Program-made: the position numbers and the translations under genes | Source: Sphingomonadales bacterium Ga0077531 | GTDB lineage: Bacteria; Pseudomonadota; Alphaproteobacteria; Sphingomonadales; Sphingomonadaceae | Assembly (NCBI GenBank): GCA_001464915.1 | Contig: LNED01000033.1 | Location: 62,001 to 126,000 of the forward strand | Reading direction: 5' to 3' | DNA length: 64,000 bases | Shown: piece after piece, positions 1 through 64,000 of the stretch | How positions within the stretch are numbered: the stretch's first letter is position 1 | Layout: every line of letters starts with the position of its first letter | Notes under the pieces: model-generated | Database searches by the model: none | Told to the model about the DNA's origin: nothing | What the model saw: only the letters and a program-made list of their open reading frames with translations

Positions 1-900
1 AATCGGCATGGCGACGCCGCGCGCCTTGGCGAGGTCGGCCAGCACGGGCGCGGTAAATGCACCCTCGGCCACGGTGCGGCGGTCAGCCATCAGCGCCGCC
101 GGGTCTGCGCCTTCGCCCAATGCTTTGCCGAGCGAGAAATTGCGGCTGGCGGTGCTGGAACAGGTCAGCACCAGATCGCCCAATCCGCACAGGCCCGCCA
201 ATGTTTCGGCCCGCGCGCCCAATGCCTCGCCAAAGCGCAGCATTTCGGCGTATCCGCGCGCAATCAACGCCGCGCGGGCGTTCTGGCCCAGCGCCAATCC
301 GTCCACCACGCCGCAAGCGATGGCGAGCACGTTTTTGACCGCGCCGCCAATCTCAGCCCCGGTTACGTCGTCGCTGTAATAGGGACGGAACGCAGGCCGC
401 GCGATGGCGGGGGCCAGCCGATCCCATTGCGCGGCGCCGCCGCCGCAAGCCAGCGTGACGGCGGTGGGCAGTCCGGCGGCGACTTCATGCGCAAAGGTCG
501 GCCCCGAAAGCACGGCGATGTCGCTGCCCGGCGAGGCCTCGCGCGCGACATGGTTCATCAACCGCCCCGTGCCAGCCTCAATCCCCTTGGAACACAGCAC
601 CAGATCGCGCGGCGGCGTGGAGAGGCCTGCCAGCACCCGGCCCAGCACTTGCGCAGGCGTGACCACCAGCGCGGTTTCGATTGCGACAAAGTCAGCGAGA
701 TCGCCGGTCGCGCGGATGTTTGGCGCAAGGGCGGCGGATGGCAGATAGAGCGGGTTGCGGTGCTGCGTGTTGATCGCGGCGACGACCTCCGGCTCGAACG
801 CCCAGAGCAGCACGTCGCGCCCATCGCTGGCGAGCATCTGCGCCAGCGCCGTGCCCCACGCGCCTGCGCCGATCACACCAATCGCCAGTTGCGCCGTCAT
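1..900 (-). CDS. gpsA: NAD(P)H-dependent glycerol-3-phosphate dehydrogenase (3' end outside window)
   Basis: Minus-strand translation from 900 gives [37 protein letters not shown]..., the GxGxWGTALA Rossmann start of GpsA; ATGA overlap with tsaD stop. Confidence 0.93.
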
Positions 901-1982
901 CCCTTTACTCCTGCACCGCGCACCGTTTCAGCGTCCGCATCGAGCGGCCAGCGCGGGCGCGCGACGAAATCGAGCGGATCGCCGTGGAAGTCCTCTCCGG
1001 CAAGCGCAAGCCTTTCGCACCCCGCCCAGGCGATCATCGCCGCATTATCGGTGCACAGCGCCAGCGGCGGCGCGGTGAAGCGCATGGCGTGCTTGGCGGC
1101 AAAGGTTTCGAGCGCCGCGCGCACGGTCTGGTTCGCCGCGACCCCGCCCGCCACGACCAGCGCGGGGAAGGGGCCAGCGCGGTGCAGCGCGTATTCCAGC
1201 CGGTCGATCAGGCATTCGACGGCGGCCTGCTGGAAGCTTGCGGCAATATCGGCGGGCGTGTGCGCGCCGCTGTCCACCGCTCGCAGCACCGCGCTTTTCA
1301 GCCCGGCGAAAGAGAAATGCGGTTCAGCCGATCCCTTGAGCGGGCGGGGGAGCGGCACCGCCTTGGGATCGCCCTGCAACGCCAGCCGCTCCACCGCCGG
1401 CCCGCCGGGATAGCCGAGGCCGAGCAGTTTGGCGGTCTTGTCAAACGCCTCGCCCAGCGCATCATCAATGGTGGTCGCCAGCCGCCGATATTGCCCGACC
1501 CCGTCCACGGCAAGGATCTGGCAATGCCCGCCCGATACCAGCAGCAGCAGATAGGGAAATGCGAGGCCCGCATCGGCCAGCCGGGGAGATAGCGCGTGGC
1601 CTTCCAAGTGATTGATCGCGAGCAGCGGCTTGCCCGATGCCATCGCCAGCGCCTTGGCACTGACCAGCCCGACCATCACCCCGCCGATCAATCCCGGCCC
1701 GGCAGTCGCGGCAATCGCGTCCACCTCGTCCAGCGTCATGCCTGCATCGGCCATCACCGCCGCAATCATCGGCGCGACCCGTTCGGCGTGCGCGCGCGCG
1801 GCGATTTCGGGGACGACCCCGCCATAGGGTGCGTGTTCGGCTTCTTGACTGGCAATCCGCTCAGCAATGATCGTCCGGTCGCCGCGCACCAGTGCAACGG
1901 CGGTTTCATCGCAGCTCGATTCGATCCCGAGGACGATCTTTGCCTTCGGGCGAGTGTCAGAGGTGTGCGTGACCGATCCCAT
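897..1982 (-). CDS. tsaD: tRNA N6-adenosine threonylcarbamoyltransferase
   Basis: ORF 361 aa with [18 protein letters not shown] and HLEGH motifs. Confidence 0.96.
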
Positions 1983-2026
1983 CCGACTTCCATCTAGTCT
2001 GTATGATCGCTAGGGCAAGCGTAGCT

Positions 2027-2968
2027 ATGACTGAACCATCCCAAACCCACCCGCGCTTACGCCTTGGCACCCGCAATTCCCCACTCGCAATGGCGCAGGC
2101 GGTTGAAACCCGCGCGCGGTTATGCGCTGCCCACGGTTGGAGCGAAGACGCGATCGAACTCGTCCCGGTGCTGGCGAGCGGCGACAAGGTGCTCGACCGC
2201 CCGCTGTCCGAAATTGGCGGCAAGGCGCTGTGGACCAAGGAGCTGGACCAATGGCTCGGCGAAGGGCGGATCGACCTGTCGGTGCACTCGGCCAAGGATG
2301 TCGAAACGATCCGGCCAGATGCCTTCCACTTCGCCGCCTTTCTGCCGCGCGCTGACCGGCGCGATTGTCTGGTAGGGGCGGAGAGCATTGCCGCGATCCC
2401 GCACGGCGCGACTGTAGGCACCAGCGCCCCGCGCCGCGCTTCGCAACTGCTCAACCTGCGGCCCGATTGCAAGGTAGTGACATTTCGGGGGAACGTGGCG
2501 ACGCGGCTGGCAAAGCTGGAAGCGGGCGAGGCGGATGTTACGTTCCTCGCCGCTGCTGGCCTTGAACGGTTGGGGCAGAGCGCGGCGGGCCATCCGCTGG
2601 CCTCCGACGAATGGATTCCCGCCGCCGCCCAAGGCGTGATTGCGATTGAATGCCGCGCCGATGATGCGGCCACCACCGCGCTGCTCGCCGCGATCGACGA
2701 TGCACCCACCCGCGCCGAGTTGGAGGCGGAACGCGCGCTGCTGGCTGAATTGGGCGGCACCTGCCATTCGCCAATCGCGGTGCTGTGCGAGACTTCCGGC
2801 GGTGAATTGGCGATGCGTGCCGCCTTGTTCAGCCCGGACGGGGCCGACCGGATCGAGGGTTCGGCGCGCTTTGCCCCCGGCGATCATGCCCCTGTGCGCG
2901 CGTTGGCCGCTGATCTGCTGACCCGAGCCACGCCGGGTATCGCACCGCATTTTCGCCGCGGCGGCTAG
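2027..2968 (+). CDS. hemC: porphobilinogen deaminase (hydroxymethylbilane synthase)
   Basis: LRLGTRNSPLAMAQA, GTSAPRRASQL, HSAKD motifs; start chosen at MTEPSQ within ORF 2003..2968. Confidence 0.95.
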   Translation: MTEPSQTHPRLRLGTRNSPLAMAQAVETRARLCAAHGWSEDAIELVPVLASGDKVLDRPLSEIGGKALWTKELDQWLGEGRIDLSVHSAKDVETIRPDAFHFAAFLPRADRRDCLVGAESIAAIPHGATVGTSAPRRASQLLNLRPDCKVVTFRGNVATRLAKLEAGEADVTFLAAAGLERLGQSAAGHPLASDEWIPAAAQGVIAIECRADDAATTALLAAIDDAPTRAELEAERALLAELGGTCHSPIAVLCETSGGELAMRAALFSPDGADRIEGSARFAPGDHAPVRALAADLLTRATPGIAPHFRRGG

Positions 2969-2969
2969 A

Positions 2970-3641
2970 TTGCGCCTGCTCGCGCTCAGGCCCGAGCCGG
3001 GGTTGTCCGCGACGCTAGCGAACGCCCGCGCCATGGGGCTGACTATCGACGGCGTGGCGCTATCGGAAATCCAGGCAGTGACATGGGACTGCCCCGACCC
3101 CGCCACTATCGACGGGCTGCTGATCGGCAGCGCCAACGCGTTTGTGCATGGCGGGCCGCACCTTGCGCGGCTGACCGATAAGCCCGTTTACGCCGTGGGC
3201 GAGGCCACCGGCGATGCCGCGGGCGCGGCGGGCTTTGCGGTGGCGATGGTCGGCAGCGGCGGATTGCAAGGCGTGCTTGATGCGATCCCCGCACCCATGC
3301 ACCTGCTGCGGATCGCGGGTGAGGAGCATGTGCCGCTCACTGCACCCGCAGGCGTCACTTTTGCCGAAGTGATCGCTTATCGCAGCGTTGCGCTTCCCCT
3401 CGATCCTGCCGCGCCGATGTTGGCGGAAGGGGAGGCACTGGTGTTGCTCCATTCCGCGGCCACCGCGCGGCATTTCGCCAACGAATGCGACCGCTTGGCG
3501 CTGGCGCGTGGGTCTATCACACTCGCCGCGCTCGGCCCGCGGATCGCCGCCGCTGCCGGAGATGGCTGGGTCGCGATCCACATTGCCTCCCGCCCCGATG
3601 ACGCAGCCCTGTTGGCAATGGCGCAGGAACTGTGCAATTAG
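2970..3641 (+). CDS. hemD: uroporphyrinogen-III synthase
   Basis: Adjacent to hemC; HemD-like layout (LRPEPGLSATLANARAMG..., VYAVGEATGDAA); non-ATG start. Confidence 0.8.
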   Translation: MRLLALRPEPGLSATLANARAMGLTIDGVALSEIQAVTWDCPDPATIDGLLIGSANAFVHGGPHLARLTDKPVYAVGEATGDAAGAAGFAVAMVGSGGLQGVLDAIPAPMHLLRIAGEEHVPLTAPAGVTFAEVIAYRSVALPLDPAAPMLAEGEALVLLHSAATARHFANECDRLALARGSITLAALGPRIAAAAGDGWVAIHIASRPDDAALLAMAQELCN

Positions 3642-3674
3642 TCGCCCAAGCAGGGTCGCAAGAAGCGGATAAGC

Positions 3675-4598
3675 ATGGCCACACAACCTGGCGCATCTCA
3701 ATTTGGCAGTCGCCGCAAACCATCATCGGGCCGAGGCCTGATCCTCGCCGCGCTTGCCGCATTTGTCGCAGGCGGCGTGCTGGTCGGCTACGTCATGTGG
3801 TACAATTTTCAGCCAGACCGCGCCGGCGGCCCGCGCGCCGGGGCATCGGTTGCGGCATCGCCCACCACTGGCCCAAGCCCGGCCCTGTCTGGTGGACCGA
3901 CTCCCTTGGCGCAGGCGATCCGGGCCGAGCAGGCCGAACAGGCGGTGGAGCGGGTTGAGGAACAGCAAGGCGGGCTCGACCAACGCCTCGCCGCTGCCGA
4001 ACAGCGCCTCACCCAGCTTGATCTGCAAGCGCAGGCAGCCGCTGGCAACGCCGCGCGCGCCGAAAGCCTGTTGATTGCCTTTGCCACCCGCCGCGCGGTC
4101 GAACGCGGAGCGGAGCTGGGCTATCTGTCCGATCAGCTGCGGCTGCGGTTTGGCGATCAGTGGCCCAACGCGGTCAGCACCATCATCGAATTTTCGCGCA
4201 ATCCGATCCGGCTCGATGGACTCGTCGCCCGGCTCGAAGGGTTGGGGCCGCAGCTCGGGGAAAGCAGTGAGGGGCCATCATGGGCTGCGTTTCAGCGCGA
4301 GATTGGCCAGCTGTTCGTGGTGCGGCGCGAAAGCACGCCCTCACCGCAGCCACAGCGGCGGTTGGAGCGCGCGCGCTGGGCGCTCGAACAGCGGCGCTAT
4401 CAGGCCGCGATCGACGAGGTGCGGGGCATGCCCGGCGCCGACAAGGCGGAAAGCTGGATTAAGGACGCCGAACGTTACCGCAAGGCGATGGACGCGCTGG
4501 AAGTGATCGAAACCGCCGCCGTGCTCGACCAACGCGGCTTGCGCGACGGGGCGGGCAACCCGGTGCGGCAGTTGAACAACCCGCTGGTGATACCTTAG
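3675..4598 (+). CDS. mitofilin/COG4223-like membrane-anchored coiled-coil protein
   Basis: Single N-terminal TM (LILAALAAFVAGGVLVGYVMW), coiled coil, position after hemCD as in other alphaproteobacteria. Confidence 0.6.
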   Translation: MATQPGASQFGSRRKPSSGRGLILAALAAFVAGGVLVGYVMWYNFQPDRAGGPRAGASVAASPTTGPSPALSGGPTPLAQAIRAEQAEQAVERVEEQQGGLDQRLAAAEQRLTQLDLQAQAAAGNAARAESLLIAFATRRAVERGAELGYLSDQLRLRFGDQWPNAVSTIIEFSRNPIRLDGLVARLEGLGPQLGESSEGPSWAAFQREIGQLFVVRRESTPSPQPQRRLERARWALEQRRYQAAIDEVRGMPGADKAESWIKDAERYRKAMDALEVIETAAVLDQRGLRDGAGNPVRQLNNPLVIP

Positions 4599-4625
4599 TT
4601 TTGCGATCGCGCTGATGCGGGACGT

Positions 4626-4650
4626 CTGCGCCACCGAAGGTGGCACGCAA
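4626..4650. terminator. hairpin between convergent genes
   Basis: TGCGCCACC-GAA-GGTGGCACGCA stem-loop between convergent CDSs ending at 4598 and 4656. Confidence 0.5.
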
Positions 4651-4655
4651 ACAAA

Positions 4656-5882
4656 CTACGCCCGCAAAATCGCAGGCAAGTCCCCCGACACTCCGCGCGC
4701 TTCGTTCATGAAGAAATCCTTGAGCATCGGCGTGCGTTGCACCGCGGCCATGCCCAGCCGCCGCACAGCCGAGGCGGTCTTGCCCGGTACCCCGAACAAC
4801 CGGGTCAGCCCATCGGTCGCCAACGCCACCATGAAGCTGTCGAGCCCGCGCCATGTCTCGTACCGCTTGAGCAATTCGGGATCGCCCGGATCGAGGCCGA
4901 GCCGCGCGCCATCGGCCAGCACTTCGATCAATGCGCCGACATCGCGCAGGCCAAGGTTCAACCCCTGTCCGGCAATCGGGTGAATGCCATGCGCCGAATC
5001 GCCAACGAGCGCGAGGCGTTCGGCGGTGATTTTGGCGGTGTGGTGGAAGCCGAGCGGCCATGACGAACGCTGGCCTACGGTTTGCACCTTACCCAACACC
5101 CCGCCCATGCGTTTTTCGACCTCGGCCAGAAACGCACGGTCGCCCAGCTTCATCACGCCCGCGCCGTCTGCTTCCGAAACGGTCCACACCAGCGATGATC
5201 GGTGGGTGCCATCGGCGTCGTCGTTCAAGGGCAGCAGCGCGAACGGCCCGGCTGGATAGAAGATTTCCCACGCGACATTGCCGTGCGGCTTTTCGTGCGT
5301 CAGCCCGGCGATGATCGCGCGGTGTTTGTAATCCCACTTGGCCAGTGTGATCCCGGCAGCATCGCGGGTCGGCGATTGGCGGCCCTCGGCGGCGATCATC
5401 AACCGGCCCTTCAATTTGCGCCCGTCCGCCAGCGTGGCGGCGACGCCGTATGGGCTGCGCTCCCGCTCGGTAACCTGCGCCTTGGCAACCCAGTTGATGA
5501 GCGGCTCCTTGGCGGCAGCCTCAAACAACGCGAGCCGCAGGCGGCGGTTGGGGAACATCCGCCCCAGCGTGCCGCCTTCAGGGCCCGGCTGAAAATCGAG
5601 CCGACCGGGCTTGTTCTGATCGGTCACGGCAATGCTGGCGATGTCGCAGGCGAATTGCTCCAGCCCCTCGGCAATGCCGATATTTTCGAACAGGTGCCAG
5701 CTTGCGGTTGAGATTGCGGTGGCGCGGTCGTCAAACCCTTCGGCGGTCAGCTCTGCCGGGTCAGCACGGTCGATCACGTGGCTAGACATGCCTTTCTTCG
5801 CCGCCGCCAGTGCCAGCGTCATCCCCACCAGACCCCCGCCCAGAATCACGAGGTCGCAGGTTTTGTCTGCCGTTGCTGTCAC
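4656..5882 (-). CDS. UbiH/UbiF/COQ6-family FAD-dependent monooxygenase
   Basis: DLVILGGGLVGMTLALAAAKKG FAD motif; ALVGDSAHGIHPIAGQGLNLGLRD motif. Confidence 0.92.
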   Translation of the reverse strand: MTATADKTCDLVILGGGLVGMTLALAAAKKGMSSHVIDRADPAELTAEGFDDRATAISTASWHLFENIGIAEGLEQFACDIASIAVTDQNKPGRLDFQPGPEGGTLGRMFPNRRLRLALFEAAAKEPLINWVAKAQVTERERSPYGVAATLADGRKLKGRLMIAAEGRQSPTRDAAGITLAKWDYKHRAIIAGLTHEKPHGNVAWEIFYPAGPFALLPLNDDADGTHRSSLVWTVSEADGAGVMKLGDRAFLAEVEKRMGGVLGKVQTVGQRSSWPLGFHHTAKITAERLALVGDSAHGIHPIAGQGLNLGLRDVGALIEVLADGARLGLDPGDPELLKRYETWRGLDSFMVALATDGLTRLFGVPGKTASAVRRLGMAAVQRTPMLKDFFMNEARGVSGDLPAILRA

Positions 5883-5947
5883 TTTGCCTGCTCCGATTGC
5901 GAACTGTTGCTAGCGAGCCTAGAGGCTAGGCCGTGTCCGAGGCAAGA

Positions 5948-8017
5948 ATGATCCACTCATCCATCCGTCAATTGCTTGCATGGGTGCTTGCGCTGGTCGC
6001 AAGTGTGCTGCTGGCCAGCACCGCCCATGCGCAAGGTGCCCCGCGTGAGGCGGGGTTCATCGGGTCGGACAATATCCCGGTTACGCTCCACGCCGATGGC
6101 GCGCCTGAGGCGGGCAAGGAATGGCTGCTTGCGCTTCGCTTCGTTCCCAAGGGGCCGGAATGGCACGGCTATTGGTCGAACCCCGGCGATGCGGGGGCGG
6201 GGATGATCCTGTCGCTCGACCTGCCGCCCGATTGGGTGGTGGGTGAGGCGCGCTATCCCGTGCCCAAGCGGCTGGTGATCGCGGGCCTGATGAACCACGT
6301 TTACGAAGGGCCCTACACCGTGCTGGTGCCGGTCACCCCGGGGCCGAGCGCGGCGTCGTTTGGCGGTGGCCCTGTAACCGGAATTGTCGATTACCTCGCC
6401 TGCACCGACCAGATATGCGTGCCGCAATCGGCCAAGCTGGTCGCGCAGGCCGGGGGCGATTTTGCGCGCTGGCGGGCCGAGGTCGCGCCGCCACTCTCCG
6501 CAGGATCAAGCTTTGATGTGGGCCGCAATACCCTGCGCCTCGCCATCCCCTTGCCCGCCAGCGTGGCGCTGACTGATCCGCACGTTTTCATCGGCAACGA
6601 AAACCTCGTCAACTACGCTGCGCCGCAGATATTTCGCCGCGTGGGTGATGTGCTGACGGTCGACATCCCGCTTTCTGAATACCGCGCGGATACGCCGAGC
6701 GCAGTGGTAGGCATCCTTTCCTTTGACGGTGAGGCTGGCGTCGAATTTGACGCGATCCCCGGCGATGTTCCCACCGGCGGCGAAGTGGTGGCCGGGCCGA
6801 AAGCGCCGGTCACGCCGCCGCTGTGGACGCTGATCCTCGGCGCGCTGGCGGGAGGCTTGCTGCTCAATATCATGCCCTGCGTGTTCCCGATCCTGAGCCT
6901 GAAGGCGCTCAGCCTCGCGCGTGCAAGCGAAAGCGAGGCCAAGGCGCGGGCCGAGGGGCTTGCCTATACCGCAGGCGTGATGCTGGCCTGCGTCGGGCTG
7001 GGCGGTTTGCTGCTCGCGTTGCGCGCGGCAGGTGAGCAGGTCGGCTGGGCGTTCCAATTGCAGGAGCCGGGCGTGGTCGTGGCGCTGCTGGTGCTGGCGG
7101 CTGCGATCACGGCCAATTTTGCCGGGCTGTTCGAATTGCCATCGCTGAGCGTGACCACCGGCGGCAAGCCTGCGGGCGCCTTTGCCACCGGGCTGCTCGC
7201 CGCCTTTGTCGCCACGCCGTGTACCGGGCCGTTCATGGCGGCGGCGCTGGGTGCGGCGCTGTTGCTGCCGGTGCCGCAAGCGCTGCTGTTGTTCGCGCTG
7301 CTGGGGCTGGGGCTGGCGCTGCCGTTCCTGTTGCTTGGGTTCATACCGGCGCTCCGCCGAATGCTGCCCAAGCCGGGGCCGTGGATGGAGCGGTTCCGGC
7401 GGATCATGGCGATCCCGATGGGGCTGACTGCACTCGCATTGGTGTGGCTGACGGTGCAACTGGGCGGGCGGACGTTTAGCCTCATCGCGCTGGTGCTGGT
7501 GATCGGCCTGCTGATTGCGCTGTGGATCACGGGCCGATTGCAACGCGGCGGCAGGCTGGCGTGGCCCGCGTTCGCGCTGGTGGCCGCGCCGTTCCTCGCC
7601 TTTGCCGTGATTGCCCTGCCTTCGGTCTATGAAGCAAAGGGCGCCGAAGCGAAGGTCAGCATCCACAACCCGCAAAGCTTCAGCGCCGATGCGCTCGCCA
7701 AGGCGCGCGCCAGCGGCAAGCCAGTGTTCCTGTGGTTCACCGCCGATTGGTGCGTCACCTGCAAGGTCAATGAAAGCACCTCGATCGAACGTGACACTGT
7801 GCGCGCGGCGTTCGAGGCGGCCGGCGTGGTGACGATGGTAGGCGACTGGACAGTGCGCGATCCGGAGATCACTGCCTTCCTCACCGAACAAGGCGCAGCG
7901 GGCGTGCCGTTGTATCTGTGGTATGCACCGAACGCCGCAGCGCCGGAGCAATTGCCGCAGTTGCTTACACCCGATCTGTTGGTGGCGAAGGCTGCGCAAT
8001 CTCCCGGCACGCCTTGA
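5948..8017 (+). CDS. DsbD-like thiol:disulfide interchange protein (N-terminal periplasmic domain, cytochrome c biogenesis TM domain, thioredoxin-like C-terminus)
   Basis: TM-rich core with MPCVFPILSLK and TPCTGPFM; C-terminal WFTADWCVTCKVNE. Confidence 0.92.
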   Translation: MIHSSIRQLLAWVLALVASVLLASTAHAQGAPREAGFIGSDNIPVTLHADGAPEAGKEWLLALRFVPKGPEWHGYWSNPGDAGAGMILSLDLPPDWVVGEARYPVPKRLVIAGLMNHVYEGPYTVLVPVTPGPSAASFGGGPVTGIVDYLACTDQICVPQSAKLVAQAGGDFARWRAEVAPPLSAGSSFDVGRNTLRLAIPLPASVALTDPHVFIGNENLVNYAAPQIFRRVGDVLTVDIPLSEYRADTPSAVVGILSFDGEAGVEFDAIPGDVPTGGEVVAGPKAPVTPPLWTLILGALAGGLLLNIMPCVFPILSLKALSLARASESEAKARAEGLAYTAGVMLACVGLGGLLLALRAAGEQVGWAFQLQEPGVVVALLVLAAAITANFAGLFELPSLSVTTGGKPAGAFATGLLAAFVATPCTGPFMAAALGAALLLPVPQALLLFALLGLGLALPFLLLGFIPALRRMLPKPGPWMERFRRIMAIPMGLTALALVWLTVQLGGRTFSLIALVLVIGLLIALWITGRLQRGGRLAWPAFALVAAPFLAFAVIALPSVYEAKGAEAKVSIHNPQSFSADALAKARASGKPVFLWFTADWCVTCKVNESTSIERDTVRAAFEAAGVVTMVGDWTVRDPEITAFLTEQGAAGVPLYLWYAPNAAAPEQLPQLLTPDLLVAKAAQSPGTP

Positions 8018-8537
8018 CCAACTCCACCGGCAGCGGACTTGGATTGAGCCGCACCAGCCCTGCGCCGGGTACGGTGATCGTGGCTTCGCGCGTACCCGCC
8101 AGCGCGTCCCAGCCGGGCAGCGTCGCCGCAGCCTCACCCTGCCAAACCACCTTACCGCCTTGCGGTGTCGCATCGACGGCAATCCGCGCGATTATGCGAT
8201 TGCCGATCAGCGCCAGCAGCGCGCCCGCGCCCTTGTCTGCCGGAGCTTGGCGAGTGATCCGCATCTGCGCGCCGGGCGTGCCCGCGCCAAGGCATTCGAG
8301 CGACATCAGCACCGGCTGTCCCGGCACGCCGTAAACCAGCCTGCCTGCCGGCGCGCTCGCCCCTGCACTTTGCGCCCAGATCGCTTCAGCCGTATCGGGC
8401 GAGGGCAACGGCTCGGACGGGCCCCCGCGCGGCGTCAGCAGCGATACCTGCGCTACTGCCGCATCGCTTGGCGGCGGATTGCACCCCGCCAATGCGCTCA
8501 CCAGCGCTAGGCCCGTCAACAGTGCAGCGCGGTTCAT
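7965..8537 (-). CDS. putative lipoprotein of unknown function
   Basis: MNRAALLTGLALVSALAGC lipobox; ATGA overlap with upstream S10 peptidase; 3' end overlaps dsbD-like CDS tail-to-tail. Confidence 0.65.
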   Translation of the reverse strand: MNRAALLTGLALVSALAGCNPPPSDAAVAQVSLLTPRGGPSEPLPSPDTAEAIWAQSAGASAPAGRLVYGVPGQPVLMSLECLGAGTPGAQMRITRQAPADKGAGALLALIGNRIIARIAVDATPQGGKVVWQGEAAATLPGWDALAGTREATITVPGAGLVRLNPSPLPVELVKACREIAQPSPPTDRV

Positions 8538-10057
8538 CGGGCGCGGATGAAGGCGCGGATATCGGCGCTGAGCTGCGCGCGGTCGTCGTCGCGGACATAC
8601 ATCATGTGGCCCGCGCCGTAATATTTCCACGTGATCCGATCCTGCGGAATGCCGGTGCGCTTCAACGAATATTCCGCGCCAAAGAACGGCGTAGCGAAAT
8701 CATAATACCCCTGCGCGTTGAATACCCTGAGGTCGCTGTTCTGCCGCAGCGCCTGCCCGATCAGCGGCGCGACGTTCAGGTACGCGCTGCGCCCTTGTCC
8801 GCCCAGGCTCCAGTCCCAGTTCTGCCCCGGCTCACGCCCGATCGACTGGTATTCGCGGGTTGTCTCGTACCCCAGCCCTTCGCGCGCCCAGACATTGATC
8901 GCGGCGGTATAGCCAGCATCGATGCCGTAGAAGCTCGGGTCATTATCGGGCGTTTCCCCGGCATTGTCGAAATCGGTGCCGGTGTAGCGCGCGTCCAGCC
9001 GCCCGATGGTTTGTCCGCGATCGCGCAGCAATTCCTTGTAGTACCGCTGATCGGTGACGCGCAGGTCGGCCTGATCAAGATAGGTTTCGCTGAGGCCGGT
9101 AAGGCGCGCCAGTTCGCGCCGCACAGTCGCGCGTTCTTCGGCAGGCAAGTCCTGCCCTTTCAGCAGCGCCGTGGCGAACGGGCCGATAGCGAAGTGGCGC
9201 GCTTCTTCGACGATAGCTTCGACCGAAGGCGCTTCAACCTTGCCATGGAAATAGGCCGCCGCCGCCATGTTGGGCAGGGTGACGATATAGGCCATCTCGT
9301 TCCCCGGCGTCGGCTCGCGCCCGGCAAAATCGAGGATCGTCGAGATCAGGATCAACCCGTTGAGGCCGACGTCGTTATAGGTGCCGCCCTCCAGCTCGTC
9401 CGCGACCATCGCAGTGCGGGTGGTGCCGTAGCTTTCCCCGCCGAGATATTTTGGGCTGCTCCACCGGGCATTGTCGTTGAGCCACAGCCGGATAACCTTG
9501 GCCACCGCGCGGCCATCTTGCCTGAGGCCGTAGTATTTCTTGGGATCGGTGCCTTGGGTCAGGTGGCTGAAGCCGGTGCCGGGCGGGTCGATGAACACTA
9601 GGTCGGCCACATCGAGTAGGCTGTCCGGATTGTCGAGCAGCGGATAGGGCGGCGCGCCATCGTCTTTCGCGTCCGAGGGGATGGCGACCCGCTTCGGCCC
9701 GAATGCGCCCATCTGGAGCCACACTGAGCCCGAACCCGGCCCGCCATTGTAGATGAAGAACACCGGGCGGGAGGGGTCTGCGGGGGTTTTGATGTAGGAC
9801 GTGGTGACGATGACGGCTTCAGACTTGCCAGCGTCGTCCGACAGAATCGTGTCGGCAATCGTCGCACGATAGCCGATGCGCTGCCCGCCGAATGTGCCGA
9901 CAAGGTCGCGGGTGCGCGTCTGCGCGACCGGCGCAGCAGGCTTGGCCGCATCCATCTTGGGCGCGGGGTCATCCTGCGCGGTGGTGGGTACGGCACTAAA
10001 GAGAACTGGAGCGGCGAGGGTGAGCGCAGCAAGGCTCAAGGGGAATCGACGGTTCAT
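8534..10057 (-). CDS. S10 family serine carboxypeptidase-like peptidase
   Basis: Signal peptide; YNGGPGSGSVWLQMGAFGP, GTGFSHL, GGESYGTTR motifs of S10 carboxypeptidases. Confidence 0.88.
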   Translation of the reverse strand: MNRRFPLSLAALTLAAPVLFSAVPTTAQDDPAPKMDAAKPAAPVAQTRTRDLVGTFGGQRIGYRATIADTILSDDAGKSEAVIVTTSYIKTPADPSRPVFFIYNGGPGSGSVWLQMGAFGPKRVAIPSDAKDDGAPPYPLLDNPDSLLDVADLVFIDPPGTGFSHLTQGTDPKKYYGLRQDGRAVAKVIRLWLNDNARWSSPKYLGGESYGTTRTAMVADELEGGTYNDVGLNGLILISTILDFAGREPTPGNEMAYIVTLPNMAAAAYFHGKVEAPSVEAIVEEARHFAIGPFATALLKGQDLPAEERATVRRELARLTGLSETYLDQADLRVTDQRYYKELLRDRGQTIGRLDARYTGTDFDNAGETPDNDPSFYGIDAGYTAAINVWAREGLGYETTREYQSIGREPGQNWDWSLGGQGRSAYLNVAPLIGQALRQNSDLRVFNAQGYYDFATPFFGAEYSLKRTGIPQDRITWKYYGAGHMMYVRDDDRAQLSADIRAFIRAR

Positions 10058-10134
10058 GGGTCAGTTGAGTGACAGGCTTGGAGGCGGGGTTCAAGTCTGT
10101 GGGGGCAGCGTTGCGCCCAACTTCATGGCGCGCG

Positions 10135-10464
10135 TTATGCGGCGCGGGGCTGAATGCGATCAAGCTCGCCATTAAGCGCGCGCTTGGCGGTGCGGAGCTC
10201 GGCGCTGGTCTGAAGCCGCAGAAAGAAACCCTCCGACATTCCGAAGTAGCGCGAAAGGCGCAGGTCGAGTTCGCCATCGATCCGGGTGACGCCGTCGATC
10301 ATCGCTTGCAGGCGCGCTGGCTCAACCGCAATGGCATTGGCCAAGGCGGGGGTATCGAGCTTCAGTGGCTCCATGAACTCGGAAACCAGCATTTCGCCCG
10401 CATGGGGGATGTGCAGCCAGTCCGAGGTGTCAGTGGTAGTCGACGATTTCGACATCGTATGCAT
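10135..10464 (-). CDS. higA: HigA-type antitoxin (XRE family)
   Basis: HPGEML-type motif IPHAGEMLVSEFMEPLKLDTPALANAIAVEP...RLSRYFGMSEGFFLRLQ; overlaps higB. Confidence 0.9.
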   Translation of the reverse strand: MHTMSKSSTTTDTSDWLHIPHAGEMLVSEFMEPLKLDTPALANAIAVEPARLQAMIDGVTRIDGELDLRLSRYFGMSEGFFLRLQTSAELRTAKRALNGELDRIQPRAA

Positions 10465-10711
10465 TTCCGTTGTTCCAGCGGAAACATATACGCCATTTCA
10501 TGTTAATTGAAATGGAATGCTGACCGGCGCGGTCACGGTCGAGTTCGTGCAGGCGGTTACTCGGCGGCAGTTTGAGATCATCGAGTGTGTCGGCGGCGTC
10601 GATCATGTTCAGCTTCGCCAGCGCGCGCTGCTGGATTTCGGCGGGCAGCTTGCGGCTGCGTCGGCCAGACCAGAGGCGCTCGGATTCATTGTCGGCGAAG
10701 GACTGGATCAT
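10430..10711 (-). CDS. higB: HigB/RelE-type toxin
   Basis: MIQSFADNESERLWSG...LDDLKLPPSNRLHELDRDRAGQHSISINMKWRICFRW...DVEIVDYH, canonical HigB architecture. Confidence 0.93.
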   Translation of the reverse strand: MIQSFADNESERLWSGRRSRKLPAEIQQRALAKLNMIDAADTLDDLKLPPSNRLHELDRDRAGQHSISINMKWRICFRWNNGNAYDVEIVDYH

Positions 10712-10717
10712 GGCTGA

Positions 10718-10740
10718 ATTCTTCTTTGCATTTGAAGAAT
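10718..10740. promoter_or_regulatory. candidate higBA operator (inverted repeat)
   Basis: ATTCTTC-TTTGCATTT-GAAGAAT perfect 7-bp arms, immediately upstream of higB start at 10711. Confidence 0.55.
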
Positions 10741-10866
10741 ATAGCCAATGAGGCCGCGTCCCACGACAAGCCTCGACTGCTAATCCCCAGACCCGTCGCT
10801 ATTATTCTGATTTATCTTGTGAAAAACTAAGAATTTTCGAACCGCTTTCCTGCGGAATTCGGTCGG

Positions 10867-13062
<2,196 letters not shown>

Positions 13063-13184
13063 GCCCTGCCATATGCGTCCGGTCGGCGCGAATGTGAAGG
13101 GCTGCAAAATTCCGTGGCACGCATCGCCCCGCGATCGGTTATATTACGTGGAAACGGGGCAGGCCCGCAGCAGGAGAACGACCA

Positions 13185-13718
13185 ATGAAGCGGATCATCA
13201 TGGCAGCAGCGGGCGCAATGCTGCTTTCGGGCTGTTCGGGCGGCGGCGATGCCGATGCCAACAGCGATGGCGAAATTACCGCCAAGGAAGTCGCCAAACA
13301 GGCCAAGGCTGAAGGCATCACGCCCGAACCCGGGCTGTACCGCACCACGATGACCATGACCGGGATCGATATTCCCGGCATGCCCCCCGAAATGGCCGAT
13401 CACGGCGCGGGCGCCACCACCACATCGGAAAATTGCCTGACCAAAGAAGACGTCGCCAAAGGCTTGGAAGAGATGATGAAGCAGGGCCAGAACGGTGAAT
13501 GCAGCTATGAAAGCTTCAACCTTAAAGGCGGCAAGATTGACGCTGTGATGCTGTGCAAGACACCCGAAGGCGATGCGCGCATGACCATGAAGGGCACCGC
13601 AACACCCACTTCAACTGATTTCACCGCGACCATGGCAATGGATTTGGGCGAGCAGGGCGAAGGCACAATGGAATTTGCCGCAAAGCAGGAACGGATCGGC
13701 GATTGCCCGGCGAAATAG
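13185..13718 (+). CDS. DUF3617-like lipoprotein with N-terminal EF-hand loop
   Basis: LLSGC lipobox; PGLYRTTMTMTGIDIPGMP..., ENCLT, CSYESFNLKGGKIDAVMLC pattern of DUF3617; DANSDGEITAKE loop. Confidence 0.75.
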   Translation: MKRIIMAAAGAMLLSGCSGGGDADANSDGEITAKEVAKQAKAEGITPEPGLYRTTMTMTGIDIPGMPPEMADHGAGATTTSENCLTKEDVAKGLEEMMKQGQNGECSYESFNLKGGKIDAVMLCKTPEGDARMTMKGTATPTSTDFTATMAMDLGEQGEGTMEFAAKQERIGDCPAK

Positions 13719-13789
13719 CTCCGAAACAGGGCCCTGCCGAATGTGACATTTCAGGGAATGTTCATCCTGCCGATGGCCTAGAGGAGCCT

Positions 13790-14626
13790 ATGGCACTGCT
13801 CCGCTTCATCCCTGAAATGCCACGCCTGCCCGGCCCCTTGGTCGCGGCTGCCACTGCGGCTGGGGCGCAGACGCGTCAGGCCTATGAGGCGAGCGAATTC
13901 GGACGCCGGGTCGCGCTGGCACGCGAAGTCATCCCGCAGGAGCACGAAGCGGGCAAGCCCCGGCTGGTGCGGTTGCTGGGCGAAGCGGCCATCCTGATTG
14001 AGCCGCTGCGCCGCTCGCGCCGCCCGAAACTGGCCATCGCAGCCAGCGCCAATCCGCAGACGGTGATGATCCTGCCCGGTTTCGCCACGCGCCCGGGCCG
14101 GATGCGCTATCTCGCCCAGCAACTGGAGGCGGCGGGCCATATCGCCAAACGTTGGGGGCAGGGCCGCAACTGGGGGCCGAAACCCGATACGTTTGATCAG
14201 GTCGAGGCACGGATGCTCGATCTCCATGCCCGCCACGGGCGCCCGGTGGTGCTGATCGGCTGGAGCCTTGGCGGATTGTACGCGCGCGAACTGGCCAAGC
14301 GTCAGCCGCATGCGGTCGCTAAGGTGATCACGATGGGGTCGCCATTCTCGGGCTCCCCGCGCGCCAATAACGTCTGGCGCGCTTATCAATTCATCACTGG
14401 CCATTCGGTCGACGCTCCGCCGGTCGAGGCTGAGCTGGCGGTCAAACCGCCGGTTGAAACGGTCGCCCTGTGGAGCGCCAATGATGGTGCGATTGCCCCG
14501 CGCTGCGCGGCGGGCCGTCCGGGTGAGCGTGACCGGGCGATTGCGGTGCGCTGCACACACCTTGGCTTTACCTATGATCCGCAGGTGATCGCCACCTTGC
14601 TGGCAGAGCTTGAAGCCACCCGCTGA
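13790..14626 (+). CDS. alpha/beta hydrolase (lipase-like)
   Basis: GWSLGGLYARELAKRQP nucleophile elbow; start at MALLRFIPEMP. Confidence 0.8.
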   Translation: MALLRFIPEMPRLPGPLVAAATAAGAQTRQAYEASEFGRRVALAREVIPQEHEAGKPRLVRLLGEAAILIEPLRRSRRPKLAIAASANPQTVMILPGFATRPGRMRYLAQQLEAAGHIAKRWGQGRNWGPKPDTFDQVEARMLDLHARHGRPVVLIGWSLGGLYARELAKRQPHAVAKVITMGSPFSGSPRANNVWRAYQFITGHSVDAPPVEAELAVKPPVETVALWSANDGAIAPRCAAGRPGERDRAIAVRCTHLGFTYDPQVIATLLAELEATR

Positions 14627-14693
14627 CAGCGCCGGTTTGCGCAAATTGTCGAGGGCGCTTTCCTTTTGCGAAACCCCGGTTACATTGTGCACT

Positions 14694-14706
14694 GCACCTA
14701 AGGTGC
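14694..14706. promoter_or_regulatory. palindrome upstream of ATP-grasp/alpha-E operon
   Basis: GCACCT-A-AGGTGC perfect palindrome ending just before the 14708 start. Confidence 0.35.
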
Positions 14707-14707
14707 G

Positions 14708-16150
14708 ATGCGGGGGTCGATGAGCGCGGGCAGCAGCAATTTTGACGAGATGTTCGACGGCAGCGGCCAGACCCGGCCTGCCTATGATGAATATTGCCGT
14801 TGGTACAACGAACAGCCGGCCGAATTCCTCAAGCGCAAAAACCGGGAGGCGGATGACAGTTTCCGCCGCACCGGGATTACCTTCAACGTCTATGGCGAAG
14901 ACGCGGCCGAAGAACGGCTGATCCCGTTCGACATGGTGCCGCGCATCATCACCGCGAACGAATGGCGCAAGGTATCGCGCGGGATCGAACAGCGGGTGAG
15001 GGCGCTCAATTCGTTCCTGTACGATCTGTATCACCGGCAGGAAATCGTCCGCGCGGGCCGTCTGCCCGAGCGGTTGCTGCGCAAGAATGATGCGTGGCTG
15101 GCCAACATGGTCGGCTTTACCCCACCGGGCGGGATCTACACCCACATCGTCGGGATCGATCTGGTGCGCACCGGGCCGGATGAATTTTTCGTGCTGGAAG
15201 ATAACGCCCGCACGCCGTCGGGCGTTTCGTACATGCTCGAAAACCGCGAAACGATGATGGGGATGTTCCCCGATCTGTTCAGCCGGATCGCGGTGGAAAG
15301 CGTGTCGAACTACCCGCGCCGGCTTGCGCGCAGCCTCGCCGCCTGTGTCCCCCCGGCCTTCACCGGGGGCAAGCCGACCGTCGCGGTGCTGACGCCGGGG
15401 ATCTATAACTCGGCTTATTTCGAGCACGCCTTCCTCGCTGACCAGATGGGGGCGGAACTGGTTGAAGGCAGCGATCTACGCGTCGTGGGCGGCCGGGTGC
15501 AGATGCGCACCACGCTGGGATATAAACCGATCGACGTGCTCTATCGCCGGGTCGATGATGATTACCTCGACCCCCTGACCTTCAATCCGGATTCTGCGCT
15601 GGGCGTGCCGGGGATCATGGATGTGTACCGCGCGGGCGGGATCACCATCGCCAATGCGCCGGGCACCGGGGTGGCCGATGACAAGGCGATTTACAGTTTC
15701 ATGCCCGAAATCGTCGAATTCTACACCGGCGAAAAACCGCTGCTGCCCAATGTCCAGACGTGGCGCTGCGCCGACAAGGACAGCCTTGCTTACGTGCTCG
15801 ATAACTTGGCCGAACTGGTGGTCAAGGAAGTGCATGGATCGGGCGGCTACGGGATGCTGATCGGGCCGACATCATCCAAGCGCGAGATCGCCGCCTTCCG
15901 CGAGAAACTTGTCGCCAAGCCCGATAACTACATCGCGCAGCCGACTTTGGCGCTGTCGACCTGCCCGATCTACACCGCCAAGGGCCTCGCCCCGCGGCAC
16001 CTTGACCTGCGCCCATTCGTTCTGGTCTCGCCCGATGGAATCGACATCACCCCGGGCGGGCTGACGCGGGTGGCGCTGAAAAAGGGATCGCTGGTGGTGA
16101 ACTCGTCGCAAGGCGGGGGCACCAAGGATACGTGGGTGCTGAAAGACTGA
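14708..16150 (+). CDS. circularly permuted ATP-grasp protein (DUF404/DUF407, COG2308-like)
   Basis: GGIYTHIVGIDLVRTGPDEFFVLEDNARTPSGVSYMLENR; VKEVHGSGGYGMLIGP; actual start may be M5 (14720). Confidence 0.92.
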   Translation: MRGSMSAGSSNFDEMFDGSGQTRPAYDEYCRWYNEQPAEFLKRKNREADDSFRRTGITFNVYGEDAAEERLIPFDMVPRIITANEWRKVSRGIEQRVRALNSFLYDLYHRQEIVRAGRLPERLLRKNDAWLANMVGFTPPGGIYTHIVGIDLVRTGPDEFFVLEDNARTPSGVSYMLENRETMMGMFPDLFSRIAVESVSNYPRRLARSLAACVPPAFTGGKPTVAVLTPGIYNSAYFEHAFLADQMGAELVEGSDLRVVGGRVQMRTTLGYKPIDVLYRRVDDDYLDPLTFNPDSALGVPGIMDVYRAGGITIANAPGTGVADDKAIYSFMPEIVEFYTGEKPLLPNVQTWRCADKDSLAYVLDNLAELVVKEVHGSGGYGMLIGPTSSKREIAAFREKLVAKPDNYIAQPTLALSTCPIYTAKGLAPRHLDLRPFVLVSPDGIDITPGGLTRVALKKGSLVVNSSQGGGTKDTWVLKD

Positions 16151-16151
16151 C

Positions 16152-17096
16152 ATGTTAGGCCGCACCGCCCACAGCCTGTTCTGGATGTTCCGCTATCTTG
16201 AGCGGGCCGAGAACACTGCGCGTCTGCTCGAAGCGGCGCTGCGGATGGCGCTGACCCGCGATCTGGTGACGGCGGAGGCGGAATGGCGATCGGTCATCGC
16301 AACGCTCGGCCTGCAACGGGCTTATGAAGCTTTGCATGACGGGTATGACGGCGTGTCGGTCTGGAACTTCGTCCTGCGCGGGCCGTCCAACCCCGGCAAT
16401 GTCCGGCAGATGTTCGGCGCGGTGCGATCCAACGCACGAACCGCGCGGATCAATATCTCGGGCGATGTGTGGGAAGCGGTCAACGAAAACTGGATGAAGC
16501 TTGACGCACTGCTCGTCCGCCCAGTTGGGCAAATGGCGGTGGGTGAAGTGCTGACCGCGATCCGCCGCGCGGGCACGCAGGTGCACGGCGCGTTTGACGG
16601 GTCGATGCTGCGCGATGAAGGCTATCACTTCAGCCGCGCGGGCACTTTCATCGAGCGGGCGGACAGCACAGCGCGCATCCTCGACATGAAGTATTTTCTG
16701 CTGCTGCCGTCACTGTCCTATGTCGGATCGAGCCTTGATACCGGGCAGTGGGAACAGGTGCTGCGATCGGTCGCCGGCGCGCGGGTTTATAGCTGGCTTA
16801 ACGCCGGGCAGATCGAAGCGCGCGGGATCGTGGAATTCGTGGTGCTGGATGACCGCTTCCCGCGCAGTCTGGCGTTTTGTCGCAATGCGCTGCGCGATAA
16901 CCTTGCCGCGCTCGCCCGGATGCACGGGGTCGAAGGGCGCAGCAATGTCCTGATGCGTGATGCTGATACGCGAATCAGCCATCTGTGCGTCGATCAGATT
17001 TTCGAAGCTGGGCTGCACGAATTCCTGATCGATTTCCTAAACCGCAACGCCGCCATCGCGCAGGCGGTTGCGCAGGATTACCGGTTCCACACATGA
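16152..17096 (+). CDS. alpha-E domain-containing protein (DUF403, COG2307-like)
   Basis: MLGRTAHSLFWMFRYLERAENTARLLEA and GTFIERADSTARILDMKY. Confidence 0.92.
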   Translation: MLGRTAHSLFWMFRYLERAENTARLLEAALRMALTRDLVTAEAEWRSVIATLGLQRAYEALHDGYDGVSVWNFVLRGPSNPGNVRQMFGAVRSNARTARINISGDVWEAVNENWMKLDALLVRPVGQMAVGEVLTAIRRAGTQVHGAFDGSMLRDEGYHFSRAGTFIERADSTARILDMKYFLLLPSLSYVGSSLDTGQWEQVLRSVAGARVYSWLNAGQIEARGIVEFVVLDDRFPRSLAFCRNALRDNLAALARMHGVEGRSNVLMRDADTRISHLCVDQIFEAGLHEFLIDFLNRNAAIAQAVAQDYRFHT

Positions 17097-17965
17097 GCAA
17101 CATGAAACTCTCGATCCGGCACACCACGCATTATGCTTTTGCCCAGCCGGTGGTTCACGCGCTGCAACGGTTGCGCCTGACGCCGAAGGCCACGCAAGGC
17201 CAGCGGATCATCGATTGGTCGATGACGTTCGACAACGCCCATGCCGAACTGGAATATGACGATCAGCATTTCAACCACGTCACGTTGATCGGGCTGGCCC
17301 CCGGCGCGCGAGAGGTGACGGTGACGTGTCAGGGCACCGTGGAGACCGACGACAATGCCGGGGTGATCGGCCGCCATTCGGGCCATCTGCCCTTGTGGAG
17401 CTTCCTGCGGCAAACCCCGTTAACCCGCCCCGGCGCGAAACTGCGTGGGTTGCTGCGCGAGGTGTCGGGGCCAATTGACACCGTGCCGCTCGATTTCCTG
17501 CACGCGCTATCGGGCCTGATCCGCGACCGGATTACATATGAAACCGGGCGCACCCATTCCGCCACCACCGCCGAAGAAGCGGTCGGCCACGGCGCGGGTG
17601 TGTGTCAGGATCACGCGCATATCTTTATCAGCGCAGCGCGGGCGAGCGGGATACCGGCGCGTTATGTCAGCGGTTACCTGATGATGGACGACCGGATCGA
17701 ACAGGAAGCCACTCACGCCTGGGCCGAAGCACACGTCGAAGGGCTGGGCTGGGTCGGGTTCGATGTCTCCAACGGGATCAGCCCTGATCCGCGCTATGTC
17801 CGCGTGGCGACGGGGAGCGATTACCGCGATGCCGCGCCTGTCACCGGGATCAGCGTGGGCGCCGCCGCAGCCGAAATGCTGACCGTGGGGGTCGCGGTGA
17901 AATCGCACTCCCAATCCCAATCCCAAACGCAATCTGGTCAACAGCAGGATCAGTCCACGCAGTAA
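17093..17965 (+). CDS. transglutaminase-like cysteine protease-fold protein (COG1305-like)
   Basis: MKLSIRHTTHYAF N-terminal domain; HGAGVCQDHAHIFISAARASGIPARYVSGYL; HAWAEAHVEGLGWVGFD catalytic motifs; ATGA overlap with alpha-E gene. Confidence 0.92.
   Translation: MSNMKLSIRHTTHYAFAQPVVHALQRLRLTPKATQGQRIIDWSMTFDNAHAELEYDDQHFNHVTLIGLAPGAREVTVTCQGTVETDDNAGVIGRHSGHLPLWSFLRQTPLTRPGAKLRGLLREVSGPIDTVPLDFLHALSGLIRDRITYETGRTHSATTAEEAVGHGAGVCQDHAHIFISAARASGIPARYVSGYLMMDDRIEQEATHAWAEAHVEGLGWVGFDVSNGISPDPRYVRVATGSDYRDAAPVTGISVGAAAAEMLTVGVAVKSHSQSQSQTQSGQQQDQSTQ
17909..17926 (+). repeat. (TCCCAA)x3 direct repeat encoding Ser-Gln tail
   Basis: TCC CAA TCC CAA TCC CAA in the transglutaminase C-terminal codons. 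Confidence 0.85.
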
Positions 17966-18048
17966 CCCGCACTGCGTGAATCCCGGCCTTTGCGCGCCGC
18001 CGCGCTTCAGTATAGGGCGACCGCTCGGCGGAGAGAGAGGATGACGGC

Positions 18049-18795
18049 ATGACGTATTGCGTTGGGATGGTGCTGGATCGCGGGCTGGTGCTGATGAGCG
18101 ACACCCGCACCAATTCGGGCGTCGACAACATCTCTACCTTTCGCAAGCTGTTCCATTGGAGCGTGCCGGGCGAACGCATGATCGCGGTGATGACGGCGGG
18201 CAATCTGGCCACCACACAGGCGGTCGTCAGCCAGCTTGAAGAACGCACCAAGGCCCCGAGTGAACGCGACAATGCGTTGCTTAAAGGCCCGACCATGTTT
18301 CAGGTTGTCACTGAAATCGGGCGTCTGCTGCGCACCACGATCGAATCCGCGCAGGCCGTCAATGGCGATAGCGGCAAGGGCCGGTTTACCGCGACCATGA
18401 TCGTCGCCGGGCAAATTGCGGGCATGCAGCCGCGCCTGTTCATGATCTATCCCGAAGGCAATTTCATCGAAGCCAGCTGGGACACGCCGTTCTTCCAGAT
18501 TGGCGAGACCAAATATGGCCGCCCGATCCTGATCCGCGGGTATGACCGCGACATGAGTTTTGAAGACGCGGTCAAACTGTTGATGGTGAGTTTCGATTCC
18601 ACCTTGAAGGCGAACCTGTCGGTCGGCCTGCCGCTCGATCTGCTGGTAATCGGCAAGGACGCTTTCGCGCCAAGCCACGAACACCGGGTCACAGGCGAAG
18701 ATCCATATTTCGACACGATCTCATCGGGTTGGGGCAATGCACTTAAATCAGCGTTCCACTCGCTCCCACCTTACGTTTTTGCTGAAAACGACTAA
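18049..18795 (+). CDS. Anbu-type proteasome-like peptidase (COG3484)
   Basis: MTYCVGMVLDRGLVLMSDTRTNSGVDNISTFRKLF, Ntn-hydrolase N-terminus with Thr after Met; 248 aa; linked to ATP-grasp/alpha-E/transglutaminase genes. Confidence 0.92.
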   Translation: MTYCVGMVLDRGLVLMSDTRTNSGVDNISTFRKLFHWSVPGERMIAVMTAGNLATTQAVVSQLEERTKAPSERDNALLKGPTMFQVVTEIGRLLRTTIESAQAVNGDSGKGRFTATMIVAGQIAGMQPRLFMIYPEGNFIEASWDTPFFQIGETKYGRPILIRGYDRDMSFEDAVKLLMVSFDSTLKANLSVGLPLDLLVIGKDAFAPSHEHRVTGEDPYFDTISSGWGNALKSAFHSLPPYVFAEND

Positions 18796-18852
18796 CCTCG
18801 GATCGGGATCAAGGTCCACTTCGGAGGGAAATACCTAAGTATTTTCAACGAG

Positions 18853-19557
18853 ATGATTCTTACCGGATATGGTAAATCCTCCGGATTGGCGGCGCTACTG
18901 CGTGAGGCCGAGGGAGTCTTGTGCAAAGTCAAGCACATGAACCGCAAAGCAACCCTCCACTTCATCGATTCCTGCAGCCGTCAGCGCGCTGAATTAGCCC
19001 GTGTGGGCTTTGCGCTTGGCCACCATTGCGAGGTTTACGGCGATCTGTCCGAACTCGCCGTGCACCCGCCGCGCGAAGGGATCATCATCGCGCGCGATAC
19101 CGCCGAAGATGGCGGCGTGGGGATGATCCTTGAACGGCTGGGGCGGCTGGGCATCTGGTTGCCGTTGATCGCGGTCGAAGTGCAGCCGCGCCCCGCCCGG
19201 ATTGTCGAGGCGATCAAGACGGGCGCACTCGATTACCTCGCCCTGCCGCTTGATCCGGAACGCTTTACCCGCTGCCTGTTGCGGATTGAGAAGGAAGCCG
19301 AACAATTCGGCGCGGCCCGCCGCCGCATGATTGAAGCGCGCGACCGCATCTCCACCTTGTCGGCGCGCGAACGTGAAGTGCTCGATTGGCTGGCCGAAGG
19401 CAGCAGCAACAAGGCGATTGCGCGCGAACTCGATATCAGCCCGCGCACGGTGGAAATCCATCGCGCCAACATGATGACCAAACTCGGCGCCCGTCACGCG
19501 GCCGAAGCGGTGCGATTGAAATTGGAGGCGAAGCTGGAACCCAAGCTGCGGGCTTAG
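18853..19557 (+). CDS. LuxR/FixJ-type transcriptional regulator with degenerate receiver domain
   Basis: LSAREREVLDWLAEGSSNKAIARELDISPRTVEIHRANMMTKLGARHAAEAVR LuxR HTH; true start may be M at 18937. Confidence 0.85.
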   Translation: MILTGYGKSSGLAALLREAEGVLCKVKHMNRKATLHFIDSCSRQRAELARVGFALGHHCEVYGDLSELAVHPPREGIIIARDTAEDGGVGMILERLGRLGIWLPLIAVEVQPRPARIVEAIKTGALDYLALPLDPERFTRCLLRIEKEAEQFGAARRRMIEARDRISTLSAREREVLDWLAEGSSNKAIARELDISPRTVEIHRANMMTKLGARHAAEAVRLKLEAKLEPKLRA

Positions 19558-19567
19558 GGCAAACACA

Positions 19568-19591
19568 GGCGGCGCAAAGTGCTGCGCCGCC
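19568..19591. terminator. bidirectional hairpin between convergent genes
   Basis: GGCGGCGCA-AAGTGC-TGCGCCGCC perfect 9-bp stem between stops of the regulator and the extensin-like gene. Confidence 0.6.
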
Positions 19592-20311
19592 CTAACGGCA
19601 GAAGGTCGCGCCGCTGCCTTCCAGATGGAAATGATCCTTGTGCGCGGCGTTGTATTCTGGGCCGAGCACAGTGCCGAACCGCTTGCACGCGCTCGTGTGC
19701 ACCACCCGTAGAAATTCGCGCGTCGCCGCATTGCCGCCGTCCCAATCGCGGGTGAGCACGATCCGGCGGCCATCGGCGAGGACAAAGCCCGATACGTCGA
19801 TCGCCTCGGCCCGCGAATGGGCGGAGCGGCGCTCGGTTCCGGCGACATTGCGGCAGGCGTAACTGCCCATCGTCTCGATCCGGGCGACCGGGCTGCCGAG
19901 GATCTGCCGCGCGGCGCGATCAACACCAAATCGCGCCCAATCGTTGAAGGATTTGGCTACACTGCACCGCACCGGGCCAAGGTTGCTGATCGTCAGCGGC
20001 GAACGGTCGCCCGCCAGCGCCATCAGTTGCACCGTGCCCAATTTGTTACATCCGGGCGCGGCATAGGTATCGGGCAGGGGATCGAACCGCGCGCCGCTGC
20101 CGCCAAGATCGGCAAGACAGCTCGCATCCTCAGGCCGGGTGGCATAGCTTTGCGGGGCCGAAGTGACACGGGTGGCTGGCGCACGGGCCGATTGGCTTGC
20201 TGAGCCGGGGGCCGCGCCGCTGCTGCCGCCGGGAACCAGCGAACCGCATCCGGCCAGCGCCATTCCGACCGCTAGCAGCGTCAATCCGCGGAGAGTTGCC
20301 TTGGCCATCAT
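19592..20311 (-). CDS. extensin-like family lipoprotein
   Basis: Lipobox AGCG; C-terminal ACRNVAGTERRSAHSRAEAIDVSGFVLADGRRI...HKDHFHLE extensin-like C-terminal domain. Confidence 0.85.
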   Translation of the reverse strand: MMAKATLRGLTLLAVGMALAGCGSLVPGGSSGAAPGSASQSARAPATRVTSAPQSYATRPEDASCLADLGGSGARFDPLPDTYAAPGCNKLGTVQLMALAGDRSPLTISNLGPVRCSVAKSFNDWARFGVDRAARQILGSPVARIETMGSYACRNVAGTERRSAHSRAEAIDVSGFVLADGRRIVLTRDWDGGNAATREFLRVVHTSACKRFGTVLGPEYNAAHKDHFHLEGSGATFCR

Positions 20312-20411
20312 GACTAAGGTTTATCGCCGATAAATGGTTAACAGTCCGGAAACGAATGGGGCGAGGCGATGCTTTACCGCGCCCCAGGGGAAATTGCGCG
20401 GTGCGGCGGTC

Positions 20412-21911
20412 TTAACCAGCGACAGCGCGCGGGCGGGTAAGGGTGCTCACCGCCACAATTGCAACGGTCGCCGCGGCAAAGCCGGGGACGATCTCGTAGA
20501 GGCCGGGGCCGCCGCCAAGCCAGTCGGGCAGCTCTGCATTCCACCCCAGTGCGATCCACCCGGCAACCACGCCCGCGCCAGTGACCAGCCCCGCCACCGC
20601 GCCTGCGCCGGTCATCCGCCCCCAGGTCAAGGCCAGCAAGATGAGCGGGCCGAATGCTGCACCGAACCCGGCCCAGGCATTCGACACCAGTTCGAGCACC
20701 TGACTTTCAGGATCACGCGCAATCACCATCGCGGCGGTTGCCACCAGCGCCACCGCCACCCGCGATACGTTGACCGCCTCGCGCTCACTCGCATCGCGGC
20801 GCAGGAACAGGCGGTAGAAATCTTCGGTGAGCGACGAGGAACTGACCAGCAGCTGCGATGAAATCGTGCTCATGATCGCGGCCAGCAAAGCGGCATACAG
20901 GAACCCGGTCACCGCCGGGTGGAACAGCAATTGCGCCAGCACGATGAAGATCGTCTCGGGATCGTCCACCACCAACCCGTTGCGCTCCGCATAGGCGCGG
21001 CCCGCCAGCCCGAGGCCGATTGTGCCCGCCAGCGAGATTATCATCCAGCCCATGCCGATCACCCCGGCGCGGCGCACGTTCTCCACCCGGTCAATCGCCA
21101 TGAAGCGCACGATGATATGCGGCTGCCCGAAATAGCCAAGGCCCCAGGTCACCGCGCTGATAAACCCGATGGTGGTGAGGCCGTAGGTGAGGTCGAGGAA
21201 CCCTTCCTGTGGCACGGCGACGATGCTGCCTCCGGCCGATCCGCCAGGGCCGAACATGACGACAAGCGGCATGATAACCAGCGCGGTCATCATGATCAGC
21301 CCTTGCACGAAATCGGTCAGGCTGACCGCCAGAAAGCCGCCGATCATGGTGTAGGCAAGCACGATCCCAGCCGTAATGACAATGCCCAGCATGTAGTCGG
21401 ACAGGCCAGCTGCCGGCAGCACTCCGGCAAAGGCGGTTTCGAACAGCTTGCCCCCGCCGACCAGCCCGGATGCGGTGTAAACGGTGAAGAACGCGACAAT
21501 GATGATCGCCGATGTCACCCGCAATGCCGTGCCGCTTTCGGGGAAACGGTTGGCAAGGAATTGCGGGATAGTCAGCGCGTTGCCCAGCCGTTCGGTCTGC
21601 TCGCGCAGGCGCGGGGCGACGATGATCCAGTTGAGCGCGGCGCCTACGGTCAGCCCGATGGCGATCCACGCTTCAACCAGCCCGCCGACATAAAGCGCGC
21701 CCGGCAAGCCCAGCAACAGCCAACCCGACATGTCCGAAGCGCCTGCCGAAAGCGCGGCCACCGATGGCGACAGATTGCGCCCGGCAAGCAGATATCCCGC
21801 GCTATCCCCGGTCGATTTGCGCCAGGCGTAAACGCCAATCGCAAGCATCAGGACGAAATAGGCGGCGAGGGCGGCGAGGGTGTAAATGTTCATGGCGGGC
21901 AGGGGTAACAA
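20412..21911 (-). CDS. putP: sodium/proline symporter (SSS family)
   Basis: SGAGDMSGWLLLGLPG-like motif (SAGASDMSGWLLLGLPGALYVGGLVEAWIAIGL); GGFLAVSLTDFVQG; 12+ TM segments. Confidence 0.93.
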   Translation of the reverse strand: MLPLPAMNIYTLAALAAYFVLMLAIGVYAWRKSTGDSAGYLLAGRNLSPSVAALSAGASDMSGWLLLGLPGALYVGGLVEAWIAIGLTVGAALNWIIVAPRLREQTERLGNALTIPQFLANRFPESGTALRVTSAIIIVAFFTVYTASGLVGGGKLFETAFAGVLPAAGLSDYMLGIVITAGIVLAYTMIGGFLAVSLTDFVQGLIMMTALVIMPLVVMFGPGGSAGGSIVAVPQEGFLDLTYGLTTIGFISAVTWGLGYFGQPHIIVRFMAIDRVENVRRAGVIGMGWMIISLAGTIGLGLAGRAYAERNGLVVDDPETIFIVLAQLLFHPAVTGFLYAALLAAIMSTISSQLLVSSSSLTEDFYRLFLRRDASEREAVNVSRVAVALVATAAMVIARDPESQVLELVSNAWAGFGAAFGPLILLALTWGRMTGAGAVAGLVTGAGVVAGWIALGWNAELPDWLGGGPGLYEIVPGFAAATVAIVAVSTLTRPRAVAG

Positions 21912-21964
21912 GCGCGCTTACGCTTGGCCACTGCCAGCCGGGAGTTTTACCGCCGCGGCGGCAA

Positions 21965-23797
21965 TCAATCCTTCTTGCGGCGCATCTTCTTGCGCTCGTT
22001 CGGATCAAGCTGGGCCTTGCGCAGACGGATCGACTGCGGGGTCACTTCGACCATTTCATCGTCATCGATATAGGCGATGGATTGTTCCAGCGTCATCCGG
22101 CGTGGCGGGGTCAGGCGGATGGCGTCATCCTTGCCGCTCGAACGGACGTTTGACAGCTGCTTGGCCCGCATCGGGTTGACTTCAAGATCATCCGGCTTGG
22201 CATTTTCGCCGATGATCATGCCTTCATACAGCTTCATCTGCGGAGCCACGAACAATTCGCCGCGTTCTTCCAGCATGTTGAGCGCGTAGGCATTGGCTTC
22301 GCCATCGCCGTTGGAAATCAGCACGCCGTTGATGCGGCCTTCGATCGGGCCTTTGTAGGCGTCATACTTTTCGAACAATCGGTTCATGATCCCGGTGCCG
22401 CGCGTGTCGGACAGGAATTCGCCGTGGTAACCGATCAACCCGCGTGACGGGGCCGAAAAGGTGATGCGGGTCTTGCCCACGCCCGACGGGCGCATTTCGG
22501 TGAGGTCGGCCTTGCGGCGCTGCATCTTTTCCACGACCGTGCCGGAATGTTCGTCATCCACGTCGATGACGACAGTTTCATACGGCTCGAGCCGCTTGCC
22601 GCCTTCTTCGCGGAACAGCACGCGCGGGCGGCTAATGCCGAGTTCGAACCCTTCGCGGCGCATCGTTTCGATCAGCACGCCCAGCTGCAATTCGCCGCGC
22701 CCGGCGACTTCGAAGGCATCCTTGTCTTCGCTTTCGGTGACGCGGATGGCGACGTTGGTTTCCGCCTCACGCATCAGACGGTCGCGGATGATGCGGCTGG
22801 TAACCTTGGTGCCTTCGCGCCCAGCGAGCGGCGAATCATTGACCGAAAAACGCATCGCCAGTGTCGGCGGGTCAATCGGCTGCGCGGCAATCGGTTCGCT
22901 GACGCTGGGATCGCAGATGGTGTTGGCAACGGTTGCTTTTTCGAGGCCGGCGAGCGCGATGATATCGCCTGCCTGTGCGGATTCGACCGGCACGCGTTCC
23001 AGCCCGTCAAAGCTCATCAGCTTGGTCGCGCGGCCGACTTCGATCACCTTGCCGTCCATGTCGATGGCGTGGATCGGATCATTGACCCGGATTGTGCCCG
23101 ATTGGACGCGCCCGGTGATGACGCGGCCCATGAAGTTGTCGCGGTCAAGCAAAGTGGCAAGAAAGCTGAACTTCGCGTTCGGGTCGAGGCCGGGTGAGGG
23201 CACGTGTTCGATGATCTTTTCGAACAGCGGGGCAAGGGTGCCTTCGCGCCGTTCCTGATCTTCGCTGGCATAACCATCGCGGCCCGAGGCATAGAGAACC
23301 GGGAATTCGAGCTGCTCGTCTTCGGCATCGAGGCTGACGAACAGATCGAACACTTCGTCCAACACTTCTTGCGGGCGGCTGTCCGAACGGTCGATCTTGT
23401 TGACGACCACAATCGGACGCAAACCCAGCGCGAGCGCCTTGCCGGTCACGAACTTGGTCTGCGGCATCGCTCCCTCGGCGCTGTCGACCAGGAGGATCAC
23501 CCCGTCGACCATGCTCAGGATACGCTCCACCTCGGCGCCGAAATCGGCGTGGCCGGGGGTGTCGACAATGTTGATGCGGGTGGTGCTGCCATCAGGGCTG
23601 TGCCATTCGACACTGGTGCACTTGGCCAGAATGGTGATCCCGCGTTCTTTTTCGAGATCGCCCGAATCCATCGCGCGCTCTTCGATCCGCTGGTTTTCGC
23701 GGAAAGTGCCCGATTGGCGGAACAACTGGTCGACCAGCGTGGTCTTGCCATGGTCAACGTGGGCGATGATCGCGATATTTCTCAAGGCAGACGACAT
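21965..23797 (-). CDS. typA: translational GTPase TypA/BipA
   Basis: [39 protein letters not shown]-like, C-terminal YGMIIGE motif. Confidence 0.97.
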
Positions 23798-24210
23798 TCG
23801 GCAAACTTCCGATGAATTGGCCGGTCGCAGGGCGGCCGGGGCATGAAATACAGGCAGCGCGCGCCAGGCGCGCCGCGTTAGGCGGTATTTGTGGCGGGTT
23901 AGCGACAGACCATGACGCTACGGCAAGGGCCGCAGGGGCATAGGTGTGCTGCGTTGCAACATCGCGCGGCGCCTAGCGCAAGCGCGCCTTCGGGGCAAGC
24001 GTGCGACTGAAAATGGGGCAAAACTGCGGCACTCATAGTGTGACTCTTGCGCAACAATATAACCCACCGCCTTGGAAAAGCGTGGGCTTCACGCTTGTCG
24101 CTGACGCAACACTCGCTTATCACGCCGCTTCACGACCTCGGGAGAGATCGCACAAAACAGTGCGTGCCTGAACAGGCGCCGGGGTCGCGGGATTTAGGAG
24201 AGGAGCTTCC

Positions 24211-26805
24211 ATGCGTTCGACCATCACCGGCACTGCCGGCGCGTACCGATTCACCCTGCTTGCTGGCGCAGCAGCCTTTGCGCTTGGCGCACCGGGTGTG
24301 GCCTTTGCTCAGGATCAAGAGCCTGAAGCTGAGGCGCCCGAAAGCAGCAACGTCATCATCGTGACCGCGTCCAAGCGCGAACAGACGCTGCAAGAAACCC
24401 CGATTTCGGTATCGGTGACCAGCGGCGAAACGCTGGAAAACGCGCAAATCCGCGACGTGCTCGACCTGCAAACCGTGACCCCGTCGCTTCGGGTGAGCCA
24501 GTTGCAGAGCGCATCGGCCACCACCTTCATCATTCGCGGCTTCGGCAACGGCGATAACAACTTCGGCATCGAGCCTTCGGTCGGCGTCTTCATCGACGGC
24601 GTGTTCCGTTCACGCTCGGCTGCTGCCCTGTCCGATCTTAACGCCGTATCGCGCATCGAAGTGCTCAACGGCCCGCAATCTACCCTGTTCGGCAAGAACG
24701 CCAGCGCAGGTGTGATCTCGGTCGTCACCAAGGAACCGCAGTACGAATTCGGCGGCCTCGTCGAAGCGAGCTACGGCAACTTCAACGCGCTGGTTCTCAA
24801 GGGTGAAATCACTGGCCCGATCAGCGAAAACATCGCGTTCTCATTGGACGGCAGCTACAACCGCCGCGATGGCTACGCCGAAATCGTCAACCTCAATGAA
24901 GACATTTCGGATCGCAACCGTTGGTCGGCACGCGGCCAGTTGCTGATCGAGCCGAGCGCGGATTTCAAGGTTCGCATCATCGGTGACTACGGCAAGATCG
25001 ACGAAGTCTGCTGCCAGGTCTCGACCCTTGTGGCCGGCCCCAGCGCGCCGGCCGTGTTCGCGGTTGGCGGTGCGCTCGACACCAACTTCTTCAGCTACAA
25101 CACCTTCCTCAGCCAGGTTCCGCGCAACGAGGTTGATAACTACGGCGGCTCGATCCAGGCAGACTGGAACATCGGTGCGATCACGCTGACGTCGATCACT
25201 GCGTATCGTGAACTCCAGAACTTCCTTGATCAGGACGTTGATTTCACCAGCGCCGACGTGGTGACCGAAACCCGCGATCAGACGGTTGATACCTTCACGC
25301 AGGAACTGCGGATCACCTCGGATTTCGATGGCCCGATCAACTTCCTGCTTGGCGGATTCTACTTCGACGAAGCCATCACGCAGGACAGCCGCCTGACCAC
25401 AGGTGCCGACACGCGGGCGTTCTTCAGCCTGCTGGCGGGCAACCCGATGGTGTTCAACGGGGTCGAAGCCGCCCTTGGTCTGCCGCAGAACTCGATCTTC
25501 TCGCCCGGCCCGCTGACGGCCGAGCAGTTCTCGATGGACAACACCTCCTACTCGATCTTCGGGACGGTTGATTTCGAGCCTGTTGACGGCCTGATCTTCA
25601 CCGGCGGGTTCAACTACACCGACGACCGCAAGGATTTCGCGCTCGCGCAGCAATCCTTCGATGAATTGGCCAACGTCAACTTCGTTGATGCGGTGATTGT
25701 CGGCCAAATCGCAGCGGCGACAATGACCCCGCCGAACATGGTGGGCCCGGCGCAGATCGCAGCATTCCAGCAAGCCAACCCGGCTGCCTTCAATGCGATT
25801 GCAGCAGCTGCGACTAATCCGGTTACCAACCCGCTGCTTGCGCTGACCCCGTTCCAGTTCCAGCCGCCGTTCCTCAACCTCCCGAACTCGGTTGAGCCTG
25901 GCCGGACTAACGATGACAAGTTGACCTACCTGCTGCGTGCATCGTACGAAGTTTCGCCGGAGGTGAATATCTACGCCAGCTACGCCACCGGCTTCAAGGC
26001 AAGCTCGATCAACCTGTCGCGTGACAGCCGCCCGAGCGCTACCGACTTTACTCCTGGCCCGGGTCGCTCGACCATCCTCGCGCCGTCCTCGCCAATCCGC
26101 GATGCCGGGCTTGCAGTGCCGAACCTGACCACCGGTTCGCGCTTTGCTGGGCCGGAAGATGCGACGGTCTATGAAATCGGCCTGAAGGGTCAGTGGGATG
26201 GCTTCGGCATCAACCTGGCGCTGTTCGACCAGACCATCGAAGGCTTCCAGAGCTTCCTGTTCACCGGCACCGGCTTCCAGCTGAACAATGCCGGTCAGCA
26301 GTCAGTGAAGGGCTTCGAACTCGACACCACGATCAACCCGACTGAAGGTCTGGTGTTCACCTTCGCTGCAACTTACCTTGATGCGCTGTATGACAGCTTC
26401 ACCGAAAGCCCGGTGGGCGATCTGACCGGCCTGCGTCCGGGCGGCATTCCTGAGTGGAACCTCGCCACATCGGCGACCTACACCCACGAATTCGGGGCGA
26501 GCGGCAACAAGCTTGTGACCCGTGTTGACTACGCTCATGAAAGCAACACGCAGATCAACAACGGCCTGCCGACTTTCAATGCGGCGCTGGGCAACACGCG
26601 GATTTTCCAGCGTGAAACCAACATCGTGAACGCCTCGATGATCTTCAAGCTCGAAAACGGGCTGGAAGTCGGGGCGTGGGCGCGCAACCTGCTCGACGAT
26701 CAATACATCATCACGGTGTTCGATGGCGTCGCGCAGGCCGGCACGGTCTCGGGCTACCCGAGCCAGCCGCGCACCTACGGCGGTCTGGTGCGCTTCCGCT
26801 TCTGA
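24211..26805 (+). CDS. TonB-dependent receptor
   Basis: Signal peptide, VTASKREQTLQETPISVSV plug, FGKNASAGVISVVTKEP, C-terminal beta-barrel ending ...GGLVRFRF. Confidence 0.95.
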   Translation: MRSTITGTAGAYRFTLLAGAAAFALGAPGVAFAQDQEPEAEAPESSNVIIVTASKREQTLQETPISVSVTSGETLENAQIRDVLDLQTVTPSLRVSQLQSASATTFIIRGFGNGDNNFGIEPSVGVFIDGVFRSRSAAALSDLNAVSRIEVLNGPQSTLFGKNASAGVISVVTKEPQYEFGGLVEASYGNFNALVLKGEITGPISENIAFSLDGSYNRRDGYAEIVNLNEDISDRNRWSARGQLLIEPSADFKVRIIGDYGKIDEVCCQVSTLVAGPSAPAVFAVGGALDTNFFSYNTFLSQVPRNEVDNYGGSIQADWNIGAITLTSITAYRELQNFLDQDVDFTSADVVTETRDQTVDTFTQELRITSDFDGPINFLLGGFYFDEAITQDSRLTTGADTRAFFSLLAGNPMVFNGVEAALGLPQNSIFSPGPLTAEQFSMDNTSYSIFGTVDFEPVDGLIFTGGFNYTDDRKDFALAQQSFDELANVNFVDAVIVGQIAAATMTPPNMVGPAQIAAFQQANPAAFNAIAAAATNPVTNPLLALTPFQFQPPFLNLPNSVEPGRTNDDKLTYLLRASYEVSPEVNIYASYATGFKASSINLSRDSRPSATDFTPGPGRSTILAPSSPIRDAGLAVPNLTTGSRFAGPEDATVYEIGLKGQWDGFGINLALFDQTIEGFQSFLFTGTGFQLNNAGQQSVKGFELDTTINPTEGLVFTFAATYLDALYDSFTESPVGDLTGLRPGGIPEWNLATSATYTHEFGASGNKLVTRVDYAHESNTQINNGLPTFNAALGNTRIFQRETNIVNASMIFKLENGLEVGAWARNLLDDQYIITVFDGVAQAGTVSGYPSQPRTYGGLVRFRF

Positions 26806-26831
26806 TCGGACGCTTCGGCTGACACAAAAGG

Positions 26832-26866
26832 GGCCTCGCGCTGGATAAGCGCGGGGCCTTTTTTTG
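26832..26866 (+). terminator. Rho-independent terminator of TonB receptor gene
   Basis: GGCCTCGCGCT-GGATA-AGCGCGGGGCC stem (one G.U) followed by T-run. Confidence 0.85.
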
Positions 26867-26940
26867 TTTGCCTTGTGCGGTCGATTATGGTGCCCTGCGA
26901 ACGTGTTGATAGCACGCAGGCTTAAGGGGGATCACACAAC

Positions 26941-27390
26941 ATGAATTTCGCCGGTTTCTGGATTCGCGTTCTCGCGTACATCATCGACATTATTCCGCTT
27001 GCCGCCATTGGCTTCATTCTCGCGCTCGTGACGGGGGAGCCATTGATTGACACTGACCCGGCAGCGCCAGTTTACGGGCTCAGTGATTTCATCTCGTTGA
27101 TCGTCGGCCTTGCTTACTTCGTCGGGTTTGAAAGCTCGGCGTACCAAGCGACGCCCGGCAAGATGGCTCTGGGTCTCGTTGTCGTCGATCTGGACGGAAG
27201 GCGGATTTCACCCGCACGAGCGGTGGGACGTTACTTTGCAAAGATCCTGTCGGCCATGATCCTGTTGATCGGCTTCATCATGGTCGCTTTCACCGAGCGC
27301 AAGCAGGGTCTGCACGACATTATCGCCAGCACTCTTGTAGTGAAGGGCAAGCCCGGCGAAGTTGGCTTTGATCCGGACGTGTTTGCTTAA
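26941..27390 (+). CDS. RDD family membrane protein
   Basis: FAGFWIRVLAYIIDIIPL...ATPGKMALGLVVVDLDGRRISPARAVGRY...QGLHDIIA. Confidence 0.9.
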   Translation: MNFAGFWIRVLAYIIDIIPLAAIGFILALVTGEPLIDTDPAAPVYGLSDFISLIVGLAYFVGFESSAYQATPGKMALGLVVVDLDGRRISPARAVGRYFAKILSAMILLIGFIMVAFTERKQGLHDIIASTLVVKGKPGEVGFDPDVFA

Positions 27391-27425
27391 GCCATTGCAA
27401 CCTGCGCGCGGGCGCTTGCCGGAGC

Positions 27426-29951
27426 CTAAAGCTCCCGCAGCGCCTGCGCCGGTTTGGCGCGCAGCAGTGGGAGCGATCCGGCCAGCGCGAAGGCCAGCAC
27501 CAGTCCTACGCCGAGGCCCAACACGCCGAGCACTTCGCCCCAATCGGGCAGCCAGTCGAATTCGAACAATTGGGTGATCACCACCCATGCCAGCGCCGAT
27601 CCCAGGCCGAGCGCGACCAGCGCCAGAACACCGGCGATCAGGCCATATTCGGCCAGTTGCAGCAGTAAGATCTGCCGACGGCTCGCCCCCAGCACCCGCA
27701 GCATCACCGTGTCATAAGTGCGCGAGGCGCGGGCCGCTGCAATCGCACCCATCAGCACCGCAAGGCCCGCAAGCACCGTCACCGCCGCCGCAGCGAGCGT
27801 GGCAAGGCTCACCTGCTGCAAGATCGTGCGCGCCTCTTTCAAAATACCGCCAACCTCGATCACCGAACTCGACGGCATTTCTTTGACCATTGCGCGCAGC
27901 AATCGCCCGCGCGCTTCACTGTCCGCGCCTTCGGGAAGGTCGATCGTGGCCGACAGGTTGTGCGGTGCATCGGCAATCGCGTTGCGGCTGAACACCAGCA
28001 GGAAGTTGAACCCCATGCTCTCCCAGTCGATCTCACGCAGCGACGCGATGCGTGCGGTGCGTTCGACGCCGAGAATGCCGACGGTGATGTAATCGCCCAC
28101 TTCAAGCCCTGCGGCCTTGGCGAGTTCGGCATCGACCGACACCAGCGGTTCGCCCTTGTGGAACGGGCTCCACCATTCGCCTGCGACCACGCGGTTGCCC
28201 TGCGGGATGGTGTCGGCATAGGTCAGCCCGCGTTCGCCGCGCAGGCCCCAGGCTCCTTCGGGAAGCTCCTCAAGATCGGCAACGCGGGTCATGTCGTCCT
28301 TCGGCCCGTAAGCCAGCACCGCGCCGCGCATGGTCGGCACGGTGCGGATCGCGGCCTTGGGGAAGTCCGCCTGCACCAGTTCGAAAAAGCGCGGCTCTTT
28401 GTCGCGCGGCACGTCGAGCACGAAGTAATCGGGCGCTTCCTGCGGCACGCGTTGCTGGATATTGCCGTCAATTGCGCTTTGCACCGCAGCGAGCAGCACG
28501 AAAGCGGCGAGGCCGAAACCGAGCGCGGTGACCAACGCCCCGGTCGGCGCGCCGGGGCGGTGGATGTTCGACAGCGCGCTCCTGAGCAACGGGTTGCGCG
28601 GACGCGGCAGGCGGCGGGCAAGGGTTTGGATCGCCCAGCCAAGTCCGGCCAGCAGCGCCAACGCTCCGCCCGCGCCGAGCAGGAACCCGCCCGACAGCAG
28701 CGGCTGCGCGGTGGTCAACAGCGCCAGCGCGCAGATCGCGGCAATGCCCAGCGCGGTGGCAATCAGCGCGCGTTTGTCCCGCGCCAGTGGCACCACGCCC
28801 GACCGCATCAGCGCCATCGCCGGATAGGTGCGCGCGCGCAGCAAGGGCGCGCCGGCAAACGCAAACGCGACCAGCAAGCCATAAGCCGCCGCCAGCGCCA
28901 GCGGGGCAGGGGCGATGATAAACCCGCTTTCAACCGGCAGCAGCCCTTGCAGCGCGCTTCCGAGCACCGGCGTGACCAGCACACCCACGGCCAGCCCGGC
29001 GATGCTCCCGATCAGCGCCGCAACGCCGATCTGCATGGCGTAAATCCGCACGATGTCGCCAGAAGTGGCACCCAGCACCTTCAACGTCGCAATGCTACCG
29101 CGCCGCTGATCGAGATAGGACGACACCCCGCCCGCAATCCCGATGCCCGCAATCACCAGCGCGGCAAGACCCACCAGCGTGAGAAAATCACTCATCTGCC
29201 GCACGAAGCGATCCGCTCCGGGGGAGGCACGGTCGCGGGTGCGGATGTCGAACCCGGCGTTGGGGAACGCCTTGGTCAGTGCCTCCTCGGTCGCTTCGGG
29301 ATCGCGGGCGGCGTTGGCGAAGGCGATGCGGTGCTTGCTCTGATACAGTGCGCCGGGTTGCAGCAGTCCGGCGGCGGCAGGCACGCTATCAGCGACGATC
29401 ACCGTCGGGCCTAACGCGAAACCTTCAGACAGGCGATCGGGCTCGTCCTTGATCACGCCCGCGGCTTTGAGCGTGACGGTGCCAACGGTGAAACTGTCGC
29501 CGACCTTGATGCCGAGCCGCTCAATCGCGGTTTCGGCAATCCAAGCGTCCATGCCCGAAGGCGCGCCGACGCTGCGGCCATCGGCCAACGTCAGCGTGCC
29601 GAACATCGGCCACTTGGCATCCACCGCTTTCAATTCGATCGGTGCAGCGGCGTCCGGCGTACTTGCCATCGCTTGCAGGCGGAACCCGCTGGAAATGGTG
29701 CCATAGGCGGCGAGTGCCTTGCGCTCATCGTCCGAAAGCCCGCGTTGCCACACCTCAACCTCAAGATCCCCGCCGAGCAATTCCTGCCCGGATGAGGCCA
29801 ACTCGCGCTCAATCGCCGAAGTCAGGGTGCCAATCGCGGCGAGCGCGGCGGTGCCGAGGAAGATACACACCAGCAGCAGGCGCAGCCCGCGAAACCGGCC
29901 ATTCAGATCGCGCCGGGCAATCGCCCATGCGGTTTTGAGGGGAAGGCTCAT
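27426..29951 (-). CDS. ABC transporter permease, FtsX/MacB-like (COG3127-like)
   Basis: Large TM protein with two FtsX modules; start at MSLPLKTAWAIARRDLNGR; paired with ATPase. Confidence 0.9.
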   Translation of the reverse strand: MSLPLKTAWAIARRDLNGRFRGLRLLLVCIFLGTAALAAIGTLTSAIERELASSGQELLGGDLEVEVWQRGLSDDERKALAAYGTISSGFRLQAMASTPDAAAPIELKAVDAKWPMFGTLTLADGRSVGAPSGMDAWIAETAIERLGIKVGDSFTVGTVTLKAAGVIKDEPDRLSEGFALGPTVIVADSVPAAAGLLQPGALYQSKHRIAFANAARDPEATEEALTKAFPNAGFDIRTRDRASPGADRFVRQMSDFLTLVGLAALVIAGIGIAGGVSSYLDQRRGSIATLKVLGATSGDIVRIYAMQIGVAALIGSIAGLAVGVLVTPVLGSALQGLLPVESGFIIAPAPLALAAAYGLLVAFAFAGAPLLRARTYPAMALMRSGVVPLARDKRALIATALGIAAICALALLTTAQPLLSGGFLLGAGGALALLAGLGWAIQTLARRLPRPRNPLLRSALSNIHRPGAPTGALVTALGFGLAAFVLLAAVQSAIDGNIQQRVPQEAPDYFVLDVPRDKEPRFFELVQADFPKAAIRTVPTMRGAVLAYGPKDDMTRVADLEELPEGAWGLRGERGLTYADTIPQGNRVVAGEWWSPFHKGEPLVSVDAELAKAAGLEVGDYITVGILGVERTARIASLREIDWESMGFNFLLVFSRNAIADAPHNLSATIDLPEGADSEARGRLLRAMVKEMPSSSVIEVGGILKEARTILQQVSLATLAAAAVTVLAGLAVLMGAIAAARASRTYDTVMLRVLGASRRQILLLQLAEYGLIAGVLALVALGLGSALAWVVITQLFEFDWLPDWGEVLGVLGLGVGLVLAFALAGSLPLLRAKPAQALREL

Positions 29952-30643
29952 CGTGAGCCCGTGGTGTCCGAGACAATCACCCCGTCGGCCATTGTCAGCA
30001 CTCGTTCGCACCGCGCAGCGAGGCTGGCATCGTGGGTGATGATCAATAGCGTCGCGCCGGTTTCAGCGCGGCGAGCGAACAGCAGGTTGATGATCTCTTC
30101 GCCCGTGGCAGCATCAAGGTTGCCGGTCGGCTCGTCAGCGAAGATCAGCTCTGGGCGCGGCGCGGTGGCGCGGGCTATGGCAACGCGTTGCTGCTCACCG
30201 CCGGAAAGCTGGGTGGGGTAATGCCCAGTGCGGTGGCCGAGGCCGACTGCTTCGAGTTCCGCCAGCGCACGCGGCGCGGCGTCGGGCATCGCGGCCAGTT
30301 CCATCGGGGTCGCGACATTTTCGGCGGCAGTCATGGTCGGGAGCAGGTGGAAGGCTTGCAGCACAATCCCGATCCGCCCCCGACGCGCGGCGGCCAGTCC
30401 ATCTTCCGAAAGCCCGGCGAAATCGGCGCCCGCTACGGTCAGTGTGCCGCCACTGGCGCGCTCCAGCCCTGACAGCACCGCCATCAGCGAGCTTTTGCCT
30501 GAGCCTGATGGGCCAAGCAGCGCGACGACCTCGCCGCGCGCGATGTCGAGATCAATCCCGCGCAGGATCGTGACCGGCGCAGCATTGCTGCCGAGGGTGA
30601 GGGTAAGGTTACGGGCGCTGATTGCGAGAGAGGGGCTTGTCAC
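29948..30643 (-). CDS. ABC transporter ATP-binding protein (LolD-like)
   Basis: LLGPSGSGKSSL Walker A; LSGGEQQRVAIARA signature; LIFADEPTGNLD Walker B. Confidence 0.95.
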   Translation of the reverse strand: MTSPSLAISARNLTLTLGSNAAPVTILRGIDLDIARGEVVALLGPSGSGKSSLMAVLSGLERASGGTLTVAGADFAGLSEDGLAAARRGRIGIVLQAFHLLPTMTAAENVATPMELAAMPDAAPRALAELEAVGLGHRTGHYPTQLSGGEQQRVAIARATAPRPELIFADEPTGNLDAATGEEIINLLFARRAETGATLLIITHDASLAARCERVLTMADGVIVSDTTGSR

Positions 30644-30702
30644 GGGGTTCCGATGGCATAGGTGGGGATTTGCAACAAGCTACAGCTAAGAAGGGCTCGC
30701 AG

Positions 30703-31440
30703 ATGCACAAGCGCGGTTGGTCGAATATTGTCATAATTGGCGCTGCGGCCCTCGCGTTGCCACTAACCCTTGGCGCTTGCAGCGATGGTGCCGATGCGGA
30801 CACCGCCCGCGCGCCCGAAGTGGCGGAGGATGGGGCCGCCGCGCTACCCGCAATCCCGGTCGTGGGGCCGGAGCGGACGATCATCGCTTTCGGCGACAGC
30901 CTGTTCGCAGGCTACGGCCTCGACCCGCGCGATTCCTATCCTGAAAAGCTGGAAAATGCGCTGCGGGCCAAGGGCATCAACGCGGATATCATTAATGCCG
31001 GGGTTTCGGGCGATACCACCGCCGCCGGGTTGAACCGGCTGGAATTCACGCTGGCAGCGATGGAGCAGCCCCCGGCGCTTTTGATCCTGGAACTGGGCGG
31101 TAATGATCTGCTGCGCGGGCTGGAGCCGGACGAGACCAAGGCGAACCTTGGCAAGATGCTGGCTATCCTACAGGAGCAGAACGTGCCGGTGCTGCTGATG
31201 GGGATGCGCAGCCCCCCGAACTACGGCCCAGAATATCAGGCGCAGTTCGATGCGCTCTATCGCGATCTTGCCAAGCAATATGGCGTGGCCCTGATCCCGT
31301 TCTGGCTGGAAGATATCTACCGCGAACCGGAGCTGTTCCAGTCCGACCGGATTCACCCCACGGCTGACGGGATTGAGCGATTGGTTGCGGCAACCTTGGG
31401 CGAGGTTGAGGGGGCTTTGCCTCCGCCAGAGGGGCCTTAG
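30703..31440 (+). CDS. arylesterase / TesA-like SGNH hydrolase lipoprotein
   Basis: IIAFGDSLFAGYGLDPRDSYPEKL, GVSGDTTAAGLNRL, ELGGNDLLRG, DRIHPTADG; lipobox LGAC. Confidence 0.92.
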   Translation: MHKRGWSNIVIIGAAALALPLTLGACSDGADADTARAPEVAEDGAAALPAIPVVGPERTIIAFGDSLFAGYGLDPRDSYPEKLENALRAKGINADIINAGVSGDTTAAGLNRLEFTLAAMEQPPALLILELGGNDLLRGLEPDETKANLGKMLAILQEQNVPVLLMGMRSPPNYGPEYQAQFDALYRDLAKQYGVALIPFWLEDIYREPELFQSDRIHPTADGIERLVAATLGEVEGALPPPEGP

Positions 31441-31458
31441 ACCCCCCTTAGGTTGCGG

Positions 31459-32547
31459 CTAGACCCGCTCCACGCTCCCGCCGCTGACGCGCCAGATCGC
31501 GGCCTCACCGCGAATTGCATCGAAGGGTGCAAGCTCAGTCCCCGTCATCCACACCTGTGCTTGGCCTTCCCGCAACCGACGGAACAGTTCGGTGCGGCGG
31601 ACGGGATCAAGGTGCGCGGCGACTTCATCAAGTAGCAGCACGCTTGGCCGCCCAGCCGAGGCGAGGATGCCGTGAGCCAGCGTGATCGCGATCAGCATCG
31701 CCTTCTGCTCGCCGGTGGAACATGATGCGGCGGGTTGGTGGGTGGAGGCCATCACCACTTCCAATTCATCGCGCTGCGGCCCGGTGAGCGCGCGCCCTGC
31801 CGCCCTGTCGTGCGGGCGATTGCGGGCGAGTTCAGCGCGCAAGGCTGTCTCGTCGACCGGCCCGCCGGGGCGATAAGTCAGGGCAGGGCGGGCGAAGGGC
31901 TCGGGCGGCAGGGCGGAGAGTTCATCCACCAACCGCGCCGCCAGCATTGCGCGGGTGCCTGCGACCGCCGCGCCGTGATCGGCCACCTGTGCCTCCACTG
32001 CGTCGAGCCAGCGCGCGTCGCCGCCATTGTCGAGCAATCGCCCGCGTTCGCGCAAGCTCGTCTCCAGCGCACCCACCCGCCGTGCATGATCGGGCGCGAT
32101 AGCCAACGCCATGCGGTCCATGAACCGCCGCCGTGCGCCGGCGCTGTCGGTGAACAATCCGTCCATCGCCGGGGTCAGCCAGCTGAGCGCCAGCCATTCC
32201 GCCAGGCTCGCCGCGCTGGCAGGTGCGCTATTGACCCGCACCAACCGCCGTCCGGGCTGCCCGGCCTCGGTATAGGTGCCAAGCCTTGCCGACAGCGTGC
32301 CCTGTTCGATCAGGCTCGCACCGATGGCGAAGGGTAGCGGCGGATCGCCCGGAGCAGCCCTTCGCGCTATGTCGCCAAGGTTTGCGCGCCGCAGTCCGCG
32401 TCCGGGGCCGAGCAACGAGATCGCTTCGAGCAGGTTGGTTTTTCCCGCCCCATTCTCCCCCACCAGCAGATTGAAATGCGCCGTCTCCGCCAGCGTGGTC
32501 GCGGCGTGATTACGGACATTTTCAAGGCTGATCTTGCTGAGCGCCAT
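31459..32547 (-). CDS. recF: DNA replication/repair protein RecF
   Basis: ISLENVRNHAATTL, VGENGAGKTNLLEAISLL, SVLLLDEVAAHLD. Confidence 0.95.
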   Translation of the reverse strand: MALSKISLENVRNHAATTLAETAHFNLLVGENGAGKTNLLEAISLLGPGRGLRRANLGDIARRAAPGDPPLPFAIGASLIEQGTLSARLGTYTEAGQPGRRLVRVNSAPASAASLAEWLALSWLTPAMDGLFTDSAGARRRFMDRMALAIAPDHARRVGALETSLRERGRLLDNGGDARWLDAVEAQVADHGAAVAGTRAMLAARLVDELSALPPEPFARPALTYRPGGPVDETALRAELARNRPHDRAAGRALTGPQRDELEVVMASTHQPAASCSTGEQKAMLIAITLAHGILASAGRPSVLLLDEVAAHLDPVRRTELFRRLREGQAQVWMTGTELAPFDAIRGEAAIWRVSGGSVERV

Positions 32548-32613
32548 ACTTCCTGCGCGGGTAGCACAGGGTGACGAATTGGCCAGAGCCGCCCTCCCAA
32601 AATCCGCAATCCC

Positions 32614-32640
32614 AAACCTTGGGAAAAATTACCAAGCTTT
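32614..32640. promoter_or_regulatory. candidate upstream activator site (inverted repeat)
   Basis: AAACCTTGG...CCAAGCTTT (8 of 9 arm positions pair) about 85-95 bp upstream of the -24/-12 element. Confidence 0.4.
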
Positions 32641-32709
32641 CGCTCAGATGAACGGGCTGTTTGCGGCGAGAAAGCATCAGAATGGCGGAAATCAGCCATT
32701 TTTCAAGTT

Positions 32710-32725
32710 TGGCACGGCCCGTGCA
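32710..32725 (+). promoter_or_regulatory. candidate sigma-54 (RpoN) -24/-12 promoter
   Basis: TGGCACG-GCCC-GTGCA versus consensus TGGCACG-N4-TTGCW; GG-N10-GC spacing exact. Confidence 0.7.
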
Positions 32726-32788
32726 GAGTACTTTGCATCCCCGGGATGGTCCCGGAACACAGTGAAAAACACCAAAGGAGATTACCCA

Positions 32789-32902
32789 ATGTTTGCTCAA
32801 GACACCTCGAACCGTCTGTTCGCTGCCGCTTTCTCGGTCATCATTTCGGCCGCGTTTCTTGCCTACGCGATCATCCCCGCCAGCCCCGGCCTCGTTGCCT
32901 GA
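32789..32902 (+). CDS. 37-aa single-TM microprotein, copy 1
   Basis: MFAQDTSNRLFAAAFSVIISAAFLAYAIIPASPGLVA; preceded by AAGGAG; paralog of next ORF. Confidence 0.8.
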   Translation: MFAQDTSNRLFAAAFSVIISAAFLAYAIIPASPGLVA

Positions 32903-32938
32903 GCCTCACCACCCCCATTTGAAGAAGGATTAAGTCTC

Positions 32939-33052
32939 ATGTTCCGCCCCGAAACCAGCGCTCGCTTTGTCTCAGCCGCCTTTGCTGTCGTGCTGACGGT
33001 TGCAAGCTTCGCCTATGCGATCATCCCTGCCAGCCCCGGCATGGTTGCCTGA
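32939..33052 (+). CDS. 37-aa single-TM microprotein, copy 2
   Basis: MFRPETSARFVSAAFAVVLTVASFAYAIIPASPGMVA; preceded by GAAGGA; same length and C-terminus as copy 1. Confidence 0.8.
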   Translation: MFRPETSARFVSAAFAVVLTVASFAYAIIPASPGMVA

Positions 33053-33097
33053 CGCCTGCGCACTCGCCTCAACTTTCGGATTTAAGGGACTTTTGAT

Positions 33098-33313
33098 ATG
33101 ACCAACCTCACCAACACCCCCGGCGGAAAGCCGCCCCGCACGAGCTTTCGGCTCGACAAGAACAACGGAAAGGTTTTCGGCGTGTGTGCCGGGATCGGTG
33201 ACTATTTCGGCATCGATACGATGCTGGTGCGGATCGGCTTTGTCGCGGCAGCACTGTTCGGCTTCGGCGCACCGGTGCTGATCTACCTCGCGATTGCTTT
33301 GATCGCGGACTAA
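33098..33313 (+). CDS. PspC domain-containing protein
   Basis: FRLDKNNGKVFGVCAGIGDYFGIDTMLVRIGFVAAALFGFGAPVLIYLAIALI. Confidence 0.9.
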   Translation: MTNLTNTPGGKPPRTSFRLDKNNGKVFGVCAGIGDYFGIDTMLVRIGFVAAALFGFGAPVLIYLAIALIAD

Positions 33314-33326
33314 TTTTTGCTGGCAA

Positions 33327-33350
33327 GCGGGCACCTCATGTGGTGCCCGC
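33327..33350. terminator. hairpin between convergent genes
   Basis: GCGGGCACC-TCATGT-GGTGCCCGC perfect 9-bp stem. Confidence 0.6.
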
Positions 33351-33360
33351 CGCCCGGCAA

Positions 33361-34143
33361 TTACATGGCGCTGATGCCGCCATCCAGTTTCAGCTCTGCC
33401 CCGGTCATGAAGCGGCTTTCGTCGCTCGCCAGATAGAGCACCGCGTTGGCGATGTCGTTGGGCTCGCCGACGAATTTGAGCGGAATTTGCCGCGCCAGCT
33501 TTTCCAGTAACACTTCGCGATCGAGCGAGGCTGCCTTGGCTGTCCCATCAAGGATCGGCGTATCGACAAAGGTCGGGTGCACCGAATTGCAGCGGATATT
33601 CATGCCCTTTTTCGCGCAGTGCAGCGCGATTGATTTCGACAGCATCCACACCGCTGCCTTTGATGCGTTGTAAGCGGGCATGGTGTCGCTCGCGATCAGG
33701 CCCGCGATCGACGAGATGTTGATGATCGACCCCGGCGCGTGCTCGCGCATCAGCGGCAGGGCTTTCTGGCAGCCGTGGAAGATCGAATTGACGTTGATGT
33801 CAAAACACCGCTGCCAATCTTCGAAGGTGCAGGCCTCGATATTGCCCGCGACCCCGATCCCGGCATTGTTGACCAGCACGTTGAGCCCGCCGAGGTGTTC
33901 GCGCGCGGCATCGACCGCGGCTTCCCACTGCGCCGGGTCGGTCACATCATGCGCGATGCTGAACGCAGTGCCAGCGCCCATTTCGGCGTTGATGATCGCC
34001 GCCGTTTCCGCCGCGCCCGCGCCGTTGATGTCGGTCGCCAGCACCCGCGCGCCTTCTTGCGCCAGCCGGATGCAATGCGCGCGGCCCAAGCCTTGCGCGG
34101 CCCCGGTTACCAGGGCCATCTTGCCTGCTACTCTGCCTGCCAT
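33361..34143 (-). CDS. SDR family oxidoreductase
   Basis: KMALVTGAAQGLGRAHCIRLA; NNAGI; YNASKAA. Confidence 0.92.
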   Translation of the reverse strand: MAGRVAGKMALVTGAAQGLGRAHCIRLAQEGARVLATDINGAGAAETAAIINAEMGAGTAFSIAHDVTDPAQWEAAVDAAREHLGGLNVLVNNAGIGVAGNIEACTFEDWQRCFDINVNSIFHGCQKALPLMREHAPGSIINISSIAGLIASDTMPAYNASKAAVWMLSKSIALHCAKKGMNIRCNSVHPTFVDTPILDGTAKAASLDREVLLEKLARQIPLKFVGEPNDIANAVLYLASDESRFMTGAELKLDGGISAM

Positions 34144-34146
34144 AAT

Positions 34147-34707
34147 TCAATCCTCTCCCAAGTATCCCGGTGTCAAAAGCATCGCTATCCGGACATCGAC
34201 CGCGTGGCCAGCCCGCCGCCATTCGGCCACGAAACGCGCCAGATCGCGCAAGGCGACCCGGTGGACGGTGATATTCTCGCCTTCGGTGCCGCCCCCTTCG
34301 CCAACCTGCTCGAGGCCGGTGGCCTTCAACAGTATGAAGCATTCCGAGACCATGCCGGGCGAGGAGTAGAATTCACCCAGCATCTCAAGCGTGCTGGCGC
34401 GGTAGCCGGTTTCTTCCTCCAGCTCGCGTGCGGCGGCGGTGAGCGCGTCCTCGCCTTCATTGCCTGCGTCGTCACCGATCAGGCCCGCCGGAATCTCAAG
34501 GCTGAAGCGCCCCAACGGCACGCGGTATTGGCTGACGAGGATCACGTGGCGGGTGCCATCCGCGTCATCATCCAGCGCGATAATAGCGGCGGCCCGGATG
34601 CCGCGTGCCCGCCCGACATATTCCCAGCGCCCGCGTGTTTTGGCGGTGATGAAGCGGCCTTCCCACATCACCTGTTCGGGCAGGTCGGCGTCACGATCTT
34701 TTTGCAA
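34147..34707 (-). CDS. NUDIX hydrolase (ADP-ribose pyrophosphatase-like)
   Basis: IPAGLIGDD...AARELEEETGY Nudix box. Confidence 0.92.
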   Translation of the reverse strand: MQKDRDADLPEQVMWEGRFITAKTRGRWEYVGRARGIRAAAIIALDDDADGTRHVILVSQYRVPLGRFSLEIPAGLIGDDAGNEGEDALTAAARELEEETGYRASTLEMLGEFYSSPGMVSECFILLKATGLEQVGEGGGTEGENITVHRVALRDLARFVAEWRRAGHAVDVRIAMLLTPGYLGED

Positions 34708-34784
34708 AGGGTACTCCGTCGAGGCAGGCTGGCTTGCGCACTGCGAGACAGGCTCTGCCGCTCCGGGTCAAGGGGGAAGGGCGC

Positions 34785-35459
34785 TTAAATCTCGATCAAC
34801 CGATCCGGCAGCTCGTTCACGTCATTTTCGCCGCGCGGGAAGTGCTGAGCCAGGACAAAGCCAACATCACGGATGCCGACCGCCAGGCCTTCGGCGATCC
34901 GGCCCTTGCGGATTTCCACCAGCATGTCGCCCATCGCCTCGCCCCAGACTTCTGCCGGGACTTGTCCGGCGATGCTTTCATCGGCGACAATCTCTGCCCG
35001 ATGTTCGCGCATCGACAGGTAGATCATCACCCCGGTGCGCCCGGTGGTGCGGCGATCTGCGCCAACCTTGAATTGGCGCACCGCCTGATTGTGAACGCGG
35101 ATCGTCTTGGTAGGGCCGGGGATCAGCCAGAACTTCAATGGTTCCCACTGCTGCACCAGCATCACAGCGATGAATTTGACCAGGCCAAGTCCGATCACCA
35201 TGCTGGCCAGCTCGCCTGTGCTCCATTGATGGCCCCAACCGCCAAACGCCAAATCCCAGCCGTCAAGAAACGGGCGCGGGAAGGCTGCGAACACGCTCAT
35301 CGCAGTGAACGCCGCACCCGCTGCCCATAGCAGGGCCACGTCGGTGTAACCGTCTGAACGGTCGGTCAGGACAGTCACGATCTCGCCCGAGGTGTGTGCT
35401 TCCGCCGCCGTAACCGCGTCACTGACGAGCTTGTGTCCGGCATCATCAAGAAAGGCCAT
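34785..35459 (-). CDS. TPM domain protein (COG3762-like)
   Basis: AEAHTSGEIVTVLTDRSDGY...GVMIYLSMREHRAEIVADESI; adjacent to second TPM gene and LemA. Confidence 0.85.
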   Translation of the reverse strand: MAFLDDAGHKLVSDAVTAAEAHTSGEIVTVLTDRSDGYTDVALLWAAGAAFTAMSVFAAFPRPFLDGWDLAFGGWGHQWSTGELASMVIGLGLVKFIAVMLVQQWEPLKFWLIPGPTKTIRVHNQAVRQFKVGADRRTTGRTGVMIYLSMREHRAEIVADESIAGQVPAEVWGEAMGDMLVEIRKGRIAEGLAVGIRDVGFVLAQHFPRGENDVNELPDRLIEI

Positions 35460-35461
35460 TG

Positions 35462-36358
35462 CTACCACCCCCCCGATGCGCCGCCGCCGCCGGACGAGCC
35501 GCCGCCGAACCCGCCGAAACCGCCACCGCCGCCGCCTCCGCCCCAACCGCCGCCGTCATCATCACCGCCCGAAAGCGCACCGCGCAGGATCGCGCTGCCC
35601 ACTTCCCACAGGATGATGTCGCGGGCGGTATCGCCCACGCCGCGGCCATAAGATTCCTCGGCGCTGCCCCACGGGCCTGCACCTTTGGCGCGGTATTTGC
35701 GCCGACGGTTGCGCCCGGCGAGCAGCGGCAAGATGAAGAAAAAGAACAGGAAGGCGCCCCAGATCAGCACGCCAATCGGGAACCCACCATCGCTGCGGCT
35801 GCTCTGTGCCGCTGCCGCCTGTGCGGCTTCTTCGATGGCAATGGCGTCTTCGGGGCTTTTGGCGAGATGCGCGAGGATAGCGGCAACCCCGTCGGTCACC
35901 CCCGCATCAAAATTGCCCTCCTTGAAGCGCGGGGTGATGACGTCATTGATCACCCGCCCGGCCATGATCCCACCGAAATAGCCGTGGAGCCCATAGCCAA
36001 CTTCGATCCGCAGTTTGCGATCATCGCGGGCGATCAACAGCAGCAGGCCCTGGTCACGCTTTTCCCCGCCGATCCCCCAGGTGCTGAACAGCCCGGTGGC
36101 GTAGCTTTCGATGTTCGCCCCGCCCAGATTGGGCACAGTGGCAACGATGATCGCGCGCCCTGTCTGCGCATTATAGGCGCGCAGTTGCGCGTCGAGCTGC
36201 GCTTCTGTCTCTGGCGAGAGCACGTCGGCCCCGTCATAGACCGGGCCATTAGGCACCGGGGGATAGTCCTGCGCCTGCGCAGCAGTTGTGCCGGCGAGCC
36301 AGAACAGGCCCGCCAGCAACAGCAACGTTTGGCGCAGTAGTATAAGCGTCCGGGTCAC
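35462..36358 (-). CDS. TPM domain protein YgcG-like (COG1512) with Gly-rich tail
   Basis: YDGADVLSPETEAQLDAQLRAYNAQTGRAIIVATVPNLGG...; C-terminal GGGGGGGFGGFGGGSSGGGGASGGW. Confidence 0.9.
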   Translation of the reverse strand: MTRTLILLRQTLLLLAGLFWLAGTTAAQAQDYPPVPNGPVYDGADVLSPETEAQLDAQLRAYNAQTGRAIIVATVPNLGGANIESYATGLFSTWGIGGEKRDQGLLLLIARDDRKLRIEVGYGLHGYFGGIMAGRVINDVITPRFKEGNFDAGVTDGVAAILAHLAKSPEDAIAIEEAAQAAAAQSSRSDGGFPIGVLIWGAFLFFFFILPLLAGRNRRRKYRAKGAGPWGSAEESYGRGVGDTARDIILWEVGSAILRGALSGGDDDGGGWGGGGGGGGFGGFGGGSSGGGGASGGW

Positions 36359-36359
36359 C

Positions 36360-36989
36360 TCAGTTCGCGGCCGCCGGTGTCTTGTCGCCAGTGATGCCGC
36401 TCATATCGACGGTCGGGTTGGCTTTGCTCGCCTCATCAGCTTCGAAATACTCCAGCGGCTTGGCACCGTGGATGACGTTCGCGCCAATGCTGCTGGGGAA
36501 GGTGCGGATTTCGGTGTTATAGTCACGCGCCAGCTCGTTGTAGCGCAGGCGTTCGGTGTTGATCTGGTTGTTGGCTTCATCAATCGCCACCATCAGATCG
36601 CCAAAGCGCGGCTGGCTGGCCAGCTGCGGGTAGTTTTCCACCACGGTGCGCAACTGGCCCATCGCCTGCGTCAGCTGGTTCTGCGCGTCGGAGAATTTCT
36701 TGAATTCTTCGGGGTTCGACAGGTCATCGGTGGTGATGTTGATCGACGTTGCGCGGGCGCGGGCATCGATCACACCTTGCAGAATGTCCTTTTCCGAAAT
36801 TGCGGCGCCTTGCACCACGGCGACAAGGTTGGGGATTTTGTCCGAACGGTTCTGTAAGGCGCTTTCCACGTTACCCCACTGCGCCTTGGCTGCTTCTTCG
36901 GCGGCGGGGACAGAGTTGATCCCGCATGCCGCCAGGCTGAGCGCAGCAGCTGCGGCAAATGCGCCGCGTAGAATGGTGGTGAACTTCAT
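36360..36989 (-). CDS. LemA family protein
   Basis: VESALQNRSDKIPNLVAVVQG...YNTEIRTFPSSIGANVIHGAKPLEYFEA. Confidence 0.93.
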   Translation of the reverse strand: MKFTTILRGAFAAAAALSLAACGINSVPAAEEAAKAQWGNVESALQNRSDKIPNLVAVVQGAAISEKDILQGVIDARARATSINITTDDLSNPEEFKKFSDAQNQLTQAMGQLRTVVENYPQLASQPRFGDLMVAIDEANNQINTERLRYNELARDYNTEIRTFPSSIGANVIHGAKPLEYFEADEASKANPTVDMSGITGDKTPAAAN

Positions 36990-37055
36990 TGGAACGATCC
37001 CTCCTGATGGCACTGGCCCCTGGTCGGGGGCAGCGCGGCAAACTCCTGTATTGTG

Positions 37056-37083
37056 GATATAGCACACCACTTTGCGCGTTCAA
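37056..37083 (-). promoter_or_regulatory. sigma70-like promoter of lemA-TPM operon
   Basis: Minus strand TTGAAC - 16 nt - TATATC, upstream of lemA start. Confidence 0.5.
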
Positions 37084-37166
37084 GCGGCGGTGAGTGTTAG
37101 GAGTGGGTTGGCAGACAGCGACGAGAGTGCCAAAAGATGGTTAAGGGCTTTCACGAGGGGATTATC

Positions 37167-37586
37167 ATGTTGCAGGATTTTAAAGCTTTCATTGCCAAGG
37201 GCAACGTTATCGACCTTGCCGTCGGGGTTATCATCGGCGCTTCGTTTGGCGCGATCGTCAAATCGTTGACCGACGAGATCATCATGCCGATCGTGGGCGC
37301 GATCTTTGGCAATATCGATTTTTCGGATCGGTATTTGGTGCTGTCGGGTGACGTCGCTGCGGGCACCCCGCTCGCCGCCGCGCGGGAGGCCGGGGCCAAT
37401 GTTATGGGGCTGGGGGCATTCGTGTCGGTGATCATCAACTTCGTGATCCTCGCTTTCATCATCTTCCTGATGGTGCGCTATGTCAGCAAGCTGTCGGCGA
37501 AGATGGCCACGCCCGAAGAAGCCGCGCCCGCTGGCCCGACCGAAATCGAGCTGCTCACCGAAATCCGCGACGCGTTGAAGAAGTAA
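37167..37586 (+). CDS. mscL: large-conductance mechanosensitive channel
   Basis: [34 protein letters not shown]. Confidence 0.96.
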
Positions 37587-37654
37587 TTGCTGATCCCCCC
37601 TCGTATGCGGGAGGGGATTAGACACTTCTCATTCAGCATTCGCGCGCTATATCA

Positions 37655-38035
37655 GCCGGGTCGGGAAACCGAATATGGCGATAAATGGCTGCGTACAATA
37701 GATGCAACGGACCCGGGGGCAGTACCCGGCGGCTCCACCAGAAGCGGCGGTCAGAAATGACGGTTGGCCGCAACTCCTGATGGGGCCGAACTAGGATCGA
37801 CGTGTGTTGAAAAGCGTAGTTTTTGCCCGGGCTGAGTAACCCGCATAAGGCTCAAAACCCATAAGTGCCAACGATAACGAAGCACTCGCAATCGCTGCGT
37901 AATTGATGGGCTAACGCCCTTCTTTTATTAGGCTAAAAAGCGCGGTTGGACCGAACCGGGCAACAGAATCGGATACCGGGCGTCCGGGGGTACGTAGCAA
38001 CAGAAACCCCCACCTTCGCGGCTAGGTCAGAGCAG
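37655..38035 (+). ncRNA. ssrA: transfer-messenger RNA, permuted two-piece alphaproteobacterial type (boundaries approximate)
   Basis: Acceptor piece ends CCCGGGGGCAGTACCCGGCGGCTCCACCA (CCA at 37738-37740); coding piece begins GGGGCCGAACTAGGATCGACG at 37783; tag GCC AAC GAT AAC GAA GCA CTC GCA ATC GCT GCG TAA (37867-37902) = ANDNEALAIAA. Confidence 0.93.
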
Positions 38036-38059
38036 CGAAAGCCTAGGGCAACCAAAAGG

Positions 38060-38314
38060 CTATTCCGACGTGCCGCTGGCCTCGCCGCGCAACGCCGCCA
38101 CTTCCTTTTCAAGCCGGATGCAATCGAGGATCTTCGCCCCGCCGAGGAACACCGCCCCGGTGGTTGCCAGATACAGCAACTGTCCGCCAAAGCCCGGATA
38201 TTGCACCAGATAGGCGCTGCCGCGCGCTGTCGCGCCGAGCGCCAGCGCATAGATGATCAGGAATGCTTCAAAGCGCGTCTTGATGACGAACAGCCTTGAT
38301 ATCTTGCGCAGCAT
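38060..38314 (-). CDS. small conserved-looking membrane protein (84 aa)
   Basis: MLRKISRLFVIKTRFEAFLIIYALALGATARGSAYLVQYPGFGGQLLYLATTGAVFLGGAKILDCIRLEKEVAAL; two TM segments. Confidence 0.65.
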   Translation of the reverse strand: MLRKISRLFVIKTRFEAFLIIYALALGATARGSAYLVQYPGFGGQLLYLATTGAVFLGGAKILDCIRLEKEVAALRGEASGTSE

Positions 38315-38406
38315 AGCGGCTCCCGAACCGTTGCAACTCCATCTGTTCAGAGTCGCTTTTACATTTCGGTAACCCTACGCTCAGTCGCGAGCATCGCGCA
38401 AACGCG

Positions 38407-39657
38407 TTAACCAAGCTGTGCCAGATTGAGCGCATCCAGCAAGGCGAGCCGTGCTGCAATGACGCTGTTTGCCAGCGCCTCGGACCCAATATCGGGCGGA
38501 TCGATCTGGTCGGGGTAATGCGCTGCGATGGTGCGTTCGATCAGATCGGCCTTGGCCTCATCAAGCAGAAAGCGCGGATCGACCGTGGCGGGATCGCACA
38601 CCACGCGCAGGCGCAAGCAGGCCGGGCCGCCGCCGTTGGCCATCGATTGTTTTACATCAACCGGGATCACTTGCCGGATCGGGCCATTTCCAGCCAACAT
38701 CGCTTCGCACCAATCCCACACACTTGGGCTTTCGCGGCACTCTTCGGGCACGATCAGCACCATCTCGCCCGATGGTAGGGTCAGGAGTTGCGCGTTGAAC
38801 AGATAGGTGCGGATCGCCTCTTGCAGGGTGACCGCGTGCGACGGCACCTCGACCACTTCCAACGCGGGAAATGCGGCGCGGATCGAATCGTAAGCGCCCG
38901 CTTGGTCGGCGAAGGCTTCGGCATGGGTGAACAGCACGCGGCCATTGGCGACCGCGACCACATCATTGTGGAACGCGCCTGCGGCAATAGCCTCGGGATT
39001 TTGCTCGATGAACACCGTCCGCGCGGGATCAAGCCCGTGAGCGCGGGCGACGAGGCGGCTGGCCTGTTCATGCTGGCGCGCAGGGAAGCGGCCGCCGGTT
39101 TTACCATAGACGAACACCTCGACGCCGGGTGCATCGTGGCTCTCGCACAGCCGCATGTGATTGGCCGCGCCCTCGTCGCCAAAGGTCGGTGGCACCGCAT
39201 CGTGGATCGCAAAGTGGCGGGTGTCCCCGAACGCAACCGCCAACTGGCTTTGGGTATCGGGCCATTCCTGCGCACGGTGGAGCATGGTGACGAGGTTAGC
39301 GGGCGTCAGGTGGCAGCGCCCGTCGGCGGTGTCGGGCGCGGGTGAGACGGTTGCGGCATTGGCGGTCCACATCGATGAGGCCGACCACGGCGCGGCGCGT
39401 AATTGCGGCGGCTCGCTTCCATCGAGGGCCAGCGCCTGTACCAAAGCATGGTTGGGGCGGGGCAGCGGCAGCAGGAACCCCTGCACGCCCAGCCGCGCCA
39501 GATTGCCCCGCATCTTCGCCATCCCCTGCAAGGCGGCAGCGCGCGGGTACGACGGATCGCCCGCATGGCTGGCGCTGGCAATATTGCCTAGGCTGAGGCC
39601 GGCGTAGTTGTGTGAGGGGCCGACGATCCCGTCGAAATTGATTTCCGTGAGGCTCAT
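38407..39657 (-). CDS. astB: N-succinylarginine dihydrolase
   Basis: EINFDGIVGPSHNYAGLSLGNIAS; VKQSMANGGGPACLRLRV. Confidence 0.95.
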   Translation of the reverse strand: MSLTEINFDGIVGPSHNYAGLSLGNIASASHAGDPSYPRAAALQGMAKMRGNLARLGVQGFLLPLPRPNHALVQALALDGSEPPQLRAAPWSASSMWTANAATVSPAPDTADGRCHLTPANLVTMLHRAQEWPDTQSQLAVAFGDTRHFAIHDAVPPTFGDEGAANHMRLCESHDAPGVEVFVYGKTGGRFPARQHEQASRLVARAHGLDPARTVFIEQNPEAIAAGAFHNDVVAVANGRVLFTHAEAFADQAGAYDSIRAAFPALEVVEVPSHAVTLQEAIRTYLFNAQLLTLPSGEMVLIVPEECRESPSVWDWCEAMLAGNGPIRQVIPVDVKQSMANGGGPACLRLRVVCDPATVDPRFLLDEAKADLIERTIAAHYPDQIDPPDIGSEALANSVIAARLALLDALNLAQLG

Positions 39658-40670
39658 CGCGCCACGCTCCACACGGTGTCGCCTTCGCACACGTCGAGCA
39701 GGTCGGCGCTGGCCGAATCGATCGCGATCCCTCCCGCGCCGTCCAGCACCCGCGCGCCGAAGCAGGCGCGGAAGGTGCCGAGGCTGCCGGTGGCGAGGAT
39801 CGCGCGCTCGCCTTCGCTGACCGTCATGGCGGTGACAGTGGCAGGCGCGCTGCCCTTTACACTGGTGACCTGATCGGTGTGCGCCACCATCGTCGGCCCG
39901 CCATCGAAGATGTCGACGTAACCTTCGGCGCGGAAACCTTCGTCCTCCAGCATCCGCATCGCCGCGCGCCCGGTGGGGTGGGGCACGCCGATCACACTGC
40001 GCGCATCATCGTTGAGCATCGCGATATAGACCGGGTGCTTGGGCATCAGATCGGCAATGAACTGGTTGCCGTTGATGGCGTTAAAATAGTCCGCGTCCTG
40101 AAAGCTCATCCCGAAAAACCGCCCTGCGACCCCGTCCCAGAACGGAGATCCGCCGCGCTCGTCGATAATTCCGCGCAGCTCGGCTAGAATGCGGTCGGCA
40201 AACCGCCGCCGGTGCATCGCCACGAACATATAGCGCGACCTTGCAAGCAGCAGGCCAAGGCCCCCTGCGCGTTCATTAGGGTGGAGAAACAGCCCGCCGA
40301 CCTCGCTAGAGCCCTCAAGATCGGTGACGAGGCTGAGAAGTTCAGCGCGCACCGTGCGGTCCAATTCCTGCGAATATTGGGTGAGAGTGTTGAGCCGATA
40401 CGAATAGAACGGCCACCGTTGGCCCACCTGCGTCATCAACTGGCAGGTGCCGCGCACTGCGCCGGTGCGGGCGTTTTCGAGCACCAGCACATATTGTTCA
40501 TCGACCAGTGCATCACCTTCGCGGGCAAAGGCCACCTCGGCGCGCTCCAGCTTGCCTTTCAAGGCCGCACGATCCGGCGGCAGGTTGGTGAACCCCCCGC
40601 CGGTGAGCTTGGCCATTTCGTACAGTGCCTCAAGATCGGCAGGCCGGGCGGCGCGCAGGCGAAAGCTCAT
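39654..40670 (-). CDS. astA: arginine N-succinyltransferase
   Basis: MSFRLRAARPADLEALYEMAKLTGGGFTNLP; SLFLHP-like GGLFLHPNERAGGLGLLLARSRYMF. Confidence 0.94.
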   Translation of the reverse strand: MSFRLRAARPADLEALYEMAKLTGGGFTNLPPDRAALKGKLERAEVAFAREGDALVDEQYVLVLENARTGAVRGTCQLMTQVGQRWPFYSYRLNTLTQYSQELDRTVRAELLSLVTDLEGSSEVGGLFLHPNERAGGLGLLLARSRYMFVAMHRRRFADRILAELRGIIDERGGSPFWDGVAGRFFGMSFQDADYFNAINGNQFIADLMPKHPVYIAMLNDDARSVIGVPHPTGRAAMRMLEDEGFRAEGYVDIFDGGPTMVAHTDQVTSVKGSAPATVTAMTVSEGERAILATGSLGTFRACFGARVLDGAGGIAIDSASADLLDVCEGDTVWSVAR

Positions 40671-41878
40671 GCAGGGGTTCCTTGGTTGAGTGCGCCTTGC
40701 GCCAAGCGTTCGATTACGCGGGCGGACAGGGCGGCGCGGGTCGTGAGGCTGGGGACGATGAGATATTCATCCGACGAGTGAATTGCCCCGCCGCAAACGC
40801 CCATCGTATCGACCACCGGCACCCCGCAGGCCGCGATATTGTTGCCATCGCACACGCCGCCGGATGATTGCCAACGGATGTCCTGCCCCAATTCCGCGCC
40901 GCATTGCCTGACAAGATCGAACAGCGCCTGCGCGCGGGCATCAACCTTTTTCGGGGGCCGGGTGACGCCGCCGTGGCGGTGGATGGAAACTTTATGCTCA
41001 GTCTCAATTACGCTGATCAAGTGCTTAAGATTAAGATCAAAAATATCCATCGCGGCTGTGGATTTCGGACGAATATTGAACCGCAGCACGGCATGATCAG
41101 GCACCACATTATTCGCTGCGCCGCCTTCCAGCTTGGCTGGGTTGATGGTCAGATCGTCGCTTTCCAGCGCCTTCAACCGCAAGATCAGATCCGCCGCCGC
41201 GACGATCGCATTGCGACCTTCGTGCGGATTGCGCCCGGCATGGGCGGATTTTCCGGTGAAGGTGATCGAATAATTGCCCGTGCCCCCACGCTCATGCGCC
41301 AGCGTGCCATCGGGTAGCGCGGCTGGTTCGTAGGTCAACGCCGCCAGCTTGCCCGCCGCCAACTCCGCAATCAGTGCGCTACTTGCGAGCGAGCCGGTTT
41401 CCTCATCTGAATTGATCAGCACATCATAGCCCAGCGCGCTGGCAGCAGCGGTTTGCTCAAACGCCAGCAGCGCGTGAAGCATGACGGCAATCCCGCCCTT
41501 CATGTCAGCGACGCCGGGGCCATTGAGCGTCTCTCCATCCAGCCAGCGTTGGTGCTGAAAGGCGTGATCAGACGGGAACACGGTATCCATATGCCCGGTC
41601 AGCAAGATACGTCGATTGGCCTGCGGTCGCACGCGCACGACCAGATGTTGGCCATGCGGCTTGTCAAACGCGCGACCATCAGCGGCAATCGCGGTGACAG
41701 GGGCGGGATCGACCAGTTCCACTGATCCGGGCAGCGCGCCAAACGCCTCGGCCAGCGCTTTCGCCTGCTCGGCCAGCCCGGCGAGATTCGCGGTGCCGGT
41801 GTTGATCGCGCTCCACGCCTGCACCTGTGCCAGCATCGCTGCGGCGTGGAAGGAAGGGGAAGGTTGGTGTGGGTTCAT
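40667..41878 (-). CDS. M20 family metallopeptidase/hydrolase
   Basis: ILLTGHMDTVFP; GPGVADMKGGIAVML; NSDEETGSLAS; overlaps astA. Confidence 0.92.
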   Translation of the reverse strand: MNPHQPSPSFHAAAMLAQVQAWSAINTGTANLAGLAEQAKALAEAFGALPGSVELVDPAPVTAIAADGRAFDKPHGQHLVVRVRPQANRRILLTGHMDTVFPSDHAFQHQRWLDGETLNGPGVADMKGGIAVMLHALLAFEQTAAASALGYDVLINSDEETGSLASSALIAELAAGKLAALTYEPAALPDGTLAHERGGTGNYSITFTGKSAHAGRNPHEGRNAIVAAADLILRLKALESDDLTINPAKLEGGAANNVVPDHAVLRFNIRPKSTAAMDIFDLNLKHLISVIETEHKVSIHRHGGVTRPPKKVDARAQALFDLVRQCGAELGQDIRWQSSGGVCDGNNIAACGVPVVDTMGVCGGAIHSSDEYLIVPSLTTRAALSARVIERLAQGALNQGTPA

Positions 41879-42017
41879 ATTCGACCTTCTCTAGCCGCCT
41901 GCGCGCGCCAGTCCAACCCGTTGCAATCGCGCCCCTGCTGCGCCATAGCGCGGCCCGAAACTGATAACGTCCTCTCCTCCCCAGGACTTGCCCCAAGCTA
42001 GCCCAATGAGGACACCC

Positions 42018-44114
42018 ATGACTGACATGATCCCCCGCGCCGGAATTGCGATTGATGCGCGGCTGGCGACTTTCCTCGAAGCCGAGGTGCTTACGCCGCT
42101 CGGGCGCGATGTGGACGCGTTCTGGCAAGGTTTCGCTGCGCTGCTGGCCGACTTCGCCCCGCGCAACCGGGCGTTGCTGGCCAAGCGGGAGGAGTTGCAG
42201 GCGCAGATTGATGCGTGGCATGTCGGGCGTGCGGGAAAGCCCCATGATGCAGAGGCTTACAAGGCGTTCCTGACCGAAATCGGCTACCTCGTCCCTGAGC
42301 CGGGCGATTTCCAGATCGGCACGCAGAACGTCGATCCCGAGATCGCCACGATGGCCGGGCCACAGCTGGTGGTGCCGATCCTCAACGCGCGCTTCCTGCT
42401 CAACGCGGCGAATGCTCGCTGGGGAAGCCTTTATGATGCTTTCTACGGCACCGATGCGCTCGATGCGGCGCCGGCCAAGCCCGGCGGCTATGATGCGGCA
42501 CGCGGTGCGGCAGTGATTGCGCGCGGGCGGCAGTTCCTCGATTCCGCCTTCCCGCTGGCGAGCGGCAGCTGGGCCGATCTATCGGCCCGCGATGCCATTT
42601 CGCTCGCCGATCCGGCGCAATGGATCGGCGAGACTGAGAAGGGATTGTTACTTAAAAATAACGGTCTGCATATTGAAGTTACATTCGATTCTACCACTGC
42701 GGTGGGTGCTTCAGACAAGGCCGGCATTGCCGACATCATCGTCGAATCAGCGCTTACCACCATCGCCGATTGCGAAGACTCAGTCGCGGCAGTCGATGCC
42801 GAGGACAAGCTGCTGGCCTACACCAACTGGCTCGGCATCATCCGCGGCGATCTGTCTGAGAGTTTTGCCAAGGGCGGGCGCACGCTCACCCGCACGCTCG
42901 CTGGCGACAAGACCTACACCGCCACCGACGGCACGCAGCACACGCTCTCGGGCCGCAGCTTGATGTTTGTGCGCAATGTCGGCCACCTGATGACCAACCC
43001 GGCGATCTGCCTCGCGGATGGCTCAGAGATCCCCGAGGGCATCATGGACGCGGTGTTCACCTCTGCCATCAGCACGCTCAATGTCGAGGGTCACGGCAAG
43101 CACGGCAATTCGCGCTGCGGCTCGATTTACATCGTCAAGCCCAAGATGCATGGGCCGGAAGAATGCTCTTTTACCAACGATTTGTTCGACGCAGTTGAGG
43201 ATCTGCTCAAGCTCCCGCGCCACACGATCAAGGTCGGCGTGATGGACGAGGAACGCCGCACTTCGGCCAACCTCGCCGCCTGCATCCATGCCGTGCGCGA
43301 CCGGATCGTGTTCATCAACACCGGCTTCCTTGATCGTACCGGGGATGAAATCCACACCTCGATGCGGGCCGGGCCGATGCTGCGAAAGGGCGCGATGAAG
43401 GGTTCGGACTGGCTCAAGGCTTATGAGGCGCGCAACGTCGCCATTGGCCTCAAGCACGGCCTGTCGGGCAAGGCGCAGATCGGCAAGGGCATGTGGGCCG
43501 CGCCCGATCTGATGGGGCAGATGATGGTTGAGAAGATCGCCCACCTGCGCGCCGGCGCCAACACCGCGTGGGTGCCGTCGCCCACCGCCGCAACGCTCCA
43601 CGCGCTGCACTACCATGCCGAGGATGTGTTCGCGGTTCAGAAGACGCTGCCCGAACCGGCCGGTCTAGACGCGCTGCTCAGTATCCCTCTGGCTGACGGC
43701 GCGAACTGGTCGGAAGACGAAATCCGGGAGGAACTCGACAATAATTGTCAGGGCCTACTCGGTTATGTTGTGCGCTGGGTTGATGCGGGCGTGGGCTGCT
43801 CCAAGGTGCCCGACATCAATGATGTGGGCCTGATGGAAGACCGCGCGACTTTGCGCATCTCATCGCAGCACATCGCCAATTGGCTGCTGCACGGTGTGAT
43901 CACGGAAGGCCAGGTGATGGATTCGCTGCGCCGCATGGCTGCCAAGGTCGACGCGCAGAACGCAGGCGATCCGCTCTACCTGCCGCTCACCGACAACGAG
44001 GGCGGGGCGGCCTTCAGCGCAGCGAAGGAGCTGATCTTCAAGGGAGTGGAGCAACCGAGCGGCTACACCGAACCGCTGCTGCACGCATGGCGGTTGCGCA
44101 AGAAGGCGGGGTAA
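42018..44114 (+). CDS. glcB: malate synthase G
   Basis: [21 protein letters not shown]..., [58 protein letters not shown]. Confidence 0.97.
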
Positions 44115-44129
44115 GACAAACCCTTAGCC

Positions 44130-44816
44130 ATGCGGAGAATCATGGCCCCGTTGCTTGGCTTCTTAACCCTCGCCACCGCAGCGATGGCGGGGGTGGGCGA
44201 TGCTGAACGCGCACCCAACGACACCGGCCCGAGTTCGGCCGGGGCGTTCAACCGTTGGGTGTTCAGCTCTTCCGGCGAACATTCTGCCGAAAGGGCGCGC
44301 GACTACGCCGCATTTCAGGCAATGCTGCAGGATGAAGGTGTCGCCGGAATCGTCCCCACCTGGCAGCTGTGGCGGGTCGACGGGCAATATGCATCACGCT
44401 GCGGCGCCGCCTATTTCGCCATGCCGCCGCGAGAGCGTTGGCGCGACATCATCCCCACCTTGAAGCTGCTGCGGGCCGAGGTGATCCCGGTGACAGGCCC
44501 GCTCGAAGTGGTTTCCGGGTGGCGCTCACCTGCAATCAACATCTGCGTCAAGGGCGCCAGTCGCAGCCGCCATCTAGAGTTCAAGGCGCTGGATCTGGTG
44601 GCCAGTGACAGGCCCGACCGGCGCAAATTGTTCAAGGATTTGTGCGCTATGCAGCGCGCGGCTGGGACCGGATCGGAAATGGGGTTGGGAGCCTATTTCA
44701 AGCCTGATGACCTTGCGATCAATTCTGAGGGACGGTTCCATATCGATGCGAGCGGGTATCGCACATGGGGCTTTGATTACACCGGGCGCACTAACCCTTG
44801 CCCTCAATTGCGATAG
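44130..44816 (+). CDS. M15-family D-Ala-D-Ala carboxypeptidase-like protein
   Basis: VVSGWRSPAINICVKGASRSRHLEFKALDL and C-terminal FHIDASGYRTWGFDY. Confidence 0.75.
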   Translation: MRRIMAPLLGFLTLATAAMAGVGDAERAPNDTGPSSAGAFNRWVFSSSGEHSAERARDYAAFQAMLQDEGVAGIVPTWQLWRVDGQYASRCGAAYFAMPPRERWRDIIPTLKLLRAEVIPVTGPLEVVSGWRSPAINICVKGASRSRHLEFKALDLVASDRPDRRKLFKDLCAMQRAAGTGSEMGLGAYFKPDDLAINSEGRFHIDASGYRTWGFDYTGRTNPCPQLR

Positions 44817-44920
44817 AATTGCGGGCGGGCAAGACAGCCGGGTGAACGCTTTGTCCACCAATTCCGCCTAAGCTTCTGGCATTGGCTGCGAAAGGCGGCC
44901 GTGCTGCGGAGCTGGCCGTT

Positions 44921-45490
44921 ATGGGTGAATTCTTCGAACAAGCCTACATGACTCTTGTCAGCGTGCTCAGCCTCGCATTCTTCGGAGGGGTCGCGTTCTA
45001 CATCATGCACGCCAGCAACGGGCGTTGGCGCGAGTATGAGCGGCTTTATGCGGTGACTAAGCCCTGCAAACCGCTCGCCACAAAGCTGACAGGAATGGTG
45101 CGCATTTCGCAGCCCGGTTTTCGGTTCGGGCACTTGTCCGGCGATCTAAAGTCGCATCGTCACCCCCCGGTGATGGTGGGAATTCACGACGACGGGCTGA
45201 GCCTGTCGATCGTACCGCCGTTCAAATATGGCTGCCGCGATCTGTTTCTGCCGTTCGACAGGATGTCCATCGAGCCGGCGTCGTGGGATCTGCTCGACAA
45301 CAAATATGGAGTGCGGATGGAAGGTGTGGACGGGATCGAAATCCTCATGTTTTCCAACGTCCTGCAATGGGCTGCTGAAAGGTCTGAAATCCTCGGCCTG
45401 ATGTTGCAACGCGCCGAAGTTATCCGCGCAACACCTAACTTGCGCGGGCACCCAGCACGCGTGCCACAGCCACGAACTCGTCAACGCTGA
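44921..45490 (+). CDS. hypothetical membrane-anchored protein
   Basis: N-terminal TM ([20 protein letters not shown]); start at MGEFFEQ; C-terminus overlaps rsmA antisense. Confidence 0.6.
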
Positions 45491-46280
45491 CCGTCTCCGC
45501 CCGGCGGGTTTGGTCGATCCCTAGGCTAGCGAGCGCCTCCAGCGCCCCCGGCACGCCTTTCAGGCTCTGGCGCAGCATCTTGCGGCGTTGGCCGAAGGCG
45601 GCTTCGGTCAGGCGTTCGAGCATTCGGGCCGACACGCCTTCGGGCATCGCGGCGGGGGTGACATGGACAATTGCGCTCATCACTTTGGGGGGCGGGGTGA
45701 AGGCGCTGCGGTGCACTTTCATCGCAAGGCTGGCATGGGCGCGCCATTGGGCCAGCACGGCGAGGCGGCCATAGGCGTCGTCTCCGGCAGCGGCGACAAT
45801 CCGCTCGGCGACTTCGCGCTGGAACATCAAGGTGAGCGATTGCCAGAGCGGCGGCCATGTCTCACCGCTGAGCCAGCGGACGAACAGCGCGGTGCCGACG
45901 TTGTAGGGCAGATTTGAGAGCACGTGGAACGGCGCGCGCTCACCGTCCTTGGCCATCAACGCATTGTGATCAATTTTAAGGGCATCGCCTTCGATTACAG
46001 TGAGTTGACCAGGAAAGCTCTCCCCCAATTCGGCGAGCGCGGGCAGGCAGCGACGGTCCATTTCTATCGCAGTGACCTTTGCGCCGGCGCGTAGCAGCGC
46101 GCGGGTCAACCCGCCGGGGCCGGGGCCGACTTCGAGCACTTGATGGCCGGACAGGTCGCCGGGTAGCGCGGCAATGCGGGCGAGAAGCTGTTCGTCGAGC
46201 AGGAAGTTCTGCCCCAACGCCTTGGTCGCCGCAAGATTATGACGTTGAATTACATCACGAATCGGGGGGAGGTCAGTCAC
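45435..46280 (-). CDS. rsmA: 16S rRNA (adenine1518/1519-N6)-dimethyltransferase
   Basis: [43 protein letters not shown]. Confidence 0.96.
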
Positions 46281-47316
46281 GCGCCGTCGCCCGGGCGGCT
46301 GCCATTTCGCTCGCCATCACAATCGCCGCGGCCATCGCGCCGGGATCGGCCAATCCCTTGCCCGCGATGTCGAAGGCCGTGCCGTGATCGGGTGAGGTGC
46401 GAATGATCGGCAGGCCCAATGTCACGTTGACGCCCTCATCAACTTCCAGCGCTTTCAATGGGATAAGCGCCTGGTCGTGATACATGCACAAAGCCGCGTC
46501 ATAGGTCGCGCGCATCCGGGGGGTGAACAGCGCATCGCCCGGGACGGGGCCAAAGGCGTCGATCCCCTCGGCCTGCAAGGCGGCGATCGCAGGCGCGATC
46601 AGGCGCGCTTCCTCGTCACCAAATTGCCCGCCTTCGCCGGCGTGGGGATTGAGCGCAGCAATCGCAAGGCGCGGGGCTAACACCCCGAAATCACGCCGTA
46701 ATCCTGCCGCCACAATGCGCGCTTTATGCGTGATAAGGTCAGCTGAGAGCAGCGCGGGAACCTCGGCCAAAGGCACGTGGACGGTCAGCGGGACGGTGCG
46801 CAGGCTTGGCCCCGCCAGCATCATTACTGCATCGCGGTAGGGCAGCCCACAAGCATCGGCGAGGAATTCGGTTTGGCCCGGATAATCCCAGCCGATGGCG
46901 GCCAAAGCGCTCTTGGCCACCGGCGCCGTTACTAACCCTACAGCCACCTCGGAGAGGGCGAATTTTGTCCCCCATTGGAGCGAGGCAAGCGCCAGTCTGG
47001 CGCCGTCTGGCGTGGGTCTAGCCGGGGTCAAGGAGCCATCAAGGCCCGCCAAAACCGGCAGTCCTACAGCTGAGGCGTAAAATGCCTCCGCCGGATCGGC
47101 AATCGGCACGATTTGAACGTCGATTCCCAGCCGTTCGGCCAATGCGCGGAGCAGTTCCGGCCCACCAACCACAAAGGCGGGAGGTGTCCGGCGCTCGGCC
47201 CGCAATCTGGCCCAAGCGCCAAGGATAACCTCTGGCCCGATCCCCGCCGGATCGCCGAGCGTGATCGCCAAAGGCCCAGCCAAGGAACCGAAAAGCGGAG
47301 CGCGCGCGCCAGTCAC
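46273..47316 (-). CDS. pdxA: 4-hydroxythreonine-4-phosphate dehydrogenase (GTG start)
   Basis: [49 protein letters not shown]. Confidence 0.95.
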
Positions 47317-47323
47317 GCGCCGA

Positions 47324-48697
47324 TCAATTGTATTCGATATAGGCGTCGTTGCGCAGATCGCGCAGGTAGCGTTGTGCGCGCTTATTGACGCGCTCTTCCT
47401 CGATCGTTTGTTCAACCGCGGCAAAGGTCGGCGCGCTGGCATCCTTGGGATCATCGCGGCCGCACACCATCAGAACGCGCACGCCTTCCTGCACGCCGCC
47501 AAACGGCGGAGTGGCTTGGCCGATTTGCAGGTTGAGGATGATAGCGCGCAGCTGTTCTGGCAGATTTGCAGCCTTGATCTGATCGTTGGTCACCACCTCA
47601 GCCCCGATTGCTGCTGCCCCGGCATCGGCATCGGCGCAGCTGCGCAGGCCTTCCACGAAGCTGGCGAACTGAGCGACACGCGCTTCAGCTGCTTCCTGCG
47701 TTACACCAGGTTCAAAGGCGATCGAGATCTGTTTGAGGTTAAGCACCGCCTCGTTGGGGTCGGCGCTTAGCACCTGCCGCTTGTTGATCAGGTAGACGAT
47801 CGAGAACCCGCCGGGGATTTCAATTGGCCCCTGCAACTGCCCAGTTTGCATCGAGCGAGCAGCCGCGGCGAGCTGCGGCGGCAATTGCCCCGCACGCACC
47901 CAGCCCAGATCACCGCCGACCACTGCGGTGGTCGCTTCGGAATATTGCCGCGCATAGGCGACAAAGCTGCCGCCGCCCTGCAATTGCTGCATGATCGTTT
48001 GCGCATTGGCGAGCACGGCGGCGCGGTTTTCAGCTGTCGCCGAAAGATAGATTTCGCCGAGACGATATTCATCGGTCCCGCGCGATTCCTCCAGCCGCTT
48101 GAGCACGTCGTTCACCTCGTCTGCCGAGACATTGACGAAGGGATTGATGTTGCGGCGCAGCAGGTTTTCCCACGCAATCTCGCCTTCGATCTGGCGCTTC
48201 AAAGATGCGGGCGATGAACCGATGGAGAGCAGATATTCGTCCATCTTCTTAGGCTCAGAGGCGAAATTCTGTGCGGCAAGCTGCTGATAGGTCCGTTCGA
48301 CCTCTTCGCGGTTGACAGTAAGCTCGCCGGCGACGGCCGCCTGAATCTTCAATGTTTCGTCGATCAGATTGCGCAGGACCTGCACCCGCAGGCGCAGCAA
48401 TTCCTCTTCGGCAATTGGCGCTTCGGATGCGGCGGTAACCAGCGCGACGCGTTGATCAATGTCGGTGCCGGTGATGACATAGCCATTAACCACAGCGGTC
48501 GCGGTGCGCTTGTCCGGATCGGCTTTGGCGAACAGGTTGATGTCTTCGGGCAGGCCGAAGGGATTGTCCGCCGTCGGCACCGCCACGGTCTGCGCAGGCG
48601 CAGCGATGGGCGTTATCGCCAGACTGATTAGGCCGGCCGCGGCAATCGCGGTTCCGGTTCGGGCAAAGAGCGTCTTGGAAAACAGCTTCACGTTCAC
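47324..48697 (-). CDS. surA: periplasmic peptidyl-prolyl isomerase SurA
   Basis: SurA N-terminal domain plus parvulin-like domain; between lptD and pdxA. Confidence 0.9.
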   Translation of the reverse strand: MNVKLFSKTLFARTGTAIAAAGLISLAITPIAAPAQTVAVPTADNPFGLPEDINLFAKADPDKRTATAVVNGYVITGTDIDQRVALVTAASEAPIAEEELLRLRVQVLRNLIDETLKIQAAVAGELTVNREEVERTYQQLAAQNFASEPKKMDEYLLSIGSSPASLKRQIEGEIAWENLLRRNINPFVNVSADEVNDVLKRLEESRGTDEYRLGEIYLSATAENRAAVLANAQTIMQQLQGGGSFVAYARQYSEATTAVVGGDLGWVRAGQLPPQLAAAARSMQTGQLQGPIEIPGGFSIVYLINKRQVLSADPNEAVLNLKQISIAFEPGVTQEAAEARVAQFASFVEGLRSCADADAGAAAIGAEVVTNDQIKAANLPEQLRAIILNLQIGQATPPFGGVQEGVRVLMVCGRDDPKDASAPTFAAVEQTIEEERVNKRAQRYLRDLRNDAYIEYN

Positions 48698-48899
48698 TCG
48701 GTCATTCCCGCCTTAAAAATCGAAAAAATCCTGCGCGCCTTACGACACATGGCCCTGACGCAAGCACAGCCCTTTAGCCAATCCGGCTGAACGCAAGCTG
48801 AGCCTTTTACCGGAACTGAGCGCGCGGCCCACTGCCCGATGCCGTGCCCTTTAGCCCGATTTATCCGTCCTGCCAATTCTTGGGGCCAATTCGGGGGCG

Positions 48900-51185
48900 T
48901 TACCGGAACCCCAGATTCCGCAGTGCGAAAAACAACTGGAATGCATTGCCGCGCCGCGCGTCGCCCGCGTCGATGAAGTCGCGCCGCCAGGTCGCACCGA
49001 AGTCGAGACTGCCGTCGGAATAGGCCACGCCAAACCGGGTGCGGATCGGTTCGAACCCGTCGGGCTGGAACACTGGGTCTTCATCGGCATCGGTCAGGTT
49101 GACCACCGCCGATCCAAACGCCGACCAATTGCGCCCGATGGCGACCCGCGCGGCAAAGCGCAGCTCTTCGCGGTCGCGCAGATCTTCCACGGTCTGAATG
49201 TCGCGGTCGAGCCGCAGGTAGCCCAGTTCGAGATAGGTGCGGCGCGAGCCGATGGTCGCGTCAATCTCGTTCCGGCGGACGGAGAAATTGTCCTTGTCGA
49301 GCCGGAAGCGGTGGGTGAAATTGACGAGGTTCTGGAACCGAATTTCGGTGCGCCCGACGAAATCCGATACCCGTTCGGACAGGCCGGTGCCTTCGGGGAA
49401 CAGGTCATCGCGCGGGGCTTCGATCCGGAATGATTGGCCGATGGTGGTTTTGACCCGCCAGCCGGGGCGTTGCAGCTCCCAGTCGACGCCCCAGGTCAGC
49501 CGAGTGCCATCTTCAACCCGGTCATAGCCGGGGAAGCGATTGAGCGCGAAAAGGTTGGAATCCTCAAGATCGATGGCGCGGGCATCTTCGTTGGGGACGG
49601 CAAAATTGCGAAGCTTGGGGCTGGCGACGAGCTGTATGCGCGGCTTGAACACCTGTGTTCCGCCAAATGCCTCGCCCACAAACGGCCATTCAATGTCAAT
49701 CGCGGCGGTGGCGATGCCGCGTGCAGTCCAGCCTTCATTGCCGCGATAGATTGCGGTGCTGGTCGCCTCGACATTGTTGGTGTTGTAAACGTCGCCGCGC
49801 GCCAGGGCGGTCAGCGTCACCACCTGGCCAAGGCCCGTCAACCGCCGCAAATCCCACTGTACGCCCGCAAATGCGCGCTGGGTATCCTGCCCGTCATTGC
49901 GCAGCAGCGCCAAGCTGTTGGCCTGAAACTGGACATTGCCGCCCAGCACCGGATTGGCGAGGCGTTGGCGGAAATCAATCGCAGGCAGGGCGAGCGGGAT
50001 CTGGCCCTGTTCGGCATTGATCCGCAGCGTCTGTGTCGCCCACCCGGCAATCGACAGATACGAAAGTTCGGTGATCCGTTCGAGATTGACGGTCGAGCGC
50101 AGCCGGTCATCGCGGCTGATATCATAGCGGCGCAGGAAGGTGCGGTCGCTGGCAAGGCGAACCGAGCTGGTCAGGCTCCAATCGGGGGAGAACTGGAACC
50201 GGCCATTGCCTTCGATATAGCCGCGCGGGTCGCTCTGAAAGCTTTCGGCGCCGGTGAAATCGGTCAACCGGTCGCTGGCGGTGGCGTATCCGGTGATCTG
50301 ATACGCGCCTTTTTCGGTCAGATGCCGCCATTTGGCGCTGACCAGCGGGGCAACGTTGGAGAACACCGAAGCCCCCAGCGTCAGATCGGCATTGTCGGCG
50401 AAGCGCCAGTAATACTCGCCGCTCAGTTCCAGTCCGTTGACCTGCGTGATCCGCACATCGGGGACGAGAAAGCCGGTGTCACCCTTGCCATCGGTGCGAA
50501 ACCCCAGTCCGGGGAGCGGCAGGATGCGCGCGCCGAACAGCGAAAGCACCGCGCCGGAAAACCGAACCGTGCTGTCGTTCGGATCGTAGATCACGCGGTT
50601 GGCGGTGATGCGCCAGCTAGGATTTTCGGCGCAGCTTTGCGGGTCAAGCTCGGCGCAGGCGGTGTAAGCGGCATCGGTGAGGATCGCCTTGCCATCCTCG
50701 CCCCGCTCTGCCGATCGTGCAGCGAGCCTGCCGCCCGCCCGCAGCGCGATCAGGAGCTCGGTCATCGCGCCGGTATCGAATTCCTCGGTCAGTTCGACCT
50801 GATCGGTGAACAGTTGGTTGCCCGCTTCGTCAACCAGCCGGATGTTGCCGGTGGCGATGATCTGCCCGCTGCGGCGATCCCAGGTGACTTCGTCCGCGCG
50901 CACCGAGCGGTCTTCGGAGCGCAGCACGACATCACCGCGCGCGGTGATGGTGTCGGATTCGTTGTTATAGCTGAGCTCGCGCGCTTCGAAGTCGATCTGG
51001 CGCGGGGTCGGAGCCACAGGAGGGGCGGTCACCTCGATTTCGGGCGAAGGGTCTTGCGCGGCGAGGGTGGCAGGCAGGGCGACCAATGCGAACGCCAATA
51101 CTGCACGCGGCACCGCAGCCCGCACCGGAAGGCGCAAGCATGGGCGCGCGGCGTTGCGCGATCCGATTGGCGAGCCTTCCGACAT
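48900..51185 (-). CDS. lptD: LPS-assembly protein LptD
   Basis: OstA-like FEARELSYNNESDTITARGDVVLRSEDRSVRADEVTWDR; C-terminal beta barrel; operon order lptD-surA-pdxA-rsmA. Confidence 0.95.
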   Translation of the reverse strand: MSEGSPIGSRNAARPCLRLPVRAAVPRAVLAFALVALPATLAAQDPSPEIEVTAPPVAPTPRQIDFEARELSYNNESDTITARGDVVLRSEDRSVRADEVTWDRRSGQIIATGNIRLVDEAGNQLFTDQVELTEEFDTGAMTELLIALRAGGRLAARSAERGEDGKAILTDAAYTACAELDPQSCAENPSWRITANRVIYDPNDSTVRFSGAVLSLFGARILPLPGLGFRTDGKGDTGFLVPDVRITQVNGLELSGEYYWRFADNADLTLGASVFSNVAPLVSAKWRHLTEKGAYQITGYATASDRLTDFTGAESFQSDPRGYIEGNGRFQFSPDWSLTSSVRLASDRTFLRRYDISRDDRLRSTVNLERITELSYLSIAGWATQTLRINAEQGQIPLALPAIDFRQRLANPVLGGNVQFQANSLALLRNDGQDTQRAFAGVQWDLRRLTGLGQVVTLTALARGDVYNTNNVEATSTAIYRGNEGWTARGIATAAIDIEWPFVGEAFGGTQVFKPRIQLVASPKLRNFAVPNEDARAIDLEDSNLFALNRFPGYDRVEDGTRLTWGVDWELQRPGWRVKTTIGQSFRIEAPRDDLFPEGTGLSERVSDFVGRTEIRFQNLVNFTHRFRLDKDNFSVRRNEIDATIGSRRTYLELGYLRLDRDIQTVEDLRDREELRFAARVAIGRNWSAFGSAVVNLTDADEDPVFQPDGFEPIRTRFGVAYSDGSLDFGATWRRDFIDAGDARRGNAFQLFFALRNLGFR

Positions 51186-51319
51186 GGCCTTGCCTATTGC
51201 ACCGCTCGCGCTTAATCGCAATCGCGTTTCCGGCCCTTTGCGGGCAGTGTGCGCCCGGCGTCCGGTGAGTGCCGGATATGGCGTGCGTGTCTCGACGGCC
51301 CCCTTCTTGCGGAGAACCC

Positions 51320-52780
51320 ATGCAGATCCTCTTTACCTCGACCCCGCCCGCTGATGTCCGCCTGCACGCCCGCGTGGTCAATCAGGGTGCGGCGCTTGCG
51401 GGCCTCGATGCCGCGCTGGTCGAAGGCGCGGCGGCTTCGCGCTTTTCGGGCCGGGCCGGGCAGGTGTTCGAAGGCTTTGCCAGCGTCGGCGGCACTGTGA
51501 AGCGGATCGCGCTGGCAGGCGCGGGCGAGGCTGATGGGGCCGACCGGCGGATGGATTGCGAACGCGCAGGCGCTGCGCTGACCGCGAAGTTTCTCGTCTC
51601 GACCGAACGCGTGATGGTGCTCGATCTGGGGCAGGCGGGCCTTTCGGCTGACACGGCGGCGGCGGTTTTGCTGGGGCTGCGCCTGCGCGGTTGGCGGCAC
51701 GATGCCTACCGCACCAAACTGCCCGCCGATAAGCGCCCGAGCCTTGAGACGGTCCACGTCACCGGCGCACCCGCTGGCACCGAAGCGGCGTGGGAACGCG
51801 AAGCCGCGCTGGCAAAGGGGGTAGAGTTTGCTCGCAACCTCGTGGCTGAACCAGCCAACATCATCTACCCCGCCAGCTTCGTGGCTGTGTGCGAGGAAGC
51901 CTTTGCCGGAACCGGCGCGGAAATCACCGTGCTGGGTGAGGCCGAGATGGAGGCGCTCGGCATGGGCGCGCTGGTCGGCGTCGGACGCGGATCGGAACGC
52001 GAATCGAAACTGATCGCGATCCGCTGGAACGGCGGCGCGGCAGGTGACAAGCCGACCGTGTTCGTCGGCAAGGGCGTCACCTTCGATACCGGCGGCATTT
52101 CGCTGAAGCCGCCGCCGGGGATGGAAGACATGAAGTGGGACATGGGCGGGGCAGGCGCTGTTGCCGGCGCGATGCTCGCCCTCGTCACCCGCAAGGCTAA
52201 GGCCAACGTCATTGGCGTGATGGGCCTCGTCGAAAACATGCCCGACGGCAAGGCGCAGCGTCCCGGTGATGTGGTCACCACCATGAGCGGGCAGACCGTC
52301 GAAGTGCTCAATACCGATGCCGAAGGGCGGCTGGTGCTGTGCGATGCGCTACATTGGGCGCAGGAGCAGTATGATGCGGCGCGGATCGTCGATCTGGCGA
52401 CGCTGACCGGCGCGATGATCATCAGCCTCGGCAATGAATATGGCGGGATGTTCGCCAATGACGATGCGCTGGCCGAGCAGCTGAACGCAGCGGGCAAGGC
52501 CAGTGGCGACAAGTTGTGGAGGATGCCGCTCGGCGCGAATTACGACAAGCTGATCGACTCCCCCATCGCTGACATCAAGAATGTCGGCCCGCGCGAAGCA
52601 GGGTCGATCACCGCCGCGCAGTTCCTGCAACGCTTCATCAAGAATGGTACCCCGTGGGCGCACCTTGATATCGCGGGCATGGTGTGGTCGGGCAAGCCGG
52701 GCCACACGTGGGACAAAGGCGCAACCGGATACGGCGTGCGCCTGCTCGACCAGTTCGTGCGCGATGTGGCGGAAGGTTGA
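51320..52780 (+). CDS. pepA: leucyl aminopeptidase (M17)
   Basis: VGKGVTFDTGGISLKPPPGMEDMKWDMGGAG; NTDAEGRLVLCDAL. Confidence 0.96.
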   Translation: MQILFTSTPPADVRLHARVVNQGAALAGLDAALVEGAAASRFSGRAGQVFEGFASVGGTVKRIALAGAGEADGADRRMDCERAGAALTAKFLVSTERVMVLDLGQAGLSADTAAAVLLGLRLRGWRHDAYRTKLPADKRPSLETVHVTGAPAGTEAAWEREAALAKGVEFARNLVAEPANIIYPASFVAVCEEAFAGTGAEITVLGEAEMEALGMGALVGVGRGSERESKLIAIRWNGGAAGDKPTVFVGKGVTFDTGGISLKPPPGMEDMKWDMGGAGAVAGAMLALVTRKAKANVIGVMGLVENMPDGKAQRPGDVVTTMSGQTVEVLNTDAEGRLVLCDALHWAQEQYDAARIVDLATLTGAMIISLGNEYGGMFANDDALAEQLNAAGKASGDKLWRMPLGANYDKLIDSPIADIKNVGPREAGSITAAQFLQRFIKNGTPWAHLDIAGMVWSGKPGHTWDKGATGYGVRLLDQFVRDVAEG

Positions 52781-52795
52781 TCGGGAGTTTTCGCT

Positions 52796-52945
52796 ATCCC
52801 CAAGATTAGGCGTAAATCCGATCTGCCGACCAAGACCTGCCTCACCTGCGGGCTGCCCTTCACATGGCGCAAGAAGTGGGAGCGCGATTGGGACAATGTG
52901 AAGTATTGTTCCGACCGGTGCCGCAGCGGGAAGATCAGTGCATGA
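52796..52945 (+). CDS. DUF2256 zinc-ribbon-like protein (49 aa), apparent ATC start
   Basis: [I][53 protein letters not shown] 8 nt upstream of ATC; ATGA overlap with next gene. Confidence 0.8.
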
Positions 52946-53382
52946 CACGGGATCGTCTCGCAGCGCGGTCAGGCAAGGCCGCCTCGGTTGCGGCCATGCT
53001 GACGCTTGCCACCCCCGCTATGGCGGGCGATTTTTCGGGTCTGATCTATTTCTTTGCCGCAGCGTTTGCGGTGATCGGTGCCATCGTCTTGGGCGCTGTC
53101 TATGGCGCGCGCCGGATGATCGGCAAAGCTGGCCCGGTAACTGACGCCGTGTCAGCAATCGTGCTCGCCCTTACCTTTGCGCCGTCCACCTTCGTCTACA
53201 TTTATGGCGAGTGGAATTTCTTCTTATGGCCGGTCGGTTTCTTCGCTTTGCTCGGGGAGTCCTGGTCAGTCCTGTTCCCCGGCCCGGCAATATCGGTGCT
53301 GGTGACCTTTGCCCTGATCTATCTGTTTTTACGGAGCCGCAGGCAGCCGGAACACAGCGCGCATGAAGGTGAGCCGGAATGA
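52942..53382 (+). CDS. hypothetical multi-TM membrane protein
   Basis: Signal/TM segments; overlaps DUF2256 and holC by ATGA-type junctions. Confidence 0.65.
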
Positions 53383-53813
53383 AGCTCGATTTCTGGCAGG
53401 TGACCAATGATCCGGTCGAAAAGGTCGTCGCGCTGATTGCCAAGCGGGTGCTGGGCGAAGGTGCAAGGGTGCTGGTGGTGTCCGCCGATCCTGAACAACG
53501 CACCGCCATCGCCCGCGCGCTGTGGCAGGCGGGGCCAGACAGTTTCCTCGCCAATGGCGAAGATGATGCGCCGGGGGCGGAGGCGCAGCCGATCCTGCTG
53601 TCTGCTGATCTGGCCGCGCCCAACGGGGCGACCCATGTGATCCTTGCCGATGGTGAGTTCCGCGACGCGCCCGGCTTTGCCCGCACTTTCCTGCTGTTCC
53701 CGCCCGACGCTGCGCCCGCAGCACGGCAGGCGTGGCGGGCGCAGGATGGTCGCGCCGATATCGAACGCGCCTATTTCGCGCAGGAAGACGGGCGTTGGGT
53801 CAAGAGGGGCTAA
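53379..53813 (+). CDS. holC: DNA polymerase III subunit chi
   Basis: [58 protein letters not shown]. Confidence 0.9.
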   Translation: MKLDFWQVTNDPVEKVVALIAKRVLGEGARVLVVSADPEQRTAIARALWQAGPDSFLANGEDDAPGAEAQPILLSADLAAPNGATHVILADGEFRDAPGFARTFLLFPPDAAPAARQAWRAQDGRADIERAYFAQEDGRWVKRG

Positions 53814-53874
53814 AGGCTTGAACTCGCGCCCCTGATCGGTGAAGGTGGGCCATCATGTGATTGGGGAATTGCAG

Positions 53875-54378
53875 ATGCGCACACTAGCATTGGTTTTCGC
53901 AGGCACCGCAGCCTTGACGCTGGCGGCCTGCGGCTCGGAAACCTCCGGCGAGTTCACCACCGAGGACGGCGAGAACGCCGAATACACCATCGACAAGGAT
54001 ACTGGCGAAACCAGCATGACGGTCAAAGGGCCGGATGGCACCGCGACCTTGCGTTCGGGCACCGATGTGCCGGTCAAGCTGCCTGATGGTTTCAGCCTGT
54101 TTCCCGGATCGAAGGTGGTGACCAACACCGTCGTCAACCAGCCTGATGGTCAGGGCACGCTGATTACCTTTGAAACCGATGCGCCTGCCGAGACAGTCGT
54201 GGCCCATTACCGCGATCAGGCCAAGGCGGCGGGCTTCGACATCCAGCTGGAAATGACTACCAATGGCACGAAGATGATCGGCGGCGAACGCAGGGACGAC
54301 GGGTCGAGCCTGTCGGTCACGGCGACCACTGGTGAGACCACCACCGGGCAGATCATCATCGGCAGCAAGAAGGGCTAG
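53875..54378 (+). CDS. putative lipoprotein
   Basis: MRTLALVFAGTAALTLAACGS lipobox; start at M13 of ORF 53839..54378. Confidence 0.7.
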   Translation: MRTLALVFAGTAALTLAACGSETSGEFTTEDGENAEYTIDKDTGETSMTVKGPDGTATLRSGTDVPVKLPDGFSLFPGSKVVTNTVVNQPDGQGTLITFETDAPAETVVAHYRDQAKAAGFDIQLEMTTNGTKMIGGERRDDGSSLSVTATTGETTTGQIIIGSKKG

Positions 54379-54512
54379 GCCGCTCCACTTCGCCCGCGTA
54401 ATGTTGCATTGCGGTGCGCCGCGATGCGTGCGCAACGCTTGCCATTTTGCAGCGCAGCATCTACGGGCGCGGCCAATATCCCCCACAAAAAGACGTTCAC
54501 AGGAGCATTAAA

Positions 54513-54935
54513 ATGGCGGTTACCCGCACCTTTTCGATCATCAAGCCCGATGCCACCCGCCGCAACCTGACCGGCGCGGTCACCAAGATGCTGGAAGACG
54601 CCGGCCTGCGCGTTGTCGCATCGAAGCGCATCCACATGACCCGCGAACAGGCCGAAGGCTTTTACGGCGTGCACCGTGAACGCCCGTTCTTCGGCGAACT
54701 GGTCGATTTCATGATGAGTGAACCGGTGGTGGTTCAGGTGCTCGAAGGCGAAGACGCCGTCGCGAAGAACCGCGAAGTGATGGGCGCGACCAACCCCGCC
54801 GACGCTGCGCCGGGCACGATCCGCAAGGAACTGGCGCTGTCGATCGGTGAAAACACCGTCCACGGTTCGGATTCGGAAGAAAACGCGGCGATTGAAATCG
54901 CATTCTTCTTCAATGACGCCGAACTGGTTGGCTGA
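54513..54935 (+). CDS. ndk: nucleoside diphosphate kinase
   Basis: [40 protein letters not shown]. Confidence 0.97.
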
Positions 54936-54956
54936 TTTTTCTGACCTCAGGTTTTG

Positions 54957-54988
54957 AAAGGGCCGTCCCGCGAGGGGCGGCCCTTTTC
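54957..54988 (+). terminator. Rho-independent terminator of ndk
   Basis: AAAGGGCCGTCCC-GCGA-GGGGCGGCCCTTTT. Confidence 0.85.
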
Positions 54989-54990
54989 GT

Positions 54991-56208
54991 TTATCCCGCC
55001 TCGGCAAAGTGCGCGAGTTGCTCCGAATGCGCACGGTGCTGGCCGGTTTCGCTCGCCGCCATCAGCTTGCGCATCGCGGCCAAGGCTTGCGGCGTCAGGG
55101 TGAGGCCGAGGTCGGCATAGCAACGCCGGATGGCCGCCTCCCAATCGGCGTTGAGGTCATCGAAGGTCAGCTGCGCCGTCGGCCCGCGCCACCCCGCCAG
55201 CGCATCAGCCATCCGCGACTCGCGCAGGGCGATCTTGTGGCGCCAACGCGCCTCAATCGCGGCGAGATCGCAGGTGTCGGACTGCATCGCCATCTGGTTT
55301 GCAGCGAGCGATATCGCGCTGCGCAACACGGCCTCATGCTCGCGGTGGGCGATCACCAGCCGCGCATCGGGAAACAGGGCGAGCAATGTGCCCAAATCTT
55401 CGGCAAAGGCGGGCACCTTCAGCACGCGGGGCTTGTCAGCTATCCCGCGCGTGGCCGCATCAGTGCGCAGGATGCGGGCCATTTCGCGGTAGATCGGCGC
55501 GGGATCGCGCGCCTCGCTCCATCGGGAATAGGCCGGAATATGCCACTGCGATTCGTAGATCGAATGGTGCAGCGCGGCGGAAATCCACGCCAGCTCCTCC
55601 TCAACCCCGGCTGCGGTCATAGGGTGGATCGATTGCATCCACGGATTGAGCGCAGCCAGCATCGCCAGTTCCAGCGCCGCTTTCACCCGGTTCATGCCGA
55701 GGCGGGCGGGCACGGGGTGGTAGGCATCGCAATAGCGGGTGTGCGAATGGGCAGGATCAGCCGCGAGCAGGGTGTGGATTCGTGTCGTCCCGCTGCGCAT
55801 ATGGCCAATGACGATGATCGGCGCCGCCAGCGGAGTGGCAGTGAGGTCTGGCCGCTCCGCCCATAGCGCGCCAAAGGCCAGCCGGTTCTTCACCACCCGC
55901 GACAATTGCCCCCACGCCATCGCTTGGCCGAGTGGGTTGAGATCAGCCTCGGACTTGACCGCACCGATCATGCGCGTCAGCCGCTCGCGGAAATCGGCGA
56001 CGTCTTCAGGCGACCGCCCGCCACGCTCCGCCGCCTCGGCCGCCGCACCGTAAGGCTTGGCGGCGAACGCCCACAGCGCGTCCGGTTCGAGATCGGGCGG
56101 GGGCAGCCAGCCCTTGGCCCAAGCCTTGCCGAGAAAATCATTCGCGCGGCTCGCTAATGGCCCGCGCGCCAGCAGATGATCGCGAGGCGGAGGGGGGCGG
56201 GTCGCCAT
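54991..56208 (-). CDS. sulfotransferase family protein
   Basis: PIIVIGHMRSGTTRIHTLLAADP PAPS-binding motif; start at MATRPPPP. Confidence 0.85.
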   Translation of the reverse strand: MATRPPPPRDHLLARGPLASRANDFLGKAWAKGWLPPPDLEPDALWAFAAKPYGAAAEAAERGGRSPEDVADFRERLTRMIGAVKSEADLNPLGQAMAWGQLSRVVKNRLAFGALWAERPDLTATPLAAPIIVIGHMRSGTTRIHTLLAADPAHSHTRYCDAYHPVPARLGMNRVKAALELAMLAALNPWMQSIHPMTAAGVEEELAWISAALHHSIYESQWHIPAYSRWSEARDPAPIYREMARILRTDAATRGIADKPRVLKVPAFAEDLGTLLALFPDARLVIAHREHEAVLRSAISLAANQMAMQSDTCDLAAIEARWRHKIALRESRMADALAGWRGPTAQLTFDDLNADWEAAIRRCYADLGLTLTPQALAAMRKLMAASETGQHRAHSEQLAHFAEAG

Positions 56209-57173
56209 CAGAATTCGTCCGCGATGTCCATAAACCGGGTCAGCCGCTTGGGCGCGACGGCGCGCCAGCTGCGCGCCAGCCAAGCGGCAACCTCATCCCA
56301 GTCGAGGCCCGGACGGTCGAGCACCAGCCCAACCCACCCACTCGCGCCGTAAAACGCGGGCTTGAAATAGATGTCCGGCTGATCTTCGACGAGGCTGTGC
56401 AATTCATCCATGCTGCCGGTTTTGACGAGCATTGCGATACGATCATGCCCATGGGGGCGGTCGGAGAAATAGGCGAAATATTTGCCTGATTTGCCTTCCC
56501 CGGCGCGGAACCCGGCGGAACCGAAGCTTTCTTGCTCGCAAGCCTCGGGCAGGGCGAGGGCATGGCGGCGCACTTCGGCCAGCAGCCAGTCGGGGTTGCG
56601 CCAGCGCGAGACGTATTCGGCCACCGCGCGCGGGAACAGCTGGTGTTCGGCCAGCCGCACACGTTCAGCAAGGCTGGCGGGCGTATCACCGGGCGCAATC
56701 GCCACGCGCGCTTGCGCCAGAACTTCGCCCGAATCGAGGTCAGGCGTCACCAGATGCACGCTCGCCCCGGCATGGCTGTCGCCCGCTGCAATCGCGCGGG
56801 CGAAGGTATCGAGCCCTTTGTATTTGGGCAGCAGCGAGGGGTGGATATTGAGCATCCGCCCCTGCCACCGCTCCACAAACCCGTCCGACAGGATGCGCAT
56901 ATATCCCGCCAGCACAATATAATCAGCGCCCGCCGCCAACACTGCGGCTTCCATGGCGGTGTCATGCGCCTCTCGGGTCAGGCCTTTGTGAGCATGGGCG
57001 AAGGTGGGGATGCCTTCCAGTTCCGCGAGCGCCAAGCCGGGGGCGGAGGGATCATTGCTTGCCACCAGCACTACTTTATAGGCGGCATCACCCAAGCGGC
57101 TGGCATAAAGCAGCGCGGCCATATTGGTGCCCGCGCCGGAGATGAGGATGGCGATGCGGGCTTTTTCAGCCAA
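56208..57173 (-). CDS. purN: phosphoribosylglycinamide formyltransferase fused to C-terminal MmcQ/YjbR-like domain (TTG start)
   Basis: [45 protein letters not shown] (PurN); then [19 protein letters not shown]...GKYFAYFSD...[45 protein letters not shown] (YjbR-like). Confidence 0.9.
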
Positions 57174-58287
57174 GGTGCACCGCGCTCCAATCGCCCTTGG
57201 CCGACCATGTTTCGACGCTGCCGCGCACGGTGCAGCCTTTTTCGCCCGCGTCGATGCGGCCAACCCTAACAACAAATTCGCCCGCCGCCACAAGCTGCGC
57301 AGTCACGTCCGCCACCTTGTCCGCCGCCACCGCCAGCACCATGCCGACCCCGCAGTTGAAGGTGCGCGCCATTTCCTCAGGCTCGATCTGCCCCTGCGCT
57401 TGCAGAAACGCCATCAGGCGCGGCTGTGGCCACCGATCGGCATCAACCACCGCGTGCGCGCCGTCCGGCAGGATACGCGGGATATTTTCGAGCAGTCCGC
57501 CGCCGGTGATATGGGCGAGGCCATTGATCAACCCAGCGCGGATCAGCGGCAACAGGCTGGCGACATAAATCCGCGTGGGTTCAATCAGCGCATCGATCAG
57601 CAGTTGGTCTTGATCAAACAGGGCCGGGCGGTTCAGCTTCCAGCCCTTGTCCGCCGCCAACCTGCGCACCAGCGAATAGCCGTTGGAATGCACGCCCGAC
57701 GACGCGAGGCCCAGCAAGATATCGCCCGGCGCAACCTTTTCGCCCGTCAACTGCTCGCCGCGCTCCACCGCGCCGACACAGAACCCGGCAAGGTCGTAAT
57801 CGCCCGGTGCATACATCCCCGGCATTTCTGCGGTCTCGCCGCCGATCAGCGCACATCCGGCCATCTTGCAGCCGGTTGCGATGCCCGCGATCACGCGTTC
57901 GGCAACGCCGTTCTCCAGCTTGCCGGTGGCGAAATAATCGAGGAAGAACAATGGCTCTGCGCCCTGCACGATCAGATCGTTGACGCACATGGCGACCAGA
58001 TCAATTCCGACGCTATCGTGCCGGTCATGTTCAATCGCCAGCTTCAGCTTGGTGCCCACACCATCATTGGCGGCGACCAGCAGCGGATCTTTGTAACCGG
58101 CGGCCTTGGGATCGAAAAAGCCGCCGAATCCGCCCAGTTCGCTCGTCGCGCCTGGGCGGGCTGTGGCCTTCGCCAAGGGGGCGATGGCTTTGACGAGCGC
58201 ATTGCCCGCCGCAATCGATACGCCTGCGTCGGCATAGGTGTAGCCAGAGCCTTTCGGCCCGCTGCTTGGTGTTTTCCCCGAAGTCAT
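57166..58287 (-). CDS. purM: phosphoribosylformylglycinamidine cyclo-ligase
   Basis: [41 protein letters not shown]. Confidence 0.97.
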
Positions 58288-58356
58288 GCACGCCGCTTTA
58301 GCCTTTCGCGCTTGGAATTCCACTCGCCATTGGGCAAAAGGCCCGCGATTTCCCCG

Positions 58357-59646
58357 ATGAGCATATCTCACACCCTCCCCGGCCATGATGCCGCCCATAT
58401 GCGGCCCTGGTTGCGCAGCCTTGGCGGGGCGGCTTTGGCGCTCGCCTTGCTCGGCGGTGCCTACGCGCTGGTGGCGCAGGTTGCAGGAGAGCGCGGGATA
58501 GCGCCGACCGCCGCCAGCACCGACATCGAAGTGCGCGGTATCACCGTCGATGTGCAGGGCAAAAGCGCCGAGGACGCGCGCTCCAATGGTTGGCGCGAAG
58601 CGCAGCGCAAGGCGTGGGCCAAGGTCGGCGGACCGAAACTGTCCGACGGGCAGTTGGACGGGCTGATCTCTGCCATCGTGATTGAGCGGGAACGGCTAGG
58701 CCCCCGGCGTTACATCGCCACTCTTGGCGTGGTGTTTGATCGTCAGCGTGCCAGCGGTTACCTTGGCGGCGCAGCGCAGGCGTCGCGTTCCGCCCCTTTG
58801 CTGCTGATTCCGGCGATGGAAAGCGGCGGCGCGTTCATCACCTTTGAACAACGCAATCCGTGGCAGCGTGCCTGGGCCGAATTCAATCCGGGCACCAGCC
58901 GGATCAACTATGTCCGGCTGAGCGGGGCGGGGGGCGATTCGCTGCTGGTCAATTTCGGGCAGGCCGGGCGCCGCAGCCGGGCATGGTGGCGCAGCACATT
59001 GGACCAATACGGCGCGACCGATGCGCTGATGGCGTTCGCGCGGCTCGACCATCAATTTCCCGGCGGGCCGATCAGCGGCACCTTCACCGCGCGCTATGGT
59101 CCGGACAGCCGCCCGCTGGGCTCTTTTACGTTGAAGGCCGAAGGGCCGGACGAACTGCCCGAGATGCTGGGCCGCGCGGTTGAACAGATGGACGGCGTGT
59201 TTGCGAGCGCGCTGGCGTCTGGCAAGCTGCGGCCTGACCCCAGCCTCAGGCTTGGCACCGGGGGTGAGGTAGACCCTGCCATCCAGCGGCTGATCGACAT
59301 CGGCCGCGCGATCCGCGCGCGCGACGCGGCGACGACGGCCAATGCTTCTGGCACGACGCCGCAAACGGAAACGCAGCCGGTCACCGGAGCCGAGCCGGGT
59401 GACGCGGCCGTGCGTTCGATCATTGTGCAATTTGCCACCCCCGATGCCGCGACGTTTGACGGGGCGATCGGCACGGTGCGCGCTGCTGTCGGCGTGCGCG
59501 GCGTCGGCGTCACCAGCACCGCGATTGGCGGTACGTCGGTGATGAATGTCAGCTTTGCCGGATCGCTCGACGAACTGGCCGCCGCATTGGAAGCGCGCGG
59601 TTTTACGGTGCGGCGGGGGGCGAACGCGCTCGCCATCAGCCGCTAG
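58357..59646 (+). CDS. DUF2066-like protein
   Basis: [27 protein letters not shown]...; located between purM and hdaA-like gene as in other sphingomonads. Confidence 0.7.
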
Positions 59647-59658
59647 CGGCGGGTAGCG

Positions 59659-60330
59659 ATGAATTCTCCGCTTCCCTCGCAGATTGCATTGCCATTGGCG
59701 GCACGCGGCCCAGCGGGCGCACAGCGGATCGTGATCGGTAACGCCAATGCGCAAGTGGCCGACGCCTTGCAGGCGCCCGAACAGTGGCCATTTCGCGTTG
59801 CCGTGCTGACCGGCCCGCCGCGTTCGGGCAAATCGCTGCTGGCGCGTTGGGCACAGGGGCTGGCGACGGAGGCGCAGCTCGACGTGATCGACAACGCCGA
59901 GACGCAGGACGAAACCGACCTGTTCCATCGCTGGAATGCGGTGCAGCAGGGGGGCGAGCGTGCCAATGCAAGTGGCGGCGCGGCGCTGCTGCTGGTCGCA
60001 AATGTCGATGAAGGGCAGGGCGGCTGGCGTATCGCGCTACCTGATCTGGCTTCGCGTATCGGCGGTTCGTTGCATCTGAACATCAGCGCGCCCGATGATG
60101 CTTTTGCCGCCGATCTGATCCATGCGCTGGCCGAGCAGCGTGGGCTGACCCTGCCTGAAGGCGCGGCGGAATACCTCGTGCCGCGCACCATCCGCAGCTT
60201 TGCCGCGATCGAAGCTTTGGTTGCGACGATCGACCGTATCTCCCTTGAACGTCAGGCGCCTGCCACCATGTCTGTGTGGCGCGCAGCGCTCGACGCCTTG
60301 CACGGGCCAGAGCAGCAACGCCTGTTCTAA
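59659..60330 (+). CDS. DnaA-related regulatory inactivator (Hda/HdaA-like ATPase)
   Basis: AVLTGPPRSGKSLLARWA P-loop; DnaA domain III-like sequence; small size. Confidence 0.85.
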   Translation: MNSPLPSQIALPLAARGPAGAQRIVIGNANAQVADALQAPEQWPFRVAVLTGPPRSGKSLLARWAQGLATEAQLDVIDNAETQDETDLFHRWNAVQQGGERANASGGAALLLVANVDEGQGGWRIALPDLASRIGGSLHLNISAPDDAFAADLIHALAEQRGLTLPEGAAEYLVPRTIRSFAAIEALVATIDRISLERQAPATMSVWRAALDALHGPEQQRLF

Positions 60331-60375
60331 GCATGCGAGTTGCATCGCGCGCGGTTTGGTGGGATTTAGAGCACT

Positions 60376-61107
60376 ATGTTTGAACCGCTGATCAGCTATC
60401 TGGATTCAGTCCGCGCGCGCGATCCCGCGCCGCGTTCGCGCTGGGAAATCCTGCTTTATCCGGGGGTTCTGGCGCTTGGCCTGCACCGGATTGCGCATTG
60501 GTTGTTCGAAGCCAAGCTGTATTTCCTCGCGCGGTTCGTGAACCATTTTTCACGCGCGTTGACCGCGATTGACATCCATCCCGGTGCGGCCATCGGCAAG
60601 AATTTCTTCATCGACCACGGCTTTACGGTGATTGGTGAGACTGCCGAGATTGGTGACAATGTCACGATCTACCAATGCGTTACGCTGGGCGGCAGCAACC
60701 CCACCAATGGCAAGGGCGGCAAACGCCACCCGACCTTGTGCGACAATGTGATCATCGGATCGGGCGCGCAGATCATCGGGCCGATTGTGGTGGGTGAACG
60801 TGCGCGCGTCGGCGCCAACGCGGTGGTGACGGACGATGTACCTGCTGGCGCAACGATGATCGGATTGAAGGCGCGGTCAACGCTGGTTCCGGCGGAAGAG
60901 TGGATTCGCGAATTCATCCCCTATGGCACGCCCTGCGATGATCCCCCTTGCGACGACGACGGCCGACCGCGCCGCGACTGCGTGGAAAAGCTGGAGGCGG
61001 AAATCGCGACATTGCGCGACGAGATGGCGCTGATGAAGGCGATGCTAACCGAGCAAAGCGCACCGATTGCGGCGGAATTGCCGCGCAAGAGCGGGACATC
61101 TGATTGA
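60376..61107 (+). CDS. epsC: serine O-acetyltransferase EpsC/CysE
   Basis: IDIHPGAAIGKNFFIDHGFTVIGETAEIGDNVTIYQCVTLGGSN hexapeptide repeats. Confidence 0.95.
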   Translation: MFEPLISYLDSVRARDPAPRSRWEILLYPGVLALGLHRIAHWLFEAKLYFLARFVNHFSRALTAIDIHPGAAIGKNFFIDHGFTVIGETAEIGDNVTIYQCVTLGGSNPTNGKGGKRHPTLCDNVIIGSGAQIIGPIVVGERARVGANAVVTDDVPAGATMIGLKARSTLVPAEEWIREFIPYGTPCDDPPCDDDGRPRRDCVEKLEAEIATLRDEMALMKAMLTEQSAPIAAELPRKSGTSD

Positions 61108-61472
61108 AGCCGGGTTCTCAAGTGCCGGGTGTGGCCGGGCAGGTGGTCGCCTTTCCGCAGCGGGGCGCAGAGCAGGTCGGGTTCGAGCGCGCCGAGCTGC
61201 AACGCATCCTTGATCTGTATGGCCGGATGGTCGCCGCCGGTGAGTGGCGCGACTACGCGATGGATTTTGATCGCCACGCCGCCACCTTCGCCGCGTTCCG
61301 CCGCACCGCTGAACGCCCGCAAGCGCGGGTGGAAAAACGCCCTGCGCTCCGGTCAAAGCAGGGGATGTGGACGCTGTTCGGCGAACATGGTCAGGTGCTC
61401 AAACGTGGGCATGATCTGGCGAACGTGCTCGCGCCGATGGAGCGCCGACTGCTGAAAGCGGTCGAGGATTAG
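61104..61472 (+). CDS. DUF2794 domain-containing protein
   Basis: F(E)RAELQRILDLYGRMVAAGEWRDYAMDFDRHAATFAAFRRTAERPQARVEKRP. Confidence 0.88.
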   Translation: MKPGSQVPGVAGQVVAFPQRGAEQVGFERAELQRILDLYGRMVAAGEWRDYAMDFDRHAATFAAFRRTAERPQARVEKRPALRSKQGMWTLFGEHGQVLKRGHDLANVLAPMERRLLKAVED

Positions 61473-61488
61473 GCGGCAAAAAACCACT

Positions 61489-61881
61489 TCAGCGCCGTCG
61501 ATACAAGAATGCCATGGTGACGATCGAGGGCATAATCAGGCCCTTGAGATAGGAAAGTGGATGGCGACCGATTGTGAAGTCTGCCTCCACCATGCCGAAA
61601 TGAGCCCAATAGTGGGTCACGATCAAGCTGCCGATGCTGAACCACATAGTCCATAGCGCAAAGCGTTTCCCCAGAACCACGAGGGTGAGGCTAACAATGA
61701 TTCCCACGCGTAGGGCTGCCTGCACGCAATTATAGAGCGCGTCGCTGGTCTGATCATGCCAACGCACGAAATCGGACAACATCGTGATGTGGTAAAAAAT
61801 AAACAGGCTTGCCAGCGCAATGATGATCAAGCGCTGGACCAGATGTGGTGGGTTTTTGGGCTGGGCGGCAAGAGTGTTCAT
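61489..61881 (-). CDS. hypothetical multi-TM membrane protein
   Basis: MNTLAAQPKNPPHLVQRLIIIALASLFIFYHITML...; GGGAGG SD 8 nt upstream of ATG. Confidence 0.75.
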   Translation of the reverse strand: MNTLAAQPKNPPHLVQRLIIIALASLFIFYHITMLSDFVRWHDQTSDALYNCVQAALRVGIIVSLTLVVLGKRFALWTMWFSIGSLIVTHYWAHFGMVEADFTIGRHPLSYLKGLIMPSIVTMAFLYRRR

Positions 61882-61923
61882 TGGCCGTGCCTCCCGCTGC
61901 ATTGTCTGATGATCATAGAGCTA

Positions 61924-61957
61924 CATTTAGTGTATTGCTGTGTCAACACACTAAATG
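61924..61957. promoter_or_regulatory. candidate repressor operator (10-bp perfect inverted repeat)
   Basis: CATTTAGTGT-N14-ACACTAAATG spanning a minus-strand TTGACA upstream of the 61881 start. Confidence 0.6.
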
Positions 61958-61976
61958 ACGCGGTCAGTGGAAAGTC

Positions 61977-62013
61977 AAAAAAAGGGCTCCACCGCATCGC
62001 TGCGACGGAGCCC
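61977..62013 (-). terminator. Rho-independent terminator of SDR gene
   Basis: Minus strand GGGCTCC...GGAGCCC followed by TTTTTTT. Confidence 0.85.
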
Positions 62014-62036
62014 GTGTCTGCAATTGTTGCGATCAG

Positions 62037-62966
62037 TTACCCCCGCGCGCTGCCAGGGCCGGTGCCGGTGACCTTCTGCATGGCCTTCAGGATATTGCCA
62101 GACTGCTCGCTGCCCGATTGCGGGGCGATGAGGTTGGTGAAGGCGTTGATTTCCTCCCAATGCGCGGCAAAGCCTTCGACCGTGCGCTCGGCCTCGGGCA
62201 GCCACACGGCGTCGTTCATCACCACCCACGAGGAGTGGAACCCGCCAGCGCCTGCGCCGACGATAGCGTTGGTCGGCGCGTCTTCGCTGACAAGGAACAG
62301 CGCGGCCGGCACCACGTTTTCGGGCGCGAACAGCTTGAAGGCTTCTTCGGGGAACAGGTCTTCGGTCATGCGGGTGCCCGCAACTGGCGACAGCGAGTTC
62401 ACGCGGATGTTGTACTTCGCGCCTTCAAGCTGCAGCGTCTTGGTCAGGCCAGCCAGACCCAGCTTTGCCGCGCCGTAATTCGCCTGGCCGAAATTGCCGA
62501 ACAGCCCGGTCGAGGAGGCGGTCATCAGGATGCGGCCATAGCCTTGTTCGCGGAAGGTTTCCCAGCACGCCTTGGTGGCGAATGCCGAGCCGGTCAGGTG
62601 CACCTTGACCACGAATTCGAAGTCAGTGGGCTCCATCTTGATGAAGGTCTTGTCGCGCAGCACGCCCGCGTTGTTGATCAGCACATGGACGCCGCCCCAC
62701 TTCTGCTTGGCATCGGCGACCATCTTTTCCATCTGTTCGTATTCGGTGACCGATCCGCCATTGGCGACCGCTTCGCCGCCCATCGCTTCGATTTCGGCGA
62801 CGACCTGCGCTGCGGCATCCGATGTGCCGGTGCCATCGCGCGATCCGCCGAGGTCGTTCACGACGACCTTTGCGCCGCGCCGGGCGAGTTCGAGCGCGTA
62901 GGCCTTGCCCAAACCGCCGCCCGCACCGGTGACGATGGCGACCTTGTCCTTGAAGCTGATGGTCAT
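62037..62966 (-). CDS. SDR family oxidoreductase (17beta-HSD4/FabG-like)
   Basis: KVAIVTGAGGGLGKAYALELARRGAKVVVNDLGGSRDGTG; NNAGVLRDKTF; YGAAKLGL. Confidence 0.93.
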   Translation of the reverse strand: MTISFKDKVAIVTGAGGGLGKAYALELARRGAKVVVNDLGGSRDGTGTSDAAAQVVAEIEAMGGEAVANGGSVTEYEQMEKMVADAKQKWGGVHVLINNAGVLRDKTFIKMEPTDFEFVVKVHLTGSAFATKACWETFREQGYGRILMTASSTGLFGNFGQANYGAAKLGLAGLTKTLQLEGAKYNIRVNSLSPVAGTRMTEDLFPEEAFKLFAPENVVPAALFLVSEDAPTNAIVGAGAGGFHSSWVVMNDAVWLPEAERTVEGFAAHWEEINAFTNLIAPQSGSEQSGNILKAMQKVTGTGPGSARG

Positions 62967-63010
62967 GATGTTCTCCTGTCCTTGGTATGTCTGGCTTTTG
63001 GGCGGCGCGG

Positions 63011-63026
63011 TTTACGCCTGCGTAAA
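63011..63026. promoter_or_regulatory. candidate operator upstream of SDR gene
   Basis: TTTACGC-CT-GCGTAAA perfect palindrome 45 bp upstream of start 62966. Confidence 0.5.
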
Positions 63027-63112
63027 GCTGATTTCCGGGCGCTGCGTGGCACTTTCATGAGCGGCTTGCAACTGCCGAACTGACAGAGGGCGATGCCGTA
63101 GGGTCAGGCAGT

Positions 63113-63811
63113 TCATCCCAGGGCTCTAAGCGCCGGTATCAGCCCGTGGAACGAATCGATCACTGCATCAGCGCCCAGATCATGCGGCGGCGCGTCGCAA
63201 TAACCATAGGCCGCTGCGACCACCGGTACGCTCGCAGCCTTGGCTGCGCGGACATCATAGGTGGAGTCGCCGATGAACACGAACCTGCCCTCAGGCCCAT
63301 TGGCACCGGTGGCCGCGCGCGCGGCGATCACCGGGGCAGGGTGCGGTTTGGCGAGGAACTGCCCGTCGGCACCTTTGCCCATCGAGTCGCCGCCGATCAC
63401 GGTGTCGAACGTGCCGATCAAATCAAGCTGGGTCAGCACGTTACGGGCAAAGGCTTCGAACTTGTTGGTCACCACCGCCATCCGCACGCCTTGTGCCGCG
63501 AGATCAGCCAGCACCTCGCGCACGCCCGGATAGGGCACAGTGTGGACGGCATTGTGTGCCTCATAATAGCCGAGCATCGCCTTGTAGAGCCGTTTGAACT
63601 CATCCTCGGGCAAGCCGCCCTGGGCGTCCACCGCGCGGGCCAGCATGATCTTGGCCCCGCCGCCGATTAGGTCTTTGCTCGTCTCAAGCGGCACCGCTTC
63701 AAACCCGCCCAGCACCAGCGCATGGTTCACCGCCGCGCCCAGATCGCGGAAGGTGTCGAGCAGCGTGCCGTCAAGATCAAAGCCGATGGCGTCAAAAGGA
63801 ATGGTCGTCAT
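63113..63811 (-). CDS. gph: phosphoglycolate phosphatase (HAD superfamily)
   Basis: IGFDLDGTLLDTFRDLGAAVNHAL; FIGDSTYDVRAAKAA; start at MTTIPF. Confidence 0.9.
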   Translation of the reverse strand: MTTIPFDAIGFDLDGTLLDTFRDLGAAVNHALVLGGFEAVPLETSKDLIGGGAKIMLARAVDAQGGLPEDEFKRLYKAMLGYYEAHNAVHTVPYPGVREVLADLAAQGVRMAVVTNKFEAFARNVLTQLDLIGTFDTVIGGDSMGKGADGQFLAKPHPAPVIAARAATGANGPEGRFVFIGDSTYDVRAAKAASVPVVAAAYGYCDAPPHDLGADAVIDSFHGLIPALRALG

Positions 63812-63902
63812 GGGGTCTCCAGAATGAGCGGGCGGGGTGGCGGATGCGACTTCAAACCGCAAGTATTTGCTGGCAAGCGCACGTTCACTTACAGGGGCTT
63901 TC

Positions 63903-64000
63903 ATGACTGATACGATTACGCCATTTGCCGCCATTATCCTTGCCGCTGGCAAGGGCACCCGCATGAAGAGCGATCTGCACAAGGTGCTGCACCCGATTGC
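63903..64000 (+). CDS. glmU: bifunctional GlcNAc-1-P uridyltransferase/GlcN-1-P acetyltransferase (5' end only)
   Basis: [32 protein letters not shown], GlmU N-terminal pyrophosphorylase motif. Confidence 0.93.

Follow-up and report, generated by a model that had tools for sequence, protein, structure and literature searches.

The window, the whole 64-kb stretch of DNA that was analyzed, carries a short forward-strand gene cluster between two reverse-strand genes. The features of this region, in order, are as follows.

31459-32547, reverse strand: recF, a neighboring gene named from sequence
32612-32635, forward strand: putative upstream activating sequence of the PspF type, CCAAACCTTGGGAAAAATTACCAA; 98 bp separate it from the -24 element
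32674-32709, forward strand: promoter-proximal element of the AAnnGCnGAATTCcGCCaTTTTTCgAGTT type, a consensus common to psp promoters at the same position
32710-32724, forward strand: predicted sigma54 -24/-12 promoter TGGCACGGCCCGTGC, with 10/11 consensus positions; the box recurs at nearly all related clusters
32741-32755, forward strand: hairpin CCGGGA-TGG-TCCCGG, close to where the transcript is expected to begin
32775-32780, forward strand: Shine-Dalgarno (SD) sequence AAGGAG of microprotein 1, conserved among relatives
32789-32902, forward strand: microprotein 1, 37 aa, a single hydrophobic helix
32924-32929, forward strand: SD sequence GAAGGA of microprotein 2
32939-33052, forward strand: microprotein 2, 37 aa, a paralogue of microprotein 1
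33098-33313, forward strand: mini-PspC, 71 aa, a PspC domain that lacks the periplasmic C-terminal part
33361-34143, reverse strand: short-chain dehydrogenase-type gene, a neighbor named from sequence

An earlier sequence-only reading had placed two 37-codon ORFs, each with its own SD sequence, ahead of a PspC-domain ORF, and all of these elements lie exactly where it put them. The two products are indeed paralogues, with 59% identity over 37 residues. Microprotein 1 is masked in the mechanical ORF list, in which a longer frame opens at an upstream TTG. A protein search of 61 genomes retrieved relatives of the microproteins, free of internal stops, from 34 genomes of the genus out of 37, counting the window's own, and from none of the 24 that belong to other families. 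A profile search extended to 299 genomes of the order found relatives in 67, every one of them from the same family, and the named records carrying them belong to Erythrobacter, Porphyrobacter, Qipengyuania, and an Altererythrobacter. Clusters contain one to four copies, most commonly two (78 clusters) or three (35 clusters), and a third class of microprotein, 48 aa long, occurs in some Erythrobacter.

Several features of these ORFs bear on whether they are translated. An SD-like site precedes 257 of 269 family members, compared with 16% of all ATGs. Median dN/dS values of 0.27 and 0.24 (876 and 832 sequence pairs, respectively) point to purifying selection on both ORFs. Most variation in the alignments falls at third codon positions, and in shifted frames nonsynonymous change exceeds synonymous change, the reverse of what is seen in the true frame. 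Because of their conservation, SD sites, dN/dS, and codon-position pattern, the microprotein ORFs very probably specify proteins under selection. The sequence-only reading had suggested as much from two diverged copies that keep length and motif, and the dN/dS of about 0.25, together with the open frames and SD sites in relatives, bears it out.

Searches of Pfam, NCBIfam, PHROGs, and PDB sequences yielded nothing for the microproteins that passed a curated cut-off. Weak hits to SoxE_N, DUF5325, TIGR02808, and YnaM/YnfT lay under the respective cut-offs and were discarded, and a third protein match in the window's own genome (L003, E 0.7) was judged to be due to chance. Rfam returned no match for positions 32548-33360.

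The promoter region is more telling of the regulation of the cluster. A 24-nt enhancer matrix built only from the pspA promoters of other genomes, and scanned over both strands, gave its top match in the whole 64-kb window at 32612-32635. This site is separated from the -24 box by exactly 98 bp, the same spacing as in psp promoters, and of 88 distinct microprotein promoters, 83 have the enhancer at -98. When a near-identical matrix (the same pspA-promoter sites plus that of the window's own genome) was applied to the psp region of E. coli K-12, its best match was the psp enhancer TTAGTGTAATTCGCTAA, which lies about 88 bp from the E. coli sigma54 box by hand count. The sigma54 box itself, TGGCAC[GA]N5TGC or a near variant, was located 59-86 nt ahead of the first ATG in the promoters examined, L028/L117 excepted. 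The latter is the main microprotein cluster of genome G021, which is preceded by unrelated DNA with neither enhancer nor sigma54 box; a second cluster of that genome retains both elements, and the main one represents a natural promoter loss. Just 5' of the -24 box, psp and microprotein operons both carry the proximal element, GAATTCCGCC followed by TTTTTC. Downstream, 76% of the 88 leaders have a stem of at least 5 bp, compared with 17% of shuffled sequences, and the 41 distinct stems indicate that the stem is kept despite sequence change.

Genome-wide statements on these promoters derive from pattern searches. Across the 61 genomes, the combined enhancer-plus-promoter pattern matched zero to three times per genome, and its reversed control did not match at all. 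The two matches in the window's own genome are the psp operon and the microprotein operon, and all 24 non-psp matches in genomes G000-G036 are positioned just 5' of independently found microprotein clusters, as compared by eye. One genus member, G002, has no microproteins, no mini-PspC, and no pattern match; its psp promoter (L205) still has a similar enhancer sequence.

The window's own genome encodes RpoN and a true PspF (481 bits; cut-off, 444). Its pspF gene is divergent from a psp operon ordered leader, PspA, PspB, PspC, and the sigma54 box and upstream elements of this operon resemble those of the microprotein operon. Since almost every genome of the order encodes PspF (283 of 299), its co-occurrence with the microproteins is uninformative as a test, and the case for PspF control rests on promoter anatomy. 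On this anatomy, we consider it very likely that the microprotein operon is under PspF control. Membership in an envelope-stress module, which the sequence-only reading had deduced from the neighborhood, is likewise upheld by a PspF-type enhancer and a sigma54 box at psp-operon spacing. A further observation concerns the psp operon of the window's genome (L239; G000:C22:268500-273400, reverse strand). There, PspA, PspB, and full-length PspC are followed by four tandem PspB-like ORFs of 83-121 aa, each combining an N-terminal helix with a coiled coil of the 'RLEDRVQVLERIVTDRG' type, and a SufE-like ORF comes next.

Mini-PspC passes the PF04024 model (E 2.5e-17; 62.9 bits versus a gathering cut-off of 25) and scores 57.9 bits against the full-length PspC equivalog TIGR02978, under its cut-off of 104. 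Like PspC, it has the PspC domain, a GVC.GI motif, and a membrane segment, which in the window's mini-PspC includes the glycine that aligns with E. coli G48. Unlike PspC, it has no periplasmic/leucine-zipper C-terminal part, as seen when it is aligned with E. coli PspC and the canonical PspC of its own genome. In E. coli, the effector PspG is bound by the membrane segment of PspC, PspG self-associates, and residues 1-68 of PspC fail to bind PspA in two-hybrid assays (PMC3068692). Mini-PspC resembles this 1-68 fragment; therefore, the most economical model is that it would act as a scaffold for small helices and remain silent towards PspA.

In L306, L309, and L310, the microprotein stop overlaps the mini-PspC start (GCATGA), which suggests translational coupling. 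These overlaps and the short intergenic gaps would also suit leader peptides, i.e., ORFs whose translation merely regulates mini-PspC by attenuation or coupling while their products are irrelevant. We regard this explanation as highly improbable, given a dN/dS of about 0.25, the occurrence of two to four tandem paralogues, and the extra clusters found elsewhere in some genomes, which lack pspC yet have their own enhancer and promoter.

The scope of the original proposal, a search with the motif YAIIPASPG.VA, proved too narrow. Such a search would recover only the Erythrobacter-like branch, whereas the same layout occurs in many genera with quite different microproteins. The enhancer-plus-promoter pattern matched in 58 of 250 family genomes and in none of the controls. 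Among 30 pattern loci examined, the non-psp ones have genes for one to three short hydrophobic proteins, with a mini-PspC of 59-71 aa next in most cases. A second approach started from mini-PspC and covered 40 loci in other genera. A sigma54 box lies at a fitting distance ahead of mini-PspC in all 40 (the first candidates at L336 and L337 were spurious, the correct boxes being nearer the genes), and the best enhancer match falls at -97 to -99 in most of them, a few being weak. Between promoter and mini-PspC, 39 of the 40 loci encode one to four microproteins of 28-49 aa, counting L306, which required reading by eye; at the remaining locus, L311, mini-PspC stands without a detected microprotein. 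The microproteins of other genera often have no obvious sequence likeness to the window pair, and what they have in common with it is size, topology, and position. A class-wide search gave matches solely in the window's own family. For other families, the search of the order usually returned one weaker PspC match per genome, of canonical type by score.

The AlphaFold model of the microprotein comprises a helix at residues 2-28 (mean pLDDT, 82). In a set of 58 microproteins, mostly from other genera, 60 Lys/Arg residues lie on the N side of the helix and one on the C side. The final residue is nonpolar in all 58, and 43 of them end in [VILMF]A, compared with 2.65% of long ORFs. Hydrophobic-Ala C-termini, at 32891-32899 and 33041-33049 in the window, are thus kept across unrelated-looking microproteins, and this tail is possibly a substrate signal for a tail-specific or PDZ protease.

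A different use of the C-terminal residues would be release. The helix would then be a signal peptide, cut after A-x-A (residues 25-27) to free a periplasmic or extracellular peptide, e.g., IIPASPGLVA, as a stress signal. Of 196 relatives in the Erythrobacter-like branch, 189 and 191 do have Ala at the first and second Ala positions of A-x-A, the middle residue being less constrained. However, just 27 of the 58 proteins of the wider set have A-x-A near the helix end, the arrays of 28-aa proteins would leave almost nothing to release, and the helix in the AlphaFold model continues through residue 28, all of which make cleavage quite unlikely.

We also weighed whether the microproteins could be membrane-depolarizing or 'silencing' peptides like YohP or TisB of E. 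coli and, once PspF has sensed damage, would lower the proton-motive force and slow metabolism. Like those proteins, the microproteins are shorter than 50 aa, form a single hydrophobic helix, and are apparently stress-linked. The 27-aa YohP provides a precedent, as it reduces the membrane potential and leads to induction of PspA/PspC (PMC12719787), and free sequence variation across genera would suit proteins that act physically on the membrane. Nevertheless, depolarization would oppose the protective psp operon under the same regulator, and co-transcription with mini-PspC suggests partner binding. The microproteins further differ from YohP and TisB in their regulator and in their tandem arrays with a partner gene, no sequence similarity to either was detected, and their very few charges, with a single C-side Lys/Arg in 58 proteins, set them apart from cationic depolarizers. 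We thus hold this explanation to be unlikely.

Our preferred reading is that this sigma54/PspF-controlled operon probably constitutes a second arm of the phage-shock response, one with an effector role. Sequence analysis supports the coding capacity of the operon, its conservation, its promoter anatomy, and the topology bias of its products; from these we infer induction by PspF in vivo, docking, and membrane protection. Upon membrane damage, PspF would be released from PspA, bind the enhancer at 32612-32635, and activate the sigma54 promoter at 32710 in the way it does for psp. The resulting transcript, probably shielded by its 5' hairpin, would yield two microproteins (one to four elsewhere), inserted as single helices in an N-in/C-out orientation, along with mini-PspC, in which the membrane-embedded PspC domain is kept and the C-terminal part is gone. 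By analogy with PspG and PspC, the microproteins may dock on mini-PspC, or on PspB/PspC, and would act from there on the damaged inner membrane without feedback to the PspA-PspF switch. In this analogy, they are more likely effectors than regulators.

This arrangement has a counterpart in pspG of E. coli and Yersinia, an orphan PspF target that is likewise a separate sigma54/PspF-controlled locus for a small inner-membrane protein; for the operon of the window, this likeness is read from sequence features, namely promoter, helix, and charge bias. In place of pspG, window-type operons have one to four tandem single-helix proteins of 28-49 aa plus mini-PspC, and the microproteins show no sequence resemblance to PspG, whose family is among the Pfam/NCBIfam models that they do not match above cut-off. 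The psp operon of this bacterial family shares with the microprotein operon the enhancer at -98, the proximal element, and the sigma54 box. Its first gene encodes a single-helix protein of 50-61 aa with a hydrophobic-Ala end, like the microproteins. Unlike the microprotein operon, it encodes PspA, PspB, and full-length PspC, and its leader protein differs in sequence. The text of a 2024 comparative Psp study is silent on pspG, sphingomonads, Erythrobacter, and microproteins (PMC11237479), and we found no description of the operon in sphingomonads or Erythrobacter in the open-access literature.

The PspF regulon is usually given as the psp operon and pspG, the latter being, according to a 2022 survey of Psp systems, the only further target of PspF known from E. 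coli (PMC9239133). A second PspF-type operon can now be followed across many genera. It was traced by its promoter, its products being too short and variable for family models; regulatory anatomy, in place of homology, thus offers one route to such microprotein genes. Mini-PspC, in turn, is a natural case in which the PspC membrane domain stands apart from the signaling part. For the family as a whole, it is plausible, if not quite probable, that the second Psp arm consists of interchangeable, fast-diverging arrays of transmembrane microproteins that share a conserved nonpolar C-terminus, mostly hydrophobic-Ala, and use a dedicated mini-PspC as their docking site, and that promoter, size, and topology, not sequence, are what this arm conserves.
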